Below the pieces are notes generated by a model. That model saw nothing but the letters and a program-made list of their open reading frames with translations, ran no database searches and had not been told where the DNA came from. DNA of 64,000 nucleotides from Halorientalis sp. IM1011. Lineage in GTDB: Archaea > Halobacteriota > Halobacteria > Halobacteriales > Haloarculaceae. Made by a program: the position numbers and the translations under genes. Each line of letters opens with the position of its first letter. Position 1 is the first letter of the stretch. Where the stretch lies: assembly GCF_001989615.1 (NCBI RefSeq), contig NZ_CP019067.1:124001-188000 (forward strand). The letters run 5' to 3'. Shown here piece after piece: positions 1 to 64,000 of this stretch.

Positions 1-588
1 GTCGTCGCGACGGCGGACACGGTCAAAGAGTCCGCGAAAGCGGCCGTGAGCGCGCTCCGCGAACGTGACCTGTCCGTCCACATGATCACCGGCGACAACG
101 AGCGGACGGCCGAGGCCGTCGCCGAACAGGTCGGGATCGACCCCGGGAACGTCCGCGCGGAGGTTCTGCCGGAGGACAAGGCCGACGCTATCGAGGCGAT
201 TCAGGACGACGGCGAGCGGGCGATGATGGTCGGTGACGGTGTCAACGACGCGCCCGCGCTGGCGGCGGCGTTCGTCGGCTGTGCCATCGGCAGCGGAACG
301 GACGTGGCAATCGAGGCCGCAGATGTGACGCTGATGCGGTCGGACCCCCAGGACGTGCTGAAGGCCATCCGCGTCTCCGAGGGGACGCTGGCCAAGATCA
401 AGCAGAACCTGTTCTGGGCGCTGGGGTACAACACGGCGATGATCCCGCTGGCCTCGCTGGGGCTGTTGCAACCCGTGCTCGCGGCGGGTGCGATGGCGCT
501 GTCAAGCGTCTCCGTGCTGGCGAACAGCCTCGTGTTCCGCTCGTACACGCCGACGGAGGATTACCGGCTGCTCGGCCGGTTCCGCTGA
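1..588 (+). CDS. copA: Copper-translocating P-type ATPase, C-terminal part (gene starts before the window)
   Basis: The frame is open from base 1, so only the last 195 residues are seen. They hold the end of the ATP-binding/phosphorylation domains and the last two membrane helices. Visible motifs are TGDN (N/P-domain hinge), the Mg-binding GDGVNDAPAL, a YN pair in the seventh helix (GYNTAM) and the MALSS motif of the eighth helix. YN plus MxxSS are the Cu(I)-site signatures of P1B-1 ATPases, so export of Cu(I) from the cytoplasm is the likely role (family knowledge). The N-terminal metal-binding domains and the CPC helix lie outside. A Tat lipoprotein related to copper proteins lies 0.7 kb downstream but has its own promoter. 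The substrate is inferred from motifs; Ag(I) is also possible. Confidence 0.9.
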   Translation, partial: VVATADTVKESAKAAVSALRERDLSVHMITGDNERTAEAVAEQVGIDPGNVRAEVLPEDKADAIEAIQDDGERAMMVGDGVNDAPALAAAFVGCAIGSGTDVAIEAADVTLMRSDPQDVLKAIRVSEGTLAKIKQNLFWALGYNTAMIPLASLGLLQPVLAAGAMALSSVSVLANSLVFRSYTPTEDYRLLGRFR

Positions 589-678
589 GTCGGAACTGGA
601 GGGCACCGACCCGCAACTACCCGAAAACAAAACAGGTCGGGTACGTCGCTCATCCGGGTCCGGCGCGTACGGTCGGGT

Positions 679-1077
679 ATGTCGAAACCCGAGATCGAGT
701 GGTCGACACGACGCCAGTCCGAACCGACCGACAGCGGATTTCCCTCTGTGAGAGACCCGGCGAGTCTCTTCGGTGCGCTCGCGTCGGCCCGTCGTCTGGC
801 GTTGCTGTGGACGCTCGCCGACGCCGACGGTCAGGTCTCGCTGACCACGGCGTCACGGCGGATCCCAGAGCGTGAGCGGGAACTCGACTCGAACTGCGAG
901 GCGGTACCGGCAGCGACGGAGGTCCGAACGACGCTCCGGCACGGCCACGTCCCGAAACTCCGGGCCGTCGGTCTGGTGACGTTCGACGAATCCACGGAGA
1001 CGCTCCGCCTCTCGATCGACGAGGAACGGTTGCGCCACCTGCTAGACGGGGCGGTCGATACTCGGATCGACACCTGA
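679..1077 (+). CDS. DUF7344-type putative DNA-binding protein
   Basis: A 132-residue soluble protein. After a variable 25-residue N-terminus, residues 28-115 show the pattern of the haloarchaeal DUF7344 domain: an ASARRLALLWTLA helix, a middle segment with VRTTLRHGHVPKL, then LRAVGLVTFD, which looks like a winged helix with a wing strand. These are usually annotated as transcription-regulator-like. The first ATG is used because no upstream in-frame start is better placed. It stands alone between copA and the halocyanin-like gene. The DNA target is unknown and the family name is from memory. Confidence 0.7.
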   Translation: MSKPEIEWSTRRQSEPTDSGFPSVRDPASLFGALASARRLALLWTLADADGQVSLTTASRRIPERERELDSNCEAVPAATEVRTTLRHGHVPKLRAVGLVTFDESTETLRLSIDEERLRHLLDGAVDTRIDT

Positions 1078-1238
1078 CGCCGGCACAGACATGGCCGCTG
1101 ACAATATGGGCTACCCACCGTATCGACCGACCGACCCGACAGGCTTGCTATCGTCGGTCTATCCCGGGCACAGTCGACGTGCGCTCTGTTCAGTCCGGGG
1201 ACTCACATGGTATCGGATCCCGAAGGAAGGTCAAGTGA

Positions 1239-1247
1239 TTTATATTT
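1239..1247 (+). promoter_or_regulatory. TATA box of the halocyanin-like gene
   Basis: TTTATATTT lies 22-30 nt before the ATG at 1269, the spacing expected for a leaderless haloarchaeal transcript. The local AT richness stands out from the GC-rich surroundings. It supports 1269 rather than the GTG at 1248 as the start. Confidence 0.7.
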
Positions 1248-1268
1248 GTGGACACAGAGGTTTGCCGC

Positions 1269-2234
1269 ATGACCTGGCAATCGAAGCGTCGGGCCTTCCT
1301 CCGGACCGCAGTCGTCGCGACAGCAGCGGGTGTCGCCGGCTGTTCGGACGACGGCTCGGCCGACACTCCGGACGAAGACGAGGAACTGACCGAATCGGCA
1401 ACACCGACGGACACACCCGAAGAGACGGATTCGGAGGGTGAGACACCCGACGAGTCGGATGAGCCAGCAGAGCCCGACGAACCAACCGACGTACAGAACC
1501 CGAAGCAGACCGTCGACGACTGGCTCTCGAACACGAAAAACTACGACGGATCGATCAATCCGATGATCGGGCGGACCGACGTGTCGATCGGCGTCGGCGT
1601 CGACGACGGATCGGGGAGTAACTTCGCGTTCGGCAAACCCGCGATCAGAGTCACGACGGGAACGAAGATCCAGTGGATCTGGGAGGATCCGGAGAACGAA
1701 CACAACGTCCGCGAGCGCAACGGCCTGTTCGACAGCGGGCGGCCCGTCGCCTCGTCCGGGAAGACCTACACTGTGACGCTGACCGAACCCGGCGTCTACC
1801 TCTACCGATGTTCGAACTTCGGCGGTGCGATCGGGATGCGCGGTGCGATCATCGTCGAAGAAGAGCAGTCGCTCAGTGGCTACCCGAAAGTCGACGAGTG
1901 GCTCGACGAGTACGGCGAGTACACCGGCCGTCTGACCGACAGGACAGGCGAGTCGTCCGTCTCGGTGACGGTCGGTGCGCGCCACGACGGGCAAAACCGG
2001 TCGTTCGATCCGGTTGCCATCCTCGTCGATTCCGGGACGGAGATCGTGTTCGAGTGGAACGGTCGCGGCGGCTCACACGACGTGGTCTGGGAAGACGGCG
2101 ACTGGGGCGCCAGTCGGACGACGGCCGACGCGAGTTACTCCTACAGCGTGACCATGGACGAACCGGGCGTCTACCGCTACTTCTGTCGGACGGACAAACC
2201 CTACAACGGCCGCGGCGCGGTCGTCGTCCGCTAG
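1269..2234 (+). CDS. Tat lipoprotein with two degenerate halocyanin (blue-copper-like) domains
   Basis: 321 residues. The N-terminus has a twin-arginine signal (KRRAFLRT) and a lipobox GVAGC with the lipidated Cys at residue 25, followed by an acidic, Thr/Asp/Glu-rich linker to about residue 75. Two cupredoxin-like domains follow (about 78-198 and 206-321), each with the EPGVYxYxC strand of halocyanins, small electron carriers on the outer face of the membrane. A type-1 copper site needs His, Cys, His and Met. Domain 1 keeps H145, C181 and M190 but has Phe where the PH of CxPH should be. Domain 2 keeps H270 and C306 but lacks both the second His and the Met. Copper binding is therefore doubtful. 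The start was chosen from the TATA box 22-30 nt upstream. Confidence 0.8.
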   Translation: MTWQSKRRAFLRTAVVATAAGVAGCSDDGSADTPDEDEELTESATPTDTPEETDSEGETPDESDEPAEPDEPTDVQNPKQTVDDWLSNTKNYDGSINPMIGRTDVSIGVGVDDGSGSNFAFGKPAIRVTTGTKIQWIWEDPENEHNVRERNGLFDSGRPVASSGKTYTVTLTEPGVYLYRCSNFGGAIGMRGAIIVEEEQSLSGYPKVDEWLDEYGEYTGRLTDRTGESSVSVTVGARHDGQNRSFDPVAILVDSGTEIVFEWNGRGGSHDVVWEDGDWGASRTTADASYSYSVTMDEPGVYRYFCRTDKPYNGRGAVVVR

Positions 2235-3169
2235 GTTCGCTCGACGAACGCGACGATCTCCTCGGCGATCGTCTCGCCTCGATCCTCCTGCAGAAAGTGC
2301 GCGCCGCCTTCGATCCAGGTGTCGGGCTGTTCGCTCGCCGTGGGAAACAGGTCTCGCAGGTAATCCCGCGATCCGTGCGTGATCGGATCAGAGTCCGAGA
2401 AGAGGATGAACACCGGTTTCTCCCAGTTTTCGAACGTCTGCTTGGCCGCACGCATGGTCTCGGCCCCGTCCATGTCCGGATCGGTGGGGACCCGACTCGG
2501 GAGGATGCGCGCGCCGGCCATGTGATCCTCGTCCGGGAAGGGCGCGCGGTAGGCCTCGACTTCCTCGTCGGCGAGATCGGTGAGACAGCCGTCCTTCACG
2601 AGTCGTCCCACGTCGAAATCGGGAGCCTCGGCGGCCATGTCCTTGAAGTCGTGCCACACGTCGGGCATCGACTGGTGCCCATCCATCAGGCCGGTGTTCA
2701 TCGGTACGAGCCGGGCGAACCGGTCGGGATTGTTCGCCGCGACTGGCAGCCCGAGCAGGCCGCCCCAGTCCTGACAGATCAGAGTGACGTTCTGCAGGTC
2801 GAGTTCCTCGACGAACCGCTCGACCGTGTCGTACATCGCACTGTAGGTGTAGTCGGCCTGCTCGGGCCACTTGTCGGAACGGCCGAAGCCGATCAGATCC
2901 GGCGCGATCACACGCCCGACCTCCGAGAGCGTCGGGATCATCTTCCGGTAGAGGTACGACCACGTCGGCTCCCCGTGGAGACAGAGGAAGGTCTCGTCAC
3001 CGTCGCCCTCGACGTCGACGTAGGCCATCTCGGGGCCGCCGACGTCACCAGAACGCTTCGCGTTCTGGTTGCCCGGTGAGGTTCCCTCACCGACGTCCAC
3101 GTAGTTGGCCTCGTACTCGTAGCCCGGAAGGTCCTCGAACCGCTCGGCGGGTGCGCGTACCAGTCCCAT
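2231..3169 (-). CDS. Haloalkane dehalogenase (alpha/beta hydrolase)
   Basis: 312 residues from the ATG at 3169. Alpha/beta-hydrolase motifs typical of haloalkane dehalogenases are present: the halide-stabilising HGEPTW after strand 3, the nucleophile elbow CQDWGG (Asp nucleophile followed by the halide-binding Trp), a later Asp in FSDSDP and the catalytic His in GGAHFLQED. The family hydrolyses carbon-halogen bonds to alcohol plus halide; some members act on other esters or epoxides. The upstream ATG at 3196 is possible, but AATAACTAT lies about 25-34 nt before 3169 and residues from MGLVRAP onward fit the family N-terminus. Its stop codon shares CTAG with the convergent halocyanin-like gene. 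Confidence 0.85.
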   Translation of the reverse strand: MGLVRAPAERFEDLPGYEYEANYVDVGEGTSPGNQNAKRSGDVGGPEMAYVDVEGDGDETFLCLHGEPTWSYLYRKMIPTLSEVGRVIAPDLIGFGRSDKWPEQADYTYSAMYDTVERFVEELDLQNVTLICQDWGGLLGLPVAANNPDRFARLVPMNTGLMDGHQSMPDVWHDFKDMAAEAPDFDVGRLVKDGCLTDLADEEVEAYRAPFPDEDHMAGARILPSRVPTDPDMDGAETMRAAKQTFENWEKPVFILFSDSDPITHGSRDYLRDLFPTASEQPDTWIEGGAHFLQEDRGETIAEEIVAFVERT

Positions 3170-3290
3170 GGGAGTTTCCACACACCCTCTGCTCATAGTT
3201 ATTTTCCTTCCAGAAATAATGTTGAGTCGATCTGAGCTAACAGCGTTCGTACGTCGCCGGGCTTAACCGGTCGCCGGTCGGACAGCGATC

Positions 3291-3578
3291 ATGCACGTCG
3301 CGTTCGTCACGTACGCCACGATCAGGGACAGTATCGGCGAGAAACGGCTCGAACGGGAGTTCGAGTCGGGGACGACGGTCGGTGCGGCACTCACGGCACT
3401 GGCCGACGAGTACGAGAATCTCGGTCCGCTGCTGTTCGACAGCGACGGCGATCTCCGCCCCAACGTCAACGTCCTCGTCGACGAGGAGAACGTCCGGAAC
3501 GGGGAGGGGCCGGCGACGGTACTTTCCGACGGCGCGACGGTCAGTCTCGCCCCGGGCGTGGCTGGTGGGCGTCGGTGA
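3291..3578 (+). CDS. MoaD/ThiS-family ubiquitin-like protein (SAMP-like) with a C-terminal GG-RR
   Basis: 95 residues with the beta-grasp pattern of MoaD and archaeal SAMP proteins: an N-terminal strand (HVAFVTYATIRD), a central helix (TVGAALTALADEY), PNVNVLVDEENV, and a final strand with LSDGATVSLAPGVAGG. Such proteins are adenylated at a C-terminal Gly-Gly by an E1-like enzyme and then act as sulfur carriers (molybdopterin, tRNA thiolation) or as isopeptide-linked modifiers. Here GG is followed by Arg-Arg, so the reactive terminus would need trimming. A TATA-like CTTAACC lies about 25-30 nt before the ATG, indicating a leaderless, single-gene transcript. Confidence 0.8.
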   Translation: MHVAFVTYATIRDSIGEKRLEREFESGTTVGAALTALADEYENLGPLLFDSDGDLRPNVNVLVDEENVRNGEGPATVLSDGATVSLAPGVAGGRR

Positions 3579-4002
3579 CGGATACGGTCGGAAAGAATGG
3601 TTCGCTCCACAGTGGTTCGTCCCTCGCGGGACGGACTGTACCCGGTTAGACCAGACCGCGGAGTCCGCCCGGTGTCGGCATCTCGGACTCGCGGTCGGTC
3701 TCCTCTCCGTCCCGGTCTCCCTCCCCGGAGCCGGACCGTTCCGATCGGGCCATACTGCATACTAGGGTCGAATGCTATCCGACAAAAATTTTGCTCCTGC
3801 CCCCCGGAATATAATGCAAGTTTCTTCCCTCGTGTGAAATAAGTTCGCTGGGCAGGGTCCACAGAGACACCACGATCACAGCCACGGAGTACTCGTCGGG
3901 AGAGCTGTTACAGTGGAGAGATCGTGCTCTGAGGTGAGCAAACTCCACCTGACACCGCGGCTGGACCAAACCATTAACCCTGACCAGGGCAAACAGTATT
4001 CC
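3579..4002. other. 424-bp intergenic region, mostly empty
   Basis: No long coding frame with haloarchaeal composition is present. The segment around 3770-3850 is AT-rich for this genome and holds AAAAATTTT (3784-3792) and AATATAAT (about 3808-3815), which could be promoter elements. A tiny minus-strand frame (3646-3753) is listed separately. ATTAACC at about 3974-3980 probably serves the DUF302 gene. Confidence 0.5.
3646..3753 (-). CDS. Possible 35-residue microprotein
   Basis: ATG to TAA on the minus strand, encoding a hydrophilic, Glu/Arg/Ser-rich peptide that ends MPTPGGLRGLV. An AT-rich AAAATTTTT element lies about 31-39 nt upstream, near promoter distance. No domain is recognisable and chance short frames are common in GC-rich DNA, so this is a weak call. 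Confidence 0.2.
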   Translation of the reverse strand: MARSERSGSGEGDRDGEETDRESEMPTPGGLRGLV

Positions 4003-4419
4003 ATGGAGTACACAATACAAGCCGCAGTCACTGGTGAGTTCGACGACGTCGTCGACGCGACGACTGCTGCACTCGAAGAGGAGGGATTCGGTGTCCTCTG
4101 TGACATCGATATTCAGGGCACACTAAAGGAGAAACTCGGCGAAGAGTTCCCTCAGTATCGGATTCTCGGTGCGTGCAATCCCCCGCTGGCACACGAGGGC
4201 TTGACTGCGGAAACCGAGCTCGGTGCGCTCCTCCCCTGTAACGTCATCGTCTACGAGCGCGACGACGGCGACATCGTCGTGAGTGCAGTCGACCCCGAGC
4301 AACTGGTCGGGATCGCAGACAACGATTCGCTAGACTCCATCGCGACCGAGGTCACCGAGCGATTCGATCGTGTACTGGCAGCCGTCTCGGAGGAATTCGA
4401 ACCCGCATCGGCGGTCTGA
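4003..4419 (+). CDS. DUF302 family protein
   Basis: 138 residues. It matches the DUF302 fold pattern: an N-terminal strand (EYTIQAAV), a helix with FDDVVDATTAALEEEGFGVL, DIQGTLKEKLGEEFPQYRILGACNPPLAHEGL, then LLPCNVIVYERDDGDIVVSAVDP. The segment LGACNPPLA with its Cys and the CNVIVYE strand are hallmarks. DUF302 proteins are often linked to sulfur or metal metabolism, but no reaction is established. The ATG at 4003 is preferred over earlier starts because ATTAACC lies 23-29 nt upstream and the homologous region begins there. It has no obvious operon partner. Confidence 0.8.
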   Translation: MEYTIQAAVTGEFDDVVDATTAALEEEGFGVLCDIDIQGTLKEKLGEEFPQYRILGACNPPLAHEGLTAETELGALLPCNVIVYERDDGDIVVSAVDPEQLVGIADNDSLDSIATEVTERFDRVLAAVSEEFEPASAV

Positions 4420-4646
4420 TTTTTCGAGGGCTTCGTCCACCTGACTGGACTCGATAACGATACGTCCCCTGTCCCTCGTCGCAGTCTCTAATCTTGATTC
4501 GTAATGGGAATATCACACAATAGAGAGTCGATATGGAGTATAGCCGTCGCCGCAGGCAGTTAGACGTGGTCCACGAAAATACAGTGAGCTGATCCTCTTT
4601 CGGAGACGTGAAAATCCGAAATCAGCGAGTAGCGACAGAACGAAAG

Positions 4647-5036
4647 CTACCGGCGGTCGTCGGACGTGAGACGGGCGCGGCGGCGATCGAACTCCTCGTC
4701 GCCGATCTCGCCACGCGCGTACCGCTCCTGGAGGACGGCGAGTGCGCTATCCGCAGTGTGACCGTCCGTCCGGAACCGCGTTGCCAGCCAGTAGCCGACA
4801 CAGACTGGCAGAGTGACGAGGAGTGCCATCCACAGCAGGCCGAGTAGCATCGTCCCCAGTCCGCTCCATCCGGCCATGTGACCGGCGTTCCACATGCCGT
4901 CGTGCCAGTTCCACGTCGTTGCAGCCGGGACAGTCGCGTGCGTCAGAGCCAGCCCGCCGAAGACGGCGAGCGTCAGTGCTCCGACGACGACGAGTCCCAG
5001 CGATCGAATACCGCGTGCTCGAATCGGATTTTGCAT
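4647..5036 (-). CDS. SHOCT-domain membrane protein
   Basis: 129 residues. Two hydrophobic helices (about 12-32 and 58-82) flank an extracytoplasmic loop rich in Trp, His and Met (TWNWHDGMWNAGHMAGW), a composition that could bind metal. The C-terminal 30 residues are a SHOCT motif (ALAVLQERYARGEIGDEEFD), a short helical element often at the end of membrane proteins and thought to mediate oligomerisation. The gene follows DoxX on the same strand by 27 bp and is probably cotranscribed with it. Its function is unknown. Confidence 0.75.
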   Translation of the reverse strand: MQNPIRARGIRSLGLVVVGALTLAVFGGLALTHATVPAATTWNWHDGMWNAGHMAGWSGLGTMLLGLLWMALLVTLPVCVGYWLATRFRTDGHTADSALAVLQERYARGEIGDEEFDRRRARLTSDDRR

Positions 5037-5063
5037 CGGTGTACTCCAGAGGGTTCGGCGTGG

Positions 5064-5624
5064 TTAGCCGAGGATGTACTCGAGGGCGGGGTAGCGCTCG
5101 ACGAGCGCCTGGCCGCCGATCTCGTACTGTTCGATGTACTGGTCGAGTCCGAGGATGCGGCCGGCAGCGAACGCCGCGACCGCGAGGAACACGAGCATGT
5201 ACGCGAAGTCCCCGTTGATGAACCCGTGGCCGATGTCCCAGTTACCGAAGTAGAACATGAGCATCATGAGCGCGCCGAAGAACGCCGCGAGGCGAACGAA
5301 CGCGCCGACGAGCAGGCCGAGGCCGATCAACAGCTCGCCCCACGGCACGGCGACGTTCGCGAACTCGACGAACCACGGCGTCGAACCCATCCACGCGAAC
5401 ATGCCTGCCAGCGGGTTGCCGTTCGTCGCCGCGACGTTGGACAGATAGCCGCCGGCAGCGAACTCACCGGTGAGCTTCGTGAAGCCGGAGTAGGCGAACG
5501 CATAACCCATCATGAGACGGAGCGCGAGGACGAACCACGCGCTGAGGCTGTGTACTTTCCCGCCGACGGTCAGACCGCCGATCCTGCTTTCGAGCCGGTT
5601 CATGCCGGAGTCGAGTGTAGACAT
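5064..5624 (-). CDS. DoxX family membrane protein
   Basis: 186 residues with four membrane helices. The DoxX pattern is clear: ALRLMMGYAFAYSGFTKL near the first helix, then WGELLIGLGLLVGAFVRLAAFFGALMMLMFYF and a final helix. DoxX proteins relate to the small subunit of archaeal thiosulfate:quinone oxidoreductase and to redox-stress membrane complexes; many have no defined role. Of two in-frame ATGs (5630, 5624), the second sits 7 nt after AAGGTGA (5632-5638), a fair ribosome-binding site. A TATATA element lies at 5664-5669. It is divergent from a winged-helix gene that may regulate it. Confidence 0.8.
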   Translation of the reverse strand: MSTLDSGMNRLESRIGGLTVGGKVHSLSAWFVLALRLMMGYAFAYSGFTKLTGEFAAGGYLSNVAATNGNPLAGMFAWMGSTPWFVEFANVAVPWGELLIGLGLLVGAFVRLAAFFGALMMLMFYFGNWDIGHGFINGDFAYMLVFLAVAAFAAGRILGLDQYIEQYEIGGQALVERYPALEYILG

Positions 5625-5663
5625 AATCATTTCACCTTCAATTACGAGTAGGTGGGAAGAGAG

Positions 5664-5669
5664 TATATA
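5664..5669 (-). promoter_or_regulatory. TATA box in the doxX/winged-helix divergent region
   Basis: TATATA lies about 40 nt before the doxX ATG at 5624, leaving a short leader that holds the AAGGTGA site. The hexamer is palindromic, so orientation is inferred from the distance to doxX. Confidence 0.5.
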
Positions 5670-5706
5670 CTAGCGAGCCAGCGTTCTGAGTCGGAAAATC
5701 GGGGGG

Positions 5707-5714
5707 CTATATTA
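5707..5714 (+). promoter_or_regulatory. TATA box of the winged-helix regulator
   Basis: CTATATTA lies 25-32 nt upstream of the GTG at 5739. The spacing fits a leaderless transcript and argues against the GTG at 5652, which would place the promoter inside the gene. Confidence 0.65.
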
Positions 5715-5738
5715 CCCTCCTGTCACGAGTACGGGAGT

Positions 5739-6092
5739 GTGTCCGGAGCGTCCGATCGACTAGACATCTTCGCCACGCTCGACGACGAGTACGCCCGCGA
5801 TATCCTCGTGGCGACGAAGACGGACCGGCTATCCGCGAAAGAACTCAGTGAGGAATGCGACATGTCACGTCCGACCGTCTCTCGCCGCGTCAGCCGACTC
5901 GTCGAACAGGGCCTCCTCGAGGAGTACACGCACGTCGACCCCGGCGGTCGGCACTACAGCGAGTACGAGGCGCGACTCGAACGCATCGAAGTGCTCCTTC
6001 AGGCGGAGGGGTTCGACGTCCAGATCGACGTCCGGCCGGACCCCGCCGACCGCATGGCATCCATCTTCGAGAAGATGCGGGGATCTGACTGA
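5739..6092 (+). CDS. Winged-helix (ArsR/MarR-like) transcriptional regulator
   Basis: 117 residues from the GTG at 5739. Residues 6-65 form a winged helix: IFATLDDEYARDILVAT, then the turn and recognition helix SAKELSEECDMSRPTVSRRVSRLVEQGLLEEY, and a wing with DPGGRHYSEYEARLERIEVLL. It probably binds DNA as a dimer. Being divergent from doxX-SHOCT, it is a candidate regulator of that pair and of itself (inference). It overlaps the next gene as TGATG, indicating translational coupling. The start was set by the TATA box. Confidence 0.8.
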   Translation: MSGASDRLDIFATLDDEYARDILVATKTDRLSAKELSEECDMSRPTVSRRVSRLVEQGLLEEYTHVDPGGRHYSEYEARLERIEVLLQAEGFDVQIDVRPDPADRMASIFEKMRGSD

Positions 6093-6367
6093 TGGAACAC
6101 ACGTTGTTCGTCGTCGCCAAACTGTTCACCACCGCGTTAGCAGTGGTCATCGCCTACCAGGCCTACCGCGGGTATCAGCGGCATCGCACGAAGTTGCTCC
6201 TGTACGTTGCCGTCGGCTTCGCGCTCGTCGGTCTCGGCGGCTTCCTCGAAGGCGTGTTCTTCGAGGTCCTCCAGGTGTCGATCTTCGAGGCCGGGTTCGT
6301 GGCGGCACTCGTCACCGCAGCGGGGATGCTGTCCATCCTCTATGCGCTCTACGCCCCGAATCCCTGA
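6092..6367 (+). CDS. Small membrane protein (DUF7521-like)
   Basis: 91 residues and three hydrophobic helices, with AYQAYRGYQRHRTKLLLYVAVGF between the first and second. The pattern fits the haloarchaeal DUF7521 family, commonly encoded directly after an ArsR-like regulator. Its start codon overlaps the stop of the regulator, so the two are one unit. It may be a membrane partner that modulates the regulator, but that is only inferred from the pairing. Confidence 0.7.
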   Translation: MEHTLFVVAKLFTTALAVVIAYQAYRGYQRHRTKLLLYVAVGFALVGLGGFLEGVFFEVLQVSIFEAGFVAALVTAAGMLSILYALYAPNP

Positions 6368-6389
6368 GTCCCGGGTGTTGTGCCGAACG

Positions 6390-6397
6390 TTATATCC
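6390..6397 (+). promoter_or_regulatory. TATA box upstream of the 6419 membrane gene
   Basis: TTATATCC is 22-29 nt before the ATG at 6419, consistent with leaderless transcription separate from the preceding regulator pair. Confidence 0.6.
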
Positions 6398-6418
6398 GAA
6401 CCGGTCGTACTGTAGCCT

Positions 6419-6814
6419 ATGCTACGGACACTCATAGGCGTGCTCGGAGTCGTGACAGCACTGTTCCCGGACGAGATCGTCGCACTCTTCGAGACACTCG
6501 CTATCGCCGAACCCGGCGAGGGGACCACGAGATCCTGGGTCAACCCGGGAATTCGAATGGAGGGGATTCTGATTGCCGTGATCTCACTCCTTGGCGGCCG
6601 CTCGTATGGGTGGACGATGAACGTCACCGGAGCGTTCGGCGCGATCGTCCTCGTGTTTCCAGACCTGTATCGCAAAGTTGCTGTCACGCTCCTCTACGAG
6701 CGCCCGGATTCTATCGAGTGGAACGAGCGATTCACGACAGGCCTGCGGATAATCGGCGCGGTATACGTTCTTCTGGCAGCTATTGCATACAAAAACCGCA
6801 CCAAAGACGTGTAG
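6419..6814 (+). CDS. Membrane protein of unknown function
   Basis: 131 residues with probably four hydrophobic segments (about 2-25, 43-60, 63-80 and 106-124) and short loops. The loop WVNPGIRMEGI precedes the second helix. I recognise no family. Codon use matches the neighbours and the TATA box at 6390-6397 supports the start. Monocistronic. Confidence 0.65.
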   Translation: MLRTLIGVLGVVTALFPDEIVALFETLAIAEPGEGTTRSWVNPGIRMEGILIAVISLLGGRSYGWTMNVTGAFGAIVLVFPDLYRKVAVTLLYERPDSIEWNERFTTGLRIIGAVYVLLAAIAYKNRTKDV

Positions 6815-6949
6815 AACAGTCGCTTACGTCGTCGTACGACGCAATCAAGCTATCGGAGTCTCGTGGCCACACCCCGTTCGTACAGAAAAACGGCGGCTGA
6901 TCTGTCCATGACCACTACCCGACCAGTTCCGGTCCGCAGGTGAACAGCG

Positions 6950-7951
6950 ATGGATCCACTACCGCTTGCAGTCGGTGTGTTCATCCTCACCGGTGTCGTC
7001 GTCGACCTCCTCTGGACGACGCTCTGGGTCGAGGGCGGCGCTGGCCCGCTGACCGCGCTGTTGATGGCAACGACCTGGCGACTAGTACGACAGTTCGAAG
7101 GGGACAATTCACGAGTTCACTCTCTCGCAGGCCCGATAATTCTCACGCTGAGCCTGGCGACGTGGATCGTACTTCTCTGGGGCGGGTGGGTATTCGTCTT
7201 TTCCAGTGGTGAGAGCTCGATCATCGATACGTTGCACCGAGGACCGCTCACCTGGCCGGATCTGATCTATTTCTCCGGATATACGATCTTCACGTTAGGA
7301 AACGGAGATTTCGTCCCGCGAGGTGGAGTCTGGCAGATTTTGACGGGGGTCGCCACCGCGAGCGGGATGCTCTTCGTCACGCTCAGCGTTACGTACGTCC
7401 TCAACGTCCTGAGTGCGGTCACACAGAAACGATCGTTCGCCAGTGGTGTGAGCGGACTCGGTGCAAGCGGTACCGAGATTCTACTCACGAGTTGGACCGG
7501 CGATGAGTTCGAGGGCCTCGAACTCCCCTTACACACCTATACGACACAGTTGAACACGCTGACGTCGAACCACAAGGCGTATCCGATTCTCCATTACTTC
7601 CACAGCGACCACCCCGGCCAATCACCGGTCGTGAGCGTCAGCATCCTCGACGAGACGCTGTCACTTCTCCAGTTCGGACTGTCCGAGCGCTCACACCCGA
7701 GCGACACGATTCTTCGGAACGCCCGGTCGAGTGTCGAGAATTATCTGGAAACGCTTCAGAGCGAGTTCGTCGAGCCTGCCGATCGCTCCCCACCGCCACC
7801 GGACCTCGATACGCTTCGAGCGACCGGGGTTCCGGTGGTTTCCGACGACGCGTTCTCCGAGTCCCTCGACGAGTTAGCACAGCGACGGCGAACGCTCCTC
7901 GGACTCGTCGAGTCCGACGAACGAGAGTGGCCCTCACAGAACGACGAGTGA
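6950..7951 (+). CDS. Two-pore-helix ion channel family protein (K+ channel-like)
   Basis: 333 residues. The N-terminal half is membrane-embedded: a first helix (about 3-22), a second hydrophobic segment (58-85), a pore region WPDLIYFSGYTIFTLGNGDFVPRG at about 100-123, and a long following helix (ILTGVATASGMLFVTLSVTYVLNVL). TLGNGDF matches the TxGxGD selectivity filter of Ion_trans_2 channels, with Asn replacing the usual Tyr/Phe, so strict K+ selectivity is uncertain. The C-terminal 180 residues are soluble and lack a recognisable RCK Rossmann motif. The ATG at 6950 is used. The stop at 7951 borders the repeat patch. Confidence 0.75.
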   Translation: MDPLPLAVGVFILTGVVVDLLWTTLWVEGGAGPLTALLMATTWRLVRQFEGDNSRVHSLAGPIILTLSLATWIVLLWGGWVFVFSSGESSIIDTLHRGPLTWPDLIYFSGYTIFTLGNGDFVPRGGVWQILTGVATASGMLFVTLSVTYVLNVLSAVTQKRSFASGVSGLGASGTEILLTSWTGDEFEGLELPLHTYTTQLNTLTSNHKAYPILHYFHSDHPGQSPVVSVSILDETLSLLQFGLSERSHPSDTILRNARSSVENYLETLQSEFVEPADRSPPPPDLDTLRATGVPVVSDDAFSESLDELAQRRRTLLGLVESDEREWPSQNDE

Positions 7952-8001
7952 TGGCGTGTCGCCAGCCCGGTCTCCATCTGATCGGACAAGAGTGGATAGG
8001 T

Positions 8002-8093
8002 GGCGTGCCGGGAGTCCCGCGAACGAAGTGAGCGAGTGGGACGTCGACACGCCCGCGACCGCAGGGAGCGGGCGTGTCGGGATTCGAACCACG
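8002..8093 (-). repeat. tRNA-tail repeat unit, copy A
   Basis: About 92 bp: an acceptor-like GGCGTGCCGGGAGTCCCGCG, the palindrome CGAACGAAGTGAGCGAG, a spacer GTGGGACGTCGACACGCCCG, CGACCGCAGGGAGCGG, then GGGCGTGTCGGGATTCGAAC, which restores the tRNA T-loop word. Copy B at 8249-8344 is nearly identical, differing by an extra CGAG before the palindrome. Confidence 0.85.
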
Positions 8094-8248
8094 CCCAGAC
8101 ATGCTCGCTTCGCTGCGCGTGTCTGGTCTACTTCGAATCCCGGGTCCGGTTCGGTCGTCGCTCCCTGCGGTCGCTCCTCCTGCTCACGGGTCGCTTCGCT
8201 CCCCGTTCGCACGCCGAGGACACACTCCGTTCGTCCTCGCACTGCACG

Positions 8249-8344
8249 GGCGTGCCGGGAGTCCCGCGAGCGAACGAAGTGAGCGAGTGGGACGTCGACA
8301 CGCCCGCGACCGCAGGGAGCGGGCGTGTCGGGATTCGAACCACG
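8249..8344 (-). repeat. tRNA-tail repeat unit, copy B
   Basis: A near-exact second copy of the unit at 8002-8093. It is preceded by CTGCACGG, the same bases that precede the true tRNA 3' end at 8442-8449, which suggests that the unit arose by duplication of the tRNA end with its flank. Confidence 0.85.
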
Positions 8345-8446
8345 GTCGCTCCCGTTCGCTCACGACGCTCGCTCACCTCCCGCTCCCTGATTAGAATCCC
8401 GTCATGCCGGTTCGCTCCTCACTCGCTACACTCGTTCGTCGCTGCA

Positions 8447-8519
8447 CGGGCGTGCCGGGATTCGAACCCGGGATCGAGAGGTTAGGAACCTCTCGCCCTG
8501 TCCACTAGGCCACACGCCC
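8447..8519 (-). tRNA. tRNA-Arg (anticodon CCT)
   Basis: Read on the minus strand, a 73-nt cloverleaf. The acceptor GGGCGTG pairs with CACGCCC. The D arm contains CCTAGTGGACAGG. The anticodon stem AGAGG/CCTCT encloses the loop TTCCTAA, giving anticodon CCT, which reads AGG. The T arm is CCGGGTTCGAATCCCGG. The discriminator is G and CCA is not encoded. No intron is seen. The tail repeats lie immediately 3' of it. Confidence 0.95.
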
Positions 8520-8600
8520 TATCCCCAGTTGCGCCCGTCCAGTGAAAAACGGTTTCTCTTCGCTCCCAACGGTTATGTCGGAGCCACCGCAGGAACGGCC

Positions 8601-9077
8601 ATGGAGAAAGTCTCGCTCGACGACGTTCGCATCGAGAACAACCCACTCGGCGTCCACTCGATTCGCAAACCCGTCTCGGACGCGCTGGAGACGACCGACT
8701 TCGCGTTCAACTACTTCGAACTCCAGCCCGGCGAGTCCTTCTCCGGCGGCATGCACCGCCACCACGATCAGGAGGAGCTGTTCTACATCCTCGACGGAAC
8801 GGCCACGTTCGAGACACCCGAGGAAGTCGTCGACGTACCCGAAGACGGCTGTATCCGGTTCGAGCCGGGGGAATACCAGACCGGGGGTAACGAGACCGAC
8901 GACATCGTCCGCGGGTTCGCCATCGGTGCACCCGGTGCCCGTCACGACTGGGACGAACTCGACGCACTGGTGTACTGCACCGAATGCGACGAGGAGACCG
9001 ACCACGGGATGAACCTCACCGACGACGGACAGTTCTCGTTCGCCTGTCGCGAATGCGGGAACGACCCGCAGGCCTGA
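8601..9077 (+). CDS. Cupin-domain protein with a C-terminal zinc ribbon
   Basis: 158 residues. The cupin core runs from about 25 to 110: FELQPGESFSGGMHRHHDQEELFYILDG carries the metal-binding HxH and Glu of cupin motif 1, and GCIRFEPGEYQTGGN is the second motif region. The C-terminus has CTEC (about 131-134) and CREC (about 151-154), a four-cysteine zinc ribbon. The metal and substrate are unknown; with a zinc ribbon it may be regulatory or act on a large partner (inference). The ATG at 8601 is chosen because upstream codons are not family-like. Confidence 0.85.
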   Translation: MEKVSLDDVRIENNPLGVHSIRKPVSDALETTDFAFNYFELQPGESFSGGMHRHHDQEELFYILDGTATFETPEEVVDVPEDGCIRFEPGEYQTGGNETDDIVRGFAIGAPGARHDWDELDALVYCTECDEETDHGMNLTDDGQFSFACRECGNDPQA

Positions 9078-9170
9078 TCGGGACCGACGAGTTCGGGAGG
9101 ACGGGCCCCGCACCGAGTGTAGCGGTGCGACTGCGAGGGATGGCGAACCGGAAAACCAGCGAAAACTAGC

Positions 9171-9491
9171 TCAGTTGTTCGAGGTGTCGGTGTTCGTGTC
9201 GGTCGTGGAGTCGACTTCCGAGTCGACTTCGGAGCCGACCGAGCCGCCGGTGTCGGTCGACGTATCGGCCGACGTGCTGGAGTCGGACTCCGTGTCGGGT
9301 TCTTTCATCTCCTGGAGTTCCTCTTCGATCTCTTCGCGGCCCTTCTGGAACTCACCGATCGCCTGTCCGGACGAACGGGCGAGTTCGGGGATCTTGTTCG
9401 CGCCGAACAGCAGGATCGCGATGAGCAGGATTACGAGCAGTTCCGGCCCACCGGGGATCCCGGGAACGACTAACGGGAATAGTCCGGTCAT
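9171..9491 (-). CDS. tatA: Twin-arginine translocase protein TatA
   Basis: 106 residues. A short N-terminal hydrophobic helix ([24 protein letters not shown]) with the hinge FG and an amphipathic helix [22 protein letters not shown] are diagnostic of TatA/B. The last 45 residues are a low-complexity acidic Asp/Ser/Thr tail, typical of haloarchaeal TatA. TatA forms the pore that moves folded proteins across the membrane, the main export route in haloarchaea. Probable substrates in this window are the lipoproteins at 1269 and 43200 and the beta-propeller at 32007. No tatC is adjacent. The TATA box is at 9516-9523. Confidence 0.93.
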
Positions 9492-9515
9492 CTGTACCTG
9501 AGCATAACTGGAGGC

Positions 9516-9523
9516 TTATTATA
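9516..9523 (-). promoter_or_regulatory. TATA box of tatA
   Basis: On the minus strand TATAATAA lies 25-32 nt upstream of the tatA ATG at 9491, consistent with leaderless transcription. Confidence 0.65.
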
Positions 9524-9627
9524 GGCTTTTTGCTCAAACCCACCCGGTAACGACGGCTGATCGGCGGTTCTACAGGCGCATCGATGGCACAACAGTAATC
9601 CCACACCCGTTCGAAGGGAGGGCTGTC

Positions 9628-10101
9628 ATGGTAGACGAAGGCGACGCAGCCCCCGATTTCACTGCACCGCTCGCGAACGGCGACATCGAGGAGTTCACAC
9701 TCTCGGAGAATCTGGACGACGCACCGATCGTCCTCGCCTTCTTCCCCGGCGCGTTCACGAGCGTCTGCTCCCACGAGATGAACACCTTCCAGGACCGCCT
9801 GGCGGACTTCGAGGACGGCGGCGCGACCGTCTACGGTATCAGCGTCGACTCCCCGTTCGCCCTCAACGAGTTCCGCGACAAACTCGGGCTGGAGTTCGGT
9901 CTGATCAGCGACGCCGACAAGGAGATCATCGAGGACTACGGCATCGGCATGGACTTCGCCGATCTGGGCGTCCACGACGTGGCGAAGCGGGCCGTCTTCG
10001 TCGTCAACGGCGACGGCGACGTGACGTACGCGTGGGTCAGCGACGACCCCGGCGTCGAACCCGACTACGACGAGGTCGAGTCGGCCGCCGCCGACGCCTG
10101 A
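9628..10101 (+). CDS. Peroxiredoxin (AhpC/TSA family, single-cysteine)
   Basis: 157 residues with a thioredoxin fold. The active-site loop FFPGAFTSVCSHE matches PxxxTxxC with the peroxidatic Cys near residue 48. No second cysteine exists in the protein, so it is a 1-Cys type that must be reduced by an external thiol. DFTAPLANGD and VYGISVDSPFALNEFRDKLGLEFGLISD are family motifs. It reduces H2O2 or organic peroxides. The ATG at 9628 follows a purine-rich GAAGGGAGG stretch. An HD-domain gene follows on the same strand 50 bp later, with a T-rich terminator-like run between. Confidence 0.9.
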   Translation: MVDEGDAAPDFTAPLANGDIEEFTLSENLDDAPIVLAFFPGAFTSVCSHEMNTFQDRLADFEDGGATVYGISVDSPFALNEFRDKLGLEFGLISDADKEIIEDYGIGMDFADLGVHDVAKRAVFVVNGDGDVTYAWVSDDPGVEPDYDEVESAAADA

Positions 10102-10121
10102 TCGCCGCGGCCCCACCGAGT

Positions 10122-10132
10122 CTTTTTCTCCA
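10122..10132 (+). terminator. T-rich terminator candidate after the peroxiredoxin gene
   Basis: GTCTTTTTCTC lies about 20 nt after the peroxiredoxin stop. Archaeal RNA polymerase terminates at short T runs without needing a hairpin. Weak, from composition only. Confidence 0.35.
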
Positions 10133-10151
10133 CCCGCCGCCACGTTGGACC

Positions 10152-10985
10152 ATGAGCGACGCCACCGACGAGAGCGACGCGGGGACGGGCGGTGACGGTC
10201 GCGTCTACGACCCCGAGGCCGACCACGCCTTCCCCGACGAACGACTCAACGAGGCCCTGACCTACGTCGACGACGACGCGGAGATAGCGGCCTACCTCGA
10301 AGCCCAGAACGTCAACCCGGTCGCGCGAAAGCGCTACAACGACCACGGGACGAAACACATAGAGATCGTCCGCAACCGGGCGCTCTGTCTCTACGACCTC
10401 CTCAAGGGCGAGGGGGTCGAGTTCAACGGCGCGGCCGAACAGGGCCTCGACGAGGCCGACGAGGCCGTCGTCGTCGCGCTCGCGGCGACGCTGCACGACA
10501 TCGGCCACGTCGTCCACCGCGACGAACACCCGTACTACTCGATCCCACTCGCGGCTGACCTGCTCGACCGTATCCTCCCCGATCTGGGCTACGAGGTGGC
10601 CGAGGCCGTCCGGATGAAGGGCGAGGTGCTCCACGCGATCCTCTGTCACCACGTCGAGGAGGACCCGCTGACCCTGGAGGCCGGCGTCGTTCGCGTCGCC
10701 GACGCGCTGGACATGGAGCAGGGCCGCTCGCGCATCCCCTACGAGCGCGGTGGTCGCGGGATCAACACCGTCTCCAGTCAGGCGATCAAGGAAGTCACCC
10801 TCCACCCCGGCGAGGACAACGCGGTCCTCATCGAGATAGAGATGACCAACGCCGCCGGCGTCTATCAGGTCGACAACCTCCTGAAGGCCAAAGTCGAGGG
10901 TTCGGGACTGGAAGACCGCCTCCGGATCGTCGCGCTCAACGCACGCGAAGACGAGAACCGGATCGTCGAGCGGATCGAGTTGTGA
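10152..10985 (+). CDS. HD-domain phosphohydrolase-like protein
   Basis: 277 residues. The central HD domain has HIEIVRNRALCLYDLL (first His), VVALAATLHDIGHVVHRDEH (the HD pair) and VLHAILCHHVEE (later His), followed by GVVRVADALDMEQGRSR with the final Asp. This full ligand set suggests an active metal-dependent phosphohydrolase on nucleotides or second messengers. The C-terminal 80 residues (VSSQAIKEVTLHPGEDNAVLIEIEMTNA) form a beta-rich domain seen in archaeal members. The substrate is unknown. The start is the first ATG after the terminator-like run. Confidence 0.85.
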   Translation: MSDATDESDAGTGGDGRVYDPEADHAFPDERLNEALTYVDDDAEIAAYLEAQNVNPVARKRYNDHGTKHIEIVRNRALCLYDLLKGEGVEFNGAAEQGLDEADEAVVVALAATLHDIGHVVHRDEHPYYSIPLAADLLDRILPDLGYEVAEAVRMKGEVLHAILCHHVEEDPLTLEAGVVRVADALDMEQGRSRIPYERGGRGINTVSSQAIKEVTLHPGEDNAVLIEIEMTNAAGVYQVDNLLKAKVEGSGLEDRLRIVALNAREDENRIVERIEL

Positions 10986-11046
10986 GTCTGGACCGGCGAC
11001 CGGCTCTCTCCCGTCGAACGTCACGCCGGTGTCGTCCGGGGACCGA

Positions 11047-12192
11047 TCACTCGTCTTCGAGCAACGCGTCGTCGCCGTGGCGCTCGCGGAGCTGTCGGAA
11101 CACCTCCCGCTGTTCGCGAATCCGGGGCGTGTCCGACTCGTAGGCGTTGGCGAACAGTTGCTCGGGGTCGGGCTCGAACTCCTCGGCCGCGTCGATCAGG
11201 TCGGCGACCGTCTCGCGGACATCCCCCTCGATGGCGTCGACGGCCTCGTCGTCGAGCAGCCCGCGCTCCCGCAGGAACGTCTCCAGTCGGGGGATCGGGT
11301 CGCGCTGTTTCCACTCCTCGACCTCCGCGTCGTCGCGGTAGACCGAGGGGTCGTCGGCGGTCGTGTGCGCGCCGAACCGATACATGACTGCCTCGACCAG
11401 CGTGGGCCGACACTGCCCTTCCTCGGGACCCTTTGCCTTCCGGACGGCCTGTCGAGTGACCTCGTACACCGCCAGCGGGTCCATCCCGTCGACCCGGATA
11501 CCGTCGATGCCGTAGGCGTCCGCCTTCTGCGCGATCGTCGGGCTCGCGGTCTGACGCTCCCGGGGGTGTGAGATGGCGTACTGGTTGTTGTTACAGAAGA
11601 AGATCGCAGGCACGTCGAACACGCCGGCGTAGTTCAGTGCCTCGTGGAAGTCGCCCTCGCTGGTCGCGCCGTCGCCGAAGTGACAGACGACGGCCCGGTC
11701 GTCGCCCTTGAGCTTGGCCGCCCAGGCCATCCCCGTGGCGTGGGGCAGGTGACTCGCGATGGAGATGTTCAGCGGGAAGACGTTCTTCTCGGCGAGCCAC
11801 TCGTTGCCCCGCTCGTGACCCATCCAGTAGAGCAGGTACTCCGGTTCCAGTCCGCGGACGATCACGGCCCCGTGCTCGCGGTACTGGAAGGAGATCCAGT
11901 CCTCGTCGGCCAGGGCGTGGGTCGAGCCGACCTGTGCCCCTTCCTGCCCGGCCAGGGAGGGATAGGTTCCGAGCCGGCCCTGTCGCTGGAGGCTGATCAT
12001 CCGCTCGTCGAAGTGGCGGGCGAGTCGGAGCTGGCGGTACATTTCGACGAGACGCTCGTCCGAGAGGTCCGGGACGGACGCGTCCGCTCGGACGTGGCCG
12101 TCCTCGTCGAGAATCTGCACGCGGTCGCCAGCGCCGTCGCCCAGGCTCCCCTGATCCGTCACAGTGTCGCAGGGCACGGACAGACGTGACAT
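11047..12192 (-). CDS. Thiamine-diphosphate dehydrogenase E1 component, alpha subunit (pyruvate/2-oxoacid)
   Basis: 381 residues. The TPP-binding motif GDGATSEGDFHEALNYAGVFDVPAIFFCNNN is complete, the N-terminal region has MISLQRQGRLGTYPSLAGQEGAQVGS and the phosphorylation-loop area has YRFGAHTTADDPSVYR, all diagnostic of E1-alpha. The partner E1-beta, lipoyl E2 and E3 are not within reach on either side, so this copy is solitary and must use subunits encoded elsewhere. Haloarchaea carry several E1-alpha paralogues of uncertain substrate, so pyruvate is only one option. ATG 12192 is preferred over GTG 12228. TACTAAAC (12233-12240) may serve it and the divergent gene. Confidence 0.85.
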   Translation of the reverse strand: MSRLSVPCDTVTDQGSLGDGAGDRVQILDEDGHVRADASVPDLSDERLVEMYRQLRLARHFDERMISLQRQGRLGTYPSLAGQEGAQVGSTHALADEDWISFQYREHGAVIVRGLEPEYLLYWMGHERGNEWLAEKNVFPLNISIASHLPHATGMAWAAKLKGDDRAVVCHFGDGATSEGDFHEALNYAGVFDVPAIFFCNNNQYAISHPRERQTASPTIAQKADAYGIDGIRVDGMDPLAVYEVTRQAVRKAKGPEEGQCRPTLVEAVMYRFGAHTTADDPSVYRDDAEVEEWKQRDPIPRLETFLRERGLLDDEAVDAIEGDVRETVADLIDAAEEFEPDPEQLFANAYESDTPRIREQREVFRQLRERHGDDALLEDE

Positions 12193-12232
12193 AATGGTAT
12201 CGCTCGGAGTGGTGAACCACCCCGACACAATC

Positions 12233-12240
12233 GTTTAGTA
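12233..12240. promoter_or_regulatory. Shared TATA-like element between E1-alpha and the 12262 gene
   Basis: GTTTAGTA lies 22-29 nt before the plus-strand ATG at 12262. Read on the other strand (TACTAAAC) it lies about 41-48 nt before the E1-alpha ATG at 12192. The plus-strand assignment is better spaced. Confidence 0.45.
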
Positions 12241-12261
12241 CTGCCGGCCGTATCTTTGGGT

Positions 12262-12690
12262 ATGGGTAACACGCCCACCCAGCAGCCCTACGAAGGCGAC
12301 TCCCCAGAGGGGGACGGATCGGGTGCCGGCACGTCGGTTCGGGAGGCGGTGGTCGGGTTCGTCCGGTCGACCCTCGACGGTCTTCGCCGTCGCCTCTCGG
12401 TGTTCCCGTCGCTCAACTTCGGCTCGGCGTTCGTCGTCGACGACGCGCCCGTCGCCGAGCAGCGCCGCCTCCGCCCGGCCCGATCGGACGCGGACGACCA
12501 CCCCCACGACGAAACCATCACAGCGTTTCCGGAGCGCCAGCGCCCGCTGGTCCAGCCCGCCCGCGACTCCGGGCAGGAGAACGCCCCCGACCTCGAAGCC
12601 ACCGAGGAGGACGGCCGCCTCGCCATCTACTTCCCAGAGCGGGCGGACGCCCACATCACCTCCGACACCTGGGAAGCGGTCGAGCCCTGA
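12262..12690 (+). CDS. Haloarchaeal hypothetical protein
   Basis: 142 residues, hydrophilic, with a disordered Gly/Ser/Glu-rich N-terminus (1-25), one amphipathic helix (VREAVVGFVRSTLDGLRRRL), a middle stretch LNFGSAFVVDDAPVAEQRR, and an acidic C-terminus ending in AIYFPERADAHITSDTWEAVEP. No membrane segment or catalytic motif is seen. I do not recognise a family. Promoter spacing and codon bias support it as a real gene. A phosphoribosyltransferase follows 72 bp downstream on the same strand. Confidence 0.6.
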   Translation: MGNTPTQQPYEGDSPEGDGSGAGTSVREAVVGFVRSTLDGLRRRLSVFPSLNFGSAFVVDDAPVAEQRRLRPARSDADDHPHDETITAFPERQRPLVQPARDSGQENAPDLEATEEDGRLAIYFPERADAHITSDTWEAVEP

Positions 12691-12762
12691 CCGCCCACCC
12701 CACGAGTCGCATGCGGTGACATTCAAGTTGCCCGCGCTCCGGGAGGTAAACGGTGACCACGC

Positions 12763-13449
12763 GTGTCCGACCTGCCGGATGAATTCGACTGTACGATTAC
12801 GAACTGGGAGTACATCTACGGCCTCTGTCGCGACGTGAGCGAACAGGTCAAAGCCGCCGAGTTCGAGCCAGACATCGTCGTCGCGCTCGCCCGCGGCGGC
12901 TGGTTCGCCGGCCGCTGTCTCTGTGACTTCCTCGGTCTCGACGACCTGACCAGCCTCAAGATGGAACACTACGTCGGGACCGCCGAGAAAGACGACGAGC
13001 CCACCGTCCGCTACCCCATGCCCGAGGGGTCGGTCGAGGGGAAGGACGTGTTGATCGTCGACGACATCGCCGACACCGGCGGGTCGATCAGCCGCGCCCA
13101 CGAGTACGTGACCGACCGCGACTGCGACGAGGTCCGCACCGCCACCCTCCAGCTACTGGGAACCAGCTCCTTCGAACCCGATTTCGTCGGCGAGCGCCTC
13201 GCCGAGTGGACCTGGGTCGTCTACCCCTGGAACTTCGTCGAGGACATGATCGACCTCGTTTCCGACGTGATGGGCGAGGGCGAGGTCATGACCGAGACCG
13301 ACATCCGCCGCGCGCTCCGAGAAGTCCACGGCATCGAACGCATCGAGATGGAGATCGCCCAGCCCGACCGTTTCGACGAGGTGATGGCCGAGATGGTCCG
13401 CCGGGACGTGGCCGAGGCGACGGGTGAGGGCTGGCGGCTGGTGGAGTGA
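12763..13449 (+). CDS. Phosphoribosyltransferase (Hpt/Gpt-like)
   Basis: 228 residues from a GTG. The PRPP-binding loop VLIVDDIADTGGS is intact, and EPDIVVALARGGWFAGRCLCDFLGL supplies the conserved first loop of type I phosphoribosyltransferases. The C-terminal 75 residues (VMGEGEVMTETDIRRALREVHGIERIEME) form a helical extension common in archaeal homologues. It probably transfers a purine base to PRPP, as in hypoxanthine/xanthine salvage; the exact base is not decided by sequence. GGGAGGT at 12741-12747 lies about 15 nt upstream. Confidence 0.85.
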   Translation: MSDLPDEFDCTITNWEYIYGLCRDVSEQVKAAEFEPDIVVALARGGWFAGRCLCDFLGLDDLTSLKMEHYVGTAEKDDEPTVRYPMPEGSVEGKDVLIVDDIADTGGSISRAHEYVTDRDCDEVRTATLQLLGTSSFEPDFVGERLAEWTWVVYPWNFVEDMIDLVSDVMGEGEVMTETDIRRALREVHGIERIEMEIAQPDRFDEVMAEMVRRDVAEATGEGWRLVE

Positions 13450-13454
13450 GTCGA

Positions 13455-13928
13455 TTACGAACGCTCGTCTAGCATCTCGATTCCACGTTCGACGACCGCT
13501 TCGGTCACGAACAAACTCGTGTCGTACTGCAGGGCCCGCATCCGTTCTGCTGCCTCCGATCGGTCGAGCGATCCGCGAGCATGTGCGAGAGCGATAACGC
13601 CGATCGACCCATGTACCTCGACACCCGACTCTTTCGCCGCGTCCCGGGCCTCTAAATCGTCAGTCAGCAAGACCGCTTTTCGGTCCGTCGCCACTGCCAA
13701 TGCCGCACGCTCACCGGGGTCGAGATCCGTTTCGGGGCTCTGGTCATCAGGAGCGGACACGATCTCGGAGTCGACTTCGGCGATTTCGTCACCGCTCCCG
13801 CCTCTATCGAGTTCTTCCACGACCGTTTCCGGGATATAGAGTGTCTCAACGTGAGAGAGTAGATCGAGGGATTCGATCTCGGCGAGGTGGATCAGCGGTC
13901 CAGCGTCGGCCACCGCAACCAGCGTCAC
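13455..13928 (-). CDS. PIN-domain toxin-like nuclease (DUF3368 type)
   Basis: 157 residues from a GTG that overlaps the antitoxin stop as GTGA. The N-terminus VAVADAGPLIHLAEIESLDLL is the DUF3368 form of the PIN domain with the first acidic residue. ETVVEELD holds the second, and AVLLTDDLEARDAA holds the third group of the metal site. Such proteins are predicted Mg-dependent RNases acting as VapC-like toxins. The tight overlap with a small upstream partner is the classic toxin-antitoxin layout. The pair sits next to tRNA-Gly and tRNA debris. The RNA target is unknown. Confidence 0.85.
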   Translation of the reverse strand: MTLVAVADAGPLIHLAEIESLDLLSHVETLYIPETVVEELDRGGSGDEIAEVDSEIVSAPDDQSPETDLDPGERAALAVATDRKAVLLTDDLEARDAAKESGVEVHGSIGVIALAHARGSLDRSEAAERMRALQYDTSLFVTEAVVERGIEMLDERS

Positions 13929-14203
13929 GCGTTCAGTCCCCAGTCGACATCGTCCTCGACAGCGTCGCGCTCCCGTTCCGCCCGTTCGACTTTGGCTCGG
14001 CCGACTCGGTCGACCGCCTCCTCCCGGTCGAGATCGCCGTCGAAATACTCCGCGATGATCATGTCTTCCCAGAGTGCTTCGAGTCCGCGTTCGAGCGCTC
14101 GCTCGAGCACTTCTGACTCGGCAACCCCACTCGCCTCCGCGATGTCTCGGACTCGGTCGGAGATTTCCGCGGCCATAGTGATCGGTTGTTCGTCCACAGT
14201 CAT
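13925..14203 (-). CDS. Antitoxin partner (UPF0175/ribbon-helix-helix-like)
   Basis: 92 residues. The N-terminal half (ITMAAEISDRVRDIAEASGVAESEVLERALERGLEAL) looks like a ribbon-helix-helix DNA-binding unit. The remainder (WEDMIIAEYFDGDLDREEAVDRVG, then charged residues) resembles UPF0175 proteins, the usual partners of DUF3368 PIN toxins. It likely binds the toxin and represses the operon. An AATTTAT element at about 14204-14210 is too close to the ATG at 14203, but is correctly spaced for a second ATG at 14176, so the shorter 83-residue form may be the true product. Confidence 0.75.
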   Translation of the reverse strand: MTVDEQPITMAAEISDRVRDIAEASGVAESEVLERALERGLEALWEDMIIAEYFDGDLDREEAVDRVGRAKVERAERERDAVEDDVDWGLNA

Positions 14204-14574
14204 AAATTCGCGTCCAGCTCACCCGTTTCTGCCGGCACAAGGTCCATCGAAATGTGACACCCGAGAGTGCGCGACTCCCAGGGTCCAAATCGCCTCCTGC
14301 CGCATTCGTCGCTCACGGATTGTGAGCGATATCGCTCACGGCTCGTAAACTCGCCGTTCGCAAACCGAGGCGCGAACGACAGTGAGCGCCTCGCAATGCG
14401 GCGACCGGGAGTGCGCGACTACCGTCGCGCACGCCGACCGACTCCGTCGGTCGGAATTTGAACCGGAGGAAGACATTCCTGCCCGCCTCGCTCCGCTCGG
14501 CTGTGCGGGCTGTGACTTCCAGGGTTCAAATCCCTCTGCGATACCTGCGACTCACGGATTGTTCGTCGCAGGAA
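14204..14574. repeat. Patch of tRNA-derived debris and palindromes, no gene
   Basis: 371 bp without a credible gene. AATGCGGCGACCGGGA at 14395-14410 is a 16-base exact copy of the tRNA-Gly 3' end (14573-14588). A degenerate T-arm word, GGTCGGAATTTGAACCGGA, lies at about 14449-14467. On the opposite strand CCAGGGTTCAAATCCCT (about 14519-14535) and CCCAGGGTCCAAATCGC (about 14277-14293) look like other tRNA T arms. Imperfect palindromes around GTGAGCGATATCGCTCAC lie at about 14321-14338. Confidence 0.75.
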
Positions 14575-14645
14575 TGCGGCGACCGGGATTTGAACCCGGG
14601 CCATGAGCTTGGAAGGCTCAGGTCCTACCACTAGACCATCGCCGC
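14575..14645 (-). tRNA. tRNA-Gly (anticodon TCC)
   Basis: Minus strand, 71 nt. The acceptor GCGGCGA pairs with TCGCCGC. The D arm has GGTCTAGTGGTAGGACC. The anticodon stem TGAGC/GCTCA encloses CTTCCAA, giving anticodon TCC, which reads GGA. The T arm is CCGGGTTCAAATCCCGG. The discriminator is A and CCA is not encoded. As with tRNA-Arg, copies of its 3' end lie just downstream. Confidence 0.95.
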
Positions 14646-14797
14646 ACGTCGTTCACTTCGTTCACTCGTGCGCCGGGCCCTGCGTCGCTTCGCTCCGCAG
14701 GACATCGCCGCTCGAATGCCGCCCCGACCGGGCGCGCCAGTGATCCAGGCTGGATCGCCGCGGCGCGAGGTGACAACTGGATGTTCCGCGTGCCAAT

Positions 14798-15460
14798 TTA
14801 TGTGGCTTTCCCTTCGCCGTCGGCGACCACCGCGTAACAGTTCCCGCTGGAGACGAACACCTCGACCGGCTCCACCCCGCTCGCGTCCAGATCCGCCCGG
14901 AACTCCTCGGGACTGTAGATGTGGTAGAACCGCGGCACGCGCTCGCCGCCGGGCAGCGTCCAGTCCACCGTGGTGTCGAACCCATCCTCGGCGTCGAACC
15001 GGTCGTGGGCCGTACTCCAGGCGCTGACCAGCGCGCGACCGCCGGGCGCGAGGACGCGAGCGAGTTCGTCGAGACTCGTCACGCGCAGGTCCCGGTCGGG
15101 GAGGTGGTGTAGCGTGGCGACGTAGACGGCCAGATCGACGGTGTCCGACCGGATCGGGAGACTTGCCGCGTCGCCCTGTACGAGTCGGACGGCCGCGCTG
15201 GCGTCGGTGTCGGCGACCCGCTCGCGTGCTTCCCGGAGCAGGCCACGGCTCACGTCGACGGCGAGTACGCGGTCGGTCAGGTCGGCGAGGGGTTCGGCGT
15301 GGCGGCCGTTGCCACAGCCGAGGTCGAGGCCCACCGTCCCATCGCGGCTGTCGAGGAAGGATTCGACTTCCGGCCAGGCGTACTCGCGGGTGGCGGAGAA
15401 GTGGTCGGCGATCCAGTCGTAGGTGTCCCGGACGCCCGCGCGGGCCGGGTCGTCGTCCAT
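14798..15460 (-). CDS. Class I SAM methyltransferase (Trm9/ALKBH8-like)
   Basis: 220 residues. The SAM-binding motif GLDLGCGNGRH is followed by LAVDVSRGLL, RLVQGDAASLPI and YVATLHHLP, then LDELARVLAPGGRALVSAW. The N-terminal TYDWIADHFSATREYAWPEVESFL resembles Trm9-type enzymes, which methylate wobble-uridine carboxymethyl groups of tRNA. The C-terminus FYHIYSPEEFRADLDASGVEPVEVFVSSGNCYAVV also fits that group. Assignment beyond SAM methyltransferase is from memory of the pattern. Its neighbour is tRNA-Gly(TCC), which has a wobble U, but proximity proves nothing. Confidence 0.8.
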   Translation of the reverse strand: MDDDPARAGVRDTYDWIADHFSATREYAWPEVESFLDSRDGTVGLDLGCGNGRHAEPLADLTDRVLAVDVSRGLLREARERVADTDASAAVRLVQGDAASLPIRSDTVDLAVYVATLHHLPDRDLRVTSLDELARVLAPGGRALVSAWSTAHDRFDAEDGFDTTVDWTLPGGERVPRFYHIYSPEEFRADLDASGVEPVEVFVSSGNCYAVVADGEGKAT

Positions 15461-15496
15461 GCCCGCGCTTCCGGGCCGGCAGTCAAGACGGTTGCG

Positions 15497-17914
15497 TTAG
15501 TCGAAGGTGAACTCGACCTGGTTGGCGTCGACGCTTGGCGGGTAGACCGTGTCGGTCTCGTTGTCGGCGTCGTAGGTCCGATCCTCGTCGGTGTCCTGGT
15601 GAGGTATCAGGACGATGGTCTCCTCGCCGTCTATCTCCCGATCTAACTGGATCGTCACGTCCTCGGAGGTCCCGGCGGGGAGGTACTCGCTGACGCCGAT
15701 GACCTCGCCGTCGGGGGTCCCCCGGTGGACGACAATGAACCCGCCGTCCGAGAGCGACGCGGACTCGACTTCGACTTCGCTCGTCCCGCCGAACTGGTCG
15801 GCCATGTTCATCGAGGCGACGGGCGAGGAGAGCAACACGAAGACCACGTACGCCACGGTCAGCAGGACGGCGGCGTGTTTCACGCCGTCCCGGAGCGACC
15901 CCTCACCGAGTTGGCCGCCGACCAGCCCCGAGAAGAACGCCTGCACCATGCCGATGTGGAAGAAGACGAGGGTGTAGGCGGCCTTGTCGACGCTCCCGAA
16001 CCGGGTGAACTGGCTCGCGTCGACGCCCAGTCGATTGTCTGAGGGCGGCGTCGGCACGTTGTTGGGCAGGCTCGGGACCAGGACCTCCTCGACGGCGACG
16101 ATGATGACCAGGAAGACGAGGAAGGCGACGTAGATGACGACGAGATAGGTGAGCATCTGCCGCCGACGTTGACGTTTCATCCGCAGGTCCGCGCGGGCCT
16201 GCGTGGCGGCGATGCGCAGGACGGCGCCGATGTTCCCGCTGGCCCGCATCGCGTTGGTCAGGAGGGTTACGGCGCGGGTAACTGGGACTGTGCGGACGCG
16301 GTCCCCGAACCGCACGAGCGCTGCCTCGACGTTCGCACCGAGGGAGATGTCGGTCCAGATGCGTTCGATCTCTGGCGTGAGCGCGCCGAGGTCGCTCCCG
16401 CGGATGCGGTCGAAACTCTCGACCACGGACATCCCGGCTTCGTTGAGGCTGGCGAGACGTTCGAGCATCTCCGGCGACGCGGACTCGACCCGCTTGAGTC
16501 GGCGCTGCTGGACGTACCGGACGATGGCGTAGGTCGAGAGGACGAACAGCAGTGCCTGAATGACGAGGTCGTCGAGGACCCGCACGTTGACGCCGACGCC
16601 GGTCAGCGCGGTGGGCAGGCGCACCACTGTCACGACGAGCGCCAGCGGAATCGTCACGTACAGCAGCGCCGTGGGGTTCCGCAGGACCGTCTCGACCGGT
16701 GAGGTGAAGACGCGCTTGTACCGCTGGAGCCGGTCGTAGACGGCCAGGCGGTCGAAGTTGTCGGCGAGCGCGTTCGAATGGCCGCCGTCGGCGGCGGGCA
16801 CGTCGCGGTCGGCGACCCCTCCTCCACCGCCGACGAGCGTGGACGCGTCCGGGACGACTGTCCCCTCGTTCCCGATGCCGAGCAGTTCGAGCCGCTGGTC
16901 CAGGAAGACGATGAACCCGACGTTGGCCAGCGGAATCGCCAGATATCCGAGCAACCGGAGGATGCCGAGCGTGTCGGTCGTCGTCAGCCCGAACACGAGG
17001 AGGATGGTGATCAAGAAGAGCGTCCCCGCGACGAGGACGGTGACGTACGCTTCGGCGATGGTCGCCAGCAGTTCCAGCAGTTCTTCCTGGCGGTCCTCGG
17101 CCTCTTCCTGATAGCGCTCGTACTGGTCGTGGAGGAACTGCGGGAGGTTCTGCCCGCTCTGGAGGACCGAGGAGAGGTTCTCGCCGAAGGTCTTGTACTC
17201 CTCGCTGGGCGTCCGCTTTGCCATCCGCCGGATGGCGTTGATCATGTCGGTCCCGAACAGGTCCATCTGCCGGACGGCGACGGACATCTCGCGGGCGCTC
17301 TCCCCGTAGATCCCCCTGTTGTCCGCCAGCGTTCGCATGACGACCGGGAACGGCATCCCACCTCGGGAGAGCGCGTAGAGGAAGGCGACGGTCCGGGCGA
17401 GGCTCTCGTTGATCCGGCGGCGACGCGCCTCGGCGCGACTGGCCAGCGTCTGCCAGCGCATCGTGTAGGCCAGCGCCCCGGACACCAGCGACGCGATCAC
17501 ACCGCCACCGACGGCGACCGCGAGGAAGACGTTTGGAGCGAGTTCCAGCGACCACGTGGACGGTTGCCCCAGCACGGCCGTCATGGTGTTGGGGAGCCCC
17601 GCGATCAGCCCGCCGATCAGCGGCACCGCGAGAATCAGCAGGGCCACGAGGTAGCCGCCGACGATGCCACCCAGCACGGCGAACACGACCGCGTAGAGGT
17701 AGGTCTTGGCCGCGTACGCCCGGTAGGTCTCGGGGACGTACGCCGACTGCAGCAACTCCCTGCGCTCGACGCTGTCGTCGACGAACCGGCCGAACACGCC
17801 CCGCGAGATCCGGGTAAGCCGTTTGTTGACGGCGGCGCTCGTCCCCGCCGCGATCAGGAGCGCCCCCAGAGCGAGCGCGAACAGGGCCGGGACCAGGGTG
17901 AGCGCCGAGACCAT
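15497..17914 (-). CDS. pilC: Type IV pilus platform protein PilC/TadC with an extra C-terminal surface-type domain
   Basis: 805 residues. Two T2SSF domains (about 180-310 and 490-620) each contain the helical cytoplasmic bundle (RRRINESLARTVAFLYALSRGG and ASPEMLERLASLNEAGMSVVESFDRI) flanked by membrane helices, the layout of archaeal FlaJ/PilC platform proteins that anchor the pilus motor. After the last helix (about 680-705) an external tail follows. Residues 724-805 (FIVVHRGTPDGEVIGVSEYLPAG, then IVLIPHQDTDEDRTYD) resemble the DUF7282 domain of haloarchaeal surface proteins. It starts 1 bp after the pilB stop, so the two form an operon. No pilin gene lies nearby. Confidence 0.88.
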   Translation of the reverse strand: MVSALTLVPALFALALGALLIAAGTSAAVNKRLTRISRGVFGRFVDDSVERRELLQSAYVPETYRAYAAKTYLYAVVFAVLGGIVGGYLVALLILAVPLIGGLIAGLPNTMTAVLGQPSTWSLELAPNVFLAVAVGGGVIASLVSGALAYTMRWQTLASRAEARRRRINESLARTVAFLYALSRGGMPFPVVMRTLADNRGIYGESAREMSVAVRQMDLFGTDMINAIRRMAKRTPSEEYKTFGENLSSVLQSGQNLPQFLHDQYERYQEEAEDRQEELLELLATIAEAYVTVLVAGTLFLITILLVFGLTTTDTLGILRLLGYLAIPLANVGFIVFLDQRLELLGIGNEGTVVPDASTLVGGGGGVADRDVPAADGGHSNALADNFDRLAVYDRLQRYKRVFTSPVETVLRNPTALLYVTIPLALVVTVVRLPTALTGVGVNVRVLDDLVIQALLFVLSTYAIVRYVQQRRLKRVESASPEMLERLASLNEAGMSVVESFDRIRGSDLGALTPEIERIWTDISLGANVEAALVRFGDRVRTVPVTRAVTLLTNAMRASGNIGAVLRIAATQARADLRMKRQRRRQMLTYLVVIYVAFLVFLVIIVAVEEVLVPSLPNNVPTPPSDNRLGVDASQFTRFGSVDKAAYTLVFFHIGMVQAFFSGLVGGQLGEGSLRDGVKHAAVLLTVAYVVFVLLSSPVASMNMADQFGGTSEVEVESASLSDGGFIVVHRGTPDGEVIGVSEYLPAGTSEDVTIQLDREIDGEETIVLIPHQDTDEDRTYDADNETDTVYPPSVDANQVEFTFD

Positions 17915-17915
17915 G

Positions 17916-19547
17916 TCAGGACTCCACTTCGACGCCGGCGTCCTCGATCCGGTCGAGGACGGCGTCGCTGTCGGCGTAGTACTTGTTCACCATCGCCGTG
18001 AACCGCCGGTAGTCGTTGACGCCCTCCTCGCGGAGATACTCGAGGAACTTCTTGCGGTTGCGGATCTCCCGCAACAGTTCGGACTGGTTCCAGCCCCGCT
18101 CCTCGCGGATCTCGTCGAGCAGGTCGCTCCCGCTGTTCGTGAAGGTGTCCTCGGTCGCCCGCCAGGAGTAGGTGTTCGAGTAGTCCAGTTCACCGGTCCG
18201 CTGGTCGATCCCCTCGATCTCGGCGAGCGTGCGCATCCGGCGGACGCGCTCGCCCCCGGTCCGGGTCAGCACCTGCACGCAGAGCACGTCCAGACTCTGG
18301 ACCATCGGTCGCGGGACGTTGATCGGCTCGTTCTCAAGCCGGTTGATGACCGTCTGGACGGAGTCGGCGTGCATCGTCGAGAACGTCGTGTGGCCGGTGT
18401 TCATCGCCTGGAAGAGGGTGATCGCCTCCTCACCCCGGACCTCGCCGACGATGATGTACTCGGGGCGGTGACGCAGCGCCGAGCGCAGCAGATCGTACAT
18501 CGTTATGTCGTCGTCGTCCAGCCGTTCCCGGGTGATCGACGAGAGCCAGTTGTCGTGGTACAGCGAGAGTTCGCGCGTGTCCTCGATGGTCAGCACCTTC
18601 GCTCGTGGCGGAATGAACATCGAGACGGCGTTCATCGAGGTGGTCTTTCCCGCCGCAGTCCCGCCCGCAAAGAGCAAGGAACGGTTGTTCTCGATGCAGA
18701 GCCAGAGGAAGGCGAGCATGTCGAGGTTCGCGGTCCCGTACTCCAGCAGGTCGATGGGCGTGAACGGCTCGTCGGCGTACTTCCGAATGGTGAACGCCGA
18801 CCCCCGGGGGGTCACCTCCTCGCCAAGCGCCAACTCGATCCGGGAGCCGTCCGGCAGCGTCGCGGAGACGACGGGGTCGGAGACGCTGACGTGCCGGCCC
18901 GAGCGCTGGGCCAGCTGGATGACGAAGTTCGACAGTTCCTGGCCCTCGAAGACGACGTTCGACTCTACGTCGGTGTAATCGTCGTGGTAGACGAAGATCG
19001 GAAGGTCGGGACCGTCACAGGAGATGTCCTCTACGTGGGGGTCGTGCATGATCGGGTCGATCCGCCCGTAGCCGTGGAACCGGCGGTGAAGGTAGTAGAA
19101 CAGGCGGTAGTACGATTCGAGGCCGATGTCGACGCCGTACTCCTCGAGTCTATCCTGGAGTTCCTCCTGCAGTGCCGCCTCGGGGTCGTCGGCCACGTTC
19201 TCGCGGTAGAGGAGGGGTTCGCGGATGTCCTCGGCCAGTCGGTCGAGCAGGTTCGCTTCCAGTTCGTCCAGCTGGGGTTCGACGACGTGATAGCGGTGTT
19301 TGTCCTCCTCGTGGTCGTAGTTGATCGAGACGAACGAGAAGGGGACGTTCAGCCAGTAGCGATCGACTTCCTCGTAGCTCGGCAGGCCGGAGAAGGAGAT
19401 GAGGCGGTCGTGTTTGTCGGGGTCGTAGTTCTGGACCGGGAGCGTCGTCCCCCGGAGCAAGTCGGCCGTGTAGGAGAGCCAGCGGCGTACCTCTTCGACT
19501 CGCGACTCTCCGACGTCGTCACCCGCGCTGGCGTCCTGTCCTGCCAT
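17916..19547 (-). CDS. pilB: Type IV pilus assembly ATPase PilB/TadA
   Basis: 543 residues. A secretion-ATPase core has Walker A GGTAAGKTT at about 295, the Asp box EDTREL, Walker B YIIVGEVRGEEAITLFQAMNTGH at about 370 and the His box TMHADSV. The N-terminal 250 residues are the usual archaeal sensor region. Hexamers of this ATPase drive pilus polymerisation. pilC follows at once. The ATG at 19547 is chosen over GTG 19598 because a TATA-like AATTTAAG at about 19600-19607 abuts the GTG. Because no pilins are next to it, which of the several haloarchaeal pilus systems it serves is unclear. Confidence 0.9.
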   Translation of the reverse strand: MAGQDASAGDDVGESRVEEVRRWLSYTADLLRGTTLPVQNYDPDKHDRLISFSGLPSYEEVDRYWLNVPFSFVSINYDHEEDKHRYHVVEPQLDELEANLLDRLAEDIREPLLYRENVADDPEAALQEELQDRLEEYGVDIGLESYYRLFYYLHRRFHGYGRIDPIMHDPHVEDISCDGPDLPIFVYHDDYTDVESNVVFEGQELSNFVIQLAQRSGRHVSVSDPVVSATLPDGSRIELALGEEVTPRGSAFTIRKYADEPFTPIDLLEYGTANLDMLAFLWLCIENNRSLLFAGGTAAGKTTSMNAVSMFIPPRAKVLTIEDTRELSLYHDNWLSSITRERLDDDDITMYDLLRSALRHRPEYIIVGEVRGEEAITLFQAMNTGHTTFSTMHADSVQTVINRLENEPINVPRPMVQSLDVLCVQVLTRTGGERVRRMRTLAEIEGIDQRTGELDYSNTYSWRATEDTFTNSGSDLLDEIREERGWNQSELLREIRNRKKFLEYLREEGVNDYRRFTAMVNKYYADSDAVLDRIEDAGVEVES

Positions 19548-19664
19548 AGATCGACCTCGATCCGGCGATTCGTTACTGCCGCTTACGGACCCACTCACTT
19601 AAATTCGCATCTCGTTTCCGTTCGTTCGATAGCGGAAACTGACAGGTTCCCTGCCGCGTGGCGG

Positions 19665-20312
19665 TCACGTCTCCTCTGTGTCGACAGCGCCGGACTCGGT
19701 CTGTCCGTCGGTCGCGTCTATCTCGGGGTCGTCGACGCGTTCGACCCGGAGCAGCGTGTAGGCGAAGGCGTACTGGAAGACGACGCCGACGGGCAGCAGG
19801 ATGCCGGGGAAGGCGTCGGTCTGGACGCCCTCGATGGGGAGTGCCCCGAACTGCAGGAGTGCGCTGGCGACGGTGTGGAGGACGGCGGCGACCAGCAGGA
19901 GGCCGCCCATGACGCGCACGGGGTCGACGCGGGCCGTCCGGAACCGGTCCTCGAAGGCGTACATCGCGAGGCTCAGCAGGACGGCGAGGCCGACGACGGC
20001 GGCACCGACGGTCCAGACGGCGAAGGGAAGTGGGCCGGGCGCGTCGCCGTAGAATCCGATGGCCTCCCACGGCAACAGGATGAGCGGGTTCGGCGCGGGG
20101 ACCTCGACGCCGAGCAGGACCCTGAGCAGGAGGAAGGGGAAGTGAAACTCGATCAGCGATCCGCCCTGGAGTTCGCCGATGGCGACCGATATCGACCACG
20201 GGATGAGCGCGCTCAGCCACGCCGACACGACGGCGAGTTCCTCGGCGTACTCCGACTTGACCCAGACCATATGGGCCACCGCGAGCGCGGCCGTCAAAAA
20301 TCCCCACGCCAC
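19665..20312 (-). CDS. Multi-pass membrane protein (possibly TIGR04206 family)
   Basis: 215 residues with four or five hydrophobic helices, starting directly at the N-terminus, and a short acidic C-terminal tail. The segment WVKSEYAEELAVVSAWLSALIPWSISVAIGELQGGSLIEFHFPF between the first helices is distinctive and resembles the haloarchaeal TIGR04206 membrane family, though I am not certain. The start is a GTG. It lies upstream of pilB on the same strand with a 117-bp gap containing the pilB promoter region, so a functional tie to the pilus is unproven. Confidence 0.6.
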   Translation of the reverse strand: MAWGFLTAALAVAHMVWVKSEYAEELAVVSAWLSALIPWSISVAIGELQGGSLIEFHFPFLLLRVLLGVEVPAPNPLILLPWEAIGFYGDAPGPLPFAVWTVGAAVVGLAVLLSLAMYAFEDRFRTARVDPVRVMGGLLLVAAVLHTVASALLQFGALPIEGVQTDAFPGILLPVGVVFQYAFAYTLLRVERVDDPEIDATDGQTESGAVDTEET

Positions 20313-20385
20313 GACCGGGGTTCCCGATGCCGATCGAAACAGGCGTTACGTTCATTGGCGCGGACGACGTACGTCGAAGCATCGA

Positions 20386-20826
20386 ATGAGGCGCGATTAC
20401 TTCACGCTCGAGTTGCGCGACGTCGGGACCGATCCGGTCGAGCAGCCGACGGTACACGTCGAGTACGACGGCCCGTCGGACGAACTCGAGACGCGCCTGA
20501 CACCCGGGACCGACCTCGATCTGGCCTTCCGCTTCCAGACGCCGGTCGACGACCCCGACGCGGACGGCGTCCTCGCCATCACCGAGCGCCTGACCGGCGA
20601 CTTCGTCCTCGAGGTCAACGCCGACGCCGACGCCATCCTCGACCTCGTCGACGCCGCCAAGGCCTACGGACAGGAAGGGAGCGACGCCCCCGGCTGTTAC
20701 AGCCTCGAAATCGACGTGGTCGGCGGCGACCGCTACACGACCGACAAGCGGACGCTCCTGGTCTACGACGACGACGGGGACCTCCTGCGGAACCACTCGC
20801 TGATCCCCTCCGGCGTCGAACTGTAG
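20386..20826 (+). CDS. DUF5793-like haloarchaeal protein
   Basis: 146 residues, soluble and acidic, beta-rich. Characteristic stretches are MRRDYFTLELRDV, PTVHVEYDGPSDELETRL, ADGVLAITERLTGDFVLEVNA and the C-terminus LLVYDDDGDLLRNHSLIPSGVEL, which I recognise as the haloarchaeal DUF5793 pattern. Its function is unknown. It precedes the phosphosugar mutase by 53 bp on the same strand. Confidence 0.7.
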   Translation: MRRDYFTLELRDVGTDPVEQPTVHVEYDGPSDELETRLTPGTDLDLAFRFQTPVDDPDADGVLAITERLTGDFVLEVNADADAILDLVDAAKAYGQEGSDAPGCYSLEIDVVGGDRYTTDKRTLLVYDDDGDLLRNHSLIPSGVEL

Positions 20827-20879
20827 GGCGGACGAGCGGACCGCCTGCCTCTAAGTGTGTGTCGCCGCTCTGGCCAGTC

Positions 20880-22226
20880 ATGAAACTGTTCGGAACGGCC
20901 GGTATCCGCGGCCCGGTGGACGGTCGGGTGACGCCGGAACTGGCGCTGGCCGTCGGTCGCGCGGCAGCGGCCGACGGCGACGAGTTCGTGCTCGGACGCG
21001 ACGGAAGAGAGACGAGTCCGGCGCTCGCCGCGGCCGTCGCGGCCGGCCTGGAGAGCGGCGGCGCGACCGTCTGCCGGATCGGCGAGGTTCCCACACCGGC
21101 GCTCGCGTACGCCTCACGGGGCCGACGCGGTTTGATGATCACCGCCAGTCACAACCCACCGACCGACAACGGGCTCAAACTGTTCGTCGACGGGCAGGAG
21201 TACGGCGACGACGCCGAGGCCCGGATCGAGGCCCGCGTCGAGGAAGGGTGCGATCCAGCGGCCTGGGACGCGTGGGGCGAGGCGACCGAACTGGACGTGC
21301 TGGAGCGATACCGCGCGGCCGTCGTCGACTACGCCGCGGGGTTCGGTGCATCACCCGATGGGCTGACGGTCGCCGTCGACTGCGGTAACGGGATGGGTAG
21401 CGTCGCGACGCCACAGGTCCTCCGGGCGCTCGGGGCTGACGTGCGCGCGCTGAACGCCACCGTCGACGGCCACTTTCCCGGCCGGGAGAGCAAGCCGACC
21501 CCGGAGAGTCTGGCCGACCTGCGGGCGTTCGTGGCCGACGGCGACGCCGATCTCGGGATCGGGCACGACGGCGACGCAGACCGGATCGTTCTCGTCGACG
21601 AAGACGGGGAGATCGTCCACGAGGACACAGTGCTGGCAGTCCTGGCCGAGCGGTACGTCCGCGAGAGCGCGGCCGGTGATCCCGTCGTGGTGACGACGCC
21701 CAACGCCTCCGCCCGGATCGACGAGCGGGTCGAGGCCGCCGGCGGCCGCGTCGAGCGAACGGCGCTTGGCGTCCTCCACGAGGGACTGGCCGCGGCACGC
21801 GCCGACGGCGACAGGGAGACCGAGGTCGTGTTCGCCGCCGAACCGTGGAAGCACATGCACACCGGCTTCGGCGACTGGATCGACGGCGTGGTCAGCGCGG
21901 CCGTCCTGACGCGACTGGTCGCGGCGTCGGGGCTGAGTCGGCTGACAGAGCCAGTGACCGAACGTCCCTACCGGAAAGCGAACGTCCGGTGTCCCGACGA
22001 GCAGAAAGCGGCGACGATGCAACGGGTCGAAGAACGGCTTCCCGAACTGTTCCCGGAGGCCACCGTCGAGACGGAGTACGGAGTGCGCATGGCCTTCCCG
22101 GACGCGTCCTGGGTGCTCGTCCGTCCCAGCGGGACGGAACCGTACGTGCGGGTCTACGCGGAGAGCGACGAGGTGGACGAACTGATCGCAGAAACCGTCG
22201 AGGCAGTCGAGTGCGCCGTCGACTAA
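20880..22226 (+). CDS. glmM: Phosphohexomutase (phosphoglucosamine/phosphomannomutase)
   Basis: 448 residues, normal length for archaeal GlmM/ManB enzymes. Motifs in order are FGTAGIRGPV, the phosphoserine loop MITASHNPP (about residue 84), the metal-binding loop GIGHDGDADR (about 230), a sugar-recognition region FAAEPWKHMH (in place of the usual GEESGH), and the phosphate-binding RPSGTEPYVR near the C-terminus. It interconverts hexose-6- and hexose-1-phosphates for sugar-nucleotide synthesis (glycoprotein and glycolipid precursors). Because the GEESGH loop is altered to AEPWKH, substrate choice is uncertain. The ATG at 20880 is used. Its stop overlaps the convergent gene. Confidence 0.88.
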   Translation: MKLFGTAGIRGPVDGRVTPELALAVGRAAAADGDEFVLGRDGRETSPALAAAVAAGLESGGATVCRIGEVPTPALAYASRGRRGLMITASHNPPTDNGLKLFVDGQEYGDDAEARIEARVEEGCDPAAWDAWGEATELDVLERYRAAVVDYAAGFGASPDGLTVAVDCGNGMGSVATPQVLRALGADVRALNATVDGHFPGRESKPTPESLADLRAFVADGDADLGIGHDGDADRIVLVDEDGEIVHEDTVLAVLAERYVRESAAGDPVVVTTPNASARIDERVEAAGGRVERTALGVLHEGLAAARADGDRETEVVFAAEPWKHMHTGFGDWIDGVVSAAVLTRLVAASGLSRLTEPVTERPYRKANVRCPDEQKAATMQRVEERLPELFPEATVETEYGVRMAFPDASWVLVRPSGTEPYVRVYAESDEVDELIAETVEAVECAVD

Positions 22227-23023
22227 TTTCTTGCGTGGGTCTCGAACGTGGACTGTAACTGGTCGGGGTCGGGGCCCGCGGAGAGATCGAGTCGATACAC
22301 GTCGGTGAACCAGCCCCGGGGTCGAACGACCAGGGAGTCCTCGGAGACAGAGAACGACTCCACGTCCTCCCAGCCGGTGAACGCGCCGTCGACGGCCACA
22401 CCGGCGTCCGTGACGACGACCCGCCGGTCGTCCGAGCCGAGCACCACGGTCAGCGCGAGCGCAACGACGACGATTACGCCGAGGAGGAGCGCGATAGGTG
22501 CCTGCTCCAGCAGTACCAGCACGCCCAGCAGACCGGCGACGGCCCCCAGGCCGACCGACAACGCACCGTACGTGACACGCCGTTCGCGCCGATCGGGACG
22601 GGTCTCGAAGGCGTGTAACACCTCCGCGGTCTCGATCCGTGAGACCGTCACCGACCGGGTACCGAGTTCGACGAGCGCGACCGCCGGTGCGACGGCCAGC
22701 AGGCCGAGCGTGGCCGGCCGGACCAGCAGGTTGAGGGGACTGATGCCGGGGTTGTGCGCGAGCAGTGCGATCAGCCACACCAGGTACCCGAGCGGCAGAA
22801 TCACGGGCGGAACGGCCAGCGGGAGCGACGTGGCCAGTCGCTCCACGTCCAGTTGGCCCCCGACCGCGTATCCAAGTCCCCCAGCAACGAGGGCGACGAC
22901 CGCCAGCGCCGCCCACGGGTCGACGACCCCTGACGCGCCTGCCAGCGCGGCGGCCAACGGGCCGAAGAGCAAGGCGAGATAGGTCCCCACCAGCGACCGA
23001 TAGATCGAATGCGTGAACCGCAT
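22223..23023 (-). CDS. Membrane protein of unknown function with a C-terminal PH-like domain
   Basis: 266 residues. There are about six hydrophobic helices in two groups (8-110 and 150-205), separated by a soluble segment with VSRIETAEVLHAFETRPDRRERRVTYG. The last 60 residues (DDRRVVVTDAGVAVDGAFTGWEDVESFSVSEDSLVVRPR) read like the bacterial PH-like fold often attached to membrane helices. No family is assigned. The ATG at 23023 is preferred over the GTG at 23029. It is convergent with the mutase, sharing CTAA. Confidence 0.6.
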   Translation of the reverse strand: MRFTHSIYRSLVGTYLALLFGPLAAALAGASGVVDPWAALAVVALVAGGLGYAVGGQLDVERLATSLPLAVPPVILPLGYLVWLIALLAHNPGISPLNLLVRPATLGLLAVAPAVALVELGTRSVTVSRIETAEVLHAFETRPDRRERRVTYGALSVGLGAVAGLLGVLVLLEQAPIALLLGVIVVVALALTVVLGSDDRRVVVTDAGVAVDGAFTGWEDVESFSVSEDSLVVRPRGWFTDVYRLDLSAGPDPDQLQSTFETHARN

Positions 23024-23119
23024 ACACACATGTTGTCAACAGTGCCTCATAAATCGTCCGTCAGTTCTGATCGTGGAGGTGGGGAGGGTATTTGTCCGGT
23101 CGCCCCGTCGGCATCGACC

Positions 23120-23509
23120 ATGGATGATCTGGTCGAGCGTGCGCGGTCCGCGCAGGCGAACGCACACGTCCCGTACTCGGAGTACCGGGTCGGGGCGGCG
23201 CTCCGGACCGCCGACGGCACCGTCTTCACCGGGTGTAACGTCGAGAACGCGAACTACAGCAACAGCTTACACGCCGAGGAACTGGCCGTCGGGAAGGCGG
23301 TCGAGGCCGGCCACCGGGAGTTCGACCGTCTCGCCGTCTCTTCGAGCGAGCGCGACGGCGTGACCCCCTGTGGGATGTGCCGGCAGACCCTCATGGAGTT
23401 CTGCGACGACGACCTCGTCGTCGTCTGCGACGAGGGTGACGCGACGACGGCGTACCGACTGGGCGAACTGCTGCCCGCGGCCATCAGCGCCGAGACACTG
23501 GGAAAATGA
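23120..23509 (+). CDS. cdd: Cytidine deaminase
   Basis: 129 residues, the size of the homotetrameric type. YSEYRVGAAL, then GCNVENANYSNSLHAEELAV (zinc His and catalytic Glu) and PCGMCRQTLMEF (two zinc Cys) form the complete active site. It converts cytidine or deoxycytidine to uridine or deoxyuridine. The next gene, uridine phosphorylase, overlaps it by ATGA, so the two steps from cytidine to uracil plus ribose-1-phosphate are coexpressed. Confidence 0.95.
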   Translation: MDDLVERARSAQANAHVPYSEYRVGAALRTADGTVFTGCNVENANYSNSLHAEELAVGKAVEAGHREFDRLAVSSSERDGVTPCGMCRQTLMEFCDDDLVVVCDEGDATTAYRLGELLPAAISAETLGK

Positions 23510-24351
23510 GCGGGGAGCAGTCGGACGAGGGCCGCATGGACAGCGAAGACCCCAACGACGGCGAACAGTACCACCTCGATGTCCGCCCCGAGGACGTGGC
23601 CGAAACCGTCCTCCTGCCGGGCAACCCCGAACGCGTCCCGAAGATCACCGACGCGTGGGACCACAGCGACGTGGTCGCCGAGCACCGGGAGTACCGCACC
23701 GCGACCGGTGCCTACGAGGGCACACCCATCTCGGTCACGTCGACCGGGATCGGCAGCCCCTCGGCGGCAATCGCCACGGAGGAACTCGCTCGCGTGGGTG
23801 CGGAGACGCTGATTCGCGTCGGCTCCTGCGGTGCGATCCGGGAGGAGGCGGCCGTCGGCGACCTCGTGATCACCCGCGGCGCGGTCCGGCAAGAGGGGAC
23901 CAGCGACGAGTACGTCCGCGAGGACTACCCGGCGGTCGCGAACCACGCCGTCGTCGCCGCCCTCGTCGCCGCCGCGGAACGGCTGGACTACGACTACCAC
24001 GTCGGCCTGACCTGCTCGACCGATTCGTTCTACGCGGGGCAGGGCCGCCCCGGTTTCGAGGGCTTCGAGGCCCGCGGGAGCGACGAACTGGTCGCGGAGT
24101 TGCGGGCCGCGAACGTCCTGAACTTCGAGATGGAGGCCAGCGCCATCCTGACGCTGGCGAACGTCTACGGCCTCCGGGCAGGTGCGGTCTGTTCGGTCTA
24201 CGCCAATCGCGTCACCGGCGAGTTCCGGACCGAAGGCGAGCGGCGGGCCGCGAAGACGGCGAGTCTCGCGACGCATCTGCTGGCGGAGATGGACGAGCGG
24301 GTTTCGGAGTCGGGCGCGAGCGAGTGGCACGCGGGGCTGGGGCTGGAGTGA
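23506..24351 (+). CDS. udp: Uridine phosphorylase (nucleoside phosphorylase)
   Basis: 281 residues. PNP/UDP family motifs are LLPGNPERV, VTSTGIGSPSAAIATEEL, LIRVGSCGAI, and NFEMEASAILTLANVYGLRAGAVCSVYANR. The FEMEAS segment and the phosphate-binding GIGSPS fit uridine phosphorylases. It cleaves uridine with phosphate to uracil and ribose-1-phosphate. The latter can enter the archaeal AMP/pentose-bisphosphate route. Translationally coupled to cdd through an ATGA overlap. Confidence 0.92.
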   Translation: MSGEQSDEGRMDSEDPNDGEQYHLDVRPEDVAETVLLPGNPERVPKITDAWDHSDVVAEHREYRTATGAYEGTPISVTSTGIGSPSAAIATEELARVGAETLIRVGSCGAIREEAAVGDLVITRGAVRQEGTSDEYVREDYPAVANHAVVAALVAAAERLDYDYHVGLTCSTDSFYAGQGRPGFEGFEARGSDELVAELRAANVLNFEMEASAILTLANVYGLRAGAVCSVYANRVTGEFRTEGERRAAKTASLATHLLAEMDERVSESGASEWHAGLGLE

Positions 24352-24383
24352 AAAAGAGCGGTTCGGGCCGGTGATCGACTGCG

Positions 24384-25064
24384 TCACCACGAGAGTACGA
24401 GCCGTTCGTCGGTCGCGTGACCGACGAGGACGAAGGCGGCCTCTAACATCCCACCGAACGCGAAGGAGAGCAAGTGGCCGAAGTGTGCGACCCAGGTCCC
24501 GTGGAGGGCGACGGCCACGACGAACAGCACCAGAAAGAAGGGGAGAAAGAGGCCGACCATGATGGTCAACAACCATTCCACCGATGCGTTCTGCATTGCG
24601 TCACCGACGGTCCTGACGATCAACACGCCGATGATGGCGAACGCGATGCCACTGGAGCCGACCACGGGACCGGAGCCGAGGTGGTAGACGAAACTCGCCA
24701 GCGCATCGGCTCCGACGACCACGCCGAGGACGTGCTTGTCGCTCGTCAGCAGCGTCAGCACGACCCCGAGTGGGACGAGCACGAGCATATTCCCCCGATA
24801 GTGGTCGAGACTCGCGTGGAAGAACTGGTTCGAGAGATGAAAGATTGGGTTGAACGGACTTGGGGACGGCCCGAACACGTCTTCGATCCTGACGCCGTTG
24901 GTGACAAGCAGCCAGCCGACCCCAGCGATCAGGAAGATCGTGAACGGGAACTTTCGTTTGAACTGGGAGAGGGCTCGAACGGTGGGCAGCCATCCGCTCA
25001 GGATCGGTCGACTCGGCACGAACGCGGTCGACTTCACGGACGCACGATAAAAAGGTAGCGTCAC
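24384..25064 (-). CDS. Rhomboid-family intramembrane serine protease
   Basis: Up to 226 residues with about six helices. The key elements are FFHASLDHYRGNMLVLVPLG (the HxxxN-like second helix), GSSGIAFAIIGVL with the catalytic Ser in GxSG, and HFGHLLSFAFGGM with the catalytic His, together the Ser-His dyad of rhomboids. They cleave membrane proteins within the bilayer; the substrate is unknown. The true start is uncertain. GTG 25064 is the longest option, but CTTTTTATC at about 25047-25055 looks like a TATA element, implying a start at or below GTG 25037. Confidence 0.82.
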   Translation of the reverse strand: MTLPFYRASVKSTAFVPSRPILSGWLPTVRALSQFKRKFPFTIFLIAGVGWLLVTNGVRIEDVFGPSPSPFNPIFHLSNQFFHASLDHYRGNMLVLVPLGVVLTLLTSDKHVLGVVVGADALASFVYHLGSGPVVGSSGIAFAIIGVLIVRTVGDAMQNASVEWLLTIMVGLFLPFFLVLFVVAVALHGTWVAHFGHLLSFAFGGMLEAAFVLVGHATDERLVLSW

Positions 25065-25077
25065 TGACGAGTCGGCG

Positions 25078-25292
25078 TCAGGCCGCCTTCAACTCGTAGT
25101 GCCAGCGGGTGAGGTGGACGAAGGCCAGCCCACCGGCGATACCGACGGTACCGGCAGGCTACGAACGACCGCGTCGCCGAGGGTGGCTGGTACGTCGTAG
25201 AACAGTAGTTCCAGGACGGTAACGACGGTCAAAACGAAAAGGAAGTAGATCGGTGTATACCGGACGGCCTCGCGTGGGGTCCAGGGCTCCAT
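25078..25292 (-). pseudogene. Small two-helix membrane protein broken by a frameshift
   Basis: The frame from ATG 25292 reads a membrane protein as far as LGDAVVRSL, then continues in a low-quality Ser/Pro stretch to a stop at 25089. In the next frame, from about 25155 down to a stop at 25078, the sequence reads AGTVGIAGGLAFVHLTRWHYELKAA, a convincing second helix and tail. Joining the two with one base added near 25152-25158 gives a sensible 71-residue protein. Either a one-base deletion has inactivated the gene or there is a sequencing error. Its neighbours are the rhomboid gene and NDH-2. Confidence 0.75.
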
Positions 25293-25341
25293 GTCCCGGA
25301 GTCGTCGTCCGGCCCTTTAGTGATGGTGACTCAACAGGAGT

Positions 25342-26505
25342 TCACATGTCGGGCCAGGCCTTCGCGGCGCGGCCCGGACCGGTGATAGAGGCGATCCAGC
25401 GGGCGGCGATGGCCTTCTTCAGGTTGCGGGCGAGGAAGCCGCCGAAGGTCTCCATCGGCATGTACTTCACGTCGTGGGCGACGGCGTCCTCGCCGACCGA
25501 GATGGCCGTCCCCTTGCTCTGGAACGTCCAGTCCTCGAGGGGCTGGCCGCGCATCGCGCGAGCCATGTTCGTCCCGACGTGGTCGGCGGCCTCCCAGGCG
25601 GCCTCGGCGGTCGGCGGCGCGGGGTTCTCGCCGGGCTGGTCGATGAGGGCGCAGTCACCGATGGCGAAGACGCGGTCGTCCTCCGTCTGGAAGTTCATGC
25701 CCGTGTTGATGCGGTGGTTGCGCTCGTCCTGTTCGAGGTCCACGTCGCTGACGGCGTCCTGACCCGTGATGCCGCCGGTCCAGAGGAGCACGTCGTAGTC
25801 GAGTTCGGTCTCGTCGCCGATGTAGACCGTCTCCTCGTCGACCTCGCCGATGAACTCGCCGGTCATGATGTTCACGTCCAGCGCTTCCAGCCGTTTGCGC
25901 AGGGCACCCTGAACTTCGGGGTCGTTGCCCGGGAAGATCTCGTCGAGGCCCTCGACGAGGTGGATGTCGATGGGCGCGCGGTGGTCGTCGCGGAACTCGG
26001 CAATCTCGCCGGCGCTCTGGATGCCCGACAGGCCGGCACCGCCGACGACGACCTGTGCGGGGTCGGACTGCGAGGCTTCGCGGGCGGCCTCCTTCACGTC
26101 TTCGTGGATGCCGAGCGCGTCGTCGAGTCCTTTCAGCGTGTGCGCGTGCTCTTCGAGACCGTCGATGCCGAAGAAGGCGGTCTGGGAGCCGATGGCGACC
26201 AGCAGGTAGTCGTAGTCGACCGCGGAGTCGTCGGCCAACTCGACTGTCCGGTCGTCGGTGTCGATGTCTTCGACTTCGCTCTGAACGAAGCGTGTGCTGG
26301 GGGATTTGATGTCCTCGACGGGGATCGTGATCTTGTCCTGAATGCTCGGGTCCCGGATGCAACGGTGGGACTCGTGGAGAACGAGGTGGTAGTCGACGTC
26401 GGAGATCCAGGTGATATCGGCGTCGTCGCCAACTTCCGATTCGAGACTCTTGATCGCGCCAGCACCGGCGTAGCCGGAGCCGAGCACGACGACATCGTCA
26501 GTCAT
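25342..26505 (-). CDS. Type II NADH dehydrogenase-like FAD oxidoreductase
   Basis: 387 residues. There are two Rossmann folds: the FAD site DVVVLGSGYAGAGAIKSL at the N-terminus and the NAD(P)H site VVVGGAGLSGIQSAGEIAEF at about 160. VFAIGDCALID with PPTAEAAWEAA is the second FAD contact of NDH-2 enzymes. The C-terminus is amphipathic (FGGFLARNLKKAIAARWIASI) and likely attaches it to the inner membrane face. NDH-2 passes electrons from NADH to menaquinone without proton pumping, relevant here because haloarchaeal complex I lacks the NADH-input module. Sulfide:quinone oxidoreductase is unlikely because its redox cysteines are absent. Confidence 0.85.
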   Translation of the reverse strand: MTDDVVVLGSGYAGAGAIKSLESEVGDDADITWISDVDYHLVLHESHRCIRDPSIQDKITIPVEDIKSPSTRFVQSEVEDIDTDDRTVELADDSAVDYDYLLVAIGSQTAFFGIDGLEEHAHTLKGLDDALGIHEDVKEAAREASQSDPAQVVVGGAGLSGIQSAGEIAEFRDDHRAPIDIHLVEGLDEIFPGNDPEVQGALRKRLEALDVNIMTGEFIGEVDEETVYIGDETELDYDVLLWTGGITGQDAVSDVDLEQDERNHRINTGMNFQTEDDRVFAIGDCALIDQPGENPAPPTAEAAWEAADHVGTNMARAMRGQPLEDWTFQSKGTAISVGEDAVAHDVKYMPMETFGGFLARNLKKAIAARWIASITGPGRAAKAWPDM

Positions 26506-26701
26506 ACCCGGATCTGAGTAGTCACCCGATACAAAGGCTTTGAAATCGCCATCCCCATGTCGTCAGTTTTTATAGGCGGCCCCGTTTCGAGGAGTGGGGT
26601 TCGGGGGATAGCGAGGGCGTTAGCCGGTGTTTCGACGGCTGGCGGAGTCGCGTCGGTGAAGCGGGACGAAGAAATCGTGGAGTCGCTGGACGGTCAGGCG
26701 G

Positions 26702-27235
26702 TCACTTCGCGACGTCGCCGACCGGGGCTTTCATGTCGTCGATCGTGAGGATGAGGATGTTGCTGGTGTCGTCTTTCCCCTCGATGGTGCCGATGATGCG
26801 GAGCTTCGACAGGGGTGTCGGGCCGACGGTCATGGTGTCGCCCTCGTGGAACTCCGAAATCGAACCCTGGAGCTTGATCTCGGCGCGGCACTCCTCGGGG
26901 TGGTGGACGCTCGTGAGGTCGATCTCCTCGACGTTCGCGCTCGGGACCTGCTCGCCGTTGTGTTTCAGGGGGACGTCCGCGGCCTCGTCCATGTTCTGGA
27001 CCTGGAGCGCCTCGTAGGCGTTCGAGGTCGGCTTGTAGCCACCTTTCGGCCCGGGTACACCCTCGACCAGCTGGAGGGCTTTGAGACTCTGCATCTGGTT
27101 GCGAATCGTGCCAGGGTTACGGTCGACCTGTTCGGCGATGTCCTCACCTTTGACCGCGCTCTCGGACTGTCGGTGAAGGTTGACCAGTTCCTGAAGGATG
27201 TTTTTCTGGCTCGGCGTGAGTTCGATTGATGACAT
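26702..27235 (-). CDS. Winged-helix transcriptional regulator with a C-terminal effector domain
   Basis: 177 residues. Residues 4-70 are a winged helix (LTPSQKNILQELVNLHRQ, KGEDIAEQVDRNPGTIRNQMQSLKALQLVEGVPGPKGGYKPT), in the Rrf2/TrmB style. The remainder (VEEIDLTSVHHPEECRAEIKLQGSISEFHEGDTMTVGPTPLSKLRIIGTIEGKDD) is a beta-rich domain that may bind a ligand or metal. The ATG at 27235 fits the TATA element at 27261-27268. Targets are unknown; the divergent epimerase is a candidate by position. Confidence 0.75.
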   Translation of the reverse strand: MSSIELTPSQKNILQELVNLHRQSESAVKGEDIAEQVDRNPGTIRNQMQSLKALQLVEGVPGPKGGYKPTSNAYEALQVQNMDEAADVPLKHNGEQVPSANVEEIDLTSVHHPEECRAEIKLQGSISEFHEGDTMTVGPTPLSKLRIIGTIEGKDDTSNILILTIDDMKAPVGDVAK

Positions 27236-27260
27236 TACGGGACGTTCGACGTAGCTTTCC

Positions 27261-27268
27261 ATAAAGCC
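27261..27268 (-). promoter_or_regulatory. TATA box of the 27235 regulator
   Basis: GGCTTTAT on the minus strand, 26-33 nt before the ATG at 27235, supports a leaderless start and the shorter protein. Confidence 0.55.
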
Positions 27269-27360
27269 GGCGGATAGCCGAATGTTCGCGGACGTGTCCG
27301 GGGGCCGAGAGCGGAGGGCTCCCGACGGCGCTCCGCGTCAGATGTTCCGGGAAACGACAC

Positions 27361-27368
27361 GTATTTGA
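27361..27368 (+). promoter_or_regulatory. TATA box of the epimerase gene
   Basis: GTATTTGA is 23-30 nt upstream of the ATG at 27391, in an AT-rich dip between the divergent regulator and the epimerase. Confidence 0.55.
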
Positions 27369-27390
27369 TTAGTGGCTAAGATGTCGAAGT

Positions 27391-28308
27391 ATGAAAGATA
27401 AACGCGTGCTCGTGACGGGGGGCGCTGGGTTTATCGGTTCGAACCTCGCGAACCATCTGGCCGCCGACAACGAGGTCATCGCCCTCGACGACGGCTACCT
27501 GGGGACGGACGAGAACCTCGACGACGAGGTCGAGTTCGTCGACGCCAGCGTCCTCGACGACGACCTGCCCGTGGACGTTGACGTAGTCTTCCACCTGGCG
27601 GCGCTGTCCTCGCTCCAGATGCACGAGGACGACCCCCAGCGCGGGGCCCGGGTCAACGTGGAGGGATTCGTCAACACGGTCGAACAGGCACGGGAGGCAG
27701 GCTGTGAGACGGTCGTCTACGCGACGACCTCCTCTATCTACGGCAGTCGGACCGAGCCCTCGCCCGAAGATATGCCCGTGGCCGTGAACACGGGCTACGA
27801 GGCCTCGAAACTCGCCCGCGAGCGCTACGCCGAGTACTTCGCCAACTACCACGACATGAACATGGCCGGCCTGCGCTTCTTCTCGGTCTACCAGGGCTAC
27901 GGCGGCGCGGAGGAACACAAGGGCGAGTACGCAAACGTCATCGCACAGTTCGCCGACGACATGGCCAACGGCGAGTCCCCGGTCCTCTACGGCGACGGCG
28001 AACAGACCCGCGACTTCACGCACGTCGAGGACATCGTTCGCGGGATCGAGACGACCGCCGACCACGAGTTGACCGGGATCTACAACCTCGGGACCGGCGA
28101 CGCCTACTCGTTCAACACCGTCGTGGAGATGCTCAACGACGAACTGGGGACCGACATCGAACCGGAGTACGTCGAGAACCCGATCCCCGAGGACGTGTAC
28201 GTTCACGACACCTGCGCGGACATCTCGAAGATCAACGCGGCGACGGGCTGGGAGCCCGAGATCGACTTCGAAGAGGGGATCGAGCGGGTCTGTGCGCAGT
28301 ACCAGTAA
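27391..28308 (+). CDS. NAD-dependent epimerase/dehydratase (UDP-sugar 4-epimerase-like)
   Basis: 305 residues of the extended SDR family. VLVTGGAGFIGSNLA is the NAD-binding GxxGxxG. DVVFHLAALSS, then ATTSSIYG supply the catalytic Ser/Thr, and GYEASKLARERYAEYF gives YxxxK. DFTHVEDIVRGIE and YNLGTGDAYSFNTVVE follow the UDP-glucose 4-epimerase/dTDP-glucose dehydratase order. It works on a nucleotide sugar, possibly for surface glycan synthesis together with the mutase at 20880. Substrate not determined. Confidence 0.88.
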   Translation: MKDKRVLVTGGAGFIGSNLANHLAADNEVIALDDGYLGTDENLDDEVEFVDASVLDDDLPVDVDVVFHLAALSSLQMHEDDPQRGARVNVEGFVNTVEQAREAGCETVVYATTSSIYGSRTEPSPEDMPVAVNTGYEASKLARERYAEYFANYHDMNMAGLRFFSVYQGYGGAEEHKGEYANVIAQFADDMANGESPVLYGDGEQTRDFTHVEDIVRGIETTADHELTGIYNLGTGDAYSFNTVVEMLNDELGTDIEPEYVENPIPEDVYVHDTCADISKINAATGWEPEIDFEEGIERVCAQYQ

Positions 28309-28338
28309 TTTTGTAGGTCGGCGACAGAGGTCGAGGTG

Positions 28339-29259
28339 ATGGACCGCAACGTGCGGATCGTCGGCGTCCCGATGGACCTCGGGGCGGACCGACGCGGCGT
28401 CGACATGGGTCCCTCGGCCATCCGATACGCGGGCCTCGCCGAGGAGATCGAGGGCCTGAACGTGGCTTGCACCGACTGGGGCGACGTACACGTCCCGCGG
28501 CCCGAGGGGAGCGACCCCGACGCCGGCACGCCGGACACGGGCGACGCCAAGTTCCTCGGCGAGACCGAGACCGTCTGTACTCGCCTCGCCCACGAGGTCG
28601 CCGACACCGTCGAAGAGGGGGACGTACCGCTGGTTCTGGGCGGTGACCACTCGATCGCTGTCGGGACCGCGGGTGGCGTCTCCCGCGAAGCCGAGACCGG
28701 CATCCTCTGGTTCGACGCCCACGGCGACTTCAACACGCCAGCGACGACGCCCAGCGGCAACGTCCACGGGATGAGCCTCGCCGCCATCCTCGGGAAAGGA
28801 ATCTTCGCCGACACCGACTGGGCACCGGCTCCGAACGTCTCCGAGGAGAACGTCGCCCTGGTCGGCCTGCGCAGCGTCGACGAGGGCGAGCGGGAGAACA
28901 TCCGCGAGAGCGACGTGACCGCGTACACGATGACCGACGTCGACGCCCGCGGCGTCACGGAGGTGGTCACCGAAGCGCTCGATATCGCCAGCGACGGTAC
29001 CGACGGCGTCCACGTCAGCCTCGATCTGGACTGGCTCGATCCCACCGAAGCGCCGGGCGTCGGTACCCCAGTTCGCGGCGGCGTCTCGTATCGGGAAGCC
29101 CACGCCGCCATGGAGTTGATCGCCGAACGCACTGCCGAGGCCGGCCGACTGTCGAGTATGGAACTCGTCGAGGTCAACCCGATCCTCGACCAGCACAACC
29201 AGACCGCCGAGTTGGCCGTGGAACTCGCCGCGAGCGCGCTCGGGAAAGTGATCCTGTGA
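28339..29259 (+). CDS. rocF: Arginase (ureohydrolase family)
   Basis: 306 residues. The binuclear manganese site is complete: GGDHSI, WFDAHGDFN and SLDLDWLDP. VGVPMDLGADRRGVDMGPSAIR is the characteristic N-terminal arginase segment, and the N-terminal GxxRxGxxxGP helps to separate arginase from agmatinase. It hydrolyses arginine to ornithine and urea. Haloarchaea use this for arginine catabolism. The ATG at 28339 directly follows a GTG at 28336, which could also serve. It is 30 bp after the epimerase on the same strand. Confidence 0.9.
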   Translation: MDRNVRIVGVPMDLGADRRGVDMGPSAIRYAGLAEEIEGLNVACTDWGDVHVPRPEGSDPDAGTPDTGDAKFLGETETVCTRLAHEVADTVEEGDVPLVLGGDHSIAVGTAGGVSREAETGILWFDAHGDFNTPATTPSGNVHGMSLAAILGKGIFADTDWAPAPNVSEENVALVGLRSVDEGERENIRESDVTAYTMTDVDARGVTEVVTEALDIASDGTDGVHVSLDLDWLDPTEAPGVGTPVRGGVSYREAHAAMELIAERTAEAGRLSSMELVEVNPILDQHNQTAELAVELAASALGKVIL

Positions 29260-29423
29260 CGCGCTCGTGTCCGGATCGCCGGATCGGTATCCGTCACTGT
29301 TTTGGTTCGTCTGGCACTCACACCGATCATCGAACCTTCGACGACACCGACCGAGTCGTGGACGTGTAGGCGCGTTTCAGTCCCCGTCGTGTCGATAGTG
29401 ATCGATCCACCCACACCTTGACA

Positions 29424-30323
29424 ATGCCCGGAATCGACCGCGGCATCGGCATCACCGAGTTCTTGCACGAAGGGACAGATGTAGCCGTAATCGCGCTGTT
29501 CGGTCTCCTCACGCAACTCGGGGACGTCTGGTTCCTGTTCGCCCTCGGGAGCGTCCTCTATCTGGCTGGGACCGAATTGCCCAGCGTGTACGTCGACAGG
29601 CGACACGGACTGTTCGTCCTCGCGCTCGTGTTCGCCTACGTCGCGCTCGTGGGCGCAGTCAAAGCGCTCTTCGGCCTCCCGCGGCCGCCCGGTGCCGCCG
29701 ACGCGCCCGCGGTGGCGTGGCTCCCGCCCGTACTGGCCGCGGTGTTCGAGAACATCGCAACCGGTACGGGTCCGGGATTCCCGAGCGGCCACGCCCTCGG
29801 GTCGACGATGGTCTGGGGCGGGGTGGCGCTCGTCCTCGACGACCTGTCCGACCGCGTGCGGTTCGGCCTCGCGAGCGTCGTCGTCACGATAGTCGTCACC
29901 TCCCGGCTCGTCCTCGGCGTCCACTACGCCGTGGACGTGATCGCCGGGATCGCCCTCGGTCTCGCGGTGCTGGGAGCCTGCTACTGGCTCGCGGACGGTG
30001 GCACCGCTCCCGGTCGCGTTCTCGCCGTCGCGGTCGCGGCGGGGATCGTCGGGGTGGTCGTCGATGGCTCCGGCGAGAGCGTGGCGGCGGCCGGGACCGC
30101 GATCGGCGGCTGGCTCGCGTGGCGCACCGTCGCCGACGCGACACCGAGCCGTCCCGCGAACCGCCGCGAACTGCTTGGCAGCGCCCTCGTACTGGTCGCG
30201 GTCGGGACGCTGTTCGGCGCGTTCTACGTGCTCGACCCGCCCGTGCCGGTCGCGTTCGCCGGTGCCGCAGTGGCGGGCGGCGGTGTCGTCGCGGCCCCGG
30301 TGCTGGGCGAACGGTTTGCCTGA
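29424..30323 (+). CDS. PAP2-family membrane phosphatase
   Basis: 299 residues, largely hydrophobic with eight or nine helices. The three PAP2 motifs are KALFGLPRP, PSGHA within FPSGHALGSTM, and SRLVLGVHYAVDV, so the active-site Arg and both His are present. It probably removes a phosphate from lipid phosphates such as isoprenyl pyrophosphate or phosphatidate-like archaeal lipids, at the outer membrane face. The C-terminal half is a hydrophobic extension of unknown role. The ATG at 29424 is preferred over TTG 29418. Confidence 0.85.
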   Translation: MPGIDRGIGITEFLHEGTDVAVIALFGLLTQLGDVWFLFALGSVLYLAGTELPSVYVDRRHGLFVLALVFAYVALVGAVKALFGLPRPPGAADAPAVAWLPPVLAAVFENIATGTGPGFPSGHALGSTMVWGGVALVLDDLSDRVRFGLASVVVTIVVTSRLVLGVHYAVDVIAGIALGLAVLGACYWLADGGTAPGRVLAVAVAAGIVGVVVDGSGESVAAAGTAIGGWLAWRTVADATPSRPANRRELLGSALVLVAVGTLFGAFYVLDPPVPVAFAGAAVAGGGVVAAPVLGERFA

Positions 30324-30372
30324 CCCCGGTTACCCGGGAAAACCCCTTGTCGCCGGTGGCCGACGTGAACGC

Positions 30373-31164
30373 ATGGACTTCGCAACCAAGCAGTTGATCG
30401 ACCTGAGCGTCGGCCTCGAACCGGGCGTCGCCAGCGAACCCTTCCCGCCCGAGATCGAGTACATGGACCACGAGGCGGGCGCGGCCAGCCTCGCGGAGAA
30501 CCTGCAGGCCATGGGTCACGACGTCGACGGCGAGGAGTTCCCCGACGGACAGGGGCTCGCGTGGGAGGAGGTCACCGCGATCCCCCACGCCGGCACGCAT
30601 CTGGACGCCCCGTGGCACTACGGCCCCGAGTGCGACGGCGAACCGGCGAAGACGATCGACGAGATCCCGCTGGAGTGGTGTTGCGGGAACGCCGTGATCC
30701 TCGACTTCAGGGATCTGGCGGCCGGCGCGGAGATCACGCCGGAGATGCTCGACGAGCGACTGGCCGACCTCGATCACACGCTCTCGGCCGGCGAACTCGT
30801 CTTCATCGAGACCGGTGCAGACGAGTTGTGGGGTGAGCCGGAGTACCTGACCGAGTTCCCGGGCATGGGCGCGGCGGCGACGAAACACCTCGTCGAGCGC
30901 GGAGTGAAAGTGATCGGCACCGACGCCTACGGCTTCGACAAGCCCTTCGACGAGATGGGCCGTCGCTACGTCGAGAGCGGCGACGAGGCTGAACTCTGGC
31001 CCGCCCACTTCGCGGGTCGGGAGGTCGAATACTGCCAGATCGAGAAGATGGCCAACCTCGACGAGTTGCCCCGCCGGACCGACGTGCCGGTCGTCACCTT
31101 CCCCGTGAAGATCGAGAGCGCGAGCGCGGGGTGGGTGCGTCCCGTTGCGATGATCGAGGAGTGA
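30373..31164 (+). CDS. Cyclase-family hydrolase (kynurenine formamidase-like)
   Basis: 263 residues. The metal-binding signature HAGTHLDAPWHY (HxGTHxDxPxH) is intact, followed by FIETGADELW and the segment GVKVIGTDAYGFDKPF, typical of the cyclase superfamily. Members include N-formylkynurenine formamidase and isatin hydrolase; the substrate here is not determined. It is 49 bp after the PAP2 gene on the same strand. The ATG at 30373 fits the beginning of homology (IDLSVGLEPG). Confidence 0.85.
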   Translation: MDFATKQLIDLSVGLEPGVASEPFPPEIEYMDHEAGAASLAENLQAMGHDVDGEEFPDGQGLAWEEVTAIPHAGTHLDAPWHYGPECDGEPAKTIDEIPLEWCCGNAVILDFRDLAAGAEITPEMLDERLADLDHTLSAGELVFIETGADELWGEPEYLTEFPGMGAAATKHLVERGVKVIGTDAYGFDKPFDEMGRRYVESGDEAELWPAHFAGREVEYCQIEKMANLDELPRRTDVPVVTFPVKIESASAGWVRPVAMIEE

Positions 31165-31173
31165 GGCGGCGGA

Positions 31174-31983
31174 TCAGATGTCGTCGGTGTCGACGGTGAC
31201 ACTCCCGCCGGGTTCGTCGGTCGGTTCGGTCCAGAAGGCGAGGACGGTCATGGTCGCGATCTGGGGAACGCCGACCAGCACCGTCGCGAGGCCGCCGCCG
31301 AAGAAGCCGAACTGCCGCGACAGGCCGAACACACCCAGGGCGACGAAGAGGAGGCCGATCGAGATTCCGTAGCCCGCCATCCGATCCCAGCTCTTCCGGA
31401 CCGCAGCCGTGATCGACTCGCCACGCGCGACCAGTGGGAACGCGACGAACAGGCGGGCGGCGCCGAACAGAATCAGGAGGAACGCCGGCACGACGAGGAG
31501 GGGTGCTGTCCAGACGAGTACGTAGACGGGGAGCAGGGCCAGCCCGAATCCGACCACGTAGCCGATCGCACGTGCTGCCGAACTCGCGTCGAGCGAGCGG
31601 ATGCCGGGCCGGAGACCGCCCTCGTACATTCCGGTGACGGCGACCGCACCGGCCAGTGCAGTGGTCCCGGTCGTCGCTGCGGCGAACAGCGCTCGCTCGG
31701 CGAGCCAGCGGAGTTTGAGCCCCCACAGGGCTGTCGGCGGCGTCGTCACGCGCCGCTGTTCGACCGGCACGATCGGTAGTTTCAGATCGACGCCGCTCCC
31801 GGTCACCGACTGGGCCGTCGTGACCGGGACGGGATCGGTGAGCATGGCTTGCTCGACGCCGACGATCACGAGTCCGGCGACGAGGAAGGGGACGAACAGT
31901 GCGGGTCGGCTGAGAAAGACGCTGGTCCCGTGGCTCAGTGCCCCCGTGACGCCTCCTCCCAGTGTCTCGTCCCGTGCCGACAT
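31174..31983 (-). CDS. Multi-pass membrane protein of unknown function
   Basis: 269 residues from the ATG at 31983. There are about five or six helices, with long hydrophobic runs at 23-45, 95-120, 145-190 and 210-250. A middle helix pair with FVAFPLVARGESITAAVRKSWDRMAGYGISIG resembles the membrane helices of DUF4013/DUF7847-type archaeal proteins. No active-site motif is seen. The upstream in-frame extension is Arg/Pro-rich and was rejected. The gene for the beta-propeller protein lies 23 bp upstream on the same strand, so they may be cotranscribed. Confidence 0.65.
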   Translation of the reverse strand: MSARDETLGGGVTGALSHGTSVFLSRPALFVPFLVAGLVIVGVEQAMLTDPVPVTTAQSVTGSGVDLKLPIVPVEQRRVTTPPTALWGLKLRWLAERALFAAATTGTTALAGAVAVTGMYEGGLRPGIRSLDASSAARAIGYVVGFGLALLPVYVLVWTAPLLVVPAFLLILFGAARLFVAFPLVARGESITAAVRKSWDRMAGYGISIGLLFVALGVFGLSRQFGFFGGGLATVLVGVPQIATMTVLAFWTEPTDEPGGSVTVDTDDI

Positions 31984-32006
31984 CCCGGGAACGCGGTATG
32001 GCACGA

Positions 32007-33263
32007 TCAGGCACCTCCGTAGGCGGCGATAGAGAGGCCATCTGCGAGGTAGAACCGACCGTCGCGGCCGATGGCCGGCTGTGAGACCTGTGTTTCGCGG
32101 TCGATCCGCCACAGTTCCTCGCCGGTCGCGGCGTCGAACGCCCGGAGGGTGTAGTGGTCCGGCTGGAGAACGACACCGTCTGCGACGGCCGGGCCGTCGT
32201 CACCTTCGCTCATCGACTGAAGAGGCGCGTCCCAAAGCCGTTCACCGGACTCGGCGTCGAGTGCGACGAGTCCGTCGTCCTCGTCGCCGAGCAGCGCGGA
32301 TCCCGCCGCGTAGACGGCGTCTTGCGTCACCGTCGCCGGCGTGACGTACCGACCGTATTCGCCGTCCGGCTCGCCGCTCGTCCAGCGTTCGTCACCGCCG
32401 TCCGGGTCCAGCGCCGTGACGCCGGCCTCGTGTGCCAGGTACAGCGACCCGTTCGCAACCGTGGGCTGTAGCTCCTGTCGGACTGCCGGCGTCGATGCGG
32501 TCCAGCGCTGTGTTCCCCCGTCGACCGCGTACTCCGTGATCGTCCCGTCGTACGAGACAGTATACAGACTCCCGTCGGCGACTGCGGGACGAGAGGCGAA
32601 GCTTTCGACCGGAGTCCGCCATCGAACCGAGCCGGAACTGGCGTCCACCGCGACGATACCGTCGTCTGGGGCGAACACGGTCCCGCCGGCCGCGACGGGT
32701 GGGGACTGCCGGCCGTCGCCGAACCCCAGCGACGCGAGGAGTTGACTGTCCGGTTGTTCGTCGGTAGACCAGCGCCGTGCCAGCCCGCTCCCGTCGATCA
32801 CCGGTAGATCCGGACCTCCGTCGACTCCGATCGCCTGGAACCCGTACTCGGACGCCGTGACGAGACTCGGCGTCACGTATGCCCGGGCGGACGCTACCGC
32901 CGGGGTGGACAGGAACTGGCTCCCGTCGTCGTCGGACGCGATTCGGAACAGGCTGTCGCCCGAGGCGGCATCGAACGCTGTCAGCGACTCACGAGCCACG
33001 AACACCTGGCCATCGTAGAGGATCGGTCCCGGTGTCCTGAATCCCATGTTGTCGAACTCGTGGCTCCACCGTTCGGTCGGTTTCTCCCGCGGGACGCTCG
33101 CCTCGGGCGCGTGTGCGGTCCCGGCGGGGTCGTGGCGATACATCGGCCAGTCGGACCCGTCGGACCGGTCGTCACCGGCGGCCACGACTGCTCCGGTACC
33201 GAGTCCGAGGGCACCGATACCCGACAGCAGGGCGCGTCTGGAGAGTGGAGGGCGGCGAATCAC
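32007..33263 (-). CDS. Exported PQQ-like beta-propeller protein
   Basis: 418 residues. The N-terminus has a twin-arginine signal (LSRRALLSGIGALGLGTGAVVAAG) without a lipobox cysteine, so it is probably exported by Tat and released or retained by other means. The mature part has repeated blades with the tryptophan-docking pattern of PQQ-like/WD40-like propellers: FDAASGDSLFRI, VDASSGSVRWRTPV, LDPDGGDERWTSG, LDAESGERLWDAPL and FDAATGEELWRID. PQQ-enzyme ligands are not apparent, so it is more likely a structural or BamB-like repeat protein. Confidence 0.82.
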   Translation of the reverse strand: MIRRPPLSRRALLSGIGALGLGTGAVVAAGDDRSDGSDWPMYRHDPAGTAHAPEASVPREKPTERWSHEFDNMGFRTPGPILYDGQVFVARESLTAFDAASGDSLFRIASDDDGSQFLSTPAVASARAYVTPSLVTASEYGFQAIGVDGGPDLPVIDGSGLARRWSTDEQPDSQLLASLGFGDGRQSPPVAAGGTVFAPDDGIVAVDASSGSVRWRTPVESFASRPAVADGSLYTVSYDGTITEYAVDGGTQRWTASTPAVRQELQPTVANGSLYLAHEAGVTALDPDGGDERWTSGEPDGEYGRYVTPATVTQDAVYAAGSALLGDEDDGLVALDAESGERLWDAPLQSMSEGDDGPAVADGVVLQPDHYTLRAFDAATGEELWRIDRETQVSQPAIGRDGRFYLADGLSIAAYGGA

Positions 33264-33313
33264 GCCGGACGGTTTCGCCGCCGCCGTCGATAACTTTGCG
33301 GTTCAGTGACCAG

Positions 33314-33910
33314 TCAGTCGTCCGCCGGCGCGACCGGTTCGCCGTGTTCGATATCGGTGCCGAGCATGTCGAGGAACTCCGCGAGCCACTCGACGTGATC
33401 GCTCCAGTCCTGTCCGGTCACGAGGTTGCGGTCGCGGGTCACCTCGTCGACCCACGAACAGCCCGCGGCCTCGGCCTCGGCTCGAACGGCGGGATAGGTC
33501 GTCATCTCGTAGCCGTCCAGTACGTCCGCGGCGGCGAGGATCTGCGGGCCGTGACAGAGTGACGCCACCGGCTTGCCGGCCTCGAAGAAGTGCTGGACCG
33601 TCTCGATGACCTCGTCGTGTGTGCGCAGGTACTCGGGTGCTCGCCCGCCGGGGACGACCAGCGCGTCGTAGTCGGCCGGATCGATCACGGCCATCGTTTC
33701 GGTCACCTGGAAGTTGTGCCCGCGATCTTCCATGTAGGTCTGATCGCCCCGGAAGTCGTGGATCGCCGTCTTGCAGGTGTCACCCGCCTCCTTCTCCGGA
33801 CAGACGGCGTCGACCTCGTGGCCGACTGTCTGGAGGGTCTGGAAGGGAACCATCGTCTCGTAGTCCTCCCCGAAGTCGCCGACGATCATCAGGATCTGCT
33901 TGCCAGTCAT
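33314..33910 (-). CDS. DJ-1/PfpI family protein
   Basis: 198 residues. ILMIVGDFGEDYETMVPFQTLQTVGHEVDAV supplies the conserved Glu, LVVPGGRAPEYLR the oxyanion loop, and PVASLCHGPQILAAADVL the nucleophilic Cys and following His of the DJ-1/PfpI superfamily. Members act as glyoxalases, protein deglycases or peptidases; which applies here is unknown. The ATG at 33910 begins the homology (MTGKQILMIVGD). Confidence 0.88.
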   Translation of the reverse strand: MTGKQILMIVGDFGEDYETMVPFQTLQTVGHEVDAVCPEKEAGDTCKTAIHDFRGDQTYMEDRGHNFQVTETMAVIDPADYDALVVPGGRAPEYLRTHDEVIETVQHFFEAGKPVASLCHGPQILAAADVLDGYEMTTYPAVRAEAEAAGCSWVDEVTRDRNLVTGQDWSDHVEWLAEFLDMLGTDIEHGEPVAPADD

Positions 33911-34006
33911 GGTGAATCCGTGTTCGGCTGGAACACGTCGTACGATAACGGGTGGCACGGACATAAACTAGCCGGACCGGTGAACGGCCGGTCGTGAGCG
34001 GATCAC

Positions 34007-34792
34007 TCAGTCCAGCAGGTCTGGCACGTCGCCGATACCATCGAGGACGTGATCCGGCCGCACGTCGGACTCGGCCACGTCGTCGCGGTCGGCGGCCCCC
34101 GTCAGCACGAGCGCGGTCGTCATCCCGGCGCGTTCACCCATCGCGATATCGGTGTCGAGGCGATCACCCACGAGCAGGCACTCCCCGGGCGCGACGCCGA
34201 TGGCGTCCTCGACGGCGGCGATAGACTCCGGCGAGGGCTTACCCAGTACGCGGTCGGGGTCGCGGTCGGCGACGGCCGCGACGGCACCGATGATCGCCCC
34301 CGACCCGGGGACCGAGCGGCCGCCCGAGGCGGGGACCGTCCGGTCGGGGTCGGAGCCGACGAAGGCCGTCGACGGGTCCTCTAGCGCGCGCAGGCCATCG
34401 GTCATGTCGTCGTAGTCGAACTCGCGGTCCCAGGAGGCGACCACCACGTCTGCGGTGGTCGGCTCGTCGGTCAGCGAGACGCCGGCGTCGACCAGTTGCT
34501 CGCGCAGGCCCGGCGACCCGATCAGGAAGCAGTCGTCGCCGGCGTGTTCGTCGACGAGATAGTCGGTGGTGACGGTTCCCGCCGAGAGGACTTCGCTTTC
34601 GTCGATTTCGATTTCCAGACCGGCGAGGCGGTCGACGTACGCCGCCCGCGTCTTGGTGGGGTTATTCGAGAAACAGCACAGCGAGAGTCCCAGTTCGCGG
34701 ATCGCGTCGACCGTCTCGGCCGCGCCGGGGAGGAGTTCGCCGCCGCGGTAGACCGTCCCGTCGAGATCGAGCACCACGCCGCGGTATGTCAT
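34007..34792 (-). CDS. HAD-IIA family phosphatase (NagD-like)
   Basis: 261 residues. HAD motif I is GVVLDLDGTVYRGGELLPGA, motif II is CCFSNNPTKTRAAYVDRL, Lys in VLGKPSPESI is motif III and CLLVGDRLDTDIAMGERAGMTTALVLTG is motif IV. The C2-type cap between motifs II and III (about 70-180) marks subfamily IIA (NagD/p-nitrophenyl phosphatase). It dephosphorylates a small sugar phosphate or nucleotide; the substrate cannot be read from sequence. Confidence 0.88.
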   Translation of the reverse strand: MTYRGVVLDLDGTVYRGGELLPGAAETVDAIRELGLSLCCFSNNPTKTRAAYVDRLAGLEIEIDESEVLSAGTVTTDYLVDEHAGDDCFLIGSPGLREQLVDAGVSLTDEPTTADVVVASWDREFDYDDMTDGLRALEDPSTAFVGSDPDRTVPASGGRSVPGSGAIIGAVAAVADRDPDRVLGKPSPESIAAVEDAIGVAPGECLLVGDRLDTDIAMGERAGMTTALVLTGAADRDDVAESDVRPDHVLDGIGDVPDLLD

Positions 34793-34873
34793 CGTCCCGA
34801 CGCAGGATCACCAGCGGCATAACGACCGTGGTCCCGGCACGAGCGGCGGAACGGCGAACCACCCAGCCGAGGA

Positions 34874-36271
34874 TCAGGCGGGTTCGACGCCGGTCACGTC
34901 GAAGCGCGCGCCGTTTGCCTCGCTCTCACCGACCTCGACCGTCCAGCCGTGGGCGTCGGCGATCTGTTGGACGATGGCCAGCCCGAAGCCCGTCCCGTCG
35001 CCGGCCGTCGAGAAGCCCGTCTCGAACACCGTCTGGTACTCGTCTTCGGGGATGCCCGTGCCGTCGTCGGCGACGTAGAAGGCGAGGGCGGTCTCGTCAC
35101 GTCCGTCGCCGGAGCCGGACGCGAACGTCCCGACCCGGACCGTGTCGGCGTCGCCGTGCGTGATGGCGTTCCGGAAGAGGTTGCTCAGCAGTTCCTGCAG
35201 GCGGGCGTCGTCGGCCATGATCTCCGCGTCCGTCTCCACGACGAGGTCGGTGGCATCGGCGTCGACGTAGGGCCAGACTTTCTCGGCGGCCGCGCCGACG
35301 GTCGTCGCCACGGGGTCGTCGACGGTGTCGCCCTGCCGGGCCAGCGTCAACACGTCGTCGATGAGCCGATCCATCCGGTCGTGGGAGCGCTGGATCGCTT
35401 CCAGTTGTTCCGGGGGCTCCTCGAACTCCTCGCCCAGCAGTTTCGCGTTCATCGACGCGATGTCCAGCGGTCCCTTGAGGTCGTGTGAGACCATACTGGC
35501 GAAGCGATCCAGCCGCTCGTTCTTGCGCTTGAGTTCCCGGGCGCGCTCGGTCCGCTCGGTCACGTCGCGGGCGATCAACTGGAAGGTATCCCGTTCTGTG
35601 CGGATGTCGACGGGGACGACGATGTTGTGGAAGTGTCGGCCGTCGAGTTCGCTCTCGAAGGTCCGGGATTCGCCGGTCTCCAGCACCGCCTGGCCGGCCG
35701 TCAGCCAGGACTCGCCCGTCTCGGGGAACTGCTCGGTGAGGTCGGCCCCGCGCAGGGAGTCGCGGTCGACGCCGGCGAGGTCGGCCATCGCGGGGTTGGC
35801 GGCGACGATCGTCCCGTCGTGTTCGACCTGTGTGACCACGTCCGGCGTGTTGTCGACGAGCAGTTCGTAGCGCCGCTGGGTCCGCTGCTGGTCGACCGCG
35901 CTCTCGATCCGGTTGGCCAGTTGCTGGTACTGCTGATCCTCGACGACTTCGAGTTTGAGGATGTAGTCGTCAACGCCCGCCGAGATCGCTTCGCTGGCGA
36001 TCTCCTCGGTACCCCGCCCGGTCAACAGGATGAAGGGGACCTCCCCGTGTTCCGCGCGAACCATCGCCATCAGTTCCAGCCCGTCAGGACCTGGCATCTC
36101 GTAGTCGCTGACGATGCAGTCGATCTCGGCGTCGGCCAGTACGTCCATCGCCTCGTCGGCCCCGGTGGCCCAGTGGGACTCCATGCCGTGGTCCTCCGCG
36201 AGCGTTCCGGCGGTCATCTCTGCGAAGAACTCGCTGTCGTCGACGACCAGCACGCGAATGTCCTCACTCAT
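34874..36271 (-). CDS. Sensor histidine kinase with N-terminal receiver (REC-PAS-HisKA-HATPase)
   Basis: 465 residues and no membrane segments. Receiver domain 1-120 has VLVVDDSEFF and the phospho-acceptor Asp in IDCIVSDYEMPGPDG. The PAS domain at about 130-245 has YELLVDNTPDVVTQVEHDGTIVAANPAM. HisKA has the phospho-His in FASMVSHDLKGPLD (about 260). The ATPase domain has the N box LSNLFRNAITHG, G1 YVADDGTGIP and G2 DGTGFGLAIVQQI. A cytosolic kinase that receives a phosphate or signal through REC is a common haloarchaeal type; the output partner is not encoded nearby. Confidence 0.92.
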   Translation of the reverse strand: MSEDIRVLVVDDSEFFAEMTAGTLAEDHGMESHWATGADEAMDVLADAEIDCIVSDYEMPGPDGLELMAMVRAEHGEVPFILLTGRGTEEIASEAISAGVDDYILKLEVVEDQQYQQLANRIESAVDQQRTQRRYELLVDNTPDVVTQVEHDGTIVAANPAMADLAGVDRDSLRGADLTEQFPETGESWLTAGQAVLETGESRTFESELDGRHFHNIVVPVDIRTERDTFQLIARDVTERTERARELKRKNERLDRFASMVSHDLKGPLDIASMNAKLLGEEFEEPPEQLEAIQRSHDRMDRLIDDVLTLARQGDTVDDPVATTVGAAAEKVWPYVDADATDLVVETDAEIMADDARLQELLSNLFRNAITHGDADTVRVGTFASGSGDGRDETALAFYVADDGTGIPEDEYQTVFETGFSTAGDGTGFGLAIVQQIADAHGWTVEVGESEANGARFDVTGVEPA

Positions 36272-36382
36272 GGTTGTGATTCTCCCTGAGAGGTCGACAC
36301 ACGCAGCACAGGACGACGGACGGACTGGCCATACGTACTACACACAACGAATCGGCCCACTGTCAAATATCCTCGGGCGATT

Positions 36383-37792
36383 CTAGTCGCGAAGTCGCCG
36401 CTCCCACCGCGGTCCGGCCCGTCGACCGAGGACGACGCCGACGACGGCGGCGACCACGGCGAGCGCGATCGCGGCCATCGTCGCAACGGACCCGAACGCG
36501 GGTTCGACGAGCGCGGCCACCAGTAACGGCATCGCGACGACCGACAGCGCTGCGCCGAACGCGAGAAACCGCGGTGTGTCGAACAGCAGTTCGGTCGGCG
36601 AGAGCCCGGCGACGAACGCCGTCGCGCCGAAGACGTACACCGAGAGCAGCGGGAGGACGGCGAGTCCGGGGACTAGCGCCACCGGATCGTACCAGATCGC
36701 TGCGAGTCCGAGGTAGACCAGCCCCGCGGGAATCGAGAGCAACAGATACGCCCGGCGCTTGCCGGCGAGGACGGCGGCGACCGACACCGGATACCGGCGG
36801 TACTCGTCGGCGCTGTCGAACTGCGTCACCCAGCTGTAGGTGGTGAACGAGCCCAGCCCGAGCAGCGTCCCGAAGGCCACGCCCGGCGAGGGCTCCAGTC
36901 CCGTGGCCGACGTGATCTGCCCGAGCAGCAGGGCGGTCACGGCGAAGAGGACGCCCATCGAGAAGAGGACTTTCCAGACAGAGCCGCTGGACCGACTCAC
37001 CTCCAGCAGCGCCCGCGTGGTCAGCCCGTCGCCGTCGCGGAGCCAGCCCCGGAGCGTCGTGAACCGCTCGCCGGTGGTCCGGTAGGCTCCGCTGTCGGCC
37101 GGCCGGAACAGGAGCGGCCCGAGGACGCCGAAGACCGCGATCGGTGCGAATCCGCGGACCGCCGCGAGCGCCGAGGGGTCGCGGTAGAGGGCGTACGGCG
37201 TGTACGCGAGCGCGTCGACGCCCGGCCAGAGGACGGCGGCCACGACCAGTGCGACGGGACCGGCCACGAGCAACCGGCTCCGCGTCGCCGCGCCCGCGAG
37301 CGTCAGCGAGAGCGTCACGCCCAGCGCGAACGCGCCGATCAGCGTCAGCCACAGCAGGACGATCCGGGTCGGAGAGACACCCGACGAGAGGGCGGTCGGC
37401 ACCGCCGCGAGGCCGATGGGCGCGACGAAGAAGACGGTGTAGTAGACCAGATCCTTCCAGAGGAACACGGCCAGCAGGCGGTTCCACGAGACGGGAAGCG
37501 TCCGCGCGGAGAAGACCAGCAGCGTCATATCACCGAGTGCGTCACGCAGGGCGTCCCTGCCCACGAGGCCGATCGTCCCGACCTGCAGGCCGAAGAAGAA
37601 GAGCAGACCGTGGAGGCCGGCGACGATAGCATCGAAGGGGGTGCCGGTGTAGGCGAGGAGGGCGAACCCGCCCGCCGCGAGGAGCGCGACGGTGACCGGG
37701 AAGGCGGCGAACCGGCGACCGCCGAAGAGGTGTTCGTGGAGTCGCCACTCCTCGCGCAGCATCCGGCCGAAGAGTTCGGTCGTGAGCGACAT
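36383..37792 (-). CDS. ABC transporter permease (exporter type)
   Basis: 469 residues with about ten to twelve hydrophobic helices and no catalytic motif. It starts 1 bp after the stop of an ABC ATPase on the same strand, so it is the membrane half of that transporter. The layout is that of ABC-2-type exporters of unknown substrate. The N-terminus MSLTTELFGRMLREEWRLHEHLFGG is cytoplasmic and amphipathic, normal for these permeases. Confidence 0.78.
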   Translation of the reverse strand: MSLTTELFGRMLREEWRLHEHLFGGRRFAAFPVTVALLAAGGFALLAYTGTPFDAIVAGLHGLLFFFGLQVGTIGLVGRDALRDALGDMTLLVFSARTLPVSWNRLLAVFLWKDLVYYTVFFVAPIGLAAVPTALSSGVSPTRIVLLWLTLIGAFALGVTLSLTLAGAATRSRLLVAGPVALVVAAVLWPGVDALAYTPYALYRDPSALAAVRGFAPIAVFGVLGPLLFRPADSGAYRTTGERFTTLRGWLRDGDGLTTRALLEVSRSSGSVWKVLFSMGVLFAVTALLLGQITSATGLEPSPGVAFGTLLGLGSFTTYSWVTQFDSADEYRRYPVSVAAVLAGKRRAYLLLSIPAGLVYLGLAAIWYDPVALVPGLAVLPLLSVYVFGATAFVAGLSPTELLFDTPRFLAFGAALSVVAMPLLVAALVEPAFGSVATMAAIALAVVAAVVGVVLGRRAGPRWERRLRD

Positions 37793-37793
37793 C

Positions 37794-38537
37794 TCAGTGC
37801 CGGGCCGGTCCGGCCGGCGCGTCGGCCGCCGCGTCGTTCACTTCCGTCCGGAACACGTCGAGCAGGCGCTCGCCCTCACCCAGTTCGCGGGGGTCGCGCT
37901 CGGCGACGAGGCGGCCGTCGCTGACGATGGCGACCCGGGTACAGAGTTCCTCGGCCACCTCGATGAAGTGCGTCGAGAGGAAGACGGTGTTGCCGCGCTC
38001 GACGTACTCCCGGAAGTGGCCCTTGATCTGTTCCTGCATCAGCGGATCGAGGTTGACGAGGGGTTCGTCGATGAAGACGAGATCGGGTTCGTGGACGAAC
38101 GCGGCCGCGAGCATCACGCGCTGGCGCTCCCCCTCCGAGAGGTCCGTCGAGAGCGTATCGAGCAGGCCGGCGAACTCGAAGCGCTCGGCCCACTCGTCGA
38201 TACGGGTACTCACGTCGTCGAGGTCACGGACGCTCCCGACGAACTCCAGGTACTCCCGGGGCGTCAGAAAGCTCGGCGGGTCCTCGCGCTCGGGGAGGAT
38301 GCCGACCGACTGGCGAACCGAGATCGGATCGCTGACGGGGTCGTGGCCCAGCACCGAGGCAGTCCCCGAGGTCGGTTCGAGCTGGCCAGTGAGGATTTCG
38401 ATAGTAGTGGTCTTGCCCGAGCCGTTGGGGCCGAGCAGGGCGAACAGTTCGCCGTCGGGGACGGTCAGTGAGAGATCCACCAGCGCGTCCACGTCACCGT
38501 AGCGCTTGGTCAACCCGTCCGTCTCGATGGCGGTCAT
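37794..38537 (-). CDS. ABC transporter ATP-binding protein
   Basis: 247 residues. Walker A LLGPNGSGKTTT, Q-loop region VGILPEREDPPSFLTPREYL, a signature variant LSEGERQRVMLA, Walker B DLVFIDEPLVNLDP and the switch His in FLSTHFIEVAEELC are all present. Together with the following permease it forms an exporter. The signature begins LSEGE rather than LSGGQ, a common tolerated variant. The ATG at 38537 starts the domain; the upstream open stretch is repeat DNA. Confidence 0.9.
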   Translation of the reverse strand: MTAIETDGLTKRYGDVDALVDLSLTVPDGELFALLGPNGSGKTTTIEILTGQLEPTSGTASVLGHDPVSDPISVRQSVGILPEREDPPSFLTPREYLEFVGSVRDLDDVSTRIDEWAERFEFAGLLDTLSTDLSEGERQRVMLAAAFVHEPDLVFIDEPLVNLDPLMQEQIKGHFREYVERGNTVFLSTHFIEVAEELCTRVAIVSDGRLVAERDPRELGEGERLLDVFRTEVNDAAADAPAGPARH

Positions 38538-38575
38538 CCCCTGACTGGTGTCGGGCCAGTGAGAAAAACGTTGCC

Positions 38576-38700
38576 GGGGTTTTGGATGGCGAGGTCGTCC
38601 CGAGACCCTCACTTCGTTCGCGGCTCGCGGCTCACTGCGTTCGCCGCTCGTCCGTTCCGAGGCTCTCACTTCGTTCGGGCCTCGTGATTTGAACGGCCCC
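38576..38700. repeat. Palindromic intergenic repeats (CTCACTTCGTTCG type)
   Basis: CTCACTTCGTTCG occurs at 38608-38620 and 38665-38677 with GC-rich inverted partners between. It is the reverse complement of the CGAACGAAGTGAG word in the tRNA-Arg patch (8020-8032, 8271-8283), and a relative, GTTCACTTCGTTCAC, lies just 5' of tRNA-Gly (about 14650). A short GATTTGAAC at about 38686-38694 echoes a T-loop. This is a dispersed small repeat, not a gene. Confidence 0.65.
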
Positions 38701-38779
38701 ACATCCGACGCCGAAGGGTTAGGCCGGTCGTGGGCAATCACAGCGACAGAGTGGACCGCGCGGTCCACGGGGGATCACC

Positions 38780-39577
38780 ATGACCGATATCGACACGGAG
38801 TTCGAGACGATTCGCATCGAGACACCGGGCAACTACGTCGGCCACCTCGTCCTCGACCGACCCGAGGACATGAACACCGTCAGCGCGCAGATGCTGGAGG
38901 AACTCGACGAGGCCGTCGACGTACTCGAAGACCACGAGGAGGTCCGCGCCATCTACATCACCGGCGAGGGCGAGAAGGCCTTCTCGGCGGGGGCGGACGT
39001 GTCCTCCAACGGCGCGATGGACAACCGCGAGGGCGTCGAACACTCCCGCTACGGCCAGCGCGTGTTCGGCAAGTTCCGCGAAACCGACCTGCCCGTGATC
39101 GCCGGCATCGACGGCTACGCCCTCGGCGGCGGCCTCGAACTCTCGATGTGTGCCGACCTCCGGGTCGCCAGCGAGTCCTCGGAGATGGGCCTGCCCGAGC
39201 ACAACCTCGGGCTGCTTCCGGGGTGGGGCGGCACCCAGCGCCTCCAGCGCCTCGTCGGCGAGAGCGCGGCCAAGTACGTCGTCTTCACCGCCGAGCGCAT
39301 CCCCGCCGAACGGATGCACGAACTCGGATTTCTACACGAGGTCTATCCCGACGACGAGTTCGAGGAGAAAGCCCTCGAGTTCGCCGAGAACGTCGCCGGC
39401 GGCCCGCCCATCGCCCAGAAGTACACCAAGCGCGCGATGCGGGAGGGGTGGGACAACATGGAGGCGGGCCTCGAACTGGAGGCCAGTGCCTTCGGCCACC
39501 TGCTGGACACCGAAGACCTGAGCGAGGGCATCACCGCCTTCGTCACCGATCAGGAACCCGAGTTCGAGGGCAAGTAG
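38780..39577 (+). CDS. Enoyl-CoA hydratase/isomerase (crotonase) family protein
   Basis: 265 residues. Crotonase motifs are ITGEGEKAFSAGADV (oxyanion hole), GIDGYALGGGLELSMCADLRVA (first catalytic Glu in GLEL) and MGLPEHNLGLLPGWGGTQRL (second Glu in PEHNLG). With both glutamates it is likely an active enoyl-CoA hydratase for beta-oxidation or a related pathway. It stands alone, so the pathway cannot be named from context. Confidence 0.88.
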   Translation: MTDIDTEFETIRIETPGNYVGHLVLDRPEDMNTVSAQMLEELDEAVDVLEDHEEVRAIYITGEGEKAFSAGADVSSNGAMDNREGVEHSRYGQRVFGKFRETDLPVIAGIDGYALGGGLELSMCADLRVASESSEMGLPEHNLGLLPGWGGTQRLQRLVGESAAKYVVFTAERIPAERMHELGFLHEVYPDDEFEEKALEFAENVAGGPPIAQKYTKRAMREGWDNMEAGLELEASAFGHLLDTEDLSEGITAFVTDQEPEFEGK

Positions 39578-39595
39578 CCGGCGGTTCGCCTGCTC

Positions 39596-39835
39596 TCATT
39601 CCGCGTCGCTGAACACCATCTCCGCGATCTCGTGGCGCGGATTTTCGTCGTCGTCATTCTCGTACTTGTACAGGGTCCCGTCGTCCTCGTCGGCCGTCGC
39701 CTCGTGTGAGCCGTCACAGAACGGGTAATCGCCCGACAGCCCGCACATACAGATCGCGATGTCGCCTTTCTCGCCGATATCGTCCTCGTCCACGATCTTC
39801 GGACCGGTCGCCTCGTGAGTGATCTCGCGCGCCAT
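39596..39835 (-). CDS. CDGSH iron-sulfur domain protein
   Basis: 79 residues. CMCGLSGDYPFCDGSH is the CxCx2(S/T)x3PxCDGxH signature that binds a [2Fe-2S] cluster with three Cys and one His. The remainder is acidic, ending in HEIAEMVFSDAE. Probably an electron-transfer or iron-handling protein of the cytoplasm. Convergent with the crotonase gene and divergent from the potassium channel. Confidence 0.92.
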   Translation of the reverse strand: MAREITHEATGPKIVDEDDIGEKGDIAICMCGLSGDYPFCDGSHEATADEDDGTLYKYENDDDENPRHEIAEMVFSDAE

Positions 39836-39924
39836 ACGGTAGCGTGGACCGGGCCGTCCAAAAAGGCCCGCCCCGGTCGCTGTCAGAAAGCGTAAGGGTC
39901 GGGTGGCCGTTGGCTCCGGTAGCG

Positions 39925-41556
39925 ATGGACACGTGGCAGCGCCGAACCGCGTACTACCTTCTCGCGCTCGGCGGGATCATGCTGGGCTACGCCTTGCTCT
40001 ACCACTGGGCGATGGCGACCTACGAGGGGATCGACCGCACCTTCCTGAAATCGCTCCAGATCGTCGTCGAGACGTTCACGACGACGGGGTTCGGCTCGGA
40101 CGCCTCGACGTGGGACACCTGGCAGACGAACCTGCTGGTGATCGTCATGGACCTGACCGGTGTGGTCTTGATCTTTCTCGCACTGCCGGTCCTGCTGTTC
40201 CCGATGTTCGAGGAGACGATTTCGACGACGCCGCCGACGGCAGTCGACGGGGTCGAGAATCACGTCGTGATCTGTGCCTACTCCACGCGCATCGAGATGC
40301 TCATCGACGAACTCGAGGTGTTCGACGTGCCCTACGTGGTCCTCGAACCGGACCGGGGGCGTGCCGCGGAGTTGATCGAGGACGGGGTGACGGCGATCCA
40401 CGGCGATCCGGAGTCGACGGAGACGCTCGAAGCGGCGAATCTGGAATCCGCGCGGGCGCTGGTCGCGGACGTGGACGACTCGACCAACGCCAGCATCGTG
40501 CTGACGGCCAAAGCCGTCGCTTCCGACGTGCGATGTATCACGTTCGTCGAGGACCCGGACATCGCGAGCTACCACCGCTACGCCGGAGCCGATCAGGTAT
40601 TCTCACCGCGGCGGCTCATCGGCGAGAGCCTCGCGAGCAAGGTGACGACCGGGATCACCGCCGAGGTCGGCGACGCCGTCGAGATCGGCGAGGACTTCGA
40701 GATCGTCGAGTTGCCGATCCTTTCGGACAGCGAACTGGTGGGCGAGACCATCGCCGAGAGCGGCATCCGCGAGCGAACCGGCGCGAACGTCATCGGCGCG
40801 TGGTTCCGGGGCGAGTTCACCAGCCCACCCTCGCCCGACGCGCGACTCGACGAACAGACCATCCTGCTCGTCGCCGGCCACGAGCGCCAGCTCGAACCAC
40901 TCAAGGAGATGACGCTCTCGGAGAAGCGCCGCCGTCGACGCGGGCACGTCGTCGTCTGCGGCCACGGCGAAGTCGGCTCGACCGTCAGAGAACGCGTCAG
41001 CGCCGAGGGCATCCCCTGTACGACAGTCGACAAGGAAGCAAACGGAGCCGTCGACATCGTCGGCGACGTGACCGAGAAGGACGTGCTCCGCGAGGCCGGT
41101 GTCGAGGACGCAAGCACGGTGATCCTCGCGCTGTCCTCGGACACGATGACGATCTTCGCGGCGCTCGTGGTGCGCGAGCTCAACCCCGACGTCGAGATTA
41201 TCGCCCGCGCCGACCAGACCGAGAGCGTCCGCAAACTCTACCGGGCGGGTGCCGACTACGTCCTGGCGCTGGCGACCGTCAGCGGCCGGATGCTCGCCTC
41301 GACCATCTTCGAGGAGGACATCATCTCCTACGACAAACAGGTCGAGGTCGTGCGGTTCGACGCGGGATCACTGGTCGGTGAGACGCTCACCGGTGCCGAC
41401 ATCCGCGCCGAGACTGGCTGTACCGTGATCGCAGTCGAACGAAGCGGCAAGGTGATCACCGATCTCTCACCGGACTTCGAGATTCGGGCGGGAGACGACG
41501 TGATCGTCGCCGGTCCCGACGAGAATATCACCGACTTCGCCGCCCGCTACAACTAG
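39925..41556 (+). CDS. Potassium channel with two RCK (TrkA-type) domains
   Basis: 543 residues. There is one helix at 8-30, a pore loop at about 48-55 (VVETFTTTGFGSDAST), and a second helix (LLVIVMDLTGVVLIFLALPVLLF), so a 2-TM channel with filter TTGFG followed by SD instead of the usual D. RCK-N/C 1 starts near 113 (NHVVICAYSTRIEMLIDEL) and RCK-N/C 2 near 341 (GHVVVCGHGEVGSTVRERV), both with Rossmann GxG-like loops. Two RCKs per chain suggest a tetrameric gating ring. It controls K+ flux, critical in salt-in haloarchaea. It is convergent with a lipoprotein gene, sharing the stop region CTAG. Confidence 0.88.
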   Translation: MDTWQRRTAYYLLALGGIMLGYALLYHWAMATYEGIDRTFLKSLQIVVETFTTTGFGSDASTWDTWQTNLLVIVMDLTGVVLIFLALPVLLFPMFEETISTTPPTAVDGVENHVVICAYSTRIEMLIDELEVFDVPYVVLEPDRGRAAELIEDGVTAIHGDPESTETLEAANLESARALVADVDDSTNASIVLTAKAVASDVRCITFVEDPDIASYHRYAGADQVFSPRRLIGESLASKVTTGITAEVGDAVEIGEDFEIVELPILSDSELVGETIAESGIRERTGANVIGAWFRGEFTSPPSPDARLDEQTILLVAGHERQLEPLKEMTLSEKRRRRRGHVVVCGHGEVGSTVRERVSAEGIPCTTVDKEANGAVDIVGDVTEKDVLREAGVEDASTVILALSSDTMTIFAALVVRELNPDVEIIARADQTESVRKLYRAGADYVLALATVSGRMLASTIFEEDIISYDKQVEVVRFDAGSLVGETLTGADIRAETGCTVIAVERSGKVITDLSPDFEIRAGDDVIVAGPDENITDFAARYN

Positions 41557-42383
41557 ACCTCGTCCGTCCACTCGGGTTCCTCGACCGTCGTCGAGTCGAT
41601 ATCGGAGAAGACGGCGCTGGCCTCGTAGCCGAAGGAGAACCCCTGCTCGGAGCCCGACGACGCGGTCAGGTAGGCCTCGTGGACGATTCCGTCTGAGTCG
41701 ACGAACACCGTGCCGTTGACCTCGGTGTCACCACCGATGTTCAGCTGACCCTCCGGGGTCTCCGTCACGGTTTCGAGGTCGTAGCGGACGAGTTCGGTCC
41801 CGTTGCGGGCGACCACGTCGGTCGCGTTGTACTCGCCCGAGCCGAGGATGGTCAGCAACACACTGCGACCGGTGAAGTTCGCGGGCGCAGTTTCGGCGTA
41901 CGGCGCGTCGACCGACGCCTGTGCGGTGCCGTACTCGACGCCGTCGGAGCCGTTGACCCGGTAAGCGGTCGTGCCGTCCGTGATGTAGGAGGTGAACGTG
42001 TCGCCCGAGTCGCCGCCGACGACGCGCGTCAGCGTCTCGTTACTGCTCGCCTCGTGTTCGATGGTGTACTCGATCCCGGCGCTCGCGGAGTTCGAACTCC
42101 CCCCGGCGCTGAACCCCGTGGTTCCAGAGAGCGTCACGCTGGACCCCGAGAGCGCGGATTCGTGTTCGTCCAGCAGCGTCGAGACGTTCTCGATCCCCGA
42201 GGGTGTGGCCCCGGCCGGGTAGGCGAAGGAACTCACCGTCGCCGTCTCCGATTCGATCGCCCGGTCGTCGTCACCGGAATCCGTGTCGGTCGCTGTCCCC
42301 TCTCCACCGAGCGGGCCACCCGCACACCCCGCGAGAGCGACGAGGACCGTCACCGCCAGCGTCGCGAGTACTCGTTTTCGCAT
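41553..42383 (-). CDS. Lipoprotein of the DUF7537-like haloarchaeal family
   Basis: 276 residues. The N-terminal signal KRVLATLAVTVLVALAGC has a lipobox ending at Cys20, but no twin arginine of the strict type (RKR), so Sec or Tat export is open. A low-complexity Asp/Thr/Gly spacer follows, then a beta-rich domain with ESALSGSSVTLSGTTGF, YRVNGSDGVEYG, TDVVARNGTELVRYDLE and EAYLTASSGSEQGFSFGYEA. Such proteins look like LolA-type shells and may bind lipid (inference). Function unknown. It shares its stop with the channel gene. Confidence 0.72.
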   Translation of the reverse strand: MRKRVLATLAVTVLVALAGCAGGPLGGEGTATDTDSGDDDRAIESETATVSSFAYPAGATPSGIENVSTLLDEHESALSGSSVTLSGTTGFSAGGSSNSASAGIEYTIEHEASSNETLTRVVGGDSGDTFTSYITDGTTAYRVNGSDGVEYGTAQASVDAPYAETAPANFTGRSVLLTILGSGEYNATDVVARNGTELVRYDLETVTETPEGQLNIGGDTEVNGTVFVDSDGIVHEAYLTASSGSEQGFSFGYEASAVFSDIDSTTVEEPEWTDEV

Positions 42384-42461
42384 GTCTTTCTATCGACAAC
42401 CGCCTTTTGTAAACGTATCGCCCGCATTATCTTTGCTGAGAGACGCGTGAACGGAAGGTCA

Positions 42462-43070
42462 TCAGTCGCCGGCGAGCCGTCGTCGAACGGAGAACGCCGT
42501 CGCGACGATCCACCCGGCCAGGGCCGCCGCCCCGACGATCTCCGGTACTGCTAGCCCCGGCCGCGAGAACTCCCCGGTGAGTCCCCACACGGCCCACGCA
42601 CCGGCGTTCAGGACGCCCAGCCCGATCGTCGTGCCGCCGCGGGTCCGCTCGCCGGCGAGCAGGTTTCCAGTACCGTACACCCACAGCGCGAGCGACAGGA
42701 GGACGTAAAAGGAGACGGCGACGACGAAGTGAGCGGCCTGTGGCATCGGGAACACGCCGATCCCCGCCATCGAGATCGAGGTGAGTCCGAAGAGGGCGAT
42801 GCCGGCGAGTTCGACGAGGTTCCGGGCCGCGAGGAACAGCGCGTATCCGAACCCGAGCGCCACGAGTCCGCCGGCTATCAGGCCGCCGTTGAACAGCAGC
42901 CGAGTCAGATCCGTCGCGACGGGGCCGGTCGGCGCGCCCAGTTCCGAGAGCGCGTGTCCGGTCCACGTGAACGCCGGGGAGACGAGCGTCGCGAGCAGGA
43001 GGCCGCCGAACGAGAGGATCGGAGCGAGCAACCCGGCCCACACGCTCGCTCGCTCGACCGTGTTCGTCAT
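42462..43070 (-). CDS. DUF998-type membrane protein
   Basis: 202 residues with six helices. The pattern WAGLLAPILSFGGLLLATLVSPAFTWTGHALSELGAPTGP then LFNGGLIAGGLVALGFGYAL fits DUF998, in which a HALSxLG motif follows the first helix. No reaction is known. The ATG at 43070 is chosen; the longer upstream frame reads into promoter-like sequence. Divergent from the TlpA-like gene. Confidence 0.78.
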   Translation of the reverse strand: MTNTVERASVWAGLLAPILSFGGLLLATLVSPAFTWTGHALSELGAPTGPVATDLTRLLFNGGLIAGGLVALGFGYALFLAARNLVELAGIALFGLTSISMAGIGVFPMPQAAHFVVAVSFYVLLSLALWVYGTGNLLAGERTRGGTTIGLGVLNAGAWAVWGLTGEFSRPGLAVPEIVGAAALAGWIVATAFSVRRRLAGD

Positions 43071-43199
43071 AGAATCGTTGTCAGATCGACTCGTAATCAA
43101 CGGTTCGGTCTCTACGCGGCGTTCGGCGACGCTCGCGGTCGTGTATCGGGCGCTCACGATGACGCGCCTTTTTTCTACACGCGGCTCCGACGCCCGAGT

Positions 43200-43733
43200 A
43201 TGCGCGGGTACGACCGTCGGACGTTCCTCGCCGCGACAGGCGCAGCAGTGACAGCCCTGAGCGGGTGTACGCAACTCCCCGGCACCCGTGACGCGCCGGG
43301 CGCGAGCGAGGGGGAAAGCTCCGGGGGTGGCCAGCAGACCCTCGACACGCTCGACGTGGGCGGTTCGCCCGGCGAGTCGATGGCGGTCGTCCCGGACGGA
43401 ACGGTGACGCTGCTCGACTTCTTCGCGACCTACTGTGCCCCCTGCAAGCCCCAGATGGCGGAGTTGCGGGAGGTGCGGTCGGCGTTCCCCGACGTACACA
43501 TGCTGTCGATCACCTGGGAGCGGGACGAGCCGACCGTGCGCTCGTTCTGGAACGAGTACGACGGCACGTGGCCCGTGGCGATGGATCCCGAGGTCGAGAC
43601 GGGGCCGACCTACGGCGTCGAGGCGCTCCCGACGATGATCGTCCTCGACGCCGACGGAACCGAGACCTGGCGAGACAAGGGCCTCGCCGAGGCGGCGACC
43701 ATCGAGGCGGAACTGGAGGCGGCCCGGCAGTGA
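43200..43733 (+). CDS. Tat lipoprotein with thioredoxin/TlpA-like fold
   Basis: 177 residues. The N-terminus has a twin-arginine signal DRRTFLAATGAAVTALSGC with lipidated Cys23, then a disordered linker. The thioredoxin-like domain has VTLLDFFATYCAPCKPQM with the active-site CAPC and VEALPTMIVLDADG containing the cis-Pro. It is probably a membrane-anchored thiol reductase facing outward. ccdA overlaps its end (GTGA), so CcdA likely feeds it electrons from the cytoplasm. The ATG at 43200 is used. Confidence 0.9.
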   Translation: MRGYDRRTFLAATGAAVTALSGCTQLPGTRDAPGASEGESSGGGQQTLDTLDVGGSPGESMAVVPDGTVTLLDFFATYCAPCKPQMAELREVRSAFPDVHMLSITWERDEPTVRSFWNEYDGTWPVAMDPEVETGPTYGVEALPTMIVLDADGTETWRDKGLAEAATIEAELEAARQ

Positions 43734-44443
43734 CCGACATCGGGGTGGCCCGGCTGGGGTGGGCGTTCACCCTCGGGACCGCCACCTTCTTCGCTCCCTG
43801 TGCGTTCCCACTGTTGCCCGGCTACGTGGCCTACTACCTCGGTACGTCCGAGACGGATTCGGCCGGCGGGTCGCGGGCGACTCGCCTGGGACGAGCCGCC
43901 GGGGTCGGCCTGCTCGTGAGTCTCGGCTTCGCGCTGGTGTACGGGGCGCTCGGGCTTTTGCTTGCGGCGGTCGGGCCGCGGATCGTCGAGAACATCGCGG
44001 CGCTCGAACTCGTCGTCGGACTGGCACTGATCGTCGTCGGTGGCGTGATGGCGACGGGCCGGTTTCAGGTGGCTACCCTCCACGTACCGCTCCCTGAACG
44101 TCGGCGCTCCGCTGCTGGCTACGTGCTGTTCGGCGTCGTCTACGCCGCGGCGGCCGCGGGCTGTACTGCGCCGCTGTTTCTGGGGGTGTCCTTCGAAGCG
44201 GTGACGACCGGCCCCGTCGCGACCGTGGCGACACTGGGCGCGTACGCCGCCGGAATGAGCGTCCTGATGGTCGGCGTCACGACCGCGACGGCGCTGGGTC
44301 GTGACACACTCCTGCGCCGGCTCTCGGGCGCGACCGGCCGGATTTCGCGGGTCGCCGGCGCGGTCGTCGTGCTGGCTGGGCTGGTCCAGTTGTACTACTT
44401 CCTCGTGGTCTTCGACGGACTGGCGACGCTCGGGCTGGCCTGA
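43730..44443 (+). CDS. ccdA: CcdA/DsbD-type transmembrane thiol-electron carrier
   Basis: 237 residues from a GTG overlapping the TlpA-like stop. Six helices, with conserved cysteines in FFAPCAFPLLPGY (helix 1) and AAAAGCTAPLFLG (helix 4), match the CcdA pair that shuttles reducing equivalents across the membrane. It partners with the preceding lipoprotein, for example to reduce apocytochrome c or metal-centre cysteines such as CuA. No cytochrome c maturation genes lie beside it, although a CoxB gene is 11 kb away. Confidence 0.9.
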   Translation: MTDIGVARLGWAFTLGTATFFAPCAFPLLPGYVAYYLGTSETDSAGGSRATRLGRAAGVGLLVSLGFALVYGALGLLLAAVGPRIVENIAALELVVGLALIVVGGVMATGRFQVATLHVPLPERRRSAAGYVLFGVVYAAAAAGCTAPLFLGVSFEAVTTGPVATVATLGAYAAGMSVLMVGVTTATALGRDTLLRRLSGATGRISRVAGAVVVLAGLVQLYYFLVVFDGLATLGLA

Positions 44444-44451
44444 CGACCGGC

Positions 44452-44589
44452 TCAGTGCTGGTCGCTCTCGGCGTCGAACAGACCCCTGATCGGCACCTCG
44501 TTGTCGGTCGCGAACGTCAGCGGTGCGTCGCCGCTCTCGTCGTCGGTGATCGTCGGGCGGGTCGTCGGTGTCGGTGTGTGGGTGCTCAT
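44452..44589 (-). CDS. Small acidic hypothetical protein (45 residues)
   Basis: A complete ATG-to-TGA frame on the minus strand. It has a Thr/Pro-rich start (STHTPTPTTRPTITDDE) and then LTFATDNEVPIRGLFDAESDQH, with a haloarchaeal acidic composition. It ends 8 bp from the ccdA stop. A TATA-like TTTATTATAG lies about 110 nt upstream (about 44700), so a leader would be needed. I recognise no family. The composition supports coding but the shortness limits confidence. Confidence 0.45.
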   Translation of the reverse strand: MSTHTPTPTTRPTITDDESGDAPLTFATDNEVPIRGLFDAESDQH

Positions 44590-44744
44590 CGTGATATGTG
44601 CGGGCTGCGGTCTGCGAGCGATACCGGATCCGTCAGGAGAGAAGGGAACAGTGCCCGCATACGATCGGAATCATCGTGACAGGTAGGGGTAGTCGGCTAT
44701 CTATAATAAATGTTCCTGCTAAATCAGGCATCCGGGAATTCGAT

Positions 44745-46913
44745 TCATTCCGGGCGGTCGGTCGCCGCGAGTGCGGTCTCGAAGTGTTCGGCACCAATGA
44801 CGACTTCGTCGGCCCGTTCGGTGGCCTCGGTCGGGCCGTGTTCGCGGGCGAACTCGCGGATGGCGCGCATCGAGGCGTCCCGGACGAGCGCGTCCAGGTC
44901 CGCGCCGGAGTACCCCTCGGTCTCGCCGGCGAGATCGACCAGCGACACGTCCTCGCCGATCGGTTTCTCGTCGGTGTGGACCGCCAGAATCTCCCGGCGG
45001 GCGTCGGCGTCCGGGTTCGGTACCTCGACGTGTTCCTCCAGTCGCCCCGGCCGAAGGAGGGCGGGATCGAGCGCGTCACGACGGTTCGTCGCCGCCAGCA
45101 CGACGAGATTGGGATTGTCCGTCAGCCCGTCGAGTTCGGTCAGGAGTTGGGAGACGACGCGTTCGGTCGCCTCGCCGGTCTCGCCGCGCCGCCCCGCGAT
45201 GGCGTCGATTTCGTCGAAGAAGACGATCGAGGGCGCGGCCTGCCGGGCGCGCTCGAACACCTCCCGTACCGCCTTCTCGCTCTCGCCGACGTACTTGTCG
45301 AGCAGTTCCGGACCGGCCACGTGGACGAAGTTCACGTCGCTCTCGCCGGCCAGCGCCCGCGCGAGCAGGGTCTTTCCCGTCCCCGGCGGGCCGTACAGCA
45401 GGACACCGGAGGGTGGGTCGGTCTTCGTGGCCTCGAACAGTTCGGTGTAGGCGAGGGGCCACTCGACGGCCTCGGTGAGCCGATCCTTGGCCTCGTCCAG
45501 TCCGCCCACGTCGTCGAACGAGATCGCCGGCGACTCGGCGACGTACTCCCGCATCGCGGAGGGGTCGACCGCCGCCAGCGCCGCCTCGAAGTCCTCGCGG
45601 GTGACTTCGGGTTCCTCCCGGGTGCGCCGGAGCGCCGACATCGCCGCCTCGGTCACCAGCGACTGGAGATCCGCGCCGACGAACCCGTGTGTGCGGGCGG
45701 CCAGCCGATCGAGATCCACGTCCTCGGCGAGTGGCATCCCGCGCGTGTGGACCTCGATGACCTCGTGGCGACCGGTCTCGTCGGGGACGCCGATCTCGAT
45801 CTCTCGGTCGAACCGGCCGCCACGCCGTAGCGCCGGGTCGATGCTGTCCACCCGGTTAGTCGCGCCGATGACGATCACCCGGCCGCGGTCCTCCAGTCCA
45901 TCCAGAAGGGTCAGCAACTGGGCGACCACGCGATTCTCCATGTCGGCGTCCTCGTCGCGCTGGCCAGCGATGGAATCGATCTCGTCGACGAAGAGGATCG
46001 CCGGCGCGTTGGCTTCGGCCTCCTCGAAGGCCTCCCGGAGTCGCTCCTCGCTTTCCCCCTTGTACTTCGAGACGATCTCGGGGCCGGAGATGGTCTGGAA
46101 ATGGGCGTCGACCTCGTTCGCCACGGCGCGGGCGATCAGCGTCTTCCCGGTGCCGGGCGGGCCGTAGAGGAGGACGCCCTTCGGCGGGTCGATCCCGAGC
46201 CGGCGGAACAGGTCCGGCTCGGAGAGCGGAAGCTCGATCATCTCCCGTACCATGTCGAGTTCGTCGTCGAGCCCGCCGATGTCCTCGTAGGTCGCGCCCA
46301 GATCCTCGGGTTGCCCGGCGGCCCCCGCGGCCTCCTCGGTTTCTGCGCCGGCATCGGTGTCTGCGTCGCGATCGGAAGCGTCGCCCGGGATGGCGTCCCC
46401 GGCCGGCGCGCCGTCGCCCAGATCGAGGTCGATCCCGGGCAGGACGGTAACCTCGGTGTCCTCGACCACCCTGACGGGGCCGTCGGGGTCGGTCAGGGAG
46501 ACGACCACGACGCCCAGTCCGTCGACGTGGACGCGTTCACCTTCCCGGATCGGGCGGTCGAGGAGGGCGTCCGCGACGAGGGCGTCGGTGTCGGTGTCCT
46601 CGGGGAGGGACTCGGTGGGGCGGACGGAGACGATGGCGGCGTCGTCGACTGAGGTGGTGGCGACGGTGACGGTGTCGCCGACGTTGACGCCGGCGTTGGC
46701 GCGCGTGTCGGCGTCGATCCGGACCACGTCGTCGGCATCGTCGGTGGGCCAGACCTTCGCCACGGTCTCGCGGTCGCCCCGGACGACGACGGGGTCGCCG
46801 CTGAGCACGCCCAGTCGGCGGCGCGCGGGTTCGGGAAGCCGGGCCACGCCCCGGCCGGCGTCGCGCTTGTCGGCCCCGGCGACCGTCAACTCGACGCCGT
46901 GCTCGTCGGTCAT
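44745..46913 (-). CDS. Cdc48/VCP-type AAA+ ATPase with two AAA domains
   Basis: 722 residues. The N-terminal double-psi barrel (about 1-90, [19 protein letters not shown]) and following domain are typical of Cdc48. An acidic Ala/Asp/Glu linker precedes D1 with Walker [12 protein letters not shown] (about 251), Walker [11 protein letters not shown] and an SRH region. D2 has Walker [12 protein letters not shown] (about 509) and [15 protein letters not shown]. It unfolds proteins using ATP, often for the proteasome. It ends ATDRPE with no hydrophobic-Tyr-X tail, so direct docking to the 20S proteasome is not supported. One of several Cdc48 paralogues usual in haloarchaea. Confidence 0.9.
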
Positions 46914-46960
46914 GCGCGACCCTACCCGCGCCACAGCCTTCAGGTTTCCCCGGAGAAACG

Positions 46961-46968
46961 CATATACC
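46961..46968 (+). promoter_or_regulatory. TATA box of the zinc microprotein gene
   Basis: CATATACC is 23-30 nt before the ATG at 46991. It lies between the divergent cdc48 gene and the microprotein and supports the reality of a gene only 135 bp long. Confidence 0.65.
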
Positions 46969-46990
46969 GCCGGGCGTACCACTCTCTCGC

Positions 46991-47125
46991 ATGGTCGTGC
47001 AAACGCAGCGCGACGACGTGACCTGGTACAAATGCGAGGAGTGCGGGCTCATGTTCGACGAGAAAGAGGACGCCCGCGCCCACGAGAGCGACTGCGACGG
47101 GGAGGATCCGTCTTACATCCAGTGA
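46991..47125 (+). CDS. Zinc-binding microprotein (44 residues, DUF7128-like)
   Basis: ATG to TGA, encoding a 44-residue peptide with [20 protein letters not shown], a later Cys (ESDCDG) and the end DPSYIQ. CxxC plus His and Cys form a C2H2/C2HC-like zinc finger. The strong promoter 23-30 nt upstream, the compact zinc motif and the haloarchaeal composition make it a confident small gene. I recall the pattern as DUF7128. It may bind nucleic acid or protein; no function is known. XPB follows on the same strand. Confidence 0.85.
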
Positions 47126-47196
47126 GCACACCGGGTGTTTTCTCCGACGTTCGCGGGACGTAAGCCGTTTGTCCGTCCGCGGCCAAGCGACGGGCA

Positions 47197-49200
47197 GTGA
47201 CCGACAGCGACGACACCGGCGGCACGAATGCCGAACGCGAGAGTGACCAGCTCGACGATCCGTCGGCGACCGACGAGAACGGCGACGAGGCGGCGCTCCT
47301 CGACACCGAGACGTTCGCCGACGTGGTTCAGGAGATCGGCCGCCCCGTCGTCACTGCCAGTCGCGTCGCGCAGACGCTCGACTGCACGCAGGAGGTGGCC
47401 AGCACCGAACTGGATCGGCTGGCCGACGAGCGCGCGGTCGACCGGCTCGACGTGTCCGCCGATCCCGTCGTCTGGTATCCCACGGACTGGGCGGACCTCG
47501 TCGACCGCGAACGGGTGATCCTCTTTCCCGGCCGCCGCGAGATCGTCGTCGACCACCCGACCCAGTTCACACGCGCACAACTCTCACAGTTCGCCCACCT
47601 CGTCGACACGACCCACCGCGGGGGCTACCTCTACGAACTCCGACGCGAGGACATCTGGGGCGCGCCGTACGACGACTTCGAGGATCTGCTCGGGACGGTC
47701 AGAGACGTACTGCCAGAGCGCTCGCCCGAACTGGAGGAGTGGCTCGAAGACCAGTGGAAACGCGCCCACCGCTTCACGCTCAAGACCCACGAGGACGGCT
47801 ACGTCGTCCTCGAAGCCGCGACGGACTCGCTGATGGGCAACGTCGCCCGCGAGAAACTGGACGACGGACAGCTCCGGGCGGCCATCTCCGACACCGAGAG
47901 CTGGGTCGCCGAGGAGGCCGTCGCCGAGGTCAAGCGAACCCTCTATGAGGCCGGCTACCCGGTCCAGGACGAACGGGATCTGGACACCGGGGAGGCTCTG
48001 GAGCTGGAGTTGAACCTCGATCTCCGGGACTACCAGCACGAGTGGGTGAGCGAGTTCATGGAGACCAAATCCGGCGTGCTGGTGGGGCCACCCGGCGCGG
48101 GCAAGACCGTCGCGGCGCTGGGCATCCTCGAACGCGTCGGCGGCGAGAGCCTGATCCTCGTCCCGAGTCGGGAACTGGCCGGCCAGTGGCGCGAGGAGAT
48201 CCTCGCGCGGACGACGCTGACCGAGGAGCAGGTCGGCGAGTACCACGGCGGCGAGAAGACCGTCGCCCCGGTCACCATCGCCACCTACCAGACCGCGGGG
48301 ATGGACCGACACCGCCAGCTGTTCGACAGCCGCGAGTGGGGGCTGGTGATCTACGACGAGGTCCACCACATTCCGGCCTCGGTAGCGCGACGCAGCGCGG
48401 ACCTCCAGACCAAACACCGCCTCGGCCTCTCCTCCTCGCCCGTCCGGGAGGACGACAGGGAAGAGGAGATCTACACGCTGATCGGGCCGCCCATCGGAAC
48501 GGACTGGGACGCGCTGTTCGAGGCCGGCTTCGTCGCCGAGCCGGAGGTCGAGATCCGATACGTCCCCTGGGTCGACGACGACGCCCGCAACCAGTACGTG
48601 AGTGCGGACGGCCACGAGCGCCGCCAGCAAGCGGCGACGAACCCGGCCAAACGGGAGGAGGTCCGCCACATCCTCTCCCGGCACCCCGACAAGAAGGCGC
48701 TCGTCTTCTGTGACTACCTCGACCAGGGTCGGGAGCTGTCGGCGTATCTCGACGTACCTTTCGTCAACGGTCAGATGCCACACAGCCGCCGCGAGCGACT
48801 GCTCGACGAGTTCCGCCGGGGCGACCGCGACACGCTGCTGGTCTCCCGAGTCGGCGACGAGGGGATCGACCTGCCCGACGCCGAGCTAGCAGTCGTCGCC
48901 TCCGGTCTCGGCGGATCGCGTCGGCAGGGAGCCCAGCGCGCCGGGCGGACCATGCGACCTGAGGGGCGGTCGCTGGTCTACGTACTGGCGACCCGGGGCA
49001 GCCGCGAGGAGGACTTCGCACAGCGACGGATGCGCCACCTCTCCTCGAAGGGCGTCCGCGTCTCCGAGGCCGAGGCGGAGGCGGTCGGCGACGACGATGC
49101 GGATGGTGACGGCGAGAACGAGGGTGACGCTGACGACGGGGATGCCACTGACCACGAAAACGACGGCACTGTCGATAGCGAGACCGACAACAGTGGCTAA
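47197..49200 (+). CDS. XPB/Rad25-type DNA helicase
   Basis: 667 residues from a GTG. The N-terminal 280 residues contain a damage-recognition-like region. Helicase motifs are: Walker A VGPPGAGKTVAAL (about 298), Ia ILVPSRELAGQW, II YDEVHH (about 387, DEVHH in place of DEAH), III GLSSSPVR, IV ALVFCDYLDQGR, and V/VI DEGIDLPDAELAVVASGLGGSRRQGAQRAGRTMRP. This set fits archaeal XPB, a 3'-5' helicase of nucleotide excision repair, often paired with the nuclease Bax1, which is not seen here. The C-terminal 60 residues are an acidic Asp/Glu/Gly tail. Confidence 0.88.
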   Translation: MTDSDDTGGTNAERESDQLDDPSATDENGDEAALLDTETFADVVQEIGRPVVTASRVAQTLDCTQEVASTELDRLADERAVDRLDVSADPVVWYPTDWADLVDRERVILFPGRREIVVDHPTQFTRAQLSQFAHLVDTTHRGGYLYELRREDIWGAPYDDFEDLLGTVRDVLPERSPELEEWLEDQWKRAHRFTLKTHEDGYVVLEAATDSLMGNVAREKLDDGQLRAAISDTESWVAEEAVAEVKRTLYEAGYPVQDERDLDTGEALELELNLDLRDYQHEWVSEFMETKSGVLVGPPGAGKTVAALGILERVGGESLILVPSRELAGQWREEILARTTLTEEQVGEYHGGEKTVAPVTIATYQTAGMDRHRQLFDSREWGLVIYDEVHHIPASVARRSADLQTKHRLGLSSSPVREDDREEEIYTLIGPPIGTDWDALFEAGFVAEPEVEIRYVPWVDDDARNQYVSADGHERRQQAATNPAKREEVRHILSRHPDKKALVFCDYLDQGRELSAYLDVPFVNGQMPHSRRERLLDEFRRGDRDTLLVSRVGDEGIDLPDAELAVVASGLGGSRRQGAQRAGRTMRPEGRSLVYVLATRGSREEDFAQRRMRHLSSKGVRVSEAEAEAVGDDDADGDGENEGDADDGDATDHENDGTVDSETDNSG

Positions 49201-49231
49201 CGAGTTCGGGACAGCGCGAAGGACGGGATAG

Positions 49232-49465
49232 TCACTGTGTCGGCCGAATCGGCGGGTTGACGAACAGCGCGTCCAGCAGTGCGAGTGCGCCGACTGCCGA
49301 CGCGCCGGTTAGCGTCGTCCGGAACGGAACGGACAGCAGGTACCCGAGGACGACGCTCAGCAGGAACACCACCGGAATGAACGCGAGCACCAGATCGTAT
49401 CGCGACAGGGAGTCCAGCGTCTCGAATCCGATACGATCAGAACGAGTGTTGTCACTCCGGAGCAT
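49232..49465 (-). CDS. Small two-helix membrane protein
   Basis: 77 residues from the ATG at 49465. There are two hydrophobic helices (VLAFIPVVFLLSVVLGYLLSV and LTGASAVGALALLDALFV) and a short tail ending PPIRPTQ. A strong ribosome-binding sequence, GGAGGTGA (49471-49478), lies 5 nt before this ATG, which decides the start over GTG 49498. Function unknown. Confidence 0.7.
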   Translation of the reverse strand: MLRSDNTRSDRIGFETLDSLSRYDLVLAFIPVVFLLSVVLGYLLSVPFRTTLTGASAVGALALLDALFVNPPIRPTQ

Positions 49466-49470
49466 CGGTG

Positions 49471-49478
49471 TCACCTCC
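49471..49478 (-). promoter_or_regulatory. Ribosome-binding site of the 49465 membrane gene
   Basis: GGAGGTGA on the minus strand, 5 nt before the ATG at 49465. It is complementary to the 16S rRNA 3' end and is unusual here because most genes in the window are leaderless. Confidence 0.7.
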
Positions 49479-49680
49479 TCCACCCGTAAGTACCGCACAA
49501 TCCCACTAAAATCTTACTCCGATACGGTTCTGTGAACACACTTCGAACACCGAAGGCGGTTCAGTGAATAATTTTAGAATAATACAGAGACCGTATGCAG
49601 TCAGACGGGTGCAATTCGTCGCAGTGTCGACGACAAAGTCCCTCACGATGCTTATCTCGGTCGGGATGCAAGGGTTGTCG

Positions 49681-49962
49681 ATGAATTCGGATGCGGACGA
49701 CGACTCGGCTTCGACGGCGGATCAGGAGACCACGGTCCACCCGATAGACTGGTCGCGTCGTGACCCCATCAGCAGTGCCGTCGTCGATGCGGTCGTGTCG
49801 AAGACCGGCACCGATGCAGTGTCGCTGCCACCGCTAGAGGAGGTCCTAGACGGGGACGCGCTGAACCGACTGTTCACGCGCGAAACCGACACCGAACTGT
49901 CCTTCGAGTACGCCGGGCTGGCAGTCGTCGTCTCGACCATCGACGGCGTGACCGTGAGTTGA
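49681..49962 (+). CDS. HalOD1 output-domain protein
   Basis: 93 residues. After a 20-residue acidic, Ser/Thr-rich start, DPISSAVVDAVVSKTGTDAVSLPPLEEVLDGDALNRLF and LSFEYAGLAVVVSTIDGVTV match HalOD1, a haloarchaeal output domain usually attached to receiver domains or standing alone. It is thought to work in signalling. A TATA-like TGCTTATCTC lies about 24-33 nt upstream of the ATG at 49681, which supports that start over earlier ones. Confidence 0.8.
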   Translation: MNSDADDDSASTADQETTVHPIDWSRRDPISSAVVDAVVSKTGTDAVSLPPLEEVLDGDALNRLFTRETDTELSFEYAGLAVVVSTIDGVTVS

Positions 49963-50122
49963 TACTGTCGAACAGCGGATTTCACGTCCGGCGGGTGTCG
50001 AGGAGGACGGTAGCGACAGTCTATCTGCTCAGATTCGTCGAACGACGGGTACGAGTGTCCGTCCGCCAGTATGAGTCGGCACGCTCCACAAGACACAGAA
50101 CGGTTCGGCCGTAACGCCGGGT

Positions 50123-50326
50123 ATGGACGAATCCGGGAGTCGGCCGGCGGAGGGCCAGCGCGTGGAGACACGCCTCGACGGACGGGCCGTCCGCGGTACC
50201 GTCGAGTCCGTGACGTACACGCCGAAGAAGGGGAATCTGATCGCGAGAGTGTCGCTCGACGAACCAGCAGCGGACGGGCGGAGAGCGGTCGCCGTCGCCG
50301 TCGAGGACCTCGACGAGATCGACTAA
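50123..50326 (+). CDS. Small basic-acidic hypothetical protein, possibly beta-barrel
   Basis: 67 residues. PAEGQRVETRLDGRAVRGTVESVTYTPKKGNLIARVSLDE suggests an SH3/KOW-like small beta-barrel with a VSLDEP strand, ending AVEDLDEID. No family is recognised. The ATG fits, and its stop overlaps the convergent MutS-like gene by 4 bp (CTAA). Composition is haloarchaeal. Confidence 0.65.
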   Translation: MDESGSRPAEGQRVETRLDGRAVRGTVESVTYTPKKGNLIARVSLDEPAADGRRAVAVAVEDLDEID

Positions 50327-52077
50327 CTCGACCACTCCGCGTCGGCCAGCGTCCGCTGGACCGCTTCCTGCCCGACTGCGCTCGCGAGTGTCTCGAACCC
50401 GGCGCGTTCCTTGCGGTCGTCGGCGTTGGCGACCAGCCGTGAGACGATGAACTCCGGGGTCGACTTCCCGACCGTGCCGAAGCGTGGCTGGTAGTCCACC
50501 GAGAGGTCGAGATCCGGATCCAGTCCCTCGGCGAAGATGCCGTCGGTCCGGGCCTCCTCGGGGAGCGGTTCGAGGTCGTCGGCCAGGTGGGTGACGAACA
50601 CGCCGAGCGCGTCCTCGTCGACGGTGAGCGTCACCAGTCCGTGCAACAGGTCGGCGGCGCTCCCCGGCTCCGTGATGGCCTCGAACTCGTCGACGAGCAT
50701 CAGCGTCCGGCCCCCGTCGGTCAGCGGCGGCACGACGGTCTGGAGGGTCGACTCCAGCACGCCGGCGTTGAAACTCGCGTGCCGGCGGTGGAACACGACC
50801 ACGTCGACGATACCCACCTCCGCGGCCTCGGCCGGGACGGGCAGGCCCATCTGGGCGAGCAACTGCACCTGACAGAGCGTCTCCAGCAGGGTCGTCTTCC
50901 CCCCGCTGTTCGCCCCGGTGAGAACGGTCACGCGGTCGCCAGTCGGCGGCGACGACCCACTCGGGAACTCGATATCGTGGTCGCCGACAGCGTAGTCGAC
51001 GGCTTGCACAGGTGCATCGGCCGCTTCGAGATCGAGGTTGCGCGCGCCGCGGACGGCGACGGTCTCGCGGCCCTCGACGAAGGTCGGCCGGGTCAGATCG
51101 TACGCGTCGGCGAAGCGAGCCAGCGAGACGTACAGCGCTGCGTCGTCGACGGCCGTGACGGCGGCGTCGATCTCCTCGCGGGCGTCTTCGATGGCACCCT
51201 CCAGATCGGCCGTGATCTCGGCCTCGCGCTCCTCGACTGCCTCGCGGCGGTCGTCGGCCAGCGCCCGGAGCGTCTCCCCCACGAAGTCGGCGGCGTCGGT
51301 GGCGTCGCCGGGCATGGCCTCACTGATCTCGGCCGCCGGGACACTGGTCTCGTCGGCGACGTACCGACGGAAGGCCTCGCGGAACTCGTCGGCCCCGCGG
51401 GCGCTCTCCTGAACGGTCTCGACGACCGCGCTCCGGTTGGCGGTGAGTTCGTCGACGGCGGCGTACTGGTCGCGCAACTCGTCGAGGCGGTCGTCGACGC
51501 CGCGGTCGACCCCGCCCTCGCCCAGCGCCGCGAGCGCGTCGGCGGCGTCGGCCAGTGCGTCGCGGTCCAGTTCGGCCACGCGGTCGAAGACGCCGCCGCC
51601 GACCCCGAGATCGAGGAGTTCGACGGCCGTCTCGACCGCCGAGCGTTCGCCGCCGCTGACGCTGTCGTGAGCCTCGAAGGCCTCGACGACTGCCTCGCGG
51701 TCGCTCGCCGAGAGGTCTCGCCAGGCGTCGACGGCCGCGAGGACAGTGTCGAGGCGATCCGTCATCGCCTCGCGGTCCCGGAGTGGCGTCAGCACCCGGA
51801 TGCGGTCCTCGGCGTGGCGGGTGACCGCGAACGCGCTGGCCAGATCGAGGATCGACTTGTACACGTCACGCGTGTCCCGGGTGGCGAGGACGGCCATCCC
51901 CTCGCCGCCGTTGGCGCGCCGGAGAATCCGGGTGGCTCGCCCCCGACCGAGTCCGGCCTCCATCAGCGCGCGGCTGTCGGCGTTCTCGATGGCCTCGATG
52001 GCCGCCGCCTCGCCGATGCTCTCGGCCAGCACCGTCTTCGTCTTGGGGCCGATGCCCCAGTACTCCTCCAGTCGCAT
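50323..52077 (-). CDS. MutS-type ATPase with an N-terminal helix-hairpin-helix
   Basis: 584 residues from the ATG at 52077. Residues 1-60 (LEEYWGIGPKTKTVLAESIGEAAAIEAI, then LMEAGLGRGRATRIL) form two helix-hairpin-helix motifs, which bind DNA non-specifically. A long helical lever follows. The ATPase has Walker A TVLTGANSGGKTTLLE (about 390), Walker B RTLMLVDEFEAIT and GVFVTHLADDL. The mismatch-recognition domain I of MutS1 is absent, so it is closer to MutS4/MutS5/MutS2-like proteins of recombination or ribosome rescue. Its exact DNA substrate is unknown. Its stop is shared with the convergent small gene. Confidence 0.85.
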   Translation of the reverse strand: MRLEEYWGIGPKTKTVLAESIGEAAAIEAIENADSRALMEAGLGRGRATRILRRANGGEGMAVLATRDTRDVYKSILDLASAFAVTRHAEDRIRVLTPLRDREAMTDRLDTVLAAVDAWRDLSASDREAVVEAFEAHDSVSGGERSAVETAVELLDLGVGGGVFDRVAELDRDALADAADALAALGEGGVDRGVDDRLDELRDQYAAVDELTANRSAVVETVQESARGADEFREAFRRYVADETSVPAAEISEAMPGDATDAADFVGETLRALADDRREAVEEREAEITADLEGAIEDAREEIDAAVTAVDDAALYVSLARFADAYDLTRPTFVEGRETVAVRGARNLDLEAADAPVQAVDYAVGDHDIEFPSGSSPPTGDRVTVLTGANSGGKTTLLETLCQVQLLAQMGLPVPAEAAEVGIVDVVVFHRRHASFNAGVLESTLQTVVPPLTDGGRTLMLVDEFEAITEPGSAADLLHGLVTLTVDEDALGVFVTHLADDLEPLPEEARTDGIFAEGLDPDLDLSVDYQPRFGTVGKSTPEFIVSRLVANADDRKERAGFETLASAVGQEAVQRTLADAEWSS

Positions 52078-52145
52078 ACCCTCCGCCAGAACTGGGGCGG
52101 TCTTAGCGGTTGGGGACTCGGTACGCCGGGGCGCAGGTTCGCCCG

Positions 52146-52625
52146 CTACTCCAGCAATTCCTTCGTCTTCCGGTGGCGATAGCGGAACATCGGCTCCATG
52201 CCGACGACCGCCAGTGGGGAGACCGCCCGGCCGAGCCCACCGAGCGGAAGTTCGTATTCGACGCTGTCGTGGACGACGGTCCCGTCGCCGTCGGCGAAAA
52301 ACGAGTGGGTGTGCTCCCACTCCGCGAAGGGACCGCCCTCCATCGTATCGCGGAACATCGCGGAGCCGTCGCCCTCCTCGCGCTCGGTAATGACGGAGGT
52401 CCACTGCTGACGTGGGCCAACGTCGAACGGGCGGATAGACGATTCGATCCGTGAGTTCGTATCGAGGATCCCTGGATCGGGGTCGCCCTCGGGGCCGGTG
52501 ACGGACTCGATCTCCAGGTTCATCCAGTCGGGCGTCAATGCTTCGAGACCGGTCACGCGGGAGTGAAAGTCCCACACCTCCTCGAAGGGTGCGTCGACCC
52601 GGACCGTTCGCTGGTACTGAGACAC
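52146..52625 (-). CDS. SRPBCC (START-like) family protein
   Basis: 159 residues. The N-terminal strand VRVDAPFEEVWDFHSRVTGLEALTPDWM is the helix-grip start, the middle has GPRQQWTSVITEREEGDGSAMFRDTMEGGPFAEWEHTHSFF, and the long C-terminal helix (LAVVGMEPMFRYRHRKTKELLE) closes the cavity. The family binds hydrophobic ligands or helps in cell-division-type (SRPBCC) functions; the ligand is unknown. Single gene, 68 bp upstream of the mutS-like start on the same strand. Confidence 0.85.
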   Translation of the reverse strand: MSQYQRTVRVDAPFEEVWDFHSRVTGLEALTPDWMNLEIESVTGPEGDPDPGILDTNSRIESSIRPFDVGPRQQWTSVITEREEGDGSAMFRDTMEGGPFAEWEHTHSFFADGDGTVVHDSVEYELPLGGLGRAVSPLAVVGMEPMFRYRHRKTKELLE

Positions 52626-52802
52626 GCCCGTACTAGGGCGTACACCAGTAAGAACCCGGCGGCGTCGGGAAGGCCCCGGCTCCGTCGACGCCGACGAATG
52701 CCGCCGGGTCCTCGGTCCGCTCCTGCAGTGTCTCGAACGGATTACCCTCGGCGGACACGACCATCCCGTCGGGCGTTTGGCCAGTACGTGGTGGGGGTCG
52801 TG

Positions 52803-53654
52803 CTACCGCTTGCCAGCGGCGCGGGCGCGGTCGAGGATCTGCTCGGCCTGGGCGATCAGCGGCGCGTCGATCATCTCGTCGTCGACGCGGAACACCCCTC
52901 GCCCCTCGGCGTCGGCCTCGGCTTTGACGTCCAGTACGCGTTCGGCCCAGTCGATGCGCTCCTCGCTGGGTGTGAACGCGTCGTTTATGATCGGGACCTG
53001 TGCGGGATGGATCGCCATCTTCCCGTCGAACCCCAGTTGGACGGTGAACTCAGCCGCCGACTCCAGTCCGTCGGGGTCGTCCACGTCGACGTGGATCGTA
53101 TCGAGTGCGTCGACGCCCGCGGCCGCCGCGGCGAGGACGACCTGCTCGCGGGCGTGGAGCACCTCGGTACCTTCCTCGGTCCGGGTCGCACCGATGTCGG
53201 CCGCCAGGTCTTCGGCACCGATGGCGACGGCGTCGACCCGCTCTACCGCAGCGATCTCCTCGGCGTGAAGGACGCCCGCCGCCGACTCGATCAGGGCGAC
53301 CACGGGCGCGTCGATCCCGTGGTCGTCCAGCAGACCGTCGATTCGTTCGACTGCCGCCGCGTCGGCGACCTTCGGGACCATCACGGCGTCGATTGGCGGC
53401 GCGTCCGCGAGTGCGGTCGCCACGTCCTCGGCGGCCACCGTCCCGGGCGGGTTGATCCGCACCCAGACCGAGCAGTCCGGGTCGAACTCGGAGTCGGTCA
53501 GTACGTCGCGGACGGCGTCCCGAGCCTCGGGCTTGCGGTCGGGTGCGACTCCGTCTTCCAGATCGAAGACGACGGCGTCGGCCCCGGATCCGGGGGCTTT
53601 CCGCATGAGGTCGGGCTGATCGCCTGGGGAGAAGAGGACGCTTCTGCGAGCCAT
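52803..53654 (-). CDS. CitE/HpcH-type CoA-ester lyase
   Basis: 283 residues. RRSVLFSPGDQPDLMRKAPGSGADAVVFDLEDGVAP is the typical N-terminal segment, with VWVRINPPGT, IDAVMVPKV, VVALIESAAGV, AIGAEDLAADIGA and LGFDGKMAIHPAQVPIIN. The TIM-barrel enzyme uses Mg bound by the Glu and Asp to cleave or form a C-C bond of a CoA ester such as citramalyl-CoA or malyl-CoA. The exact substrate is unknown; related enzymes work in haloarchaeal methylaspartate-cycle chemistry. It is not part of a citF/citD cluster. Confidence 0.88.
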   Translation of the reverse strand: MARRSVLFSPGDQPDLMRKAPGSGADAVVFDLEDGVAPDRKPEARDAVRDVLTDSEFDPDCSVWVRINPPGTVAAEDVATALADAPPIDAVMVPKVADAAAVERIDGLLDDHGIDAPVVALIESAAGVLHAEEIAAVERVDAVAIGAEDLAADIGATRTEEGTEVLHAREQVVLAAAAAGVDALDTIHVDVDDPDGLESAAEFTVQLGFDGKMAIHPAQVPIINDAFTPSEERIDWAERVLDVKAEADAEGRGVFRVDDEMIDAPLIAQAEQILDRARAAGKR

Positions 53655-53888
53655 ACGCGGGCGTGTTCGCCCAGCCGTAAGTCCGTTTGGGGAGGCCAGC
53701 GGTATCTCCCGGGTAGTAGAGGGGCGGCGCAAACGAACGGTAGGTCAGTGAGTTCGATCGGACAGTTCTGTCGGAGAAACGGTCGACCTGCTGGCGAGAC
53801 TGCCGTCGAACCGGTCGTAACGGTCGATTACACCGGTGGTAAAATCCACCAAAGGTTGATTTACTAGGTCGGTTATTGGACATATAGT

Positions 53889-54629
53889 ATGGTGAACAAG
53901 GCGGCGTTGTCGGTCCTGGGCGTCATCGTTCTGGTCTCGATGGGAGTCGGCGTCCTCATCGGGATGCAGATCGGTGGCGGCGGTGCCGGCACGACGAGTG
54001 AGTCGACCCCGACAGCGGGGCCGAGCACGGAACAGGGGGCGGCCGGAAACGGTGACTCCGGCCCGGCCAGACGAACGACGATACCCGGCGACGAGGCGGC
54101 GACGGCCCAACCGCCGGCCGAACGAGAGACGATTCCGGCCAGACAGTTCGAGCCCGCTGAGATCAGAGCGGAGATGAAGACGCTGATCAACCAGCGTCGT
54201 GCGAACCGGGACCTCTCCGAACTGAGCACCGGTGGGCAGATAGCCGACCGACTCGACCGGATGGCCCGCGGCCACAGCGTCGAGATGGCCGACGAGGACC
54301 GCGTCAGTCACAGTATCGACGGAAACACGAGTGTGAGTCGCTACAAGGACGCGGGGCTGTTCGGGACCTGCCAGTTCGAGTCCGATCCGGGTACCTTCGT
54401 GGTCGACGCGCGGTACAACCGCCTCGAAGTGATCGGGTACACCGTCGCTGGACGCGCTCACGATGGTGAGTTCCACGAGACCGAGGAGAACGTCGCGGAA
54501 GCCATCGTCTCCGACTGGTTCTCCGGCACTAGCCGCGACCGCCTTCTCTACGAGAACGCGAATCAACTCGGCATCGGCATCGAAGTTACGCAGGACGGCG
54601 ACGTCTACGCGACCGGTAATCTCTGCTGA
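53889..54629 (+). CDS. Membrane-anchored CAP/SCP-domain protein
   Basis: 246 residues. An N-terminal helix (LSVLGVIVLVSMGVGVLIGMQIG) serves as an anchor, followed by a disordered Gly/Thr/Ser/Pro region to about residue 90. The CAP domain at 95-246 has INQRRANRDLSELSTGGQIADRLDRMARGHSVEMADEDRVSHSI, with the His of the CAP cavity, and a later YTVAGRAHDGEFHETEENVAEAIVSDW with His and Glu. Haloarchaeal CAP proteins are external and of unknown substrate. The TATA-like TGATTTACTA about 24-33 nt upstream supports the ATG at 53889. Confidence 0.82.
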   Translation: MVNKAALSVLGVIVLVSMGVGVLIGMQIGGGGAGTTSESTPTAGPSTEQGAAGNGDSGPARRTTIPGDEAATAQPPAERETIPARQFEPAEIRAEMKTLINQRRANRDLSELSTGGQIADRLDRMARGHSVEMADEDRVSHSIDGNTSVSRYKDAGLFGTCQFESDPGTFVVDARYNRLEVIGYTVAGRAHDGEFHETEENVAEAIVSDWFSGTSRDRLLYENANQLGIGIEVTQDGDVYATGNLC

Positions 54630-54733
54630 CCGGAACCGCCCTTCGTTTTCCGCGTTCGCGACTCGTCCACGGCCGACGGCAATACTTGCGATAGTGTTAT
54701 ATGTGACCAACCCACACACTACGATGGAGAACG

Positions 54734-55003
54734 ATGTCCGGACCCAACTGGATGCGGCCGGCGGACGAGCGGATCCTCAGACAACTGCGTGACGAGCGGC
54801 CGGACTACCTCGCGCTGGTCGCGAACCGCCTCGGGATGCATCTGCGGTACGTCGAACGGCGCTGTTCCGTTCTGGTCGACCACGGGTTGGTCGAGCCGGT
54901 GAGTGGTGAAGTCGTCTACCGGACGACAGAGCGCGGTGAGGAGTTCCTGGCCGAGAGTGCGGAAGTCGAGTCCGACGCCGCCGAAGCGGCGACGAGCGAC
55001 TAG
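54734..55003 (+). CDS. Small winged-helix DNA-binding protein
   Basis: 89 residues. RPADERILRQLRDERPDYLALVANRLGMHLRYVERRCSVLVDHGLVEPVSGEVVYRTTERGEEFL is a winged helix of the PhiH1-repressor or MarR style in haloarchaea, with recognition helix HLRYVERRCSVL. The last 20 residues are acidic. TTATATG at 54696-54702 is a TATA box about 32-38 nt upstream. An ATG at 54724 is out of frame and would give only a short peptide, so 54734 is used. It lies next to the coxB gene and could regulate it (inference). Confidence 0.75.
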   Translation: MSGPNWMRPADERILRQLRDERPDYLALVANRLGMHLRYVERRCSVLVDHGLVEPVSGEVVYRTTERGEEFLAESAEVESDAAEAATSD

Positions 55004-55042
55004 AAGAGCGTCGTCGTTATTCGAGCCGAGAACGGCCTCCTC

Positions 55043-56047
55043 CTATCCCTGTGCGCCGAACCACTGCTCGGCCAGCCAGGAGTCGTAGTCCTCCTGTGAC
55101 CTGACATCCACGGATCCGAGCATACCCGAGTGGCCGACGCCACAGTACTCGGCGCAGTAGAGCTGATACTCGCCGGTCGACTGGGCCTTGGTGACGAGAT
55201 AGTTCGACTGGCCCGGCAGCGCGTCGGTCTTGAGTCCCAGTTCGGGGACGTGGAACGAGTGCAGCCAGTCCCGGGAGGTGATGTTCAGCCGGACGTTCCG
55301 CTCGTTCGGCATGACCATCGTGTTGGTACTCTGGATGGTCGCGTCCGAGATAGTCGCGTCCTCGACGGCCGCCCCACTGACGGTCACGTCGGAGAACGTG
55401 ACGGTCTCGCCGGTGCGGTTCTCGTACTGGCTCGCGTTTCCGGCTCCGGCAGTCACCGTCCCGTTGACGAGTGAGGCGCTCTCGAGCGCCCCGTCGGTGG
55501 CACTGGAGGCGGAACCACCCGATATTACGATCCCTTCGTCAGTGACGTTCTCGACGGTTGCACCTTCTATCGAGGCGTTCGTCAGCGCCACGTCGGTCGC
55601 GCTCGCACCGTCGACACTCACGTTCCGGTAGACGAAGTTCCAGTTGTACTTCTGGCCGTACACTTCGATCTCTTCGGCTGCATCGCCGGGGAGTTCGTTC
55701 TGTGACTCGGCGGCCACGTAGGGATTCCCGAGCACCTGATAGGAGGCGACGCCGACGAAAAGGAGGATGATCGCCGTCGCGATGGTCCATGTGATCTCGA
55801 GTCGACGGTTCTCCTGGGTCGGCTTGGCCTCCTCGGTCTTCCGGTACTTCCAGACGGTGTAGATCAGGATCCCCTCGACGAGGATCGTGATCGGGACCGC
55901 CACGTAGATCAGGTTGCTGTTCAGCCCCTGGATGGCTGCATCGGTGGTCGACGAGTACGTCGACTGGGCAGCGGCGGGTTCGACCGCCAGCAGCCCCAGT
56001 ACAGCACCGAAAAGCGCCAACGCCCCGGCACGCTTGCGGTTCATCAT
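55043..56047 (-). CDS. coxB: Cytochrome c oxidase subunit II (CoxB) with a large insertion in the cupredoxin domain
   Basis: 334 residues. The signal peptide is at 1-28, with helices at about 45-67 and 87-108. The CuA domain has DWLHSFHVPELGLKTDALPGQSN with ligand H263, and YCAEYCGVGHSGM with ligands C298, E300, C302, H306 and M309, so the binuclear copper site is complete. Between the strand VYGQKYNWNFVYRN and MVMPNERNVRLNITSRDW is a 100-residue insert (about 142-244) of short repeats, VDGASATDVALTNASIEGAT-like, reminiscent of beta-helix or pentapeptide coils. Subunit II accepts electrons from halocyanin or cytochrome c. A TATA box at 56071-56080 supports the start. Subunit I is not in the window. 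Confidence 0.9.
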   Translation of the reverse strand: MMNRKRAGALALFGAVLGLLAVEPAAAQSTYSSTTDAAIQGLNSNLIYVAVPITILVEGILIYTVWKYRKTEEAKPTQENRRLEITWTIATAIILLFVGVASYQVLGNPYVAAESQNELPGDAAEEIEVYGQKYNWNFVYRNVSVDGASATDVALTNASIEGATVENVTDEGIVISGGSASSATDGALESASLVNGTVTAGAGNASQYENRTGETVTFSDVTVSGAAVEDATISDATIQSTNTMVMPNERNVRLNITSRDWLHSFHVPELGLKTDALPGQSNYLVTKAQSTGEYQLYCAEYCGVGHSGMLGSVDVRSQEDYDSWLAEQWFGAQG

Positions 56048-56070
56048 TACGCGGGGGTTAGGAAGTGGGC

Positions 56071-56080
56071 CATAAATAGC
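56071..56080 (-). promoter_or_regulatory. TATA box of coxB
   Basis: GCTATTTATG on the minus strand, 24-33 nt before the ATG at 56047, typical for a leaderless transcript. Confidence 0.7.
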
Positions 56081-56192
56081 TGCTGTCTTCCGGCGAGTCC
56101 GGCCCCCGTGCGACGGTTCCACGCGACGACAGTTCGGTGCCGACCGACCGAAAGCGCGGGTCATAAGTACGGTCACACCAAGATTCGAGGTA

Positions 56193-57623
56193 GTGAGAGG
56201 TACAGCCGTGATCGAACGCGTTCGTCCCCGTTTCGCGACCCTTCTGGCCGGATCGGCCGTCGGTGTCTACCTGCTCGTAGTCGCGGGCGCGACAGCGTCC
56301 ATCGCGGACGCCGCGAGCGCCTGCTCGGCGTGGCCTGTGTGTTCCCGCCCGCCGTCACTGGCCGAACCCACCCTGCTCGTCGCCTGGGGACATCGCGTGG
56401 CTGCCGTCCTCGTAGGACTGATCGTGCTGGCCACCGCGGCGGTCGGCCTGACCCGAGCCAGCGTCTCGCGACGCGTGAAGGGCGCGCTCGCGTTCGCGTT
56501 CGTTCTCTTCCCCGTGCAGATCGCGCTCGGCGCACAGGTCGCGACGACCGGTGCCGCCGACCCGTTCCCGGCGGCCCACCTGCTTACCGGCATGGGAATC
56601 TTCGTCGGGTTGACGCTTGCGCTCGCGTGGCAACTCGAACCGCGCGACGCCGACGAGCCGGCGACCGAGCCCGACCCCGAACCGGCTCCGACCGCCACTC
56701 CGCAGCCCGAATCGACCGAGCAGCCACCCCTCCCGGATAGCTCGTTCGCGCGTGCGAAACACGTCGCCGGGGCGTACTTCCGGCTGATGAAGCCCCGGCT
56801 GATGTGGCTGCTCTGTCTCGTCGCCTCTGCCGGGATGGCGCTGGCGGCCGGGACCGCCGGAATGGACCTGACGGTCCAGACCATCGTGTTGACCCTCGGC
56901 GGCGGCGTCCTCGCCATCGGCGCGAGCGGGACCTTCAACCACGTCCTCGAACGTGACCGGGACAAGAAGATGGACCGGACGAGCGACCGACCGGTTGCGA
57001 CCCACCAGCTCCCCGTCCGCAACGCCGTCGCGTTCGGACTGGCACTGGCGGCCGCCTCCGTCGCCGTCTTCCTGCAGGTGAACCCGCTCGCGGCCGCCCT
57101 CGGGCTCTCGGCGATCCTGTATTACAGCGTGATCTACACGCTCGTGCTCAAACCCAACACGGTCCAGAACACGGTCATCGGCGGTGGCGCCGGCGCGCTG
57201 CCCGCCCTGATCGGCTCGGCGGCGGTGACCGGCACCGTCGGCCTGCCGGGACTCGTGCTGGCCGGTGTCATCTTCGTCTGGACGCCCGCGCACTTCTACA
57301 ACCTCGCGCTCGCGTACAAGGACGACTACGCCCGTGGCGGCTTCCCGATGATGCCGGTGGTCCGCGGTGAAGCGACCACCCGCAAACACATCCTGCTGTG
57401 GCTGGCTGCGACGCTGCTGGCCGCGGCCGCACTGGCCGCCCTGACGAACCTCGGCTGGGTGTACGCCGTCACGACCATCGGGCTCGGGTCGGTGTTCCTG
57501 TGGGCGGTCGTCAGACTCCACCGCGAGCGCGACGAGTCCGCGGCGTTCCGGGCGTTCCACGCCTCGAACGCCTACCTCGGGGCGCTCCTGCTCGCAATCG
57601 TCGTCGACACCCTCGTGGTATGA
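56193..57623 (+). CDS. ctaB: Heme O synthase (CtaB) with an N-terminal half-CtaA (heme A synthase-like) domain
   Basis: 476 residues from a GTG (another GTG at 56208). The C-terminal 290 residues are a UbiA-type farnesyltransferase: KPRLMWLLCLVASAG, NHVLERDRDKKMDRTSDRPV (first Asp motif) and YKDDYARGGFPMMPVV (second). The N-terminal 150 residues have four helices and read like one half of CtaA: an extracellular CSAWPVC matching the CxxWPxC disulfide loop, a heme-ligand-type GHRVAAVLVG and a second His in AAHLLTGMG. The Glu of CtaA's ExxH motif is Ala here (AWGH). A Pro/Glu-rich linker joins the two parts. Acts in heme O/A synthesis for the oxidase; divergent from coxB. Confidence 0.88.
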   Translation: MRGTAVIERVRPRFATLLAGSAVGVYLLVVAGATASIADAASACSAWPVCSRPPSLAEPTLLVAWGHRVAAVLVGLIVLATAAVGLTRASVSRRVKGALAFAFVLFPVQIALGAQVATTGAADPFPAAHLLTGMGIFVGLTLALAWQLEPRDADEPATEPDPEPAPTATPQPESTEQPPLPDSSFARAKHVAGAYFRLMKPRLMWLLCLVASAGMALAAGTAGMDLTVQTIVLTLGGGVLAIGASGTFNHVLERDRDKKMDRTSDRPVATHQLPVRNAVAFGLALAAASVAVFLQVNPLAAALGLSAILYYSVIYTLVLKPNTVQNTVIGGGAGALPALIGSAAVTGTVGLPGLVLAGVIFVWTPAHFYNLALAYKDDYARGGFPMMPVVRGEATTRKHILLWLAATLLAAAALAALTNLGWVYAVTTIGLGSVFLWAVVRLHRERDESAAFRAFHASNAYLGALLLAIVVDTLVV

Positions 57624-58306
57624 CTACCGACGCAACGATCACCGATCGGCTCGCGGGACTCAGACCGGACCGGGAGGAGTTACTGATCGCTCTGCTGATC
57701 TTGAACTCCGAGTTGCTCCTGCTGGGCGTGTACTGGGTCGTCAGTTCGGCCGAACTGACGGGAACCCTCGCGATCCGGTACTGGATCTACCCGTTCGTCT
57801 GGATCAACGTCGGCCTGCTGGCCATCGTCAAGACGACGCCCGTGGCCGCCAGCAGCCGGGACCGCTGGCTCGCCGGTGCCATCGCGGTCGGCTACTTCGC
57901 GGTGCTTGCGTACGTCGGCGGCCTCGTCGGCCCCGACATCAGCATGGCCGAAAAGAACCTCAGTCTCACGGTGCTGGGGCTGCCGCCGGGCTGGGCACCG
58001 ACGCTTCTGTACAACGGGTCGTATTTCGCGATGTCACTGATCCCGTTCAAGCTGGTCGGCTACGCCGCGCTGGCGTATCTGGTGTACGCGACGGTGCTCG
58101 ACGCGGCTGGCTCCGCGGTGACGGGCCTGCTCGGCCTGCTCTCCTGTGTCAGTTGCACCTGGCCTGTGCTGGCCACAGTGGCATCCAGTCTCCTGGGAAG
58201 CGGGACTGCAATCGCCGGCGCAGTGACCGCCCAGTCCTACGGCATCTCGACCGTGGTGTTCGTGGTGACGGTCGGGCTGCTGTACTGGCGGCCGTTCGGC
58301 CGCTGA
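57620..58306 (+). CDS. Multi-pass membrane protein of the oxidase cluster (possibly DUF7546)
   Basis: 228 residues with six helices. The start overlaps the ctaB stop as ATGA, so it is coexpressed with heme synthesis. It has NSELLLLGVYWVVSS, a loop SMAEKNLSLTVLGLPPGWAPTLLYNGSYF, and SCVSCTWPVLATVASSLLG with two Cys in a CVSC motif within a helix, which could bind metal. I recall similar proteins beside haloarchaeal ctaB as DUF7546. Its position suggests a role in cytochrome oxidase assembly, but that is inference. Confidence 0.72.
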   Translation: MTTDATITDRLAGLRPDREELLIALLILNSELLLLGVYWVVSSAELTGTLAIRYWIYPFVWINVGLLAIVKTTPVAASSRDRWLAGAIAVGYFAVLAYVGGLVGPDISMAEKNLSLTVLGLPPGWAPTLLYNGSYFAMSLIPFKLVGYAALAYLVYATVLDAAGSAVTGLLGLLSCVSCTWPVLATVASSLLGSGTAIAGAVTAQSYGISTVVFVVTVGLLYWRPFGR

Positions 58307-58343
58307 CGGACGGGCTTTTCCCCGCTGCACCCGAACTGCGAGT

Positions 58344-58574
58344 ATGACCGAGGTCGAGATCGAATACTGCGTCCCCTGTGGCTTCCTCGATCGCGCCGAG
58401 AACGTCCAGCACGTCCTGCTCTCGACGTTTGGCGAGAAACTGGACGCGGTGACGTTGCGAACCGGCGCGAACGGTGTGTTCCGCGTGACCGTCGACGGCG
58501 AACGGGTGTTCGACAAACAGGAAGACGCGTTCGACGTGGACGAGATAACCCGGCAGGTTCGCGAGTACGTCTGA
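58344..58574 (+). CDS. Rdx/SelW-like thioredoxin-fold protein
   Basis: 76 residues. VEIEYCVPCGFLDRAENVQHVLLSTFGEKLDAVTLRTGANGVFRVTVDG is the Rdx (selenoprotein W-type) pattern with CVPC as the redox motif in place of CxxU. Rdx proteins are small thioredoxin-fold oxidoreductases of uncertain target. It follows the oxidase-cluster gene by 37 bp on the same strand. Confidence 0.88.
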   Translation: MTEVEIEYCVPCGFLDRAENVQHVLLSTFGEKLDAVTLRTGANGVFRVTVDGERVFDKQEDAFDVDEITRQVREYV

Positions 58575-58623
58575 CCGGTCCCGAATCGACGGGCTTAGGA
58601 CGGATCCGGACCCCGATTCGACA

Positions 58624-59586
58624 ATGACAGCAGCCGTCGTCGCCGAGGACGTTCGTCGGAGCTACGGCGACACGACCGCACTCGACGGCGTCTCGCTCAC
58701 GGTCGACGAGGGGGACGTGTTCGCGCTGATCGGGCCCAACGGCGCGGGAAAGACCACCCTCGTCCGGGCACTGCTCGGTACCACCGACGCCGAGGGGACG
58801 GTCGAGGTGTTCGGGAAATCGCCCCGCGAGGTCGAGCGGGCGCGACTCGGCTCGCTCCCTCAGTCGTTCGATCCGCCCGCCCGGCTCACCGCCCGTGAAC
58901 TGCTCGACTACTACGGCGGGCTCTACGACGACGCCCGCCCGGTCGACGACGTGCTGGCCGACGTGGGACTCGCCGAGGACGCCGATACCTGGTACGAGAA
59001 CCTCTCCGGTGGCCAACAGCGCCGTGTCTGTGTCGGGACGGCGCTGGTCAACGACCCCGACCTGCTCGTGCTCGACGAACCGACGACGGGCATCGACCCC
59101 GCAGGTCGGCGGGCACTCTGGCGGCTGATCGAGGATCTCGCTGCCGGCGGGACGACGGTCTTTCTGACGACCCACTACATGGCCGAAGCGGAACGACTGG
59201 CCGACGAGGTGGGCCTGCTGGCCGACGGCCGACTCGTCGCCCGCGACTCGCCGGCGGCGCTGATCGCCGAGCACGGCGGGGAGAGTCGACTGGTGATCGA
59301 CACCGACGCCGAGCCTGCGATCACCGGTGATCTGGGTTACCCCGCCGAACTCGCCGAGGGCCGGCTGACGGTCTACGACGTGCCGCCCGAGGAGATCGGC
59401 GAGGTCGTCGCCGCCCTCGATTCGGCCGGGGCGACCTGCGACTCGATCGAGTGGACCGAACCCGACCTCGAAGACGTGTACCTGGATCTGACGGGGCAAG
59501 CTGTCACGGCGAGCGGCGAGACGGTCAGCCGCGGGGAGACGCCGCTGGCCGACGGTGGCAAAGTAACTGGAGGTGACCGATCGTGA
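58624..59586 (+). CDS. ABC transporter ATP-binding protein (exporter type)
   Basis: 320 residues. Walker A LIGPNGAGKTTLVRAL (about 39), signature LSGGQQRRVCVGTAL (about 126), Walker B LLVLDEPTTGIDPAGRR and switch His TTHYMAEAERLADEVG are complete. The C-terminal 100 residues form the regulatory extension found with ABC-2 permeases. CTTAGG about 28 nt upstream is a weak TATA. The following permease overlaps by GTGA. Being in the oxidase block, heme, copper or lipid transport are possibilities, none demonstrated. Confidence 0.92.
   Translation: MTAAVVAEDVRRSYGDTTALDGVSLTVDEGDVFALIGPNGAGKTTLVRALLGTTDAEGTVEVFGKSPREVERARLGSLPQSFDPPARLTARELLDYYGGLYDDARPVDDVLADVGLAEDADTWYENLSGGQQRRVCVGTALVNDPDLLVLDEPTTGIDPAGRRALWRLIEDLAAGGTTVFLTTHYMAEAERLADEVGLLADGRLVARDSPAALIAEHGGESRLVIDTDAEPAITGDLGYPAELAEGRLTVYDVPPEEIGEVVAALDSAGATCDSIEWTEPDLEDVYLDLTGQAVTASGETVSRGETPLADGGKVTGGDRS
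59569..59576 (+). promoter_or_regulatory. Ribosome-binding site of the ABC permease
   Basis: GGAGGTGA lies 6 nt before the GTG at 59583, inside the end of the ATPase gene. It decides the permease start and indicates translation from the internal site of the operon mRNA. Confidence 0.75.
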
Positions 59587-60356
59587 GCGCTGTCGGTCGG
59601 ATCTGGGCGGCAACCGTCGCCGCCGGGAAGTCGTTCCTCCGGCGGCGGACGGCCGTCTTCTTCACCTTCTTCTTCCCGGTGATCATCATCCTGATCTTCG
59701 GGTCGCTCGTCCAGACCGGCGCGGGCGGGACCGGCCTGTTCACCGAACCGGCGGCTTACTACGTGCCGGGCTATCTCGCGGTCGTGGTCCTGTTCACACC
59801 GCTCTCGCGGGTTGGAAGCGAGGTTGCCCGCCACCGCGAGGGCAACCAGTTCGAGAAACTGGCGACCACGCCACTCGCCAGCTGGGAGTGGCTGCTGGCC
59901 CAGACGCTGGTCAACGTGGCCATCATCGGGCTGGCCGGCCTGCTCCTGCTCGGCCTGATCGTCCTCGTGACCGGCGCCGAGATCGCGTTCTCGCCCCTGT
60001 TGATCCCGTTCGTCGGCCTCGGCGTCGCGCTGTTCTGTGGCGGGGGCGCACTGATCGGCAGTTTCGCCGGGTCACAGGACGGCGTCATCGCCGCGAGCAA
60101 CGGCATCGCCCTGCCGCTGCTCTTTCTCTCCGAGACGTTCGTCCCGCCGTCGATGCTGCCCGAGTGGTTCCGCCCCGCCATCCTGCTCTCGCCATTGACG
60201 TACTTCTCACGAGGCGTGCGGGCGGCGACCTACGGCCCGGGGATCGAACCGCTGGCAGGTCTGCCGACGGGACCGCTGTTCTACCTCGGCGTGCTGGCCG
60301 GGTTGACGCTGGTCTTCTTCGCAGGTGGGGCGGCCGCACTCCCGCGGACGGACTGA
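59583..60356 (+). CDS. ABC-2-type transporter permease
   Basis: 257 residues from a GTG. Six helices follow the ABC-2 layout: an N-terminal amphipathic segment then FFTFFFPVIIILIFGSLV, VPGYLAVVVLFTPL, REGNQFEKLATTPLASWEWLLAQTLVNVAIIGLAGLLLLG, and the last pair with PPSMLPEWFRPAILLSPLTYFSRGVRAATYG. It forms the membrane channel with the preceding ATPase and is translationally coupled to it. Substrate unknown. Confidence 0.9.
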   Translation: MSAVGRIWAATVAAGKSFLRRRTAVFFTFFFPVIIILIFGSLVQTGAGGTGLFTEPAAYYVPGYLAVVVLFTPLSRVGSEVARHREGNQFEKLATTPLASWEWLLAQTLVNVAIIGLAGLLLLGLIVLVTGAEIAFSPLLIPFVGLGVALFCGGGALIGSFAGSQDGVIAASNGIALPLLFLSETFVPPSMLPEWFRPAILLSPLTYFSRGVRAATYGPGIEPLAGLPTGPLFYLGVLAGLTLVFFAGGAAALPRTD

Positions 60357-60406
60357 GAGGGGAGGGCCGTACTTCGCATAGCGGCGTGGACTCGTCGACC
60401 GCGTAG

Positions 60407-61306
60407 TCAGGTGCTGGCGAGTTTCGTCTCCAGATCCGCGCCGACGAACAGGTCGGTCGCCTGCCGGGTCGCGTCGGTCGTCTCCGCGACGTTTTCGAGC
60501 ATCACCGTCTCGCTCGGGAACAGGCGTTCCCCCAGTTCCAGGCCGTATTCGTGAGCGGTCGATCCGGTCACCGTCAGATACACACCGATACCGGTGTCCG
60601 CGATGGCCGCCTCCTCGACCGCGCCCTCCTCGGGATACGTGAACTCGATGCCTTCGACGGCGTCGGACCCGAGGACGGCCTCGACGAGGCGCTCGTAGCG
60701 AGGTGAGATACACAGTTTCCCCTCGTAGGCATCGACGAACGACCGGTCGAGATCCGCGTCGAGTTGTCGCTGGATGTCCGGCGTCGCGAGCAGTGTGTGC
60801 CAGACGGTATCGCCGAGGCCGGAGACCACCCGCACGTCGGTGTCGCGGGGGTCGATCCGGTCGTTGACCTCGTCCAGCCCCGTAAGGGGTTCGGTGTCGA
60901 GTCCGACCACCTCTTCGAGGACGAGGTCGGCGCTGTCGAACCCGAGGGCGAACTCGTGGGTCCGGAGCGCGCGGAAGGGCTCCTCGCGGCCCACCAGTTG
61001 GAGGTCGTACCCGTCCAGATCGAGCGTGAGGCTGTCGAAGACGATCCGGCGGGGCATGCCGGCGCGGTCGTCGCGCAGGAGCGTGAACTCCGGGGCCGAC
61101 GGGTCGTCGGTGTCAGAATAGGCCGCCAGCCGGTCGTACACGTCACGCTCGGCGGTCTGGTTGTCCTTGGTGATCGCTTTCTCGTACTGGAGCGTCGAGA
61201 TGACGTCGTCGGCGAGGTCGGTCGTGCCCGTCCGGGCCGCGAGCCGTTCGAGGACGGCCTCCAGCGGCCGTCCCTTGCGCGGGACGGCGACGCGGACAGT
61301 AGTCAT
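60407..61306 (-). CDS. HisG-like (ATP phosphoribosyltransferase-like) protein
   Basis: 299 residues. The N-terminus VRVAVPRKGRPLEAVLERLA resembles HisG (AVPNKGR), and the middle (TPDIQRQLDADLDRSFVDAYEGKLCISPRYERLVEAVLGSDAVEGIEFTYPEEGAVEEAAIADTGIGVYLTVTGSTAHEYGLEL) keeps the periplasmic-binding-protein-like layout with an I-ADTG loop. It is longer and more divergent than true HisG and is not in a histidine operon. It might be a paralogue with another substrate. The TATA-like TTTTACT about 24-30 nt upstream of the ATG supports the start. Confidence 0.6.
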   Translation of the reverse strand: MTTVRVAVPRKGRPLEAVLERLAARTGTTDLADDVISTLQYEKAITKDNQTAERDVYDRLAAYSDTDDPSAPEFTLLRDDRAGMPRRIVFDSLTLDLDGYDLQLVGREEPFRALRTHEFALGFDSADLVLEEVVGLDTEPLTGLDEVNDRIDPRDTDVRVVSGLGDTVWHTLLATPDIQRQLDADLDRSFVDAYEGKLCISPRYERLVEAVLGSDAVEGIEFTYPEEGAVEEAAIADTGIGVYLTVTGSTAHEYGLELGERLFPSETVMLENVAETTDATRQATDLFVGADLETKLAST

Positions 61307-61348
61307 TAGGAGACAGGTCGCGAGCCGAGAGTAAAACGCGTCCGGTTT

Positions 61349-62641
61349 CTAGTCGCCGTCGGCCGCGCCCAGAACGTTGCTGAGCTGTTCGCGCCACTCT
61401 TTGAGTTCCACGATGTCGTCCTCGATGTCGTCGACGCGGTCGTCGACCTGATCGATATCGTCGAGTTCGTCCTCCAGATCGTCGATGGCCCCCTCGATCT
61501 CGTCGATGTCGTCGTCGACGTCCTTCACGTCCCCTTTCAGCGACTGGAGGTCGCTCTGGATGCCCCCGACGCTGTCTTCGAGCGAGGCGACCTGCTGGCT
61601 GTTGTCCTCGATGTCGTCTTCCAGCCCCCCGAGCTGGTCTTCGAGGTTCGCCACGTCGTCCTGGAGCCCCTCGATCAGGTCCTGCCCGGTACCGTTCTCC
61701 TCGAGGAACTCCTCCAGCGCGTCGACGTACGCGTCGAGTTCGCTCACGTCGCTCTGGAGTTTCTCGATGCGGGCCTCGACGGCACCGCCGGTCCCAGCGC
61801 CGCTACCGCCCTCGATTTCGAGCTCTTCACGGAGCACGTCGAGATCGTCGTCGTCGACCTCGCCTGCTTCGATCTCGGTGGCGAGCGCCGATGCGACGCT
61901 CTCCACGTCGAGCGACCCGCCAGTGTCGGGTTCGCTCTCCGCGGTGTCGGCGTCATCGGTCTCGCTCTCGGTCTCGGCTTCCGCCTCGGTCTCCTCGGCT
62001 TCGTCGTCGGTCTCCGCCTCGTCCTCTTCCTCGGCGTCGGCTTCTTCGGCTTCTTCGGCTTCCTCCTCGTCCTCGTCGTCACCGTCGTCGACGAGATCGA
62101 CCTCCTCGGGGTCCGCCTCCCCCTGTTCCGCGTTGGGATCGGTCAGATCAAGTGTGCCGATGTCCTCTTCCTCGGCCTCGTCGTCGTCGAGTCCGGGGAC
62201 CGAATCCGCGTTGCCGGAGATCACGTCGCGGACCACGTCGCTGCCGCTCCCGCCCACCACGCCGTCCTCGTCCTCGAGCGGCGGGTCGACCTCCGCGAGT
62301 TCGGGTTCGGTGAGGAACTGCTCGACGTTGTCCGTCCCGGTCGCCCGAATCCCGTAGACGGTCGTGTACTGCTCTTCGGCCTCGATCTCCCGCTCGAAGG
62401 TGATCTCGTCGTCCTCGATCGTCCAGTACTCGCTGCCGTACTCCGGATGGAACCCCAGATCCTCTACGGCGACGTTTTCGGGCACCTCGTCGACCAGCCT
62501 GACCGTCACCGCCTCCGTCCTGTCCGAGTCGATCCGGAACGCGATCGCCGGAACAGGAAACGCGTCGGCCTCGAACGTCTTGATCACGGTGACCCCGTCC
62601 GAGGCGACGGTCACCTCCTCGTAATTTTGCGATTCGCTCAT
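61349..62641 (-). CDS. Acidic coiled-coil protein
   Basis: 430 residues. The N-terminal 110 residues (YEEVTVASDGVTVIKTFEADAFPVPAIAFRI) are a beta-sandwich-like domain. A 90-residue run (about 165-235) is almost pure Asp/Glu with Ala/Thr. The C-terminal 130 residues are a long coiled coil with regular heptads (LQSDVSELDAYVDALEEFLEE, LQDDVANLEDQLGGLEDDIED, IDEIEGAIDDLEDELDDID). No catalytic motif is present. It is likely a structural or scaffold protein of the cytoplasm or a chromosome-associated one. GGTATTAAAG at 62664-62673 is a promoter element on the minus strand and supports the ATG at 62641. Confidence 0.75.
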   Translation of the reverse strand: MSESQNYEEVTVASDGVTVIKTFEADAFPVPAIAFRIDSDRTEAVTVRLVDEVPENVAVEDLGFHPEYGSEYWTIEDDEITFEREIEAEEQYTTVYGIRATGTDNVEQFLTEPELAEVDPPLEDEDGVVGGSGSDVVRDVISGNADSVPGLDDDEAEEEDIGTLDLTDPNAEQGEADPEEVDLVDDGDDEDEEEAEEAEEADAEEEDEAETDDEAEETEAEAETESETDDADTAESEPDTGGSLDVESVASALATEIEAGEVDDDDLDVLREELEIEGGSGAGTGGAVEARIEKLQSDVSELDAYVDALEEFLEENGTGQDLIEGLQDDVANLEDQLGGLEDDIEDNSQQVASLEDSVGGIQSDLQSLKGDVKDVDDDIDEIEGAIDDLEDELDDIDQVDDRVDDIEDDIVELKEWREQLSNVLGAADGD

Positions 62642-62663
62642 ACTTACACGTCGAGTAACCAAC

Positions 62664-62673
62664 GGTATTAAAG
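62664..62673 (-). promoter_or_regulatory. TATA box of the acidic coiled-coil gene
   Basis: CTTTAATACC on the minus strand, 23-32 nt before the ATG at 62641, consistent with leaderless transcription. Confidence 0.6.
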
Positions 62674-62752
62674 CTACGTACCGTTTCTCGGGGCGTGGTA
62701 GTTACTCACACGCACCTGTCACCGGCCCCGAAACCCGAGGGGTAACGGCCGC

Positions 62753-63583
62753 TTACAGGTCGACCCGATCGCCGATCTCGGCGATTTCGAGACGCCGGGG
62801 ATACTCGTGACTCCGGACGTGGTCGTGCAGTGCCGTCGGGTCCGCGGTCAGCCCCTTCCACATGTCCCAGTGGGTCGGGAGCAGACGGTCGAGTTCCAGC
62901 TGACGGGCGGCCTCGCTGATCTCGTTCTCGTCGCTGTACCACTTCGTGTACTTGGGCTCGCGCGTCTGTTTGTCGAGGATATGGCCGTCCGAGCCGAACG
63001 CGAGGACGCCGAGGTCGAGGTCGTAGTTGTCGCCGACAGTCTCGAACGGCTCGCCGGGGCGAGCGTCGCCGCCGTGGAAGAAGGTCCCGGCGTCGTGTTC
63101 GAAGACGTAAGAGACGGGATGGGTCGCGTCGGGATCGTTGGCCGCCTCGACGTGGATCGTGAGACTCCCGACCTCGAACGTATCGCCCTCGCTCACCTCG
63201 TGGAACTGTGCGTCGTCGACGCCCCACTCGTCGGTCCAGCCCTCTTCGTCGGCGACTGCGAGCGAGTCGTCCGGACCGACGTAGTCGGCACCGGTTTCGG
63301 CGAGGATCGGGGCCTGACTCGGCCCGTGGACGTGATCGGAGTGTTCGTGGGTCGCCAGGACGGCGTCGGCCTCGCGCACGTCGGTCGGGTCGAACGGGAC
63401 CGGAATCATCCGCACGGTCCGGGGCGGGTCGCCGGTGCCGAGGTACGGGTCGACGAAGACGGTCGTCCCGTCGTGGGCTTTCAGGACGAAGCCGTTACAG
63501 CCGAGATACCAGATCGCCAGTCCGTCGGGATCGGCGTCGGCGACGGCCGCGGGCAGCCAGTCGCCCCAGTCGCTGTGAACCAT
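62753..63583 (-). CDS. MBL-fold metallohydrolase (UlaG-like)
   Basis: 276 residues. AIWYLGCNGFVLKAHDGTTVFVDPYLG is the N-terminal strand set, VLATHEHSDHVHGPS the HxHxDH zinc motif, FFHGGDARPGEPF the next ligand region, and LLPTHWDMWKG the last His. The arrangement resembles UlaG, the L-ascorbate-6-phosphate lactonase, and other metallo-beta-lactamase-fold phosphodiesterases. The substrate here is not determined. The ATG at 63583 is used. Confidence 0.85.
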   Translation of the reverse strand: MVHSDWGDWLPAAVADADPDGLAIWYLGCNGFVLKAHDGTTVFVDPYLGTGDPPRTVRMIPVPFDPTDVREADAVLATHEHSDHVHGPSQAPILAETGADYVGPDDSLAVADEEGWTDEWGVDDAQFHEVSEGDTFEVGSLTIHVEAANDPDATHPVSYVFEHDAGTFFHGGDARPGEPFETVGDNYDLDLGVLAFGSDGHILDKQTREPKYTKWYSDENEISEAARQLELDRLLPTHWDMWKGLTADPTALHDHVRSHEYPRRLEIAEIGDRVDL

Positions 63584-63670
63584 GTCCGTGGATCCGCCGG
63601 GACCTCCAAAGAGGATTTCGACCCACGCACCGCTGGCCGTGAGTCGAGAGTAGACAGAAGAAGGTGGACC

Positions 63671-64000
63671 TCAGTCCTCGCAGCAACCGCCGGCCTTCTG
63701 GCCGAAGTCGATCCGCAGGGGCTCGGAGATGGTCTCGTTGATCTCCTGGAGGTGGAGTTCGAGTTCGTTCTGAGCCTGCAGGAACTCGGCCATCACGGGG
63801 ATGTCGTGGAGCGCCTCCTGTTTGGCCTGTAGTTCGCGGAGGTCGTCCTGTGTCGCCTCGCCGGTCTGGCGGGCCAGCATGAACTCCTCACGGAACTCCT
63901 CGAACTCCTGGATCTTCTCCTGAGCTTCCTCGTCGTTCTCGACGGCTTCCTTGGCCTCCTCGAACCGCTGGTAGGCCGGCAGATCGGCGATCGCCTCACC
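63671..64000 (-). CDS. YlbF-family protein, C-terminal part (gene continues beyond the window)
   Basis: The frame is open to the window edge, giving at least 109 residues. The visible helical pattern (FEEAKEAVENDEEAQEKIQEFEEFREE, then LRELQAKQEALHDIPVMAEFLQAQNELELHLQEINETISEPLRI) is that of the Com_YlbF family, all-helical proteins that in bacteria form RNA-metabolism and biofilm regulatory complexes. The protein ends with a GGCCED motif containing a Cys pair. The role in archaea is unknown. The N-terminus lies outside. Confidence 0.75.
   Translation of the reverse strand, partial: GEAIADLPAYQRFEEAKEAVENDEEAQEKIQEFEEFREEFMLARQTGEATQDDLRELQAKQEALHDIPVMAEFLQAQNELELHLQEINETISEPLRIDFGQKAGGCCED

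Follow-up and report, generated by a model that had tools for sequence, protein, structure and literature searches.

A pentapeptide-repeat-like insertion at the donor-contact loop of cytochrome c oxidase subunit II in Halorientalis

The bovine cytochrome c-oxidase crystal structure revealed that subunit II contacts cytochrome c through the residues Tyr105, Ser117, Asp119, Tyr121 and Asp139 (PMC5286356). Oxidase subunit II is enlarged in actinobacteria and in ciliates. In mycobacterial CtaC, the aa3 subunit II of the bcc-aa3 supercomplexes (e.g. 6adq_E and 8hcr_E), the enlargement lies in the loop that is also enlarged in Halorientalis, and CtaC has as its partner a tethered di-haem cytochrome instead of a blue copper protein. 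In the ciliate Tetrahymena, an insertion in mitochondrial COX2 recruits a bound Tim hexamer (PMC10060162), indicating that insertions in subunit II can serve as partner sites. The ciliate protein (compare 7w5z_C2) is much larger (604 amino acids) and has another partner than those considered here, and its likeness to the Halorientalis subunit, also a core subunit II with an insertion, concerns the presence of an insertion. In haloarchaea the electron donor is probably halocyanin (PMC8305020). Little is known of the way in which haloarchaeal oxidases take up electrons from halocyanin in place of cytochrome c, and a genus-wide insertion at the donor-contact loop, together with an insert-free relative, makes donor recognition at CuA testable. 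The case described below adds an archaeal member to the enlarged subunits II.

The window, that is the whole stretch of 64,000 nucleotides analysed from Halorientalis sp. IM1011, contains a coxB gene that is transcribed divergently from an oxidase assembly gene. The features of the gene and its neighbour are as follows.

55043..56047, minus strand: coxB (cytochrome c oxidase subunit II), 334 amino acids plus stop, ATG at 56047, TIGR02866 E 2.1e-55
55337..55624, minus strand: lineage-specific insert, residues about 142-237, pentapeptide-repeat-like, predicted beta-helix (periodicity, comparison with the insert-free relative G003, PDB profile, AF2)
55259..55261, minus strand: CuA ligand H263, from alignment to bovine subunit II
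55121..55156, minus strand: CuA ligands C298, E300, C302, H306 and M309, from alignment to bovine subunit II
56193..57623, plus strand: CtaA/CtaB fusion (COX15-CtaA and UbiA), divergent from coxB, oxidase assembly context

The CoxB protein scores 187.4 bits against the TIGR02866 cut-off of 147.7, exceeds the cut-offs of both Pfam COX2 and COX2_TM, and has two transmembrane segments. Residues H263, C298, E300, C302, H306 and M309 correspond one to one, with correct spacing, to bovine H161, C196, E198, C200, H204 and M207, strongly supporting an intact CuA site in the insert-bearing CoxB. The original prediction of a normal subunit II frame with a complete CuA ligand set is thus borne out by TIGR02866, Pfam and the bovine alignment. 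A misreading, a frameshift or a pseudogene is ruled out, as the frame is open in eight species and the length differences are whole codons. On the plus strand, the CtaA/CtaB fusion is followed by a DUF7546 membrane protein and an ABC-2 transporter pair (56193-60356 in all).

The insert in the Halorientalis CoxB is real, conserved and lineage-specific. It lies between the cupredoxin strand ...YNWNFVY, which ends at residue 140, and the strand NTMVMP, and adds about 93-96 residues relative to G003, a relative placed in the same genus. The span first given, 55316-55624 (residues 142-244), captured the insert and ran a few residues too far; we set the end at about residue 237 because the STNTxVMP found there is common to G003. 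The Halorientalis CoxB shares two transmembrane segments and the full CuA ligand set with the TIGR02866 family, and the insert-bearing proteins differ from other haloarchaeal CoxB proteins by the spacing between the strand end and the CuA His motif, which is 109-119 residues in the eight insert-bearing proteins against 25-48 in the other 64 of 72 distinct haloarchaeal CoxB sequences. All eight long-spacing proteins come from Halorientalis, and the 64 short ones comprise G003 and 63 others, so that a routine haloarchaeal loop is ruled out, in agreement with the original view that the insert is unusual. Of the eight genomes placed in the genus, seven have the insert, as does H. pallida, giving eight insert-bearing Halorientalis genomes. 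The second aa3-type CoxB of the IM1011 genome (L002) lacks it. A profile of the insert searched against 392 genomes of the order found the CoxB of seven Halorientalis genomes and, more weakly, pentapeptide-repeat proteins and other proteins of repeat type. In another search of 392 genomes of the order, none of the matches listed from outside Halorientalis spanned the insert. Restriction of the insert to Halorientalis CoxB is therefore strongly supported within this sample.

In a tree built with the insert left out, the insert-bearing CoxB proteins form one clade (SH-aLRT 86, where 95 is usually demanded) and the G003 protein falls outside it among other genera, a pattern that fits a single gain. 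The dN/dS values of the insert between close species, 0.10-0.46, are comparable with those of the rest of CoxB, and purifying selection on the insert is strongly supported by these sequence comparisons. In four members of other genera (L076, L079, L083 and L094), the CoxB loop at the same site carries LTASDLNL, LTAADVSL or LTASDID. The LTASDLNL-type motif is similar to the first residues of the insert in Halorientalis (VTASDLTL in G006), either by coincidence or possibly as the seed from which the repeat grew.

Pentapeptide-repeat proteins form a right-handed quadrilateral beta-helix with four repeats per coil, and the textbook consensus has Leu or Phe at position i and Asp or Asn at i-1. In the insert, 10 hydrophobic pairs were observed at a lag of five residues against 3.9 expected (p = 0.0008, shuffle), with further autocorrelation peaks at lags 10 and 20 (p = 0.005 at lag 20) and depletion at lags 3, 4 and 6. 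The lag-5 test gave p ≤ 0.002 in each of the inserts of seven genomes, p = 0.14 and 0.09 in the CuA half and the transmembrane half of the same CoxB, and, as expected, a strong signal when applied to a true pentapeptide-repeat protein encoded in the same genome. In addition, the five-residue period is retained in the inserts of G006 and G002, which share just 38-39% identity with the IM1011 insert. The pooled frame, A/V/G - T/S - V/L/I - E/S/T/D - G/D/N, follows the pentapeptide-repeat order of small, outward, aliphatic, outward and turn residues. The frames read from the sequence are arranged in three runs.

55502..55621, minus strand: first run, residues 143-182, eight frames, VSVDG ASATD VALTN ASIEG ATVEN VTDEG IVISG GSASS; the sixth frame is imperfect and the register is read from sequence
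55448..55492, minus strand: second run, residues 186-200, three frames, GALES ASLVN GTVTA, after a three-residue shift
55415..55435, minus strand: predicted short helix linker ASQYENR, residues 205-211, of differing length between species
55328..55402, minus strand: third run, residues 216-240, five frames, VTFSD VTVSG AAVED ATISD ATIQS, with a weak Pfam Pentapeptide_3 match

Thus about 16-17 frames are read in the insert (runs of 8, 3 and 5), and a chain-finding script that bridges the linker gives 16-19; the eight-frame in-register run is found in most species with one imperfect frame. Similar to proteins of PF00805 and PF13576, the insert has a five-residue period, a small residue at i-2 (A/V/G), an aliphatic residue at i and a turn former at i+2 (G/D/N). 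It differs from them in preferring Val over Leu or Ile at i rather than Leu or Phe, in having Thr or Ser rather than Asp or Asn at i-1, in its imperfect frames, interrupted by a phase shift and a linker, and in its position within another domain.

A profile made from the eight inserts was searched against all PDB sequences. It matched 11 chains up to E 10 (best E 4.8e-6), named as the designed beta1 series, NP275, NP275-NP276 and thylakoid lumenal 15 kDa, all of which we take, from their names and the aligned sequences shown, to be pentapeptide-repeat proteins. Two column-permuted versions of the insert alignment matched only unrelated PDB chains (best E 0.35), showing that the signal depends on the order of residues and not on composition. 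Together with the shuffles, these controls rule out low-complexity chance as the source of the periodicity. The only clear repeat-protein relative of the insert in its own genome is itself a true pentapeptide-repeat protein. However, the insert scores 16.8 bits against the PF13576 cut-off of 27, and PF00805 was seen below its cut-off in only two of the eight members (best E 0.011); we call the insert pentapeptide-repeat-like for this reason. Weak similarity to the insert (E 4e-7 to 2e-3) was also seen in the haloarchaeal proteins L109, L114, L115, L116, L128 and L129, which are apparently secreted and carry VTVENATI-type repeats and long acidic or Thr tails.

The best AF2 model of the soluble domain has a mean pLDDT of 84.7 and a pTM of 0.76, with means of about 76-95 over blocks of the insert, which is predicted as strand nearly throughout, and the full-length model agrees on the insert. 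The five models had pLDDT values of 84.7, 67.2, 51.6, 45.8 and 41.0 from alignments of 5-6 sequences, and only the best is confident. Foldseek returned CuA domains and no pentapeptide-repeat proteins among the 50 PDB matches listed, the cupredoxin half dominating, and the search against BFVD was likewise dominated by that half and uninformative for the insert. Taken together, the insert is very probably a beta-solenoid, predicted to be compact and to sit on the outward side of the CuA domain. The original prediction of a pentapeptide or beta-helix coil therefore holds in its five-residue period, its matches among PDB sequences with clean permuted controls and its all-beta prediction; it falls short at the Pfam cut-offs and in the four less confident models. 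A disordered linker lacking periodicity, named there as the contrary outcome, does not agree with the lag-5 statistics or with the predicted strands.

Alignment with the bovine subunit places Ser117, Asp119, Tyr121 and Asp139 in the loop at the insertion site and Tyr105 in the strand before it, although exact pairing within the loop is not meaningful. This loop has 10-16 residues in many haloarchaea, about 31 in the bovine protein and about 66 in mycobacterial CtaC, where, in contrast to the insert, it is not pentapeptide-repeat-like by eye. The original statement that known subunits II have short loops here was consequently too strong, and the mycobacterial case marks the site as one known to accept large additions.

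Based on these results, we propose that a pentapeptide-repeat-like domain of about four coils was gained in the CoxB loop between ...YNWNFVY and NTMVMP, most likely once, in the ancestor of the insert-bearing Halorientalis species. The domain would form a rigid platform or wall next to the face where electrons enter, and would bind or orient a partner, either a lipid-anchored halocyanin, thought to be the haloarchaeal donor, or a protein in permanent association with the oxidase. The role is suggested by the bovine subunit II, in which most of the contact patch for cytochrome c lies in this loop, and the docking or partner-binding module of the original prediction is plausible by the same analogy. 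Neither a partner of the insert nor a contact residue nor a co-varying donor was found. We give the explanation as a whole close to an even chance of being right; the role as a partner platform, taken by itself, is a tentative assignment somewhat below that. A more specific version, which we consider unlikely, is that in an aa3-type oxidase the contact loop for cytochrome c has given way to a pentapeptide-repeat-like beta-helix that acts as a lineage-specific docking module for halocyanin or a tethered cupredoxin. If true, a repeat domain would have served one archaeal genus to remodel the face of complex IV through which electrons enter. In terms of novelty, CoxB is a known subunit with an insertion of a known kind of repeat; in the literature searched, we found no paper linking pentapeptide repeats with oxidase subunit II.

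Alternatively, the solenoid might pack on subunits I/III or on a lineage-specific accessory subunit and stabilize the complex, with no contact to a mobile donor. Insertions in core subunits can recruit permanently bound proteins, such as the Tim hexamer on ciliate COX2 (PMC10060162), the QcrC of Corynebacterium, fixed in the supercomplex, provides a static route for electrons to CtaC, and mycobacterial CtaC has its enlarged loop at the same position. However, no accessory partner was identified, and the insertion site is the donor-contact loop and not a known interface with subunit I/III, making this bracing role rather unlikely. Neutral or near-neutral growth of a tolerant loop through pentapeptide duplication, persisting without a role, would accord with the very different lengths tolerated at this site and with the short LTASDLNL and LTASDID motifs in some other haloarchaeal CoxB loops, which could be its seed. 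Against such growth, a similar length of 93-103 residues is kept in the eight species with the five-residue core intact at an insert identity down to about 38%, and the dN/dS of the insert is well below 1; we consider this explanation improbable. Slightly less probable still is a glycan-bearing or shielding module, whose N-glycosylation sequons would lie on the outside and protect the CuA domain or fit the S-layer space: six of the seven Asn residues of the insert stand in N-x-S/T sequons (plain shuffle p = 0.0016) and five other species have 4-6 sequons, but the pentapeptide register itself gives Asn at i+2 and Ser/Thr at i-1, the excess is mostly not significant when the register is preserved (p 0.02-0.25), and the G002 insert has only two. 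Sequon enrichment was set aside as independent evidence, being mostly a by-product of the register.

Outside the window, the same genome has three aa3-type coxA genes without a nearby coxB match (C1:588676, 1223184 and 397025), and several subunit I proteins may therefore share this CoxB. A tie between the insert and several subunit I isoforms is not supported, as G003 has comparable aa3-type coxA genes without the insert, which also indicates that this type of oxidase can function without it. The genome has 11 copper-binding domain matches, one of them adjoining a coxA gene. In addition, the window encodes a two-domain halocyanin-like protein (1248-2234, plus strand) with two PF00127 matches and a likely lipobox; by eye, the His that normally follows the Cys ligand seems to be missing from both domains, as does the Met from the second.

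Follow-up and report, generated by a model that had tools for sequence, protein, structure and literature searches.

Heme A is the special heme of respiratory oxidases, and CtaA finishes its synthesis. In a recent survey (PMC12808453; Karavaeva et al., 2026), which is also our source for what Glu57 and the two heme sites do, 154 of 273 archaeal type 1A heme A synthases are reported to be fused to heme O synthase. The fusions were excluded from the alignments there, and the Glu is called strictly conserved. The survey also describes type 1A* proteins, in which H3 is Phe in 55%; most of these sequences are the sole putative synthase in their genome and their status as bona fide synthases is left open. 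Aeropyrum pernix CtaA, which consists of a Glu half only, forms a functional dimer according to PMC12808453 and PMC9145763, and the latter suggests that a bacterial complex of separate CtaA and CtaB may help heme O transfer. Glu-less fused halves, and their co-occurrence with 8-helix free proteins, are not described in the accessible sections of PMC12808453. A literature search, with subscription journals mostly outside its coverage, recognized no other paper on a fused, split or heterodimeric haloarchaeal enzyme. The first-pass annotation had allowed that the architecture found here might already be characterized as a bifunctional enzyme: the fusion of a CtaA half to CtaB is already published in the survey, and no biochemical characterization was found in the literature searched. 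The order-wide loss of the Glu in fused halves and its reciprocal retention in free halves is new here.

The window (the whole 64,000-nt stretch analyzed, from Halorientalis sp. IM1011) contains a fused CtaA half-CtaB gene that starts with GTG (Table 1). The N-terminal part of the protein matches PF02628 (COX15-CtaA) at residues 62–153 with 36.8 bits, above the curated cut-off of 29.9, which places the fused half in the COX15/CtaA family by sequence. UbiA matches residues 210–455 (200.1 bits), and the heme O synthase model TIGR01473 matches residues 194–472 with 293.8 bits vs a curated cut-off of 210.3; by that cut-off the protein belongs to CtaB/CyoE and its C-terminal domain is a predicted heme O synthase (heme B farnesylation). 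All eight genomes of the genus carry the same fusion, so it is not a chance event. Among named fused halves, the closest comes from Halorientalis persicus (89%).

Table 1. Features of the fused gene and its neighbors, in window coordinates.
Feature	Position	Strand	Basis
Cytochrome c oxidase subunit II (coxB), divergent to fused gene	55043..56176	-	TIGR02866, 187.4 bits
Fused gene: CtaA half + linker + CtaB (predicted heme O synthase), 476 aa	56193..57623	+	ORF; PF02628/UbiA/TIGR01473; AlphaFold2
CtaA half, residues 1–150, four helices	56193..56642	+	AlphaFold2 of half alone; best PDB match 6a2j
CSAWPVC, Cys44 + Cys50 pair	56322..56342	+	Invariant in 50 fused halves
A64-W-G-H67-R; Ala at CtaA Glu57 place, His67 at H1 position	56382..56396	+	Genus survey and named loci
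His129, H2-type heme-ligand position of CtaA half	56577..56579	+	Invariant in 50 fused halves
Pro/Glu-rich linker, residues 151–183	56643..56741	+	Low pLDDT blocks
CtaB (UbiA-type, predicted heme O synthase) domain, residues 184–476	56742..57620	+	TIGR01473; UbiA folds, e.g., 6m31
DUF7546 membrane protein, start overlaps stop of fused gene	57620..58306	+	PF24412, 278.2 bits

AlphaFold2 modeled the whole chain with a mean pLDDT of 89.4 and a pTM of 0.88. The CtaA half forms helices at residues 12–33, 59–87, 93–119 and 125–148, followed by the lower-confidence linker and the CtaB bundle. Foldseek and VIA-align lists for the whole chain were filled by UbiA folds (e.g., 6m31, Z 28.9). Modeled alone, the CtaA half reached a pLDDT of 91.7 and its sole PDB match under E 0.001 was 6a2j, the Bacillus subtilis heme A synthase (TM 0.74), as expected of a CtaA fold. 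The structure prediction proposed in the first-pass annotation thus returned a CtaA-like bundle. Its description of the gene, a CtaA half with four helices, a Cys pair and two heme-ligand-like histidines followed by a linker and a complete CtaB, is borne out by the profile matches, the AlphaFold2 models and an alignment of 50 fused halves, in which Cys44, Cys50, His67 and His129 are invariant. In the same alignment, A64 falls at the Glu position.

We searched 391 genomes of the class with PF02628 and 387 matched. One genome per genus was then chosen by completeness and contig number (86 total, 84 with matches); these representatives were searched with a profile built from 27 halves and the matches were read individually. 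Before counting, we dropped second-domain rows without motif columns (including a broken CtaB piece, L247, of genome G303), all loci that did not belong to the 86 representatives, and repeated rows for a single domain within a genome. The Glu position in the 93 fused halves is occupied by Ala in 74, Val in 12, Phe in six, Ile in one and Glu in none. The Glu is present in 87 of the 88 free halves. The idea that Ala64 is an oddity of the window's gene was ruled out, as the absence of the Glu is order-wide. A separate collection of 80 named fused loci gave Ala in 78, Val in one, Tyr in one and no Glu; two of the Ala loci (L299, ALGHH and L332, AIGHR) were missed by the motif pattern search and were read by eye. 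A draw of 392 genomes from the phylum yielded 80 with matches, 79 inside the order and one outside (G615). The sole Glu-less free half is a contig-end fragment in G303, most likely a broken fused gene, since a CtaB remnant lies at the end of another contig. Fused gene and free half occur together in 83 of the 84 genera with matches, and the 84th is represented by G303, which has a free Glu half plus contig-broken pieces resembling a fused gene.

Apart from the Glu, the fused halves keep the key residues (His at H1 in 92/93, His at H2 in 93/93 and the Cys pair in 91/93). One reading of this retention is that the fused half is an active synthase in which another residue, e.g., D39, replaces Glu57, so that a single chain would carry heme B through to heme A. 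D39 lies before the first Cys, and 68 of 90 fused halves have D or E there, which gives this reading some room; the position falls outside helix 2 and is not conserved in the other halves, and the reading leaves unexplained why every complete free half in the same genomes keeps its Glu. We regard it as hardly credible. The first-pass annotation had also asked whether the Glu is located elsewhere in the domain. Among 90 fused halves, no other conserved acidic residue was found in helix 2; outside that helix, the position of E149, where helix 4 ends, holds E or D in 88 of the 90. Its proposal that a single chain could take heme B to heme O and heme A is opposed by the separate free Glu half in the same genome and by the pairing of both genes across the genera. 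Its more cautious suggestion, that the half without Glu might be a heme-binding or delivery domain, fared better: such a half is unlikely to be a complete synthase alone and a heme-binding role fits it, because the heme-ligand-type His and the Cys pair are kept. An active one-chain pathway is the part that found no support.

In addition to the main fused gene, some genomes carry another CtaA-half-CtaB fusion in which the Glu position is Phe (FWGHR, FWAHR or FWSHR; L180, L224, L243, L244, L220 and L235; genomes G043, G076, G103, G223, G344 and G386). Degenerate second fused copies, which retain a CtaB match although the HR motif or the Cys pair of their half is gone, were found in G017 (L187, AAAHH, no Cys pair) and G195 (L246, ARGHY). 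These degenerate copies would be in line with the fused half being a decaying remnant that anchors CtaB in the membrane or helps it fold. The presence of the ligand-type His and Cys in nearly all copies from 83 genera and the prediction of a well-formed CtaA-like bundle make this reading very improbable. CtaB without the extension was not found among the 150 CtaB matches listed from 136 genomes, all of which lie in frames of at least 424 aa.

A family search found two CtaA genes in the genome of the window, the fused one and a free gene located ~2.5 Mb away on the same contig. The free 169-aa protein has VEWFHR, a Cys pair (CGARWPLC) and a later His. This search returned no full-length canonical CtaA, and the presence of one elsewhere in this genome was rejected; the first-pass annotation had proposed to survey haloarchaeal genomes for a separate one. 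In G365, a genome of the same genus (150 contigs, 91% complete), only the fused gene was found in the protein search. Across the order, the free halves keep the Glu, the Cys pair and both His. By size, the free protein falls in the 4-helix class in 17 representatives and in the 8-helix class in 70 (both in three), the class being set by the length after the half (90 aa or more) rather than predicted from helices. The 8-helix proteins have a second part whose best His column reaches 24/70 and best Cys column 2/70 (the N-half's own His excluded), so these proteins seem to have no heme b site. This fits the type 1A* proteins of PMC12808453, which have lost a heme ligand. A His resembling H3 was seen by eye in a few genomes (G002, G010, G012, G236, G238 and G346). 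The RfcL neighborhood was considered as a locus common to 4-helix and 8-helix free genes and was rejected, being found at only 4/18 and 6/70 loci, respectively. Plasmids of Haloarcula marismortui, Halobaculum, Halorubrum, Halobacterium hubeiense and others (L012, L027, L032, L062, L063 and plasmid records) carry free Glu halves of a third kind (SCPDWPTCYGTW ... EWAHR). In G195 and G276 this type is present in addition to the fused gene and the main free gene.

Most free genes are not adjacent to the fused gene. In two lineages the gene for the Glu half runs into the start of the fused gene, with about 4 shared bases in G285 and about 46 in G021, and the resulting gene order is N-half, C-half and CtaB, as in one Thermomicrobium chain. 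The fused gene of the window lies close to an oxidase gene (Table 1), and 36 of the 80 named fused loci are flanked by a COX2 homolog. Among the same 80 loci, a homolog of DUF7546 is found in the flanks of 36, of the transporter ATPase in those of 31 and of the permease in those of 28; in the window, the DUF7546 gene is followed by an ABC-2 type transporter pair (together 57620–60356, +). In the COX2 of the window, YGQKYNWNF is separated from the HSFHVPELG part of the CuA domain by a long pentapeptide-like stretch rich in Ser, Thr and Ala. PF13576 matches this stretch only at E 0.28; a similar stretch occurs in L266 (Halorientalis salina), and the COX2 frames of most other neighbors are shorter. 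Four genomes from three genera (G001, G007, G092 and G128) gave no CtaA half, COX1 or CtaB over the cut-off and are therefore apparently without a heme-copper oxidase. Five comparison genomes have the halves, COX1 and CtaB, including one of a same-genus pair (G346 with, G092 without).

We compared the two kinds of half with those of bacterial CtaA. In phmmer searches the free half scored 50.8 bits against the N-half of 6a2j and 13.8 bits against the C-half, and the fused half showed a slight preference for the C-half (20.1 vs 17.4 bits). The free-half profile scored above the fused-half profile on 7/7 bacterial N-halves, by 6 to 29 bits; on six bacterial C-halves the two profiles were about even, from 9 bits in favor of the fused to 9 in favor of the free. 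The profile shift between N-half and C-half had the same direction in 6/6 proteins, also with the Glu masked, four of the six being related gammaproteobacteria. VIA-align placed the fused-half model on residues 158–303 of 6a2j (the C-half; Z 13.1, 2.1 Å, 141 residues), a Z score modestly above that of unrelated helical bundles (12.4) and from a program that reports one placement per chain. We took the lack of Glu at the mirror motif together with two heme-ligand His as one working mark of likeness to a C-half; the fused half has both (AWGHR, His129). Against the likeness, the Pfam model aligns the fused half of the window with its N part and the free half chiefly with its C part, a placement that is inconsistent between genomes. 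In a tree of 72 rows, with fused and 8-helix rows sampled, the fused halves form one group (100/100) and the main free halves another (98/98); the fused halves are not placed with the bacterial C-halves, and the branches are long. Given the Pfam placement and the tree, our claim concerns how the fused half works, namely like a C-half, and does not extend to its descent. It may bind low-spin heme b and pair with the Glu half.

The heme A synthase of haloarchaea is probably a heteromer encoded by two genes, with an N-like free half and a C-like half fused to CtaB. This reading draws on what the sequences show: both kinds of half exist and the Glu is distributed reciprocally between them, their genes overlap in two lineages, and neither was found in the four genomes without oxidase. 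That most free genes lie apart from the fused gene counts against it. CtaB would farnesylate heme B to give heme O. The free half, like the N-half of bacterial CtaA, would provide the heme O site and the proposed catalytic Glu, and the fused Glu-less half, like the bacterial C-half, would hold a heme b cofactor. Heme O would go to the site formed when the free half docks with the fused half, where the Glu and His of the free half may take part in oxidizing the C8 methyl. As the fused half is joined to the heme O synthase, heme O could pass directly to the docked site. The physical pairing, the binding of heme b by the fused half and the hand-over of substrate are inferred.

The description of Aeropyrum pernix CtaA as a functional dimer argues against the split enzyme, since a free half alone might suffice. 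The free Glu half could then be a complete homo-oligomeric synthase of that kind, with the fused half a heme relay or docking adaptor that hands over heme O. Four-helix Glu halves are described as functional dimers in PMC12808453 and PMC9145763, and the free halves keep the Glu, both His and the Cys pair that such an enzyme would use. An adaptor would hardly need the constraint that keeps His and Cys in the fused halves of 83 genera; CtaB without the extension is absent among the 150 matches listed, and the degeneration of the second part in the 8-helix free proteins hints at ligands from another source. These points are indirect. We consider the homo-oligomer, the main rival, unlikely. Regarding the two-gene enzyme, we lean slightly towards its strictest form: an obligate hetero-oligomer in which the heme b half is carried covalently on CtaB as a hand-over station for heme O. 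The fused proteins counted as type 1A would then not be synthases alone, and the type 1A* protein would be a true synthase with its ligand half supplied in trans.

If this is correct, it would offer an answer to the question raised in 2026 on the type 1A* proteins and the role of the CtaB-fused four-helix proteins. The catalytic and cofactor halves of CtaA would sit on two genes, and the disputed roles of the two hemes could be tested half by half in genetically tractable haloarchaea. For genome annotation, it is a warning that the fused proteins should not be counted as heme A synthases.

The closest described systems each share part of this arrangement. Type 1A enzymes (class A, type 1.4; e.g., Aeropyrum pernix CtaA), which include the CtaB fusions in the classification of PMC12808453, have the same four-helix half with one Cys pair and two His. 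The fused half shares the four helices and the single Cys pair of the first loop; however, type 1A is defined by E57-x-x-H-R and self-dimerization, whereas the fused halves lack the Glu (AWGHR in the window; the motif is found in 0/93) and are accompanied by a free Glu half. Because it does not have the E57-x-x-H-R motif, the fused half is not classed here among the type 1A synthases. The haloarchaeal 8-helix type 1A* protein is the free Glu-bearing partner in 70 of the 84 genera; unlike the fused half, it is encoded by a separate gene and its second part has no conserved heme ligands. Bacillus subtilis CtaA (6a2j) shares the fold and a Glu-less HR motif in its C-half (VQMGHR), where the fused-half model aligns, but it has eight helices in one polypeptide and a separate CtaB. 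Among bacterial CtaA-CtaB fusions, Thermomicrobium roseum TRD_RS10990 has CtaA followed by CtaB in one chain, and its CtaB-adjacent half is Glu-less (VHLTHR) as in the fused gene of the window; it differs in that both CtaA halves are in the one chain, the first with the Glu (WIEYVHR).
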